A stretch of 33,906 nucleotides of DNA. Source: Planctomycetia bacterium (lineage in GTDB: Bacteria > Planctomycetota > Planctomycetia > Pirellulales > JALHLM01). Positions 1-33,906 of this stretch are shown piece by piece. The DNA lies in NCBI GenBank assembly GCA_034440135.1, contig JAWXBP010000514.1, positions 1 through 33,906 of the forward strand. Reading direction: 5' to 3'. The notes below the pieces were generated by a model. The model had not been told where the DNA came from. It made no database searches and saw only the letters and a program-made list of their open reading frames with translations. Both the position numbers and the translations under genes were made by a program. The first letter of the stretch is position 1; each line of letters starts with the position of its first letter.

Positions 1-300
1 CTCTTGGCGGATTCTCAGGAACGCGTTCGCGTCGCCGAGCGCCGGCTCACGGAAATCGACAACGAACTCGTCTCGTTACGCGGCAAGCTTGTGGACGAAA
101 CGGTGGTGGCCCGCGCCTTGGCCGACTTCGACAAGCTGTGGGAGACCCTAGCGCCGCGGGAGCAGTCCCGTGTGCTGGAACTGCTCGTCGACCGGGTTGA
201 CTACGATGGCGAGCACGGCCGTATCTCGCTGACGTTCCACGCTACCGGCATCAAGACGCTGACCCATGAACTCGCCCGCCACCAGGAGGACGCAGCATGA
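1..300 (+). CDS. Serine recombinase, C-terminal end (partial)
   Basis: The reading frame is open at base 1 and stops with TGA at 298-300, so only the last ~99 residues are present. The piece matches the C-terminal tail of large serine recombinases: a charged coiled-coil stretch (about residues 1-45), then the conserved sequence LAPREQSRVLELLVDRVDYD and a short beta-rich end with FHATGIKTL. The catalytic resolvase domain and zinc-ribbon lie outside the window. The family performs site-specific recombination for phages, integrative elements and resolution systems. It overlaps the next gene by four bases (ATGA), so the two are translationally coupled. Family confidence is good; the element type cannot be determined from here. 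Confidence 0.85.
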   Translation, partial: LLADSQERVRVAERRLTEIDNELVSLRGKLVDETVVARALADFDKLWETLAPREQSRVLELLVDRVDYDGEHGRISLTFHATGIKTLTHELARHQEDAA

Positions 301-722
301 ACTGCCAGCTAACCGTCACCCGTGACTTTCACGTGAGTCGTCGGCGTTGTGGCCAGAAGCAACTACGCGACGGCGCCTCAGAAGAGACGCCAGGAGGCAG
401 GATCCCGCGTATCGCCCGGCTGATGGCGCTGGCGATCCGTTGCGAGAAGTTGATTCGTGACGGCGTCGTGGCGGACCAGTCCGAATTGGCCCGCTTCGGC
501 CACATCACCACCGCCCGGATGACGCAGATCTTGTCGCTCTTGAACCTGGCTCCCGACCTTCAGGAACAGATTCTGTATTTGCCACGAGTGGGGCGCGGCC
601 GCGATGCCGTGAAGGAGACCGACGTTCGCCCGATCGCCACCACGCTCGACTGGTGCAAACAACGACGCATATGGGCGGCGCTTCAGCAGAGTCTTCATAA
701 GGACGAAACCAGTTCGCGGTAG
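297..722 (+). CDS. Recombinase-linked HTH protein
   Basis: Protein of 141 aa whose ATG overlaps the recombinase stop. GGAGG at 283-287 sits eight bases upstream and supports this start. The centre (about residues 36-95) carries a helix-turn-helix-like segment, with a DQSELARFGHITTARMTQIL core followed by a leucine-rich helix, comparable to the KorB/ParB-type DNA-binding fold. In planctomycetes and proteobacteria small proteins of this kind commonly follow a large serine recombinase gene. A role as a DNA-binding accessory or regulator of the recombinase is inference. The N-terminal ~35 residues are Arg-rich and the C-terminus is basic. No enzymatic motif is seen. Confidence 0.75.
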   Translation: MNCQLTVTRDFHVSRRRCGQKQLRDGASEETPGGRIPRIARLMALAIRCEKLIRDGVVADQSELARFGHITTARMTQILSLLNLAPDLQEQILYLPRVGRGRDAVKETDVRPIATTLDWCKQRRIWAALQQSLHKDETSSR

Positions 723-1373
723 GTTGTCTCCGCAATGCGAACGCAACGAGGTTGCTAACAAGCAAGGGGTTTCTAAACCGAGAGCGCGAGAGTTCGCGGT
801 CGAAATCTCGGCGGGACGGAACCAACCCTCCCCTGCGACGCTCCCCGCGCGAAAGTCGAGAGCGCTTAACCAACACCGTCGTCGTCGCAAACTCTTTCGC
901 AGACTACGGATAACTCGCGACCTACGTTAGCCCCGTCTCGCGTCGCGAGAGCTAACTTCCGTGTCGCTCTGAGTTCGCAAGAATAAATGAGTACGCCCGA
1001 TCCAACGCTCTTCGTAAAAACTCTCTGTCGATTGTCGGATCGTAAGATGTTAAACGATAAAGGCTTGGCGATTTCGAATCTGTTTCGGTCGACAAATCGG
1101 AGGCGAGTGTTTTCGCACTTATCCCGGGCACGGGTTAGCACTAACGGAGAGAGTCTGCGGGGCCGCGTACCTGAGATCAGAACTGAGTGCGGGACCGCCC
1201 TCTACGACTTGAAATTGTTACGTCCTCGCCGGGCTGCTGAAATTGGACGACGGACCGAAGCGGGTATTTGAGGAACCGATTGTCCCTGCCATGCTTCCGG
1301 AACAGCAAAATCCGTAACTCATGCCCTGAGACAACGTCCTGCATGTGGTAGCAGAATGCGCACAAGCCAGGGA
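723..1373. other. Non-coding stretch downstream of recombinase module
   Basis: About 650 bases hold no credible gene. Short open frames on both strands give arginine/serine-rich translations without recognisable motifs. The sequence contains several GTTAG/CTAAC elements (around 756, 926, 951 and 1134-1145), two of which form the hairpin listed separately. This may be the flank of the mobile element or eroded sequence. No direct repeat that could be an attachment site was recognised. Confidence 0.5.
926..956. repeat. Nested hairpin
   Basis: Outer arms GTTAGC (926-931) and GCTAAC (951-956) enclose inner arms TCTCGCG (936-942) and CGCGAGA (944-950), with a one-base loop and a four-base bulge. 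All 13 paired positions match. It lies about 200 bases downstream of the HTH gene, with no T-tract. It could be a terminator-like structure or a site for an element-encoded protein; the role is unknown. Confidence 0.5.
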
Positions 1374-2322
1374 TCATTTGGACGATTCCGATTCCTTAAT
1401 GGCGAGCCGGATCGCCTCAGCCGCTCCCACCGGCCTGATCGGGAATGTGTGTAAGGCCTGCGAGTTTCGCACCACCGTCGGATTCTTCAGCCCTTCGATC
1501 AAGTGGCGCCCCACTTCGTAGGTGGCTGGTGTGACGAGCGCCAGCCATAGCCCAGATAAATAGGGCGTCAGCACCGGTACGAAGATCAGCCACCGCCGCA
1601 GCCCTCGCTGTCGAGCATATTCTCGAATCAGGTCACTATAGGTGACGACATCCGGGCTGCCGATTTCGAAGATGCGACTCTCGCCTGGAGGCAAGTCTTT
1701 CGCGGCGAGCAGGTATGCCAGCACGTCTTGGATAGCGATGGGCTGCGTCGGCGTGGTGAGCCAGCGTGGGCAGATCATTACCGGGAGGCGATCCGTCAAC
1801 GACTTCATCAATTGAAATGACAAGCTTCGCGCCCCCACGACCATTCCGGCCCGGAATTCGATCGTTTCAACCCCGGAGTTGCGGAGGATTTCGCCCACCT
1901 CATGCCGACTTCGCAGGTGGGGCGACAGCTTGGGGTCGCCGTCGTCCCCCAATCCGCCAAGGTAGATGATTCGCCGGACAGCGGCTCTCTGGGCGGCAGC
2001 CGCAAAGTTGGTCGCCGCCTGTCGATCTTCTTCTTCGAAGTCGGACGATCCCGACATCAGATGCACGAGGTAGTAGGCGGTTTGGACACCCTGCAACGCC
2101 GCGTCGAGCGAGGGAGGGGACAGCACGTCCCCTCGGACGATCTCCGTGGAACCCTTGACCGAAGGGCGCAGTTTGTCGGGATTTTCGGGCCAGACAGCGC
2201 AACACAAGCGGCTGCGCTTCGAGGAGCGGCAACAATCGACCGCCGACGTACCCAGACGCTCCCGTCAACAGAACCGTTTGTGGAGTCAAGACTTCGGAGT
2301 TCTCTTGCGCCTTGGTCGGCAT
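1374..2322 (-). pseudogene. Atypical SDR NAD(P)-binding protein, frameshifted
   Basis: The protein would be ~315 aa. It starts at ATG 2320-2322 with the Rossmann motif GASGYVGGRLL, and its second part contains AYYLVHLM, RIIYLGGLGD, LRSRHEVGEILR and LPVMICPRWL. These are typical of the atypical short-chain dehydrogenases related to NmrA/DUF2867 oxidoreductases. The two parts lie in different frames. On the coding strand, GCCCGAAAATCCC breaks the frame; removing one A from the AAAA run (TTTT at 2182-2185 on the plus strand) restores the expected ALARNPDKLR-like sequence. Everything else looks intact, so this is either a recent inactivation or a one-base sequence error. The gene is divergent from a DUF1990 gene, a common neighbour of such SDRs. 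Substrate unknown. Confidence 0.8.
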
Positions 2323-2436
2323 CGTCCTAGGTTACACTCCCTGTTGGGCGACGGTGTTCAGCGTGCCTATGATCTCTTATTCCAGTTTATCGGTTCGGGA
2401 GCCGAGGCACATACTCGGTGACATTGCGAATTCGAA

Positions 2437-3054
2437 ATGCGAACCTTGTCGTTGCAAAAACCAACGCCGGACATCCTGTACCAATTCTTGGCGGAACAGG
2501 CGGCGCTGGACTTCAGCTATTCGGCAGTCGGAGCAACCGCTGGCACGCCTCCAGCGGGTTACGTCGTGGACCGTACACGCATCGCATTGGGGTACGGTGA
2601 GTCGGTCTTCGAGTCCGCCAAGGTGGCACTGCAACGCTGGCAGCAGTTTCGACTCGGCTGGGTCGAGGCATGGTCGCCGGACACACCCCTCGAAGCCGGT
2701 CAGGTGGTGGCGATCATGGGGCGCGCGGTGGGATGCTGGTGGCTCAATGCTTGCCGCATCGTGTACACGGTCGAGGAGTCCGGAGAAACAGCCACGTTTG
2801 GCTTTGCCTACGGAACACTGCCGGGCCATGTGGAGAGCGGCGAAGAGCGCTTTCTGATCGTGTGGGATCGGGACACCGATCAGGTCTCCTACGACATTCT
2901 GGCGTTCTCCAGGCCGAACCACATTCTGACTCGGCTCAGCTATCCGCTCGTTCGTTGGAAACAAAAGCGCTTCGGGCGAGATTCCGCCGCCTCGATGTTC
3001 AAGTCGGTGAATCCCTATTCCACCATGTCGGTCGTGATTCAGAGTACGAATTGA
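2437..3054 (+). CDS. DUF1990 family protein
   Basis: Protein of 205 aa with the DUF1990 signature: F-x-Y-S-x-V-G-A-T near residues 24-32, a central RLGWVEAW, and the conserved YGTLPGHVESGEERF near residues 129-143, followed by SRPNHILTRLSYPLVR. Length fits the family (about 170-210 aa). No signal peptide is seen, so it is probably cytoplasmic. The family has no established biochemical function in bacteria. It is transcribed away from the frameshifted SDR gene across a 114-base spacer, which suggests shared control. The start is the first ATG in frame and lacks a strong ribosome binding site, so the N-terminus is less certain. Confidence 0.8.
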   Translation: MRTLSLQKPTPDILYQFLAEQAALDFSYSAVGATAGTPPAGYVVDRTRIALGYGESVFESAKVALQRWQQFRLGWVEAWSPDTPLEAGQVVAIMGRAVGCWWLNACRIVYTVEESGETATFGFAYGTLPGHVESGEERFLIVWDRDTDQVSYDILAFSRPNHILTRLSYPLVRWKQKRFGRDSAASMFKSVNPYSTMSVVIQSTN

Positions 3055-3107
3055 CCGCGACTAGAAAGCAATGCGTTCGGTCTGCCACTACAAGAGAAAG
3101 TTTAACG

Positions 3108-4370
3108 ATGAGAGAACACGTTCTCCGCGGCTCGCTGGTCGCGTTGATTGCGCTGGTGTGTCAATCTTCGCTCGTCGCACAGGAGGAGTTGCCCGCCTGG
3201 AATCAGTGGCGAGGCCCGCAGCGGGACGCCGTGATCCCAGGAACGGGCTGGCCAACCACCCTTAGTGAGGAGGTGTTGAAGAGGACTTGGCGCGTCGAAC
3301 TTCCTCCGAGCTATTCTGGTCCCATCCTCTCGGACTCGGCAGTATTCGCGACCGGGACCAAGGACCAAGAGACCGAGGTCGTGTACGCGCTTGATCGCAG
3401 AACTGGCATCAAGTTGTGGAGCGCTCAGTGGCCCGGCGCCATCACCGTGCCGTTCTTTGCTGCTTCCAATGGCAGTTGGATGCGGTCCACACCTGTGTTT
3501 GACGGGACGAGCCTGTACGTCGCCGGGATGCGAGACGTACTGGTATCACTGAATGCACAGACGGGCGAGGAGCAATGGCGGGTGGATTTCGTCGAGCAAC
3601 TCAAGTCACCGTTGCCTGCCTTCGGGTTCTGCAGTTCACCCTTGCTTGATGGTGATTGGCTCTACGTTCAAGCCGGCGCTTCCTTCATCAAGCTCGACAA
3701 ACACACCGGCAAGATCGTCTGGCGCACCCTCCAAGACGACGGCGGAATGATGGGCAGCGCCTTTTCTTCACCAATCGTGGCGACTCTCGCTGGCAAACGC
3801 CAGATTCTCGTGCAGACTCGCGAAAAACTGGCCGGGGTTGATCCCGAGAACGGAGAGGTCCTGTGGGAGCAGGTCGTGCCGAGCTTCCGCGGCATGAACA
3901 TCCTGACTCCGGTGCCCTTCGGAGACGGAGTCTTCACCAGCTCTTACCAGAATAAGTCATGGCTCTACCGAGTATCTGAGGCCGATGGAAAGTTCACCTG
4001 TGCTGAAGGTTGGAACAACAGCGCGCAAGGTTACATGTCCACCCCAGTGGTCATCGAGGATCACGCCTACCTGCACCTGCAAAATCAGCGATTCACCTGC
4101 ATCGACCTTCGCACCGGTGAACGCAAATGGACTTCCACGCCCCATGGCAAGTATTGCAGCTTAGTTGCACAGAACGATCTGATTCTCGCATTGGACGAGC
4201 GGGGAGTGCTCTTGCTTCTGCGGGCGAATCCGCGGGAATTCGACCTGCTCGACGAGAGGAAGGTGAGCGACGATGATGCGTGGGCGCACATTGCTGTCAG
4301 TGGAGAAGACCTAATCGTGCGAGAACTCAACGCTGTCAGCGTCTTTCGCTGGAAAGCCGGTGGTGATTGA
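3108..4370 (+). CDS. Exported PQQ-like beta-propeller protein
   Basis: Protein of 420 aa. The open frame extends upstream, but ATG 3108 is chosen because it follows AGAGAAAG and opens a clean signal peptide (charged MREHVLRG, hydrophobic core, cleavage near LVA-QEE). The mature part begins with WNQWRGPQRD, the usual opening of planctomycete PQQ-binding-like proteins. It continues with repeated WD/PQQ-type blades such as VVYALDRRTGIKLW, LVSLNAQTGEEQWRVDF, FIKLDKHTGKIVWR and LAGVDPENGEVLWEQVV. This is a seven- or eight-bladed propeller without obvious quinoprotein dehydrogenase catalytic residues, so a scaffold or binding role outside the cytoplasm is likelier than catalysis. It lies 53 bases after the DUF1990 gene. 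Confidence 0.85.
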   Translation: MREHVLRGSLVALIALVCQSSLVAQEELPAWNQWRGPQRDAVIPGTGWPTTLSEEVLKRTWRVELPPSYSGPILSDSAVFATGTKDQETEVVYALDRRTGIKLWSAQWPGAITVPFFAASNGSWMRSTPVFDGTSLYVAGMRDVLVSLNAQTGEEQWRVDFVEQLKSPLPAFGFCSSPLLDGDWLYVQAGASFIKLDKHTGKIVWRTLQDDGGMMGSAFSSPIVATLAGKRQILVQTREKLAGVDPENGEVLWEQVVPSFRGMNILTPVPFGDGVFTSSYQNKSWLYRVSEADGKFTCAEGWNNSAQGYMSTPVVIEDHAYLHLQNQRFTCIDLRTGERKWTSTPHGKYCSLVAQNDLILALDERGVLLLLRANPREFDLLDERKVSDDDAWAHIAVSGEDLIVRELNAVSVFRWKAGGD

Positions 4371-4577
4371 TCACGATGGCCTGGCTCCGCGTCATTCCGA
4401 AGAACTCCGGATGCGGAATCGCAATGCGTGGGGCACATCGCGATTTTGTCCTGCTGGTGGCGGATTTCAGCAAGCTATGATCGCATGCGGAGCTGCCAAG
4501 GCTCTGCGCGACCTGGCAGTCTGGAGCCGCGAAGGGCTGGATGTCTCGTGCGTTTCCCCGTGGAGAGAATTTACCTC

Positions 4578-5513
4578 ATGTATTTGCAACAAAGCTGGTT
4601 CCTGGCGGCGATTGGGATCGCTTGCTTGTCGTGCGATCGGTTATCGGCCCAAGCGACTCCCAATGCGCCTCTGCCATCGTCGGAGGAAAATGCGCTCGGC
4701 GTCGAAGGGTTTGCTCAATCCGGCGACGTCCGCATTCATTACGTAACCGCCGGTGAAGGCCCGCTGGTAGTGATGATCCACGGCTTTCCGGACTATTGGT
4801 ACACGTGGCGCGAGCAGATGCCAGCGCTGGCCGAGAAGTTTCAGGTCGTCGCCATCGACCAGCGTGGTTACAACAAGAGCGATCAGCCCGTGGGCGTGGA
4901 GAATTACTCGCTCGACAAGCTGGTGGGCGATGTGCGCGCGGTGATCAAGCACTTCCAGCGGGACAAGGCCGTCATCGTCGGGCACGATTGGGGGGGAATG
5001 GTGGCATGGTCCTTCGCTATGACGCACCCGGAGATGACGGACCGCCTGGTAATTCTGAACTTGCCGCATCCCAATGGTTTACTTCGGGAGTTGGCAAACA
5101 GCCCACAACAACAAAAAAACAGCGCTTACGCCCGTCAATTTCAAACGCCCGAAGCGGCCTCGCAATTGACGGCCGAAGGACAGGCCGCTTGGGTCCGGGA
5201 CGAAGCGGCCCGCAAGCAGTACGTCGAAGCGTTTCGTCGTTCGTCGTTTGAGGGGATGTTGAACTATTACAAGGCGAACTATCCGCGTGAACCATACGTT
5301 GCTCCGACGACCGCTGGCCCCAAGGTGAAATGTCCGGTTCTCATGTTTTACGGTCTTCAAGACCAAGCGCTGCTGCCCGACGCGCTCAACGGCACCTGGC
5401 GGTGGGTGGAGCGCGACCTGACGATCGTTACCGTGCCGGAGGCGAATCACTGGGTGCAACAGGACGCGTCCGACCTCGTCACGCGAACGATGGTGGACTG
5501 GCTGAATCGGTAA
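4578..5513 (+). CDS. Exported alpha/beta hydrolase, epoxide hydrolase-like
   Basis: Protein of 311 aa starting at ATG 4578, preceded by GGAGAG. A signal peptide is visible (hydrophobic residues 7-18, cleavage near LSAQA). The alpha/beta-hydrolase core shows the oxyanion motif [10 protein letters not shown] (68-77), DQRGYNKSD (94-102), and the nucleophile elbow GHDWGG with Asp137. A likely acid is Asp262 (YGLQDQ) and the base His291 (ANHW). An Asp nucleophile is typical of epoxide hydrolases and haloalkane dehalogenases; the HGFP plus GHDWGG combination favours soluble epoxide hydrolase-type proteins, but the substrate cannot be assigned. The signal peptide is less usual for this family. Separated by 207 bases from the propeller gene upstream. 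Confidence 0.85.
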
Positions 5514-5536
5514 TTCTCACCGCGAATCGCCGACAA

Positions 5537-5722
5537 TCAGTCTTTCGACGGCGTTGCCCACATGTCCACAAGCAATTGGTAGATCTCCGGCTCAGCCTCC
5601 TGCAATTCGGCTCGATTGAATGGAAAGAAGTCGTTACTTCCGAAGTAGGCTTCGGTCATCTCCGCGAAGAATTCTTTCTCGTCGGTCAGGGCGTAATGCC
5701 TTACCCGCGTGCCATCGTAAAG
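5537..5722 (-). pseudogene. Remnant: C-terminus of lethal-factor-like peptidase
   Basis: The minus-strand frame ending at 5537 contains YDGTRVRHYALTDEKEFFAE, then MTEAYFGSNDFFPFNRAEL and EPEIYQLL. This resembles the C-terminal part of secreted putative zinc peptidases of the anthrax lethal-factor-like type found in planctomycetes; the E-x-FAE-x-TEAYFG segment is characteristic. The upstream HExxH domain and N-terminus are absent. From about 5723 on, sequence belongs to a different gene fragment on the other strand, so the open frame reaching 5788 is chimeric. Interpreted as a truncated, non-functional remnant; the family name rests on pattern memory. Confidence 0.6.
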
Positions 5723-5747
5723 GAGCGACGAGTCGCCGCGGCCGCCC

Positions 5748-5903
5748 GGCGAAGACGGAGTTCCCAAGCGGATCGATTCCTTCGCCATGGCGATCCAGAT
5801 GGGGTGTACCGTTTACGACCTGGAGGAGGCCGAGCTTTGCTACGCGCCGCCCTTCGGCAGCGTGAAGGATCCGGTCAACTTCGCCGGCATGCTGCACGCT
5901 GTC
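5748..5903 (+). pseudogene. Remnant: FAD/NAD disulfide reductase fragment
   Basis: Plus-strand translation gives GEDGVPKRIDSFAMAIQMG followed by TVYDLEEAELCYAPPFGS and KDPVNFAGM. This is the highly conserved dimerisation-domain segment of CoA-disulfide reductase/NADH oxidase-type flavoproteins, which carry KRIDVxAxAI and YAPxFGSAKDPVN. Neither the FAD- and NAD-binding domains nor the rhodanese domain often found after it is present. It abuts the peptidase remnant on its left. On its right it overlaps the 3' end of the NO reductase gene, which terminates inside it. A clear gene fragment and evidence of rearrangement. Confidence 0.7.
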
Positions 5904-8112
5904 GATAAGAAAACCCGAACTTCAGTCCCGCAACAAAGATCACGAGCGCGACGGCCCCCAGGAAGAAGATCGTGTCGCCTGGAACGCGCATCCAGCGGAG
6001 CGTCTGCATCGTCGGCGTCTGCATGAATTCACTGCTGCGGGCGAACCAATAGCCATGCTCCACGGAAGCCCAGGTTTGCATCAATCCCACGGGCAGCAAG
6101 CTAATGACGCACATCGCCAGCAAACCCAGATTGAGCGACCAGAATGCGAAGCTGAGCAAGCCGTCTTTCCATTCGCGGCCGGGAAGCAGCGCTCGCAGGC
6201 AAACAAGCATCAATCCGATGCCAAGCATGCCGTAGACGCCGAACAGCGCGGCATGGCCATGCACGGGCGTCGTGTTGAGTCCCTGCATGTAGTACAAGGC
6301 GATCGGCGGATTGATCATGAAACCGAAGAGGCCGGCCCCGATCATGTTCCAGAAGGCCACGGCCACGAAGAAGTAGATGGGCCATTTGTAACCTTTGACC
6401 CACGGTCGAATGCCCGACCGCCGCAGATCGTCCATCGCGTCAAAGCCGACCAACGTCAGCGGGACGACTTCCAGAGCGCTGAAGACGGAACCCCAGGCCA
6501 GAGCCACGGTCGGCGTTCCCGAGAAATAAAGGTGGTGGCAGGTACCAATGATGCCGCCTGATAGAAAAATGGTCGCCGACAGGAGCGCCGACGCTGCGGC
6601 CACACCCGGTCGGACCAGGCCCAAACGCATGAAGAAGAAGGCAATGACCGTCGTGGCGAAGACTTCAAAGAAGCCTTCAACCCAAAGATGCACGACCCAC
6701 CAGCGCCAGTATTCGACCATGGTCAGGTGGGTATGCTGTCCCCACGTCAGCCCCGCGCCATAGAACAGCGCGATGGCCGCCGAAGCGACGAGCAACAACG
6801 TAACCAGCTGCTTTTCATTTCCTTGGGTCTTCATGGCGGGCCAGAGCACGCGCACCATCAACGTCAGCCACAGCAGCAGGCCAATCATCAGGGCGATCTG
6901 CCAGAATCTTCCCAGATCAACGTATTCGTATCCCTGATGGCCGAAATAAAACGACACGGCGTCTGTCAGTTGGTTGTGTACGCTCAGGAGCTCGCCGGTC
7001 AAAGAACCAACGACCACGACCAACAGGGCCCCAAACAACACATTCACGCCCAGCCGTTGGCCGGCTGGTTCGACGTTGCTGACCAGCGGACCAATGAAGA
7101 GACCCGCGCCAAGCCACGCGGTAGCGATCCAGAACAAGCCAATTTGCACGTGCCAGGTGCGCGCCACGCTGTAGGGCAGCCACTTGGAGAGCGGGATGCC
7201 GTAGAAGCCGTCCCCCTCGACGCCATAGTGGGCAACCACCACGCCGAGCAGCATCTGAGTGAGGATGAGCGCCGCGACCACCCAGAAATACTTGATCGTC
7301 GCCTTTTGCGACGGCGTCGCCCGCCAGGCGCTGAGAGGATCGGACTCGGGCATGGCCTGCTCAGGCTCCGATTCGCGGCGGGCAGCGTACCACCAGACCA
7401 TTCCAGAAATGCCCGCGAGCAACATGATGATACTCACGCCGGTCCAGACCACGGCTTCGCCGGTGGGGCGATTGCCGACGAGCGGTTCGTGCGGCCAGTT
7501 CTGCGTGTAGGTGACGTTGTCATTCGGCCTGTCGGTGACTGCGGCCCAGGCCGTCCAAAAGAAAAAAGCGGAGAGTCGTTTCAATCGACTTGGATCGCTC
7601 ACGGCGCCTGGCGGAATTGCGTAGTCTTTGTTGCCTTGCGAAAACACTTCCGAGTAGTGCGCGAGATTCTCTTGAAACGCCTCCGCGCGCAGGGCGTCGA
7701 TCACGATCGTCCCTTGCTCGGAGTCGTAGGTGTTCTTACGGAGCATCCCTGCGAGCCGGCCCTGCAACTGCGACTGCTGTTCGACGTTCAGTTCGGCGTA
7801 ATCGCGGCCGAACTCGGACTGCCCCCAACGGTTGAGAATGAAGACGGCCTCACGATGCAGCCAATCGGCCGTCCAATCCGGTGCGACGTAACTGCCATGT
7901 CCCCAGATGGAACCAACCTCCATCCCGCCGAGGGATTGCCACACATTCTGACCGGCGGCGATCTCGCCGGCATCCACGACGACGACGCCGTCGGCGGTCA
8001 CGACGCGATCCGGAATCGGCGGCATCTCTTGATAAATGCGCGTGCCAATCCAACTCAACACGGAGAAAGAAACAATCATCACCGCCGCAAACAGGTACCA
8101 CAGCCGCTTCAC
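5875..8112 (-). CDS. norZ: Quinol-type nitric oxide reductase (qNOR)
   Basis: Single-subunit NO reductase of the haem-copper oxidase superfamily, reducing 2 NO to N2O with quinol at the membrane. I place the start at GTG 8110-8112 because AAGGGA lies six bases upstream; a frame extending to 8208 lacks this. The protein has 745 aa, an N-terminal TM helix, and the periplasmic region typical of qNOR (GQNVWQSLGGMEVGSIWGHGSYVAPDW, split here as residues 54-80), then about 13 TM helices. Expected ligands are present: His321 (TWHVQ) and His620 for haem b, His618 for haem b3, His475, His526 and His527 for FeB, with Glu479 in VVHLWVEG. The last ~7 residues (RAACRRS) read into a flavoprotein remnant, so the native C-terminus was probably replaced. 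Divergent from the radical SAM gene. Confidence 0.93.
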   Translation of the reverse strand: MKRLWYLFAAVMIVSFSVLSWIGTRIYQEMPPIPDRVVTADGVVVVDAGEIAAGQNVWQSLGGMEVGSIWGHGSYVAPDWTADWLHREAVFILNRWGQSEFGRDYAELNVEQQSQLQGRLAGMLRKNTYDSEQGTIVIDALRAEAFQENLAHYSEVFSQGNKDYAIPPGAVSDPSRLKRLSAFFFWTAWAAVTDRPNDNVTYTQNWPHEPLVGNRPTGEAVVWTGVSIIMLLAGISGMVWWYAARRESEPEQAMPESDPLSAWRATPSQKATIKYFWVVAALILTQMLLGVVVAHYGVEGDGFYGIPLSKWLPYSVARTWHVQIGLFWIATAWLGAGLFIGPLVSNVEPAGQRLGVNVLFGALLVVVVGSLTGELLSVHNQLTDAVSFYFGHQGYEYVDLGRFWQIALMIGLLLWLTLMVRVLWPAMKTQGNEKQLVTLLLVASAAIALFYGAGLTWGQHTHLTMVEYWRWWVVHLWVEGFFEVFATTVIAFFFMRLGLVRPGVAAASALLSATIFLSGGIIGTCHHLYFSGTPTVALAWGSVFSALEVVPLTLVGFDAMDDLRRSGIRPWVKGYKWPIYFFVAVAFWNMIGAGLFGFMINPPIALYYMQGLNTTPVHGHAALFGVYGMLGIGLMLVCLRALLPGREWKDGLLSFAFWSLNLGLLAMCVISLLPVGLMQTWASVEHGYWFARSSEFMQTPTMQTLRWMRVPGDTIFFLGAVALVIFVAGLKFGFSYRQRAACRRS

Positions 8113-8289
8113 GAGAAGTCCCTTCAGGTTAAATGCTTTGAAAAACGTATTGACGCGGCACGTCTTGAATTCGTTCCACCGGAACCGTGGGCCGGCGAAT
8201 ACTTGCATGGCGAACGCGTGCCGTGAATATCGCCAAACTTTTACTTGGTGAAGACATGCCCATGACGCTTCGCTCTGCGCGCAACGATA

Positions 8290-8331
8290 GGATGTCGTTC
8301 AAGCATGCCGACCATGCTTCTTTCGACATCC
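8290..8331. repeat. 42-bp nested palindrome between norZ and radical SAM gene
   Basis: Outer arms GGATGTCG (8290-8297) and CGACATCC (8324-8331), inner arms AAGCATG (8301-8307) and CATGCTT (8313-8319), core spacer CCGAC. All 15 pairs match; only three- and four-base side bulges interrupt them. It ends ten bases before the AGGAG ribosome binding site of the radical SAM gene. It could act as an RNA hairpin in that leader or as an operator for the divergent pair. No known regulator consensus recognised. Confidence 0.6.
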
Positions 8332-8356
8332 CGTCCCACCGCCAGGAGCGATCGCC

Positions 8357-10108
8357 ATGACCACCGTCTGGAGTGCTCTGAATGTGAACAACTCGCCGAT
8401 GCCACGTCGACGACAGAATCGCAACTGCACGATTCTGCTCTCCAGCGTGTTCGGTCCCTTCGCTCAAGACGACGACTTTGGCAGCCGCACACTCAATCCG
8501 ATGGAGCTTTACCACAACCAGGTGACCCGCACGCAGGGCGCGTTCTCGCTGCGAATGTTTCATCGCAGTTGGGGACTCATGATGATTCAGTCCAACATCA
8601 CTGCGCCCTGCGCCGTGCTCGACTTTCCTTCCCTCGAACGCTTTGCCGAGGAAGTGTCGACCGGTAGGTACGACGTGATCGGCATTACGAGCATTGTCTC
8701 GAACTGGATGAAGGTGCGCAAGATGTGCGAAGTAGTGCGTGCCAAGGCGCCTCGCGCCACGATCGTCGTGGGCGGCCATGTGGCGAATATCCCGGACCTC
8801 GCGGAACGCATCGACGCCGATCACATCGTGCGGGGCGAAGGAGTGCGTTGGTTTCGCGAGTTTCTCGGCGAGAACGTCGAACGACCGCTGTGGCATCCGC
8901 TGATCAAGTCCGGCCTCGGCGCCCGCTGCATGGGCCTCGCGGTACGTGACCGTCCCGGCGACGTGGCGGCGACGGTGATTCCCTCGGTGGGCTGCCCACT
9001 GGGCTGCAACTTCTGCTCGACGTCGGCCATGTTCGGCGGCAAAGGACGATTCGTGGACTTTTATTCTTCCGGGGACGAGTTGTTCGAGATCATGCGGCAG
9101 CTGGCCCAAGCGATGCAAGTTCGATCGTTCTTCATCATGGACGAGAACTTTCTGCTGCACCGCAAGCGTGCGATGCGATTGTTGGAGCTGATGGAAGAGC
9201 ACGACAAGTCCTGGTCGCTTTACGTCTTCAGCTCGGCGAACGTGCTGTCGTCGTACCGCCGCGAGGACCTGGTGCGGCTGGGCGTCTCCTGGGTGTGGAT
9301 GGGACTGGAAGGGGAGGCCAGCCAATACGCCAAGTTGCGCGGAATCGATACACGCGCCTTGGTGAAGGATTTGCAGTCGCACGGCATCCGCGTGCTCGGT
9401 TCGTCGATTATCGGTCTGGAGGAGCATACGCTCGAAAACATCGACCAGGCGATCGACTTCGCCGTTGCGCACGACACGGACTTTCATCAGTTCATGCTCT
9501 ACACGCCCATCCCCGGCACGCCCCTGCACTCGACGCTTAAAGCGCAAGGCCGTATCAAGTCGGATCAAGAAATTCATCCGGGAGACGTGCATGGCCAAGC
9601 GTTGTTCAACTATCGACACCCGCATCTTCCCGACGGCTCTGAAGCCGATCTGGTGTTGCGGGCATTCACGCGCGACTTCGAGGTCAACGGTCCGAGCGTG
9701 GCTCGAATCGCTCGGACCACGCTGCAAGGATGGAATCGCTATTGTGATCATGTGGATTCGAGGGTGCGCGATCGGTATCTCTGGGAGGGTCGGGAGCTGG
9801 CAACCACCTACGCGGCCGCGGCGGGGGCCTCGCGGGCGCACTTGCGGGAAAACAAAACCGTGGAGCATCGTTTGGACGCATTGCTGAGCGACTTGCACGC
9901 GGCGTTTGGCTGGAAGTCAAGGCTGGCGTCATCGATCGGCGGCCGATTCGTGTTGCGCGCCTTGCGGCGCGAAGAATCGCGCCTTGCGCGGGGGTGGACG
10001 ATGGAACCTCCTACGTATTTCGAAGTGAACGACGCGCTGGCGAATCAAATGGCCTCGCTTGGCGAGCGGTGCGTGACCGTCTCGCAGTGCGTTGGCGCCA
10101 CCCCCTGA
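8357..10108 (+). CDS. B12-binding-domain radical SAM protein
   Basis: Protein of 583 aa, start ATG 8357 with AGGAG eight bases upstream. Residues ~25-190 form a Rossmann-like cobalamin-binding-type domain (VIGITSIVSNW, ATIVVGGHVANIPD, ADHIVRGEG), but the DxHxxG base-off cobalamin motif is not visible. The radical SAM cluster motif is C213-x3-C217-x2-C220 in SVGCPLGCNFCSTS. It is followed by FIMDENFLL, WMGLEGE and the HQFMLYTPIPGTPLH segment typical of this class. The C-terminal ~130 residues are a helical extension. Such enzymes perform radical methylations or rearrangements, often in lipid or natural-product pathways; no substrate can be assigned. Divergent from norZ and convergent with the MOSC gene (one base between stop codons). 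Confidence 0.88.
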   Translation: MTTVWSALNVNNSPMPRRRQNRNCTILLSSVFGPFAQDDDFGSRTLNPMELYHNQVTRTQGAFSLRMFHRSWGLMMIQSNITAPCAVLDFPSLERFAEEVSTGRYDVIGITSIVSNWMKVRKMCEVVRAKAPRATIVVGGHVANIPDLAERIDADHIVRGEGVRWFREFLGENVERPLWHPLIKSGLGARCMGLAVRDRPGDVAATVIPSVGCPLGCNFCSTSAMFGGKGRFVDFYSSGDELFEIMRQLAQAMQVRSFFIMDENFLLHRKRAMRLLELMEEHDKSWSLYVFSSANVLSSYRREDLVRLGVSWVWMGLEGEASQYAKLRGIDTRALVKDLQSHGIRVLGSSIIGLEEHTLENIDQAIDFAVAHDTDFHQFMLYTPIPGTPLHSTLKAQGRIKSDQEIHPGDVHGQALFNYRHPHLPDGSEADLVLRAFTRDFEVNGPSVARIARTTLQGWNRYCDHVDSRVRDRYLWEGRELATTYAAAAGASRAHLRENKTVEHRLDALLSDLHAAFGWKSRLASSIGGRFVLRALRREESRLARGWTMEPPTYFEVNDALANQMASLGERCVTVSQCVGATP

Positions 10109-10109
10109 G

Positions 10110-10652
10110 CTAAGCCACGATCGGCACGACGCGAGAACCGGGCACCAACAACCCGCCGCGCACGACCGACGCCATGTAGCCGCAGCGGCCGACGATCACG
10201 TCTTTGAGACGCGGATCGATCGAATCCAACACGTAGCAAGGTTTGCGAGGTTCTTCCAGTCGCAACAGAATCTGCCCTAGTTGCAAAAGCGTTCCTGGCG
10301 AAAGACGCTGCACGTTGAGCCCCAAGACTGTGAGGTTCTCGCCGATCGCGCCCGGAGCGACAGTGAATCCTTCACATTGCAGTTGTTCGATAACCTCCAT
10401 GTCCAATAGGCTGACCGCGCGGTCCGGTCGAATGTGCTTCGTGTGATTGCGGCCGTCGCCGACGAAACCATTGACCGTCAACCAGGCGTCCGGCTGGGGC
10501 AACTTCGGAATGCCGCCGGGCGAGACGCAGATCGCCAGGAGTAAGCCCCTTTCTCTGTCGCAATGGCTTGACACGTTCGTGACGATGGTCGCTTCCGACG
10601 GCGGCGATGGCGCGTCGAGATCAAAAGCCGCTGGGGATGCCGCATAGTTCAT
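10110..10652 (-). CDS. MOSC domain protein
   Basis: Protein of 180 aa. The open frame extends much further upstream over the chaperone gene, but the ATG at 10650-10652 (MNYAASPAAFD) is preferred: it follows GAAGAG and starts 32 bases after the chaperone stop. It has the MOSC pattern: GDGRNHTKHIRPDRAVSLLD, GAIGENLTVLGL, LSPGTLLQLG, and the conserved Cys in EEPRKPCYVLD. The family is linked to molybdenum cofactor sulfuration, transfer or reduction of N-hydroxylated compounds. As the last gene of an operon for a Mo-bisMGD enzyme, a role in cofactor handling is plausible but inferred. Confidence 0.85.
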   Translation of the reverse strand: MNYAASPAAFDLDAPSPPSEATIVTNVSSHCDRERGLLLAICVSPGGIPKLPQPDAWLTVNGFVGDGRNHTKHIRPDRAVSLLDMEVIEQLQCEGFTVAPGAIGENLTVLGLNVQRLSPGTLLQLGQILLRLEEPRKPCYVLDSIDPRLKDVIVGRCGYMASVVRGGLLVPGSRVVPIVA

Positions 10653-10684
10653 TCCGCACTCTTCTTTCGGTTCAACGCGAAGAC

Positions 10685-11545
10685 TTAACCTTGAGCCAAC
10701 GCACAGCCCTCGCAGGAGCTGGCTTGCTCGTGCGGCTCCGGCTCCACCGAGCGCGCCTCGAGCGGCATCTTCGGCGCGACAATGCCCAGACGCTGGCGCT
10801 CGATCGGCAGCAGCGCCGCGAGTACGGCGCCGACCGCCGCGTAGAACCCGCCGCCTGACTTGCGGCGCACCGCCACCGTGAACGACGGCGCCCACCAACT
10901 GAGATGATCGCGCAGGAAATGGCGACGAGCCTCCTGGACGATGGCCGGCAGTTCGCCGTCTTGCGAACCGGCCTGGCACGACCGCGCCAGACGCTTCTTC
11001 ATCAACAGAAACGCAGCGAATTCCAGCTCCAGGGCGATGTGATCGACGCGTTCATGCCTGGCCGGCGAGACGTTCAGTCCAAACGCGCGGTAAAAGCCAG
11101 CGATATCCGCCATTTGCTGCGAACGGAAGAAGACCTCTTCGTTCGGATGGTACTCCGTTTCGTAGGGCGAACATTCGCGCGTGCCTGCCAGACCGAACAC
11201 GCGCCCATGCTCGATCACCGCGAGATCTTCTTCGACGGGTAGTTCGCTGAGCAAAGGCCGAAGATCCAAGTCTTCGAGCGGCAGTTCCCCAAAGCCGAGC
11301 GGGATATCGCATTGATCGAATTCCTGACTCAGCAGATATTGCGAGGCCCGCGCCGTCTCCTGGCTCGCTTTCTCGCCCAGCACGTGCCACTCCGCGGACG
11401 TCGGGTTGCTAAGCGCCGCGGCCAGAAAACGATACAGCGTTTCGCAAGCCAGGTCGCGCGCGAACTCGACGCTCGCTTCCTCGGCGATCACATGCGTTTG
11501 CACCGGCGATTCGCAGCCAGGCGATGGTTCAAATGGAGTTGGCAT
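10685..11545 (-). CDS. TorD/NarJ-type molybdoenzyme chaperone
   Basis: Protein of 286 aa starting at ATG 11543-11545 with AAGGA six bases upstream; it overlaps the end of the beta-subunit gene by 17 bases. All-helical TorD/DmsD family features are present: early LACETLYRFLAAALSNP, the conserved ECSPYETEYHP segment, then QMADIAGFYRAFGL and RVDHIALELEFAAFLL. The end has a Cys pair (SSCEGCALAQG) that is not part of the family core. These cytoplasmic chaperones bind the molybdoenzyme catalytic subunit, help insert bis-MGD cofactor and hold back Tat export until folding is complete. Its partner is almost certainly the alpha subunit at 13344-16805. Confidence 0.9.
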   Translation of the reverse strand: MPTPFEPSPGCESPVQTHVIAEEASVEFARDLACETLYRFLAAALSNPTSAEWHVLGEKASQETARASQYLLSQEFDQCDIPLGFGELPLEDLDLRPLLSELPVEEDLAVIEHGRVFGLAGTRECSPYETEYHPNEEVFFRSQQMADIAGFYRAFGLNVSPARHERVDHIALELEFAAFLLMKKRLARSCQAGSQDGELPAIVQEARRHFLRDHLSWWAPSFTVAVRRKSGGGFYAAVGAVLAALLPIERQRLGIVAPKMPLEARSVEPEPHEQASSCEGCALAQG

Positions 11546-12821
11546 GTTTTTCCTTCGGGCGTTCGAAGACCGGCTCGTCGATGGTGACGCGAACCACTTC
11601 CTTGCCGAACTTGTTGAAACCGATCACCGTGTCGTTGAACAGTTCCTGGACGCGTTCCTCGCCGGAAGGGAGCCGCACCGGAATCTCCGCAACCTTGGGG
11701 CCTTTTTCGATCTTGAACTTGAACAGAATCTGCCGCTGAGCGCGGAACAATTGCAGCACCGCCAGCAACTCGCGGTCCGGGCAGGAGTATTGTTCGATCG
11801 CTTGGTCGACGCCCGGACCGAACATCTGATACAAGTAGCCGCGCGGCACCCAGCGCGGCGGAATGTAGTACCCGTTGGGCTCCGTCCCGAATTGCGGGTA
11901 AAGCGGCAGGGCGACTTGGCGCTCGCGAATCAGGAAGTTGAGCGGATTCTCCGGGTTGTCGGTCCAGCGGCCGTCCTCGCCGACTTCCACGAGTCCCTGC
12001 AAACGAATCTTGCCAACGCAGACCGACATGCAGCGCGTTTCGATCGGCGCTCCGTCTGGGCAAAGCTCGGGATCGCTCCCTTCGATGCGCGGATAACAGC
12101 CGACGCATTTCTCGCTGGTGTGCGTGTTGCCGCGATACATCACCTTCTTGTAAGGGCAACCCTCGACGCACTTGCGGTAGCCGCGGCAACGCGTCTGGTC
12201 AATCAACACGATGCCGTCTTCCGGACGTTTGTAAATGGCCTGGCGCGGACATGCTCCCAGGCAACCAGGGTACGTGCAGTGGTTGCAGATCCGCGCCAGG
12301 TAAAAGAACCACACTCGATGTTCCGGCAATTGCGTCGAGCCATTGAACTTGCCGGACTCCCACTTGCCTCCCGTGGCCGAGTCCTCATACATGTTTGGCG
12401 TGCGCCATTCCGCTTCGGAAGGCAAGTATCCCATCACCGCCTGCGGCCCCTCGGGGCCGACGCGCTTGGCCGCGGCTTCAAAAATGGTTTGCCCTTGGAA
12501 TTCGCCGTAGGGCTTCGCGTCGGCGTCCTTTTCGCTGGCGTTCCAGGTTTGACCGCCGGGGTTCACCGATTCCAGCATTCCCAGGAGCTTAGAATCCCAG
12601 TTGCGCGGATAGCCCCCGTACGGCTTCGTCTCGACGTTGTTCCACCACATGTATTCCTGGCCGCGCGAAAACGTCCAAGTGCTCTTACAGGCCATCGTGC
12701 AGGTCTGGCAAGCGATGCAGCGGTTCGTGTTGAACACGAACGCGAACTGCCACTTCGGATGCCGCTCCTCGTACGGGTAGCTCATCTCGCGGCCGAGTTG
12801 CCAGTTGTAGACCTGCGGCAT
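11529..12821 (-). CDS. NXR/nitrate reductase-type beta subunit, four Fe-S clusters
   Basis: Electron-transfer subunit of 430 aa, start ATG 12819-12821 with AAAGGA seven bases upstream. The N-terminus VYNWQLGREMSYPYEERHPK is strongly reminiscent of NxrB from Nitrospira and anammox bacteria. Cluster ligands: C35/C38/C41/C45 (RCIACQTCTMAC), C179/C182/C187/C191 (CNHCTYPGCLGAC), C212/C218/C222, and C239/C242/C264/C268. In CRGYRKCVEGC a Tyr occupies the position where NarH has Trp instead of Cys, predicting one [3Fe-4S] and three [4Fe-4S] clusters. No signal peptide: it would be co-exported with the Tat-bearing alpha subunit. The NXR-like character separates it from classic cytoplasmic NarH. It could also serve in periplasmic nitrate, chlorate or selenate reductases. 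Confidence 0.92.
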   Translation of the reverse strand: MPQVYNWQLGREMSYPYEERHPKWQFAFVFNTNRCIACQTCTMACKSTWTFSRGQEYMWWNNVETKPYGGYPRNWDSKLLGMLESVNPGGQTWNASEKDADAKPYGEFQGQTIFEAAAKRVGPEGPQAVMGYLPSEAEWRTPNMYEDSATGGKWESGKFNGSTQLPEHRVWFFYLARICNHCTYPGCLGACPRQAIYKRPEDGIVLIDQTRCRGYRKCVEGCPYKKVMYRGNTHTSEKCVGCYPRIEGSDPELCPDGAPIETRCMSVCVGKIRLQGLVEVGEDGRWTDNPENPLNFLIRERQVALPLYPQFGTEPNGYYIPPRWVPRGYLYQMFGPGVDQAIEQYSCPDRELLAVLQLFRAQRQILFKFKIEKGPKVAEIPVRLPSGEERVQELFNDTVIGFNKFGKEVVRVTIDEPVFERPKEKHANSI

Positions 12822-12861
12822 GATGATGTCCTTTCCTCAACCGAACGAGCAAAGCGAAGGA

Positions 12862-12929
12862 TGCGGAACTTGAAAGAATGAATGGCTTAGCGCTCTTGAA
12901 ATGCCATGTTCATCCTGTTTCGTTCCGCA
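12862..12929. repeat. Long imperfect inverted repeat inside the operon
   Basis: Arms TGCGGAAC (12862-12869) and GTTCCGCA (12922-12929) match perfectly. Inner arms ATGGC (12882-12886) and GCCAT (12903-12907) pair as well, and the sequence between is partly complementary (GAATGA against a TCATC-containing segment). This gives a ~25-bp imperfect stem with a 16-base loop. It sits in the 155-base gap between the small acidic gene and the beta gene, the largest gap in the operon. It may be an mRNA processing or stability element, or a decayed insertion. Confidence 0.45.
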
Positions 12930-12976
12930 CCCCTCTACGCACTCCGTGCCATTGACAACGCACAACCCCGAACGAC

Positions 12977-13342
12977 TTACTGCCGGTTTGGCAACGTGAT
13001 TTGAAAGACTTCCGGTTCATGCTCTTCCTCGTCCTCGTCCGGCTCGGCGATCACCTCGCGAAACTTCAGCACGCCGGTCCGCGCCAAGAGGGATTGAATC
13101 CGCCGACGCACTTCATCTTCGCCAAAGTGCTCGCCAAGCGCGACGAGCACCGGGTAGCCAGGGTTCTGAAACAGCGATTCCAATTGACTCGCGTTCCAGC
13201 CCATCCAGACGAACTCCTCCAACATGCACTCCAGCATCACCTGCGGATCGCCCGAGACGGGCTCCGCCATCAACTCGAAGGGATCCTCGACGTCGGCCAG
13301 TCGATCGAGCGGGTGAACCTTCGGCGCCCAGCGATCGTCCAT
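12977..13342 (-). CDS. Small acidic protein of unknown function (operon member)
   Basis: Protein of 121 aa. ATG 13340-13342 begins one base after the alpha-subunit stop, with GAGGG seven bases upstream, favouring it over an earlier start at 13363. I do not recognise a family. A predicted mixed/helical middle (LECMLEEFVWMGWNASQLESLFQNP, residues ~38-60; GEHFGEDEVRRRIQSLL, ~72-90) is followed by an acidic tail (EPDEDEEEHEPE) and a short end FQITLPNRQ. There is no signal peptide, no TM helix, and only one Cys (in LECML). Its placement between the two structural genes suggests a chaperone, assembly factor or extra subunit of the complex. This is inference. Confidence 0.8.
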   Translation of the reverse strand: MDDRWAPKVHPLDRLADVEDPFELMAEPVSGDPQVMLECMLEEFVWMGWNASQLESLFQNPGYPVLVALGEHFGEDEVRRRIQSLLARTGVLKFREVIAEPDEDEEEHEPEVFQITLPNRQ

Positions 13343-13343
13343 G

Positions 13344-16300
13344 TCAGCCCTCGATGCGGACATAGCCGCCGCTTAAGTACATCAGGTTCTCCGCCGAGTC
13401 GCTGTGCGGCCCGTACGCGATCGTGCCCGGCTCCCAGAGTCCCACACCGTCCGGCCCGCCGGACTCGGCCTTGATGATCCGCACGAGTGTTTCTTTCGGC
13501 ACCGTATTCACTGCGTGATTGTCGGCCTCGCCGCCAAACATGAAGCCCATCTTCAGCTTGGCCTTGTGGAACAGCGTGTCGGTCTGGTGCATCGGCATCA
13601 GCCAATTCCGCGTGCACGATTGATGCGCTCCGTAACGCAGATTGGCCTGATAGCCGGTGTCGGCCGATCGCGCCCGACCATCGGGCCGCGTTTCGTGCGC
13701 CAGCACGGTCTTCTCCGTGGAAATGTAAGGAGAGTGTTTGGTCATCACCACGCCGCGCGGATAGCTCGTGTTCAACGTCACGCGCACCATCAGCCGGGCA
13801 ACTTTTGCCCGCGCCGGATCATCCTGCCACCCGCGGAACGGCCGGTCGGCCGGATTTGAATCCAAATAGACGTAGTCTCCGGCGTTGAGACCCATTTCCG
13901 CGGCGTCGTCTGGGTTGACATGCAACTGTTGATCGCCGAAGAACGGCAATCGCTTATCGCGGCGATAGGGATCGCCGTAGTTCGAATCCCAGATCATGTG
14001 CCAATCGACATTGGACCACTGCGAGTGGACGCGATGCCGCGTCTTGGGCGTGAGCAAATAGAAGCGGAAGCCCTGCTTCCAGAGCGGATTCTCCGTCGTT
14101 TTCACCTCATCCCACGGCAACTTGATATTGCGAATCGTGCGTTCGTCCCAGTGCATCGCGTCGTCCGCGAGTCCGAAATCTTCCGGGCGAATCAGCGGGT
14201 TCGTGCTGACGATCACGTTCGGGAGGTACGGCGTCGCCTCCGGTCCTTCGCGATGCACAATAAAGTTTTCGCCGTGCTCGATCGCCTCGGGAATGTCGCA
14301 ATACGCGTTCAAGCGGCCGGTGTCCGTCCAGAACGGCATGTTGTCCTGCATGTTTTCGTAGAACGGAATCCGCGGATACGTGCGGAACAACATCAGCGCC
14401 GCGCCGGCCTCGCCGAACTTGCCGGCGAGAATGTCATCCACACGGTAGCCTCGCGTCGTGCTCGAACCATCGAACAACCGTTGAATGTAGGTCTTCGATC
14501 CGTTCGCCTTGTCGTCCAGAATGAACTTCCAATAGTTGGCGAAGCGAGGATCGCCGGTCTCCTTCGTCATGGCCTCGGCCGCTTCGGCCAGAATATGCAC
14601 GTCGTCGCGCGTATCGTACGGCGGCGAGATGCCCCCCTTCCAGATATGCACGTAGGGGTTCGAGCACGAAGCCGTGACCTCGTACGTCTGGTACTCCATC
14701 CAGGTGTTCGCCGGATACACCAGGTCCGCGTATTCACAGGAGCTCGTCATCTCCACGTCTTGTGCGACGATGCAGTCGATCTTGGGATTGACCACGAATA
14801 GCATGTCGTAGGCATGCTTCGCGTTGTTGAACAGGTTGACGTTCGCGAACCACAGGAACTTGGTCGGCGTGGGCATGTGCGTCTGCCCGGTGAAGCAACG
14901 CCGGCCGTATTTCGGCGTGTCAACAATTAGCGGCCGTTCACCGTGGTTCCAATAGGCCGGTTCCTCATCCTTGGTCGTCTTGTTGACGACGATGTCCTTG
15001 CCATCGGTCGTGGGGTCGAGGTTCGGATGGAACGGATCCTCAGCGATCCAACCCAAGAACCCCGGTCCGCTCTCCGGCGTGCTCTGAAACAGCGCCGCCT
15101 TGTAGTTGCCGGCCCAGGTAAAGCAGCCCGCGCCAGGACGTCCGAGCTGGCCGGTAAGCATGATCGGCAGGTACTGCGCGCGGTTGGTGAGCGTGGCGTG
15201 GAACCAATGATTGATTCCTTCGCCAACGTGAATCGCCACGGCGTGTCCGGCTTGCGTGGTGTCCCAGATGTCTTTCGCCATGCGGGCGATCAATGATTTG
15301 TCGGAACCCGTGATCTGGGAAACCGTGTCCAGATCGTAGTCCTTGAGATGAACCTGGCAGGCGTCCCACAAGGTGATCACACGCACGGCGCTGCCGTCGG
15401 CGAGCTTGATTTCGCCAGAGAACGAAAGCGCCGGCCGTACGCCATCCGCCTCCATGCGCGGTCCGAGTTGGTCGCGCGTCAGCGCTCGCACAGCCTGCGT
15501 CCCCTCGTCATACACGACGAAGTCGCCGACCTTGGCGTATTGTTCGTCCGTCAAGTGCTGCGTCTGGTACGACGGCCCGTCCTTCTTCAGCCCCGGCTGA
15601 TAATCCGGGAAGACGTCGGCCGCCCGCAGTCGTTGCAGCGTGTCCTCGCGGACGAGCAACGGGAAATCGGTGTACGAGCGGACAAACTTTTCGTCGTACC
15701 AATGGTTGTCGATCATGTGCCGCGTGACACCCAGAAACAACGCAGTGTCCGTGCAACCCGGCCGGACCTGAATCCAGTAGTCGGCCTTGGTGGCTGGCGG
15801 CGAGTACTCGGGCGTGATCACCACAATCCGTCCGCCGCGCTCCATGATCTCAATGAACCAGTGCGAGTCCGGCATTTTGTTTTCGACCAGGTTCTTACCG
15901 CACTGGATATGCAGCTTGGCGTGCCGCATGTCGTTGAAGTCGCAGTCGGCGGCTTGCAGGCCATGCACGAACGGATGCCCCGGCGCCTGGTCGCCGTGCC
16001 AGGTGTAGTTGGACCAAAGCCGCCCGCCCAGCGCTTCCTTGGGTTCCACGCCGCGCACGAGGTGATCGGCGATCGCCAGCATGTTCGACCAGCGATACAG
16101 ACCGTACTTGCCGATCACGCCAAGCAGTCCCATGCCGCCGCGCAGCTTGCAGGTGCGCGTGCCGGCGCCGTGACAGGCCTCGATCATCTCCGGCTCGTAA
16201 CCGTCGGCTTTCAGACGCCCGGCGCCCGCCTCGCCCGCATACGTCTTGGCGATCGCCATGATGGCTTTGGCGTGATAGCGGTAAATCTCGTCCCAGCCAA

Positions 16301-16805
16301 CCTTGACGAAGGTGTCCGTCCCGCGCGAGTTGAATTGGTACTTGTCCCGCAGTGTGGGGTCGTCGGAAAGCGAAGGGAATCCATCATCCGCCCATTGCTT
16401 CCAACCGCGACGCACGAGCGGGCCGCGCAGGCGGTACGGACCGTAAACGCGGCGCTGCTGCGTGAAGCCCTTGGAGCAGCCGCGCGGATTCCAATGCACC
16501 GTGTCCTTGTTGCCATAAAGGTCGCCGCAATTGCCGCCTTCGTACGCCTGCTCGGAGCGCAGCACGATGCCGTTGCGCAGGTAAGCCTTCATGCGGCAGT
16601 TGTGCGTGTCGTTCGGAGCGCAGACCCAGGTGAACGATTCGTCCACGCGATATTGATCGCGGTAGAGTCGCTCCCAATCGCGATCCGGGTAAACGCCCAG
16701 CGGGTTCTCAACGCTGACCGGCTGGAAAGCCCAGAGTTGCGATTGCAGCAAGCCGCAACTGCCCATGGCCGCCATCGCCGTTTGGAGGAATTCACGCCGT
16801 TTCAT
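13344..16805 (-). CDS. NXR/pNAR-type molybdopterin alpha subunit, Tat-exported
   Basis: Catalytic subunit of 1153 aa of the type II DMSO reductase family. A Tat signal (KRREFLQ, then AMAAMGSCGLLQS) shows that the complex works outside the cytoplasm. The FS0 region WVCAPNDTHNC (60-70) plus RGCSKG (C110) follows the NXR pattern rather than NarG's HxxxCxxxC: by alignment the ligands would be C62, Asp66, C70 and C110. The molybdenum ligand is probably Asp272 in YTWHGDQAPGHP. WNPRGCSKGFTQQRRVYGPY and the later GPxGR-type cofactor segments also fit NxrA. It would interconvert nitrate and nitrite using bis-MGD. The direction, and whether chlorate or other oxyanions are used, cannot be read from sequence. 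76 bases separate it from the cytochrome gene. Confidence 0.93.
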   Translation of the reverse strand: MKRREFLQTAMAAMGSCGLLQSQLWAFQPVSVENPLGVYPDRDWERLYRDQYRVDESFTWVCAPNDTHNCRMKAYLRNGIVLRSEQAYEGGNCGDLYGNKDTVHWNPRGCSKGFTQQRRVYGPYRLRGPLVRRGWKQWADDGFPSLSDDPTLRDKYQFNSRGTDTFVKVGWDEIYRYHAKAIMAIAKTYAGEAGAGRLKADGYEPEMIEACHGAGTRTCKLRGGMGLLGVIGKYGLYRWSNMLAIADHLVRGVEPKEALGGRLWSNYTWHGDQAPGHPFVHGLQAADCDFNDMRHAKLHIQCGKNLVENKMPDSHWFIEIMERGGRIVVITPEYSPPATKADYWIQVRPGCTDTALFLGVTRHMIDNHWYDEKFVRSYTDFPLLVREDTLQRLRAADVFPDYQPGLKKDGPSYQTQHLTDEQYAKVGDFVVYDEGTQAVRALTRDQLGPRMEADGVRPALSFSGEIKLADGSAVRVITLWDACQVHLKDYDLDTVSQITGSDKSLIARMAKDIWDTTQAGHAVAIHVGEGINHWFHATLTNRAQYLPIMLTGQLGRPGAGCFTWAGNYKAALFQSTPESGPGFLGWIAEDPFHPNLDPTTDGKDIVVNKTTKDEEPAYWNHGERPLIVDTPKYGRRCFTGQTHMPTPTKFLWFANVNLFNNAKHAYDMLFVVNPKIDCIVAQDVEMTSSCEYADLVYPANTWMEYQTYEVTASCSNPYVHIWKGGISPPYDTRDDVHILAEAAEAMTKETGDPRFANYWKFILDDKANGSKTYIQRLFDGSSTTRGYRVDDILAGKFGEAGAALMLFRTYPRIPFYENMQDNMPFWTDTGRLNAYCDIPEAIEHGENFIVHREGPEATPYLPNVIVSTNPLIRPEDFGLADDAMHWDERTIRNIKLPWDEVKTTENPLWKQGFRFYLLTPKTRHRVHSQWSNVDWHMIWDSNYGDPYRRDKRLPFFGDQQLHVNPDDAAEMGLNAGDYVYLDSNPADRPFRGWQDDPARAKVARLMVRVTLNTSYPRGVVMTKHSPYISTEKTVLAHETRPDGRARSADTGYQANLRYGAHQSCTRNWLMPMHQTDTLFHKAKLKMGFMFGGEADNHAVNTVPKETLVRIIKAESGGPDGVGLWEPGTIAYGPHSDSAENLMYLSGGYVRIEG

Positions 16806-16881
16806 ATTCGCCGCTCCATCTCGTCGGGTGACTGTCCGATGCGTGTGCTACGACTTGCGACGATGTGTCGCCTTTTCAGCG

Positions 16882-18567
16882 TCACTCCAAATCCAGGTCG
16901 TTCCACATGGAGATCAACTTCTGCCCTGCGCGATCACGCGCCTCGCCGTCCCAGATGGCGAAGGCGCCCGAATAGTGTTGTCCTGATCGCAAGGTGAGTC
17001 CTTCACTGGCGCTCACCTGTAGCGGTCGCATAAAGACCACGCTCCATTGACCGTCCGACCAGACGGCCTGAGCGGTCACGACTTGCGAGGCCTTGGGACG
17101 AAATGTCAGGCTCCCATGTCCGCCGGCCGTCAGGTTGCTGGCGCTATCTTCACGCGTCGCCAGTGGATTCCCACCCGCGCGGGCCGTGATAAAGTCCGGC
17201 AGCGGCTTGCCGCCCGCCAGGCGACGATATTCTTCGGTGTCAAATGGATATTCGTCCGAGAGCTGATCTTCGGCGCCGGTCGCTTCGCGGCCCGCGCGCC
17301 ACTGCCATAGATCGAGCGCCGTAGTTGCCGCGCCCATGCCGAGAAACGGTTCCGCGTCGCCCTCGTACAATTCAATCGCCGCCATGTCCTCGAACTCATC
17401 GGGTCGCACCGCGGCGGCATTTTGTGTGGCGTCGCGCCACGTCAATCGCACCGCGAGATTCTTGCCGTCATGCCGGGCCTGGACCTGAACGCGAAAATCG
17501 CCGTCCCGCCACCACAGCGGCATGAGTTGCACCGTCGCGGCGTCGTCTTGCGACCATGATTCGGCCACCGGATCGTCAGTAACCTTGCCAACGCGCTTCG
17601 CTTGCAAGCTCACGCGCCGCATCACCGCGGCTTCGCGTTGCGATTCCGTGGAAAGCGACCGCAAGAAGTGGGACAGATCGACGATCTGGTCCTGCGTCAG
17701 CGTCTGTGAACTCGGCATGGGAGTGCCGGGCATTCCATAGAAAATGCGGCGGTAGAGCGATGGGACGTCGTGCCCGCCCTTGTAAATGCCTTGTGTCAAA
17801 TCCCGAGGTCGCGTCGGCAGGCCGGTTTCGTCAAACATCGCCTGCACGCCGTCTCCCTTACCTTCGTTTCCGTGGCAGGAGTGACAGCTTTGTTTGACAT
17901 AAATCTCTTTGCCGCGAGCGATCGCCGTTTCGTCGACGGCGCCCATTTCGGGCAACTCCTCGGCCGGCTCGGGGGTTGTCATCGCAGCGACGGTATCGGC
18001 GATATCCTGCTGAACTTCTTCGCCGGCCAATTCTTCTTCAGAAAGCCCTTCGTCGTCCCTTAAGGACTTCACGTAGCGCTCCTTGGCGCCCTCGCGAAAC
18101 ATCCTGAGCACTTCTTCGACAAGCAGCGCACGTTGCTCCTTGGGCAAGTGCGCCCACGATGGCATGGAACTGCCGGGCATGCCGCGGACGAGCACCGCTT
18201 CGATGTCTTCCGCAACTGGAACGCTGTTGGCGCTGCTGGCCAACTTGAATCGCCCGCCGCGAAAGTCGCGAGGTTTGGGAAACAAGAACAAGGCCGCGCG
18301 GCCCAGCCCATCCCCCTGATCGCCGTGGCAAGCGCCGCAGTGTTGGAGGAAGAGTTGGGCGCCGGACATCGACACCGTCGCAACGTCGGCGCTGGGCACG
18401 GCCGGGTCGGCCGGTTTGCGGGAAGCCGAAGCATCCGAGTGCGGCGCCTCAGGTGCTGGCTGGGACGGTGCGGCCTCGCACCCCAGTGCCGCCGCCAGCA
18501 GCCCAACTAGTCCAAATCGCCTTAACGAGGGCGAAAACACCGAGGCGTGTTCGGAGTTGGCTGCCAT
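16882..18567 (-). CDS. Diheme cytochrome c / haem b gamma-subunit fusion lipoprotein
   Basis: Protein of 561 aa. ATG 18565-18567 is chosen because it puts a signal peptide at the N-terminus (hydrophobic FGLVGLLAAALGC); Cys30 makes a weak lipobox. A GTG further upstream (18642) would bury that signal. Two c-type haem sites follow: CGACH (77-81) with GMPGSSMPSWAHL as likely Met-ligand region, and CHSCH (228-232) with GMPGTPMPSSQTL. Residues ~340-561 resemble the ethylbenzene-dehydrogenase gamma/NxrC haem b domain (LMPLWWRDGDFRVQVQARHD, then LAVRLTWRDAT, DLWQWRAG, FAIWDGEARDRAGQK). It probably carries electrons between the beta subunit and the membrane or periplasmic carriers. First gene of the operon. 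Confidence 0.88.
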   Translation of the reverse strand: MAANSEHASVFSPSLRRFGLVGLLAAALGCEAAPSQPAPEAPHSDASASRKPADPAVPSADVATVSMSGAQLFLQHCGACHGDQGDGLGRAALFLFPKPRDFRGGRFKLASSANSVPVAEDIEAVLVRGMPGSSMPSWAHLPKEQRALLVEEVLRMFREGAKERYVKSLRDDEGLSEEELAGEEVQQDIADTVAAMTTPEPAEELPEMGAVDETAIARGKEIYVKQSCHSCHGNEGKGDGVQAMFDETGLPTRPRDLTQGIYKGGHDVPSLYRRIFYGMPGTPMPSSQTLTQDQIVDLSHFLRSLSTESQREAAVMRRVSLQAKRVGKVTDDPVAESWSQDDAATVQLMPLWWRDGDFRVQVQARHDGKNLAVRLTWRDATQNAAAVRPDEFEDMAAIELYEGDAEPFLGMGAATTALDLWQWRAGREATGAEDQLSDEYPFDTEEYRRLAGGKPLPDFITARAGGNPLATREDSASNLTAGGHGSLTFRPKASQVVTAQAVWSDGQWSVVFMRPLQVSASEGLTLRSGQHYSGAFAIWDGEARDRAGQKLISMWNDLDLE

Positions 18568-18694
18568 GGCTCCGTTTCCACTTATTGCGGTTGTGGAATC
18601 AACTCGTTGCCGACGTAACGCACGCTCCGTGCCATTTTTCACAAGCAGGCGGGCTACATCGCGAACAGCAACGCGATATTCACTATAAAGACAT

Positions 18695-18706
18695 CTAGAT
18701 ATCTAG
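18695..18706. promoter_or_regulatory. 12-bp perfect palindrome at predicted transcription start
   Basis: CTAGATATCTAG is self-complementary. If the FNR-like box acts at the usual -41.5 position, transcription toward the cytochrome gene would begin near 18699, inside this palindrome, and TAAACT (18710-18705 on the minus strand) would be the -10 element. It could therefore be a repressor site or chance in an AT-rich stretch. Confidence 0.3.
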
Positions 18707-18733
18707 TTTACGGCGATGTTATTTTTATTGATC

Positions 18734-18747
18734 GTGATTTGAATCAA
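18734..18747 (-). promoter_or_regulatory. FNR/DNR-type binding site
   Basis: On the minus strand the site reads TTGAT-TCAA-ATCAC, matching the FNR/NNR/DNR consensus TTGAT-N4-ATCAA at 9 of 10 specific positions. It lies ~170 bases upstream of the cytochrome start and ~30 bases from a TAAACT -10-like hexamer, as expected for a class II activated promoter. This predicts low-oxygen or NO-responsive expression of the six-gene operon. No regulator gene is in the window. Confidence 0.6.
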
Positions 18748-19045
18748 GGCAGCCGAATCGCGTGAATCAAGTGCGCCGCTGTGCGAGGCCGCTCAATCGC
18801 GCAACGATCCGCACGCTCGCTGCCCTTCCGGAGCCGAACTCCGTGGAAACTCGGAGCGCACAAGCTCCGCCACCCGTGGTGGTGGCACGGCACCTTGCCC
18901 AACCAGCGTGGCGAAGTCGGTTCGCTGCATCGGACCCCTCCGTCAAGTACCACAAGTGGTAAACAGCGGACCGTTCGCCAACTGGTTGCGCAAGCGCGTC
19001 GAGTCAAACCGACGATTCATTCATGCACGTCACATGCCGTACCGT

Positions 19046-19783
19046 TCAGTCGAGTCCCGCATCGAGCGGCAGCGATGATTCCAGCGCTGCAGCGCGAGGA
19101 AACAGAATGTTGTTTTCCTTGTGAATGTGGAGATGCAGATCGGCTTCCAGTGCTTCCAGTCCGTGCCACAGCGCCAACCAGGTCGAGCAAGCGTCGGCCG
19201 GAGGGCGATAGCCATTGGTCAAGTCACGCATCTTTGCCAGCGCATTCCCTGCCGAGCGATGCTCGTCTTCCATCACGTGGATTGGTTGCATCACCGTGCC
19301 GCAGTGAAACCGCGGAGCGGGTAAGCCGCTCGCGTCGGCTTCCTCAAGTCGGACGACATGAGGAAATAGCACCAGTTCCTCTTTCAGCATGTGGTTGGCC
19401 AATTCCTCCCACATCGCGATGTACGTACGCTGCAATTCATGCAGAAACGCATGAGAGTCGCCATGCCGCGCGACAACCTTGTCGAGCATCGCTCCGAGCC
19501 GTGGCAGCTCGGCCCGCAGATACGTGTGATGACGATCCACGATGTCAGCGACCAGCGTTGCCAACGGGACCTGCGTCCAGTCCGGCTGATCGGTTGTGCG
19601 CTCCTCCTTGATGTCGAGCGCCCGTTCAACATCCGCCACGGATAAGTTGCGTTGACGGCAGGCGTCGGCGAGCGATCGCTGCCCCCCACAGCAGTAGTCG
19701 ATGGCGAATTGTTCCAACACTCGGGCACGTTCCGGTCGCTCCGCGACCAAGTCCCCGACCCGGCGTTCCGCGAGAAGTGTCAT
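19046..19783 (-). CDS. ric: RIC di-iron Fe-S cluster repair protein
   Basis: Protein of 245 aa of the YtfE/ScdA/NorA family, which restores iron-sulfur clusters damaged by NO or oxidants. Start ATG 19781-19783 with AAAGGA eight bases upstream. The N-terminal ScdA/DUF542 domain (residues 1-60) has VLEQFAIDYCCGGQRSLADAC. The hemerythrin-like four-helix domain carries the di-iron ligands: DRHHTYL (~83-89), ELANHMLKEELVLFPH, PIHVMEDEHR and HIHKENNILFPRA. Cytoplasmic. Position beside an NO reductase and a nitrate/nitrite enzyme fits a role in nitrosative stress. It is transcribed toward the operon but ~480 bases before it, so probably as a separate unit. Confidence 0.93.
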   Translation of the reverse strand: MTLLAERRVGDLVAERPERARVLEQFAIDYCCGGQRSLADACRQRNLSVADVERALDIKEERTTDQPDWTQVPLATLVADIVDRHHTYLRAELPRLGAMLDKVVARHGDSHAFLHELQRTYIAMWEELANHMLKEELVLFPHVVRLEEADASGLPAPRFHCGTVMQPIHVMEDEHRSAGNALAKMRDLTNGYRPPADACSTWLALWHGLEALEADLHLHIHKENNILFPRAAALESSLPLDAGLD

Positions 19784-19992
19784 CGTCCTGATCCTTTCTG
19801 AAATCCCAACAGATCAACACAAGGTGTTCTCGTGTATTGGGTTACGTCGCAGCTTTCGTTTGGAGGCGAAATGGTCCTACCCTGGCCGACGGCGTTTCCC
19901 ACTTGACCTAATGAAGCATAGCGGACATATTGTGGATATCAAGGTCCAGATATATTGATCTTTGCCATTCCCCCCTTTTGGCGAGGTATTCC
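19784..19992. promoter_or_regulatory. Divergent control region, ric / GYD gene
   Basis: The 209 bases between the two start codons must hold both promoters. Visible are AACAC-AAG-GTGTT (19816-19828) near ric and a degenerate FNR-like TTGTGGATATCAA (19930-19942), in which the half-sites TTG/CAA are one base closer than in the consensus. An AT-rich segment (19925-19960) with TATATTGATC lies just upstream of the GYD gene. No assignment to NsrR, NorR or FNR can be made with confidence. Confidence 0.35.
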
Positions 19993-20286
19993 ATGGCCAC
20001 TTTTCTGACCGAAATTCGTTTCACCGACGCCGGCCTCAAGGCGCTCCAGCAGTCGCCCGAGCGGGCAACAGCGTTTCGTCAGGCCGTCGAAAAGGCCGGC
20101 GGAAAGATGATTGGGCAATACTGGGCGATGGGCGACTGCGACGGCGTCGCACGCTTTAGTGCGCCGTCGGAAGAAATCGCTGCTAGCCTGCTGTTGGGGC
20201 TGACTCGGCAAGGGTTCGTCCGCACAAACACGATGCGCCTGCTGGACGAAGACGAATTCCATCGTGCTTTGACGGTCAAATCGTAG
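19993..20286 (+). CDS. GYD domain protein
   Basis: Protein of 97 aa starting at ATG 19993 with GAGGT seven bases upstream. It follows the small GYD-family pattern: EIRFTDAGLKALQQSPER at the N-terminus, then an AVEKAGGKMIGQYWAMGDCD segment and a ferredoxin-like fold ending with VRTNTMRLLDEDEF. Usual family length (~95-100 aa). Cytoplasmic, no cofactor motif. The function of GYD proteins is not established. Sharing a short divergent promoter region with ric suggests co-regulation under nitrosative or low-oxygen conditions, which is inference. Confidence 0.8.
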   Translation: MATFLTEIRFTDAGLKALQQSPERATAFRQAVEKAGGKMIGQYWAMGDCDGVARFSAPSEEIAASLLLGLTRQGFVRTNTMRLLDEDEFHRALTVKS

Positions 20287-20659
20287 AATTGGCCGGCTCC
20301 AGTTCGACGAGCCATCGATCTGCGCGGCCGGCATTCTGGACGATTTCGTGCGATGGAAAGTTCGCACGATTGAGAATCAATCGCGCCGCAGTTGGCGCGT
20401 CATTTGTGGCAATGCGCGCATATCCGCTCGTTGCGTGCGATCGGTTCGCACAGATTGAGATTCCGTTCGCCGCAGAGTAGTCTGATATTCGTGCCTGGTG
20501 CAGCAAACGGATTCATGCGCGAGCTGCACTCCCGCCTGACACGCCCCCTCCACGATCCCGCCGCGAAATCGTTGGCCTTGCTTTCACGAACTACGCCGTC
20601 GGATGTTCCTAGGACGTCCAAGGCGCAAGTCGGTCGTTTTTGCAATTGGGAACAACTCC
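20287..20659. other. Intergenic, no gene seen
   Basis: About 370 bases between the GYD gene and the cytochrome/PSD1 gene. A minus-strand open frame of 76 codons (20276-20506) has no recognisable motif. The GGCCGG repeats just after the GYD stop (20291 and 20331) are not a convincing terminator. Promoter elements for the downstream pair are presumably here but not evident. Confidence 0.45.
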
Positions 20660-23600
20660 ATGACAGCGCCAATGCAGATGGTCCTGCGCCTGTTTGTCGG
20701 CATTGCGATCAGCATGGTCGCGCACGTCGGGCGCGCAGCGCCACTGGACTTCAATCGCGACGTGAAACCGATTCTGGCCGAGAATTGCTTCGTGTGTCAT
20801 GGGCCGGACGAAGGAAGTCGCAAGGCCAAACTGCGTCTTGATCGCGCCGCCGCGGCCATGTCGGAAACGGAGAGTGGCGCCCAGGCGATCGTGCCCGGCG
20901 ACCCGAGCGCGAGCGAGGTGATTGCCAGAATCGACGCGGCGGATGACGATTCGCGGATGCCGCCGATCGACAGTCGCAAGGTGCTCACGGACGAACAGAA
21001 GCAAATCCTGCGCGCTTGGATCGAGCAAGGCGCCGATTACGCGGAGCATTGGTCGTTCGTCAAGCCGCGGCGCATCGCGCCGCCCGACGTGCGGGCAACT
21101 ACATGGCCGCGCAATGAACTAGACCGTTACGTCCTGGCCCGACTGGAAACGGAGGGACTCGCACCCGCGCCCGAAGCGGATCGCCCCACGCTGTTGCGAC
21201 GATTGTCCTTGGATTTGACGGGACTGCCGCCCACGCCCGCGGAAATGGATGCGTTCTTGCAAGACGCGAGTCCCGACGCCTACGAACGTGTGGTCGATCG
21301 GTTGTTGGCGTCCCCCCGCTATGGAGAGCGGATGGCGATGTGGTGGCTCGACGGAGCACGCTACGCTGACAGCAACGGTTTCCAGTCCGACTGGGAACGC
21401 TATCAATGGCGCTGGCGCGACTGGGTCATCGACGCTTTTAACCGCAATCAGCCCTTCGATGAATTCACGATCGACCAATTGGCCGGCGACCTGCGACCGA
21501 ACGCCACGCTGGAGCAGCGGATCGCCACGGGCTTCTGTCGGAATCATCGCATCAACACGGAAGGGGGCTCGATCGCCGAAGAATGGCACGTCGAGAACGT
21601 GATCGATCGCGTGGACGCCGTGAGCAATGTCTGGCTCGGCCTCAGTCTCGGTTGCTGCCGCTGCCATGACCACAAGTACGATCCGTTTACGCAAAAGGAT
21701 TTCTATCAGTTGTTTGCCATGTTTAACAACGTGCCGGAAAACGGCACGGGGGATGGCGAGCGTCCCATCAATCATCGCCCGTACCTCACGGCGCCGCGCC
21801 CGGACGAGACGGCGCGGCTGGCGGTGCTGGATGCCGACGTTACGGCCGCCCATGCGGCGCTGGTTGAACAAGAGAAGCTTTTGCCTCAGTTCGTCGCCGA
21901 CTGGGAACACGCATTCGCAACTGCGCCGCCAGCTAAGGTCTGGCACGCCTATCAACCCGAGGCCGTGCTCGCGGCCAGCGGCGCGTCGCTCAACTTACAA
22001 GACGACGGATCTATCCTCGTCACCGGCCCGGCTTCCGCCAACGACACGTTCGTGTTGCGCGCTACGCTGGATCTGCCGCGCATCACCGGATTGCGCCTGG
22101 AATCGCTGCCGACGGAGGAACTTCCCGGGAAGGGCCCGGGCCGCTCGGAGAACGGCAACTTTGTGTTGACGGATCTGCGCGTTTCGCTGAATGGTACGCC
22201 GGCGCGTCTGGCCACGGCCCGCGCGGATTTTAACCAAGAGACGTTCGCGATCGAGCAGGCGATCGACTCGGATGCGCAAACCGGCTGGGCAATTCATCCT
22301 CAGACCGGAATCGGGCACACGGCGACTTTCGCTTGGGAGAAGGCGCAGGAACCGAAGACTCCGTCGACGATTGCCGTCACGCTCGATTTTCAGTCGCCGC
22401 ATCCCGGGCATCAACTAGGGCGGTTTCGGCTATCGTTCACGGGGGTCGACGATCCGCACACGGCGCGCGACATTCCGGAGGACGTGGTAGCCGCCGTCGC
22501 TTGTCCCGCCGATCAGCGTAGCGATGAACAGCGCCAGCGTATTGGCGCTTATGTTCGCGAACATCATGCTCCCACGGTGCAAATGGCTCAAGCGGCGCTT
22601 GAAGCCGCTCGCCAGGCGCGCGATGAATTCGTGGCCACCATTCCGACGGTAATGGTCATGGAAGAGATGCCGGAGCCTCGACCGGCTCACGTCCTGATTC
22701 GCGGACAATACGACAAGCATGGCCAGCCCGTCACGGCCGCGCTCCCCGCGGCGCTACATCCCGCGCCGGCGGGCGCGCCCATGAATCGCCTCGGTCTGGC
22801 ACAATGGATTGTTGACGAGAACAATCCGTTGACGTCGCGGGTGATCGCCAACCGACTCTGGGAGAACTATTTCGGCGTGGGACTCGTGAAGACGACGGAG
22901 AACCTCGGCGCGCAAGGTGAGCAGCCGAGCAATCAAGCGTTACTCGATTGGCTGGCAACGGAATTGATTCGGCTAAAGTGGGAGCTGAAGGCCTTTCAAA
23001 AGACGATCGTGATGAGCGCCACATACCGGCAGTCGTCGCAGGTCACGCCGGAACTTGTGGAGCGCGATCCCGAGAACCGACTCCTGGCGCGCGGCGCCCG
23101 CTTCCGCCTGCCGGCGGAAATGATTCGTGACAATGCACTATTCGCCGCGGGACTGTTGAAAGAACATTTGGGCGGACCGTCGGTCTATCCCTACCAACCG
23201 GAAAACATCTGGAACGAAACCACGGAATACGGCAACTTGCGGAACTACAAGCACGCCACGGACGATGGCTTGTATCGCCGCAGCCTCTACACCATCTGGA
23301 AGCGGACGGCCGCGCCGCCCAACATGATGGTCTTCGATATGCCCAGCCGAGAACTTTGCACGGTACGGCGGGGACGTACGAACACGCCGTTGCAGGCACT
23401 GACACTTCTGAATGACGTCACCTATGTCGAAGCGGCGCGCGTCCTCGCGGAGCGGATGATTCGCGAAGGCGGCGCCAAACCGTCGCATCGAATCGCCTTG
23501 GCATATCGTCACGTCCTAGGACGCGATCCTAGCGCGGAAGAATGCGCGGTGTTGATTCAAGGATTGAACGCGCGACTGGAGAAGTTTCGCACCCAGCCGG

Positions 23601-23731
23601 AACAAGCGGAGAAGGTTGTGTCCCATGGCGCTGCCCCGCGCGGCGTCGACGTGGCGGTTCCGGAGTTGGCGGCGTACACGTTGACCGCCTGCGTGATCCT
23701 GAATCTCGATGAAACCGTGACCAAGGAATAA
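20660..23731 (+). CDS. Planctomycete PSCyt1/PSCyt2/PSD1 cytochrome protein
   Basis: Protein of 1023 aa. ATG 20660 opens a signal peptide (MTAPMQMVLRLFVGIAISMV, cleavage near GRAAP). PSCyt1 domain (~25-115) has one c-type haem site CFVCH (43-47) with DVKPILAENC before it and SRMPPIDSRKVLTDEQ after it. The PSCyt2/DUF1549 domain (~140-350) has LDLTGLPPTPAEMDAFL and GCCRCHDHKYDPFTQKDFY, whose CCRCH might bind a second haem. A beta-sandwich-like insert follows (~420-600), then PSD1/DUF1553 (~690-980) with NRLWENYFGVGLVKTTENLG and RRGRTNTPLQALTLLND. These secreted proteins are nearly restricted to Planctomycetes and relatives; substrate or electron partner is unknown. Directly followed by a DUF1501 gene, the usual arrangement. 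Confidence 0.93.
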   Translation: MTAPMQMVLRLFVGIAISMVAHVGRAAPLDFNRDVKPILAENCFVCHGPDEGSRKAKLRLDRAAAAMSETESGAQAIVPGDPSASEVIARIDAADDDSRMPPIDSRKVLTDEQKQILRAWIEQGADYAEHWSFVKPRRIAPPDVRATTWPRNELDRYVLARLETEGLAPAPEADRPTLLRRLSLDLTGLPPTPAEMDAFLQDASPDAYERVVDRLLASPRYGERMAMWWLDGARYADSNGFQSDWERYQWRWRDWVIDAFNRNQPFDEFTIDQLAGDLRPNATLEQRIATGFCRNHRINTEGGSIAEEWHVENVIDRVDAVSNVWLGLSLGCCRCHDHKYDPFTQKDFYQLFAMFNNVPENGTGDGERPINHRPYLTAPRPDETARLAVLDADVTAAHAALVEQEKLLPQFVADWEHAFATAPPAKVWHAYQPEAVLAASGASLNLQDDGSILVTGPASANDTFVLRATLDLPRITGLRLESLPTEELPGKGPGRSENGNFVLTDLRVSLNGTPARLATARADFNQETFAIEQAIDSDAQTGWAIHPQTGIGHTATFAWEKAQEPKTPSTIAVTLDFQSPHPGHQLGRFRLSFTGVDDPHTARDIPEDVVAAVACPADQRSDEQRQRIGAYVREHHAPTVQMAQAALEAARQARDEFVATIPTVMVMEEMPEPRPAHVLIRGQYDKHGQPVTAALPAALHPAPAGAPMNRLGLAQWIVDENNPLTSRVIANRLWENYFGVGLVKTTENLGAQGEQPSNQALLDWLATELIRLKWELKAFQKTIVMSATYRQSSQVTPELVERDPENRLLARGARFRLPAEMIRDNALFAAGLLKEHLGGPSVYPYQPENIWNETTEYGNLRNYKHATDDGLYRRSLYTIWKRTAAPPNMMVFDMPSRELCTVRRGRTNTPLQALTLLNDVTYVEAARVLAERMIREGGAKPSHRIALAYRHVLGRDPSAEECAVLIQGLNARLEKFRTQPEQAEKVVSHGAAPRGVDVAVPELAAYTLTACVILNLDETVTKE

Positions 23732-23736
23732 CCTCT

Positions 23737-23748
23737 CTCTCGCGAGAG
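23737..23748. repeat. 12-bp palindrome in the 24-base gap before DUF1501 gene
   Basis: CTCTCGCGAGAG is a perfect palindrome immediately before the DUF1501 start, and its GAGAG is the only ribosome-binding-like sequence there. It may simply be the Shine-Dalgarno context, or a small hairpin tuning translation of the second gene relative to the first. Confidence 0.35.
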
Positions 23749-23755
23749 CGCCATC

Positions 23756-25231
23756 ATGCTTCCAGCACGCCAAGTCCAGGCGCTGTCCGCCTGGCAAGAT
23801 CGGTTGAATCGTCGCACGTTTCTTTCCCGCTCGGCATGCGGTCTGGGCATGGCCGCACTCGGCGCGCTGGAAGCACAGCGATCTTCGGCCGCGACGGCAA
23901 CGCCATCGCTCGGCATTGGCTCACTGCCGCATTTCCCGCCGAAGGCCAAACGCGTCATCTATCTGTTTCAATCCGGCGCCCCGTCGCAAATGGAACTGTA
24001 CGACCACAAGCCGACGTTGGAGGGATTGAGCGGGCTCAACCTGCCTGACTCGATTCGCATGGGACAACGGCTTACCGGCATGACGTCCGGACAAGCCTCA
24101 TTTCCGGTGGCGCCTTCGGTGTTCAAGTTCCGGCAATGTGGCCAGAGCGGGATTTGGCTGAGCGAGTTGCTGCCGCATCTCGGTACTGTTGCGGATGATC
24201 TCGCTGTGATTCGATCGATGTACACCGAGGCCATCAATCACGACCCCGCGATCACGTTCTTCCAGACCGGGATGCAAATTGCCGGACGGCCGAGCATCGG
24301 CGCCTGGCTGTCGTACGGGCTGGGAAGCGATAACCAGGACTTGCCCGCTTACGTCGTGCTCACGTCCAAGGGCACCGGCCGACGGGACGATCAGCCGCTG
24401 TATGATCGGCTGTGGGGTTCCGGCTTCCTCCCCACACGCTATCAAGGGGTCAAGTTCCGTAACTCCGGCGATCCCGTTTCGTACTTGTCTGATCCTGACG
24501 GCATCGATCGCGCAGCGCGCCGAGAAATGTTGGACGAGCTTGCCGCGCTCAATCGCATCAAGCATGACACCGTCGGTGACCCGGAGATTGCCACGCGCAT
24601 CGCGCAGTATGAATTGGCGTTCCGCATGCAGGCCTCAGTGCCGGAACTTGCGGACATCTCGCAGGAGCCAAAGCACATTCTGGACTCCTACGGCCCGGAA
24701 GTGAGCAAGCCAGGCACATACGCCTACAATTGCCTGCAGGCGCGGCGGATGGCGGAACGCGGCGTGCGGTTCATCCAGCTCTTCCACATGGGCTGGGATC
24801 AACACTTCAATCTGCCGAAGGCTATCGCCGGGCAATGCTATGACACGGACCAACCCTCGGCAGCGCTGATCAACGATCTGCGACAGCGCGGTTTGTTAGA
24901 GGACACGCTGATTGTCTGGGGCGGCGAGTTCGGTCGCACCGTATATTCCCAAGGTAAACTCACGCCCGAGGACTACGGACGGGATCACCATCCACGCTGC
25001 TTCAGCGTCTGGCTCGCGGGAGCCGGTATCAAAGGGGGCACAACGTACGGCGAGACCGACGACTATTGTTACAACATCGTCGACAAGCCCGTCCATGTCC
25101 GCGACTTGCACGCCACGATCCTGCATCTGCTGGGTATCGATCACGAACGCTTCACCTACAAATTCCAAGGCCTCGACGCCCGCCTGACCGGCGTCGAGAC
25201 GTCGCATCTGGTGACGGGCGTGTTCAAATAG
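23756..25231 (+). CDS. DUF1501 protein, Tat-exported
   Basis: Protein of 491 aa beginning 24 bases after the PSD1 gene. A Tat motif [10 protein letters not shown] (~18-27) precedes a hydrophobic [13 protein letters not shown]-like region, so it is exported folded. Typical DUF1501 sequence: [78 protein letters not shown]-like, [33 protein letters not shown] and [20 protein letters not shown] near the end. The family is a member of the alkaline-phosphatase-like superfamily by fold; its activity is undetermined. The pair with a PSCyt/PSD1 protein is a planctomycete signature and presumably acts together in the periplasm. The sequence appears complete. Confidence 0.93.
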
Positions 25232-25385
25232 CTGCCATTGAAGCGAGAGGCTCTTTGAACTTACACTCAAACTCAGCGACGACGGACTCGATGGCAATTG
25301 TACCGGGGAGTCGGAGCGACCCGCCAATGCGATGCTGCTCAGCGGCTTTACGAAACTGCTGATCGATTCAGTCGACGCGATGCTC

Positions 25386-25406
25386 AACCGCCTTTATCGG
25401 GCGGTT
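25386..25406 (-). terminator. Stem-loop overlapping the GH5-like stop codon
   Basis: Arms AACCGCC (25386-25392) and GGCGGTT (25400-25406) pair perfectly around a seven-base loop that contains the TAA stop (25394-25396, minus strand) of the second reading frame of the GH5-like gene. No T-tract follows, so it would be a weak intrinsic terminator or transcript-end hairpin. Its position supports 25394 as the original 3' end of that gene. Confidence 0.4.
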
Positions 25407-26472
25407 CCTTCGGTCATTTGTGGACCAACCTCTCGAAACAGCTCTATCCAAGAGAGCCACACCGCGTTCTCGATCGTGGCCTTCCCCGTCTTCTTCAACT
25501 CGCCAAGTGCGGCAGGCGATTGATCCAGCCGTGGGCAAGTATGCGGCTTCTGAGCAAGAACTCGCGCTCGTCGTCCGCGCTGCAACTCAAGGGAAAGGTT
25601 TCGCCGATGACGATCGGCTTGCCCCAATCAAATCGCTTGAGGAGCGCGAGTTCCTCATCGACCTTGCCTGACTTCGGATAGAGATGCGGCGAGACAAAAT
25701 CGAGTTGTTCACTAGCGCTCTTGTAGGCGCCAGGAAACGGAAGCATTCCCATGGTGATCAAGTGCGTCTGGTCGTGCTTGCGAATGGCGGCGACCATGCG
25801 CTGCGTCCATTCTCGGAAGATTTCGTCGCCACCGCGCTTGCCGGGGTCGAGGGTGAGCCGCTGGCAAAACTCGACCTCGCCCATCCGACCCATATACCAT
25901 CCATCGGAGGACTTGCCCGTTGCGGCAGGCTCGTTCACCAGATCATACGCGAAGACGGCCGGGCTATCGCTACAGGTGCGAGCGATGGTTTCCCAGAAGA
26001 AGGCCTGTGTATTCCAACGTTCCTCCTCATTCATCGAATCATACCAAGCCGCACGATCTTTGATCTTGTAGCAGGCCAGGCCGGTGATCTTGAGATGGAT
26101 GCCCGCGTTTTCTGCGATCTTGAGCAGCATTCTGAATCGGTCGAGCGCCTCCGGATCGGCGCTATTGGGACTGTCCAGGATACGAAGCATTTCGGGATGA
26201 ACGCGTGCAACCGTGGTACCGGCGGACTTCATGTCGATGAAATCATGCTCGACACGGTCGGGATCCGTGGCCAGCCTTTCCATAATGTCCACCGAGGCGT
26301 AGTTGTGGCCCCAGGGAATGTAGCGGTTGCCGGACGGATAAAGGATGAAGCTTTTGGCGTCCGGGGCAATTCTTACCGTTTCCATATCCGTCGATCGCGC
26401 AACACTCGTGAGCGACGCCGCGCCAAGCAGCAGTGAACAGCAGATCAAGAGGCGTCGGGTTCGCGAAATCAT
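25394..26472 (-). pseudogene. Exported GH5-like glycoside hydrolase, frameshifted near 3' end
   Basis: ATG 26470-26472 with GAGG six bases upstream opens a signal peptide (ISRTRRLLICCSLLLGAAS). The TIM-barrel enzyme shows YDLVNEPAATG with the acid/base Glu181 and KPIVIGETFP with the nucleophile Glu291, as in GH5/cellulase-like clans. The main frame stops at 25495 after AHGWINRLPHLAS. The next frame continues with DQSPAALGELKKTGKATIE and NAVWLSWIELFREVGPQM, which looks like the genuine C-terminus. The shift lies between about 25515 and 25540. Because both catalytic Glu residues are upstream, the truncated 325-aa protein might still fold; a sequencing error is also possible. Substrate unknown. 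Convergent with the DUF1501 gene. Confidence 0.75.
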
Positions 26473-26727
26473 CTGTCGCCTCGTCGGGTCGGAACCGGCC
26501 AAAGGTCGCATTGCGCCGTTCACATTCTCTTGGGCCACCATAACGGCTTTGACCGTGCCTAGAAAGCGGCATGCATTTGTTGGCGACTCGGCTAGTAACT
26601 GCTGGTCGTGAGATCCTCGTTTGGCGACACGGATGCTACTTCGTCACTTGATCCAATTGCAGCGTTGGCCCAACTCTATTCTGCGAGAGGAGGCCCCACC
26701 GTGGATCACGCGCAATCTCGGTTTCAC

Positions 26728-28116
26728 TTACTGAAGCCGGATACCACCGAGCGAAAGCCAAGTGGGCACGTCAGCGTCCTGTGTCGTGTTGGCAAAACGC
26801 AGCGGAATGCCGCCCTTCAGCGAATTGGGCAATCGCACTGCGAGGGTGTACGACCCTGCTTTCACACCAGAAAGGTCCAGGTTATCAGACCATACCCGCG
26901 GATTGTCGCCGGGAAGCAGCCCAGTCAGCTTCCCGCTCCCCGTGAATGTCTTCGCCGCGCTCCCATCCGCCAGCAATCCGTATTCCGGCCGCCAGTCATA
27001 GTAGAACGGAGCGACGCCTCGGTTTTCGATCTCGAGTGCCACCGATACTTTGCCGTCCTTCACCGCGCCGATCGTCACGGCCGAGGCGTGGAATTCGTAC
27101 CCCATCCGACGCACCACTACTTTCGCCCTCGCGATGCGGTCGGCCTGCTGTTTCCGTTCGAACATGCCGCTGTCCATCAGCCACGTCGCATGCGACTCTT
27201 CCACGCATTTGAGGATGTTCTGGATCTGCTTATTACCGGGCTGCTCGTCGAACACTTGCCCCCACGCCTCAGGGCGGATTTCACCGCCGATGGGGTGCGT
27301 CTTCCACTTGGCCTCCGCATCAGGGCCGGCGGCCTTCAGGGCGGTCATGTAGAACCACTCGTCACCTTTCCTTCCGGTGTGCAGCGTCGCCCATGCGAAC
27401 GAGTCGTCATGATAGCCAAACTTGCGGTCGGAGTTTTGTGCGTGCTGATGGTCTTCTTTCCCAGCCGGGTATCGCAGCAACACCGGCGTAACCTTGAATG
27501 CCGCTTCGTAGGCTTCCACGACCTCCAGTTGCACCGTTTTGCTGGCGAAGAGATCGTCCCTCGGGTAGTTATGCCACTCGCCCCACGCGCCGAGCAACCC
27601 GGCCGTAACGAACCCGATCCGCGGGTCGCCGTCATACTTCTGGCCTAGTGCGGCGATGAAGTTCTTCATCGAACGCTGAAGATTCTTGTTTTCGTAGTCG
27701 GGGGTTTCCTCCTGGGCAGGCGGCAGCGGCTTGGTGTTCGTGTTCACATACTTGTGAATCTTCAGTCCGTCCTGAATGAGGAAGTCGGGGATGGCGCCGG
27801 TCTTCTTCGGATACTCGAGGTAGATGCGGAACACCGCCTGATGCCCGCGGCTGGCGATGTTGTCGAGCATCTTCTCCAGCGGGTTCCAGTCGAAATCGTC
27901 GTAACCTTTCACCAGCGCCGAGTAGGGCAAGTAATTAAACTCCAGGCTGTGTGGGAACTTGTCCCGCACGTCGGCTTGGTACGGCACTAGCCCCTTCAGC
28001 GGGTTGTCAACGGGCGCCGGACAGTACTCCAGAGGTTGACGCGATTCTCCCGCGATGGGTCGTGTGTAAACGGCCAGTATGAACATCAGACAAGCGATCG
28101 GGCAAATTCGGAACAT
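26728..28116 (-). CDS. Exported DUF4832 protein
   Basis: Protein of 462 aa starting at ATG 28114-28116 with GAAAG upstream. Signal peptide: RICPIACLMFILAVYTRP, cleavage near IAG. The N-terminal part is a TIM-barrel-like glycosidase region (NPLKGLVPYQAD, LEKMLDNIASRGHQAVFRIYLEYP, GLLGAWGEWHNYP, with Glu in GEW as a candidate catalytic residue). The C-terminal ~110 residues form a beta-sandwich (VSVALEIENRGVAPFYYDW, AGSYTLAVRLPNSLKGG, LRFANTT). This arrangement is typical of DUF4832 proteins, thought to act on polysaccharides, though the activity is not established. Same strand as the GH5-like gene, 255 bases upstream of it, possibly part of a carbohydrate locus. Confidence 0.83.
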   Translation of the reverse strand: MFRICPIACLMFILAVYTRPIAGESRQPLEYCPAPVDNPLKGLVPYQADVRDKFPHSLEFNYLPYSALVKGYDDFDWNPLEKMLDNIASRGHQAVFRIYLEYPKKTGAIPDFLIQDGLKIHKYVNTNTKPLPPAQEETPDYENKNLQRSMKNFIAALGQKYDGDPRIGFVTAGLLGAWGEWHNYPRDDLFASKTVQLEVVEAYEAAFKVTPVLLRYPAGKEDHQHAQNSDRKFGYHDDSFAWATLHTGRKGDEWFYMTALKAAGPDAEAKWKTHPIGGEIRPEAWGQVFDEQPGNKQIQNILKCVEESHATWLMDSGMFERKQQADRIARAKVVVRRMGYEFHASAVTIGAVKDGKVSVALEIENRGVAPFYYDWRPEYGLLADGSAAKTFTGSGKLTGLLPGDNPRVWSDNLDLSGVKAGSYTLAVRLPNSLKGGIPLRFANTTQDADVPTWLSLGGIRLQ

Positions 28117-28694
28117 CTTTCGTTTCTACTCGGCGCGGTCGAGATTGTTGTAGGAGCGAGTCATCTACAATAAGCACTGCATGTTGAATAGTATCTCGAG
28201 TCGTGAAGTTGGACAGGTCGCCGGGGCCGAGTTTAAACGTCCACTGAATAGCTGGCCTCCATGTGAGAGGCTTTACGACAGAGTCAGTCTATCAGTGTGC
28301 GTAGACTGCGGCAACTTCCCACACGGCTGCCCAGCTGCGCCGCTTGTTCTCGACGAAGTGCGAAAGAAGTCGAAAGTCTCGCAAGGCAAACGAGCCGATC
28401 GCCACCGCGTGTTCAATCGCTCCGGTCGACGCACGGAGTGCGAGCAACTCCATCGGAAGCAGCACAATCGACCTCGTCCCGCAACATGGTTCCTCCCTCT
28501 CCATCCTCCGAGGAACCGATGGCGGTGATACCAATAGGCGAAAGGCCCTGATTCCTGGCGATCCGCGAACAAGCGCGGCGGATCGCATTCGGTGTGGATC
28601 GTAACCCAGCGAACTTACCGCCATGTGCGTGATGGTCGCGGACAGTATAATAGAATGCTTCCAGTCCATCATCCACAGAGCAGGAACGCCTTCC
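28117..28694. other. Intergenic, divergent promoters, no gene seen
   Basis: Nearly 580 bases between the divergent DUF4832 and enolase-superfamily genes. The longest open frame (minus strand, 28292-28672, 126 codons) has no family motif, no convincing ribosome binding site and mixed composition, so I do not call it. TATAAT at 28646-28651 lies 44 bases before the enolase start and is the best -10 candidate, but without a good -35 at the usual spacing. Confidence 0.45.
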
Positions 28695-29798
28695 GTGAAG
28701 ATCGCCCGAATCTTTGCTCATCGTGTCGAGCTGCCGTTGGTCGAAAGTTCGTACAAGTGGTCCGGGGGGAAGTCGGTGTCGGTATTCGACAGCACGATTG
28801 TCGGCGTGGAGACCGAAAGCGGACTCGTCGGCTACGGGGAGGTCTGTCCGCTGGGCCCGTTTTATCTTCCGGCTTATGCCGAAGGGGTGCGAGCCGGGTT
28901 GCGGGAACTGGGGCCGCACTTGATCGGCTTCGATCCACGCGAACTTTCCAAACTGAATCAGCGGATGGATGCGGCGTTGAAGGGTCATCCGTACGTTAAA
29001 TCGGGAATCGACATCGCGTGCTGGGACATTCTCGGCAAAGTCACGGGGCTGCCGGTGTGCGTGCTGATGGGAGGCCGGTTCGGTGAGAGCGTGCGGCTGT
29101 ATCGTGCGATCTCACAGCAGCAGCCGGATGAGATGGCTGGCAATGTCGCCGAGTATCGCGATCAAGGTTACACGAGATTTCAACTGAAAGTCGGCGGCGA
29201 TCCCGATCAGGACATCGAACGCATTCGCCAGGTCCGCCAAATTCTGCGACCGACGGATCGACTGGTCGCCGACGCCAATACCGGCTGGACGCAGCACGAA
29301 GCGATGCGCGTGGTCCGCGCCGTTCGCGACATCGATGTCTACATCGAGCAGCCTTGTCTGACTTACGAAGAGTGTTTGACGGTGCGCAGGCACACGGATC
29401 ATCCCTTCGTCCTCGATGAGAACGTCGACGGAATCGACATGCTCCTGCGAGCGAAGGCCGATCTCGCGATGGACGTCGTAAATCTGAAGATCAGCAAACT
29501 GGGCGGCCTCACCAGAACGAAACAGGTGCGCGACCTGTGCGTCGCGATGGGGATCGCGATGACGCTCGAAGACAGTTGGGGGGGCGACATCACCACGGCG
29601 GCGATCGCGCACCTGGCGCACAGCACGCCCGAAGAGTTCCGGTTCACCAGCACCGACTTCAACAGCTACGTCACCGTCAGTACCGCGAGCGGCGCTCCTC
29701 AACGCGAGAACGGTTTCATGACCGCGAGCGTTGCGCCGGGGCTGGGGATCGCTCCGCGCGAAGAAGTGATTGGCAAACGAGTTGTGGAAGTCTCGTGA
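28695..29798 (+). CDS. Enolase-superfamily cis-3-hydroxyproline dehydratase-like enzyme
   Basis: Protein of 367 aa. GTG 28695 is preferred ([15 protein letters not shown] by family pattern), with AGGA about ten bases upstream; an ATG further upstream would add 24 unlikely residues. N-terminal capping domain with [17 protein letters not shown], and [20 protein letters not shown] leading into the barrel. Metal ligands Asp193 (VADANTGW), Glu218 (YIEQPC), Asp241 (VLDENVDG); bases Lys165 (FQLKVGG) and Lys265/Lys268 (NLKISKLGG). This combination recalls cis-3-hydroxy-L-proline dehydratase and hydroxyproline epimerase-type members. Downstream peptidase and DHDPS-like genes support hydroxyproline use. 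Other acid-sugar dehydratase activities cannot be excluded. Confidence 0.85.
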
Positions 29799-29858
29799 AC
29801 TCGGTACGCCGCTCATAGAAAAGAATGCTTTCCTCAACCAACAAACATAAGAACCACC

Positions 29859-32126
29859 ATGAGTCGAATCCCCGCGCTGATGACCTGCTGGCTGGCGATG
29901 GCGAACGTGTTCGTCGTCGCCGATGACCGCGCCAATCATACAAAGATTCTGACCGAGGCCGAGACGCGGTTGAAAGCGATCTACGACGAGCGAGAGTTTG
30001 CGCCTGCGACGTTCTCTGGACAGTGGCTGCGAGACAGCTCCGGCTACGTGGTTCTCGAAAAACCCGAGGATGGTTCCGAGCCGGAGCTTGTGCAGTACGA
30101 CGTGCTGAGTGGAAATCGCTCCATCGTGCTCGGCGGCGACCAACTCGTTGTTCCGGGCACGTCCGACCGACTGGTCATTCAGGAATTCGTTCCGTCGCCC
30201 GTCTCGAGTCAGTTCCTGTTGCTTGCGCGAGTCGCCGCCAACGAAAAAACGGGATACTGGCTGTTTGATTCGAAATCGGGTGAACTCACAGCGATCGCCG
30301 CCGAGATCGACCGGCTGTCCTGGGAGAACACGTTTTCTCCGAACGGGACTCGAATTCTCTTTCGGCGCGGGCCCGATCTCTTGGTGTTCGACCTGGCCAG
30401 TAGTCGCACAATTTCACTGACACAGACTGGGGATCAAGACACGCTTGAAAATGGCGTTCCTGGCGGATGGAGTCCTGACGGGCAGCCGGTTCAGGCGCGA
30501 TGGAGTCCCGACGGGCAACAGATTGCCTATGTTCAATCTGATGCTTCACATGTTCGACAACGACCTGTCGTTCTTCCGACGGATCCGACGTATCCCGAAG
30601 TCTCGCTAGAACGATTTGCCCGCGTCGGGACGCCGATTCCGACGCTGCGAGTCGGAGTCGTCCCTGCGGACGGCGGAGAGACACGTTGGGTGGACCTGCC
30701 GGCCGATCCGGGCGCGTTCTATCTCAACGACGTCAGTTGGGCGGGAAACTCGGAAGAACTGCTGGTCGAGATGTTGAGCCGCTCCCGCGACTCTCGGTCG
30801 TTTCTACTCCTGAACACAAAGACCGAGACAACGACCACGGCGTACGAGGAGTCCGATCCGGCCTGGGTTGATGCGAGTTACTCGGCCAATGCTGGTCTGG
30901 AATGGATTCAGGGTGGCAAAGCGTTCGTGCTGCTGAGCGAGCGTGACGGCTGGCGGCACGCGTATGTGATTTCCCGTGATGGCCAGCAGCAGACGCTGCT
31001 GACAAAACAGGCCAGCGACATCATGACTCGAGGGCCGGTCGATGAGCGCGGCGGCTGGATGTACTTCCTCGCGTCGCCGGAGAACGCCACGCAGCGTTAC
31101 CTCTATCGCGTTCGACTGGATGGGAACAGCGATCCCGAACGCGTCACGCCGCAAGACCAGCCGGGGACGCACCGATACGACTTCTCGCCCGATCGCCAAT
31201 GGGCGTTCCATACGCATTCGACGTTCGATTCTCCGCCGGTGATCGACCTGGTGAAGCTTCCGGAACATCGCTCGGTGCGTGTCCTGGAGGACAATGCCGA
31301 GTGTCGCCGTCGAGTGAGTCCGCTGATCACGCGGCCCACCGAGTTCTTGCAGCTCGATATCGGAAACGGCGTCGTGATGGATGCCTGGATGATCAAGCCG
31401 CGGGACTTCGACTCGACGAAGAAGTATCCAGTGTTCGTCTTTGTGTACGGCGAGCCGCACGGCCAGACGGTTCTCGACGATTGGACGGGCGGCCAGAATC
31501 ACTCGATGTTTCATCGGATGATCGCCGACTTCGGATACCTGGTGGTGTCCATTGACGGCCGTGGGACGCCCGCACCGAAAGGAGCAGCCTGGCGACGCGC
31601 GGTCTTCGGAAGTCTCGGCCCGCTGTCGACGGAGGAGCAAGCCGCTGGCGTGGTGGAGCTGACTCGGACGCGATCCTTTGTGGATGCTTCGCGCGTGGGC
31701 ATTTGGGGTTGGAGCGGCGGCGGCACGAACACCTTGAATGCGCTGTTCCGCAAGCCCGACGTGTACCACGTCGGCATCGCGGTGGCGCCAAAACCGCAGC
31801 CTGACCTCTACAACGCCTGGTTCCAGGAAATCTTCATGGGCACTCGCGAAGCGAACCCGGACGGCTATCGCCAGGCCGCTGCGATCAATTTCGCCGATGG
31901 CTTGCGGGGCGATTTGCTGATTGTCCATGGCACCGGAGAAACCAACACGCACCTGCAAATCACCGAAGGTCTCGTCGATCGGCTCATCGAGTTGGGCAAA
32001 CGCTTCGACTACATGGCCTACCCGAATCGCGATCACGGCCTACGCGAAGGAAAAGGGACCGCGGTTCACCTGCGCCTGCTGATGACGCGCTACTTGATTG
32101 AGCACCTGCCGGCCGGCCCTCGGTAG
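29859..32126 (+). CDS. S9 (DPP IV-type) prolyl peptidase
   Basis: Exported serine peptidase of 755 aa with a short signal peptide (IPALMTCWLAMANVFVVA). The N-terminal beta-propeller (~50-480) has WSPDG-type blades, including a local duplication near 202-222. The C-terminal alpha/beta-hydrolase domain has the nucleophile elbow GWSGGG with Ser619 and the base His726 (NRDHGLREG). Where DPP IV has Asp in HGTADDN, this protein has HGTGETN, so Glu694 occupies the catalytic-acid position. It would release Xaa-Pro dipeptides or cleave after proline, matching the hydroxyproline enzymes on both sides. It starts 60 bases after the dehydratase-like gene, probably in one operon. Confidence 0.9.
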   Translation: MSRIPALMTCWLAMANVFVVADDRANHTKILTEAETRLKAIYDEREFAPATFSGQWLRDSSGYVVLEKPEDGSEPELVQYDVLSGNRSIVLGGDQLVVPGTSDRLVIQEFVPSPVSSQFLLLARVAANEKTGYWLFDSKSGELTAIAAEIDRLSWENTFSPNGTRILFRRGPDLLVFDLASSRTISLTQTGDQDTLENGVPGGWSPDGQPVQARWSPDGQQIAYVQSDASHVRQRPVVLPTDPTYPEVSLERFARVGTPIPTLRVGVVPADGGETRWVDLPADPGAFYLNDVSWAGNSEELLVEMLSRSRDSRSFLLLNTKTETTTTAYEESDPAWVDASYSANAGLEWIQGGKAFVLLSERDGWRHAYVISRDGQQQTLLTKQASDIMTRGPVDERGGWMYFLASPENATQRYLYRVRLDGNSDPERVTPQDQPGTHRYDFSPDRQWAFHTHSTFDSPPVIDLVKLPEHRSVRVLEDNAECRRRVSPLITRPTEFLQLDIGNGVVMDAWMIKPRDFDSTKKYPVFVFVYGEPHGQTVLDDWTGGQNHSMFHRMIADFGYLVVSIDGRGTPAPKGAAWRRAVFGSLGPLSTEEQAAGVVELTRTRSFVDASRVGIWGWSGGGTNTLNALFRKPDVYHVGIAVAPKPQPDLYNAWFQEIFMGTREANPDGYRQAAAINFADGLRGDLLIVHGTGETNTHLQITEGLVDRLIELGKRFDYMAYPNRDHGLREGKGTAVHLRLLMTRYLIEHLPAGPR

Positions 32127-32144
32127 ACCCGCTGCAGAAACCAC

Positions 32145-32210
32145 GTAGCCACGCTCGCCAAGAGCGTGGGCTATCCACGAATGGGCCTTAGTTCTTGCGA
32201 ACGTGGCTAC
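32145..32210. repeat. Inverted-repeat element with hairpin (MITE/REP-like)
   Basis: GTAGCCACG (32145-32153) and CGTGGCTAC (32202-32210) are perfect terminal inverted repeats around a ~48-base core. The left end also forms a perfect eight-pair hairpin, CCACGCTC (32149-32156) with GAGCGTGG (32162-32169). It lies in the 114-base gap between the peptidase and lyase genes. The GTAGCCACG...GAGCGTGG type is reminiscent of interspersed intergenic repeats in planctomycetes; it could also attenuate transcription within the operon. Confidence 0.6.
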
Positions 32211-32240
32211 CCGTCGAAGAACCATTAGAGAGTATTCGCG

Positions 32241-33179
32241 TTGAAATCAGTCATTTTCCAGGGGTGCGTCCCGGCGCTGATGACCCCGTGCTTGGCGGAT
32301 CACACGCCAAACTATCCAGCCTTGGTGAAGAAGGCTCAGGCCCTGATAACGGCCGGAATGAACGGAGTCGTGTACTGCGGCTCGATGGGAGACTGGCCCC
32401 TGCTGACGGATGAGCAACGACAGGAAGGTGTTCGCCGCCTGACGGAAGCCGGAGTGCCCGTCATCGTTGGCACGGGCGCTCAGAGTCCCGCGCGCGCCGC
32501 CGCGCACGCCGCTCACGCGCAGCGCGTTGGAGCGCAGGGGTTGATGGTCATTCCCCGTTTGCTGTCGCGGGGAACTTCTCCGGCAGCTCAGCGAGCGCAC
32601 TTCGCCGGCATCCTGGCAGCGGCGCCCGAACTGCCCGCCGTGATTTACAACAGCCCCTACTACGGATTCGAGACCAAGGCGGACCTGTTCTTCGATCTGC
32701 GGCGCGCGTTTCCGAATCTCGTCGGCTTCAAGGAATTTGGCGGCGCGGATGCTTTGAGCTACGCCGCCGAGCACATCACGCACGCCGATAGCGACGTGTT
32801 GTTAATGGTGGGCGTCGATACGCAAGTGTGTCATGGCTTCATTCGCTGCGGCGCCGTCGGTGCGATCACGGGAATCGGCAATTGCCTGCCGCGCGAAGTG
32901 CTGCATCTGATCGCGCTTTGCAGACGGGCCGCGGCCGGCGACGTCGAAGCGCGGCGATTGGCGCTGGAACTGGAAGACGCCATCGCCGAGTTGGCGCGTT
33001 TCGACGAAGGGCCGGACCTGGTGCTGTACTTCAAGTATCTGTTCGTGCTGCTCGGCGACGCGGACTACGAACTGAACTTCAATGAATCCGATCAGCTCTC
33101 ACCCAGTCAAAAGCACTTTGCCAAGGCGCAACTAAAGCTCTTCCAGCAGTGGTGGAGTCGCTGGCCAGGCCAGGAGTAG
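32241..33179 (+). CDS. DHDPS-like lyase of hydroxyproline-type pathway
   Basis: Protein of 312 aa, start TTG 32241 with GAGAG eight bases upstream; the next in-frame start (MTPC) would remove a conserved strand. Class I aldolase-like (beta/alpha)8 barrel of the dihydrodipicolinate synthase family: GCVPALMTPC, NGVVYCGSMGDWPLLTDEQR, VIYNSPYYGF with Tyr136, and the Schiff-base Lys164 in LVGFKEFGG. The C-terminus is complete (LFQQWWSRW). This subfamily is often found with hydroxyproline epimerases or dehydratases, where relatives convert pyrroline-hydroxycarboxylate to alpha-ketoglutarate semialdehyde. Exact substrate is inferred from neighbours. It is not the lysine-biosynthesis enzyme by context. 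Confidence 0.87.
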   Translation: MKSVIFQGCVPALMTPCLADHTPNYPALVKKAQALITAGMNGVVYCGSMGDWPLLTDEQRQEGVRRLTEAGVPVIVGTGAQSPARAAAHAAHAQRVGAQGLMVIPRLLSRGTSPAAQRAHFAGILAAAPELPAVIYNSPYYGFETKADLFFDLRRAFPNLVGFKEFGGADALSYAAEHITHADSDVLLMVGVDTQVCHGFIRCGAVGAITGIGNCLPREVLHLIALCRRAAAGDVEARRLALELEDAIAELARFDEGPDLVLYFKYLFVLLGDADYELNFNESDQLSPSQKHFAKAQLKLFQQWWSRWPGQE

Positions 33180-33221
33180 ATCATGGCGCGGGCCCGAAAA
33201 GCACTTGGCGAAGCCCGCCGA

Positions 33222-33264
33222 TCACGCCGAAAATCGCGTGACAGCCTAGCAGCCGCCAGCTAGG
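33222..33264 (+). terminator. Two tandem hairpins after the lyase gene
   Basis: TCACGC (33222-33227) pairs with GCGTGA (33236-33241) around eight bases; CCTAGC (33245-33250) pairs with GCTAGG (33259-33264) around eight bases. They begin 43 bases after the lyase stop and lie before the next gene. No T-tract is present, so this would be a factor-assisted or weak terminator. Confidence 0.4.
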
Positions 33265-33369
33265 ATTCGGCGTGCGAGCGTCAATCGCATTTGCGCGAGG
33301 CGGCACTGCTGCGGCCAACAGGTGATCGGCGGAAAACTCCTTGGACAAAGTTCGGCAACAGAGGTCCAT

Positions 33370-33906
33370 ATGAAGCTTCGGTCAGCGACACAATCGTTTG
33401 TTTTCTGGGCAGTCGTGGCGCTAGCGTGCTGGGGACAGGCCCTCGCGGACGAGAAGCCGGTGGAAGGTCAGCGCCAAGATGATCGTTCGGGCGAAGGCAA
33501 AAAGCCTCTCAAGGTGTTCATCCTCGCCGGACAGTCGAACATGCAAGGGCACGCCAGCATCTCGACCTTCGACTCTCTGGCCAGCGATCCGAAGACTGCA
33601 GCACTGCTCGAGGAAATGCGCGCCAGCGACGGTACGCCCAGAGTCTGCGACAAGGTTTGGATCTCCTCCATCGGCTGCCTCGGCGACGCCTACACGGATT
33701 TGACCGAGAAGAAGGGCAAACTGACGGCAGGGTTCGGCGCCCCGGAGGACAAGATCGGGCCGGAGTTCACCTTCGGCCTCACGATGGAGAGGCGGCTGAA
33801 CGAGCCGGTGCTCATCATCAAGACCTCGTGGGGCGGCCGAAGTCTGCACACCGATTTCCGCCCGCCGAGCAGCGGGGAGTTTGCCTGGAGTGAGGCCGAA
33901 CTGGCA
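33370..33906 (+). CDS. Sialate O-acetylesterase-like SGNH esterase (partial)
   Basis: ATG 33370 opens a frame that runs off the window end after 179 codons. A signal peptide (FVFWAVVALACWGQALA) is followed by a polar linker (~28-48) and then KVFILAGQSNMQGH, the SASA/DUF303 motif with the GQSN nucleophilic serine. Later residues TFGLTMERRLNEPVLIIKTSWGGRSLH carry the conserved SWGG oxyanion segment. The catalytic His/Asp at the C-terminus lies beyond the window. The family removes O-acetyl groups from sialic acids or plant polysaccharides; in planctomycetes it is common in sulfated or acetylated glycan degradation. Separate promoter likely, since tandem hairpins precede it. Confidence 0.85.
   Translation, partial: MKLRSATQSFVFWAVVALACWGQALADEKPVEGQRQDDRSGEGKKPLKVFILAGQSNMQGHASISTFDSLASDPKTAALLEEMRASDGTPRVCDKVWISSIGCLGDAYTDLTEKKGKLTAGFGAPEDKIGPEFTFGLTMERRLNEPVLIIKTSWGGRSLHTDFRPPSSGEFAWSEAELA

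Follow-up and report, generated by a model that had tools for sequence, protein, structure and literature searches.

The window, a stretch of 33,906 nucleotides from a member of the Pirellulales, carries on its reverse strand an operon of the NXR (nitrate/nitrite oxidoreductase) type. The gene of a putative fused gamma subunit stands first in the operon, directly before nxrA, and the operon is flanked by a NorB-type nitric oxide reductase and a RIC protein. The features discussed here are as follows.

5875..8208 (-), NorB-type nitric oxide reductase (PF22085 and PF00115)
10110..10979 (-), MOSC-domain-like protein (weak NCBIfam match and sequence)
10685..11545 (-), TorD/NarJ-type chaperone (PF02613, TIGR03482)
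11529..12821 (-), NxrB-like iron-sulphur subunit (TIGR03478 at 255 bits, below its cut-off, and Fer4 domains)
12977..13363 (-), small conserved protein of 128 aa between nxrA and nxrB
13344..16805 (-), NxrA-like catalytic subunit with Tat motif RREFLQ (phmmer, full-length match to 7b04_B)
16882..18567 (-), putative fused gamma subunit, two cytochrome c domains and an EB_dh haem b domain
16885..17547 (-), EB_dh/NXR-C-like haem b domain, residues 366-586 (Pfam PF09459; phmmer to 7b04_C; Foldseek to 7b04_C and 2ivf_C)
16918..16920 (-), predicted haem b axial ligand K575, equivalent to Lys305 of Kuenenia NXR-C
17335..17337 (-), predicted haem b axial ligand M436, equivalent to Met155 of Kuenenia NXR-C
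17716-17718 (-), predicted haem c2 distal Met, M309
17872..17886 (-), haem c2 site CHSCH (C253, C256, H257)
17959..18102 (-), acidic linker between the haem c domains, residues 181-228, net charge -9
18163-18165 (-), predicted haem c1 distal Met, M160
18325..18339 (-), haem c1 site CGACH (C102, C105, H106)
18478..18480 (-), lipobox cysteine C55 after a hydrophobic signal (LRRFGLVGLLAAALG, then C; LLAAALGC/E by sequence)
19046..19783 (-), RIC/YtfE di-iron protein for FeS cluster repair (TIGR03652, above cut-off)

The MOSC-like protein is possibly related to the molybdenum cofactor, and the true start of its reading frame is probably internal. The NorB-type reductase, judged by its fused N-terminal domain, is of the quinol-dependent kind. 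Opposite the operon, on the forward strand at 8357-10108, lies a gene for a B12-binding radical SAM protein, whose link to nitrate metabolism is not obvious.

Read from the ATG at 18567, the fused protein has 561 aa, and this start suits the signal peptide better than a GTG at 18642, which gives an open reading frame of 586 codons (18642-16882, reverse strand) whose numbering we follow for residues. Its cysteines are only five, namely C55, the two in C102-H106 and the two in C253-H257, and none of 20,000 shuffled versions of the protein contained two CxxCH motifs. Pfam recognizes Cytochrom_C twice (60 bits), above the cut-off. The distance from one CxxCH to the other is 151 residues here and in many Pirellulales, and 116-119 in several other lineages. 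A lipobox-like cysteine was found by a simple rule in 24 of 59 fusions, the remainder having a hydrophobic signal or transmembrane stretch at the N-terminus. Pfam, AlphaFold2 with Foldseek, and an alignment of 54 family members concur with the first-pass annotation in describing a single exported, lipoprotein-like polypeptide with two CxxCH sites and a C-terminal haem b domain.

The identity of this C-terminal domain is supported by both sequence and predicted structure. Pfam EB_dh (PF09459) matches residues 384-575 with 93.7 bits against a cut-off of 33.3, and the best NCBIfam match is TIGR03477, the haem b subunit of type II DMSO reductases, at 104 bits and under its cut-off of 169.85. The AlphaFold2 model, built from the alignment of 54 family members, reached a pLDDT of 86.4 and a pTM of 0.83, and the top distinct proteins in a Foldseek comparison with the PDB were 7b04_C (E 5.6e-18), 6h5l_B (E 9.8e-17) and 2ivf_C (TM 0.79), the same three that a sequence search of solved structures returned. 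The proposed EBDH-gamma/NXR-C fold is therefore borne out by the resemblance of the model to 7b04_C and 2ivf_C, and a search for axial Met/Lys ligands in this domain identified M436 and K575, each kept in 53 of 53 fusions. Kuenenia NXR-C binds its haem b via Met155 and Lys305 (PMC8387239). All six axial ligands, together with the haem-attachment cysteines, are invariant across the 54-fusion alignment. The haem assignments are thus supported at the level of sequence, since M436 and K575 align with the Kuenenia ligands and both the haem c sites and their distal methionines are invariant. Elsewhere in the planctomycetes, EB_dh proteins with Lys/His or other residues in place of Met/Lys were observed (L032, L033, L036 and L006-L010); nxrA is not adjacent to the genes of the first three, and such proteins likely have a different function.

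EB_dh domains occur throughout the type II molybdoenzymes, and forms with Lys/His ligands exist in other planctomycete families, so one may ask whether the fused protein belongs to another dehydrogenase of the type II DMSO reductase family, for example of the hydrocarbon or sulphide type. The catalytic subunit next door argues strongly against this: it scores 1550 bits to Kuenenia NXR-A versus about 150 to the next best solved enzymes, and its molybdenum-ligand and FS0 motifs are identical, with N65 (substrate Asn), D66 (FS0 Asp) and D272 (Mo ligand) matching Kuenenia NXR. We give such an assignment hardly any credence. The protein instead shows the marks of the gamma family, with an EB_dh match over the curated cut-off, Met/Lys ligands, and genes for alpha and beta subunits and a TorD-type chaperone alongside. 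It is the single PF09459 protein of the window genome, and a search of the assembly for NarI (PF02665) gave no match; the fusion is therefore the only candidate gamma subunit, although a missed gene is possible because the assembly consists of 534 contigs and is 96% complete. In our view the fused protein most likely serves as gamma subunit in a periplasmic nitrate/nitrite oxidoreductase of the NXR type.

The fused protein shares with NXR-C of Kuenenia stuttgartiensis (Kustd1704, 7b04_C) the EB_dh fold, the Met/Lys ligands and a closely related NxrAB partner; the Kuenenia protein, however, has no haem c domains and is soluble, residing in the anammoxosomal tubules. EbdC, the gamma subunit of EBDH (2ivf_C), resembles the C-terminal domain in fold and in its Met/Lys haem b (PMC8387239), but carries haem b only and serves another catalytic subunit and substrate. 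NarGHI differs in having the NarI membrane subunit, for which the window genome has no match. Thermogutta terrifontis, of the same order, is a nitrate reducer with a described "NarGHI" (PMC5673643) whose alpha subunit falls in the NXR clade (PMC10732223), while its EB_dh subunit (L054, a probable assignment) lacks haem c.

Our survey of public genomes with NxrA yielded 80 nxrA loci. A fusion of haem c (one or two CxxCH) with EB_dh stands immediately upstream of nxrA in 36 of these, from many Planctomycetota as well as Omnitrophota, Verrucomicrobiota, Marinimicrobia and Sumerlaeota; at least six further loci have a fusion nearby, among them three with it downstream of nxrA, two of these from Acidobacteria and Methylomirabilota. 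Chloroflexi loci carry, downstream of nxrA, an EB_dh protein without haem c. In the order to which the window belongs, nxrA adjoins a fusion with two haem c sites in all 19 further loci (L034, L035, L037-L053). Non-anammox Planctomycetota, from which NxrA-like genes have been reported (PMC10732223), thus usually have the fused form in their nxr loci. The first-pass annotation had set the fusion against well-studied relatives, where these roles are often divided among several proteins; it had proposed a survey of domain architecture in NxrC/NxrT homologues and had named routine fusions in the family as a refutation. In that survey fusions turned out to be routine, and proteins called alt_NxrC, with haem c and haem b domains, have been published from Nitrospina in 2013 (PMC3578206) and Nitrospira in 2019 (PMC6606698). 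Novelty is therefore ruled out by the loci and the literature together, and the fused architecture is a common, already described design.

The EB_dh tree requires three changes between fused and unfused states, or two if L129 is frameshifted, against 27.5 in shuffles. L129 had appeared to be a haem-c-free exception, and was set aside since its haem c1 domain sits in another frame, so that a frameshift is probable. With so few changes on the tree, the fusion is old and stably inherited; the topology fits either one old fusion with later loss or loss and regain. The NxrA of the window falls outside the Brocadiales group in a quick tree and groups with loci that include Phycisphaerae, and the EB_dh and diheme parts of the fused protein group in their trees with other Pirellulales. 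Judging from these trees, NxrA and the fused gamma seem to differ in history, which suggests that one of the two, the catalytic subunit or the electron relay, was exchanged and that the other remained with the host.

The published alt_NxrC proteins raise the question of whether the fused protein is a gamma subunit in the full sense, or an "alternative" one as understood in Nitrospira and Nitrospina, that is, a docking or shuttle cytochrome on the membrane side, distinct from the core NXR and drawing electrons from it. The architecture is indeed shared: alt_NxrC of Nitrospina gracilis combines one to three haem c sites with a haem b-binding domain (PMC3578206), and alt_NxrC_2 of Nitrospira moscoviensis has a signal peptide, a transmembrane helix and a diheme part (PMC6606698). 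As in our protein, haem c sites and an EB_dh-type haem b domain are joined in one exported protein, and the alt_NxrC proteins have also been proposed as the electron exit of NXR. Because transcription of alt_nxrC_2 stays below that of the core NXR, the authors of the Nitrospira study called its direct interaction with NXR questionable (PMC6606698). Three Brocadia-type loci in our survey likewise hold both forms, a haem-b-only NXR-C of about 330 aa and a fusion of about 545 aa. In contrast to these nitrite oxidisers and anammox bacteria, in which the fusion stands beside a haem-b-only NxrC, the window genome has the fusion alone. It is the sole EB_dh protein there and in 18 other fusion-bearing genomes of the order. 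The arrangement also differs, as the gamma genes of Nitrospira lie away from nxrAB whereas the gene here heads the operon directly before nxrA, and the Nitrospira alt_NxrC has a C-terminal transmembrane helix where the window protein has an N-terminal lipobox. Given that it is the sole EB_dh protein and that its gene heads the operon, we regard the role of an "alternative" gamma as unlikely. In the open-licence PMC literature we found no paper that describes the fusion as the only gamma of these groups.

As the sole gamma subunit, the fused protein would place its C-terminal EB_dh domain against NxrB, holding the Met/Lys haem b beside the last FeS cluster, while the two His/Met haem c domains would carry the chain further out and the complex would be tethered to a membrane by its N-terminal lipid anchor. 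Electrons could then pass from Mo through FS0-FS4 to haem b, to haem c and on to a soluble or oxidase-bound high-potential carrier, or in reverse. Candidate partners encoded in the genome are an aa3-type CtaD and CcoN-like oxidase subunits. A three-haem wire that dispenses with NarI had been proposed for this protein at the outset, and the fold, the Met/Lys ligands, the NXR-type neighbour and the absence of a NarI match in the genome all speak for it; the wire itself, meaning assembly with NxrAB, the order of and distances between the haems and the electron partner, is what we infer from them. With an NXR-type catalytic gene adjacent and no NarI in the genome, a built-in three-haem relay is the natural reading. 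In the Kuenenia structure haem b is the last carrier of the chain, and the acceptor beyond it is an open point (PMC8387239), and in Nitrospira the contact of a diheme alt_NxrC with the core NXR is disputed (PMC6606698). Genomes with the fusion as their only gamma gene offer a natural test system for the electron exit of NXR, in which the electron recipient is most likely served through the two haem c domains. The main value of the locus lies in this clean system with a fused gamma alone, the architecture itself being routine and described.

The diheme half has a wider distribution of its own, a profile of it finding relatives in 181 of 294 genomes of the phylum. Its nearest solved relative is Kustc0457 (6h5l_B), to which the entire half aligns (119 bits; TM-score 0.82 by target length); a kinship with Kustd1711, a diheme protein encoded in the nxr cluster of Kuenenia, had been considered and was dropped when the search of solved structures gave Kustc0457 instead. 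Kustc0457 differs in being a separate gene without an EB_dh domain, paired with the octahaem Kustc0458, whereas the neighbour of the fused gene is nxrA and not an octahaem gene. The pairing of Kustc0457 lends itself to a reading of the haem c part as a plug specific to an octahaem nitrite reductase of the HAO-like type, by which nitrite reduction would draw directly on the electrons of nitrite oxidation, as has been suggested for anammox bacteria. Among 40 diheme loci that we fetched, mostly chosen as non-fusions, a diheme of this type precedes an octahaem gene in seven, all from Brocadiaceae (L199, L200, L204, L208, L210, L211, L212), and these dihemes group near the fused (alt_NxrC) dihemes of Brocadia with support of 85/91, or 97/92 in a wider set. 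On the other hand, a CcoN-like COX1 gene lies next to the diheme, or one gene from it, in 19 of the 40. The same holds in the window genome, where two other diheme copies sit one gene away from a CcoN-like gene (C151) and from CtaD (C183). The octahaem reading is weakened by this more frequent association with CcoN-like oxidases. Moreover, an AU test does not reject a separate, single clade of all EB_dh dihemes (p 0.068). The genome does hold, on contig C112 (L151, L152), a 576-aa reading frame with eight CxxCH and a distant HDH/HAO likeness (67 bits to HDH), but no diheme of the Kustc0457 type was found on that contig. A dedicated octahaem plug therefore seems to us very unlikely.

The diheme module suggests, rather, a general high-potential adaptor, and the trees hint at an origin of the Kustc0457-type partner of the anammox nitrite reductase in an NXR gamma protein. 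In a broader and more tentative picture, which we hold to be possible and somewhat short of probable, the three-haem fusion would be the only true NXR-type gamma across a broad non-anammox set. The diheme would then be an exchangeable adaptor whose family supplies electrons to haem-copper oxidases as well and, among Brocadiaceae, to the HAO-like nitrite reductase, and Kustc0457 may derive from NXR gamma.

Kuenenia NXR works in both directions (PMC8387239), and the enzyme studied here is probably reversible as well. We lean slightly toward nitrate reduction, given the flanking genes for the quinol-dependent NO reductase and the RIC protein and the failure to find a genuine RuBisCO in the genome. 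Nitrate reduction by a planctomycete whose alpha subunit lies in the NXR clade is known from Thermogutta (PMC5673643, PMC10732223). Carbon fixation was considered as a clue to direction and dropped, the RuBisCO match in the genome being closest to an OiaX-type decarboxylase; no NirK scored above its cut-off in the genome.

The 128-aa protein encoded between nxrA and nxrB matches no family in Pfam or NCBIfam. Over 50 of the 80 nxrA loci have a homologue, mostly just downstream of nxrA, and AlphaFold2 predicts a compact four-helix core (pLDDT 81). It may act as an assembly factor or be a small subunit of NXR.
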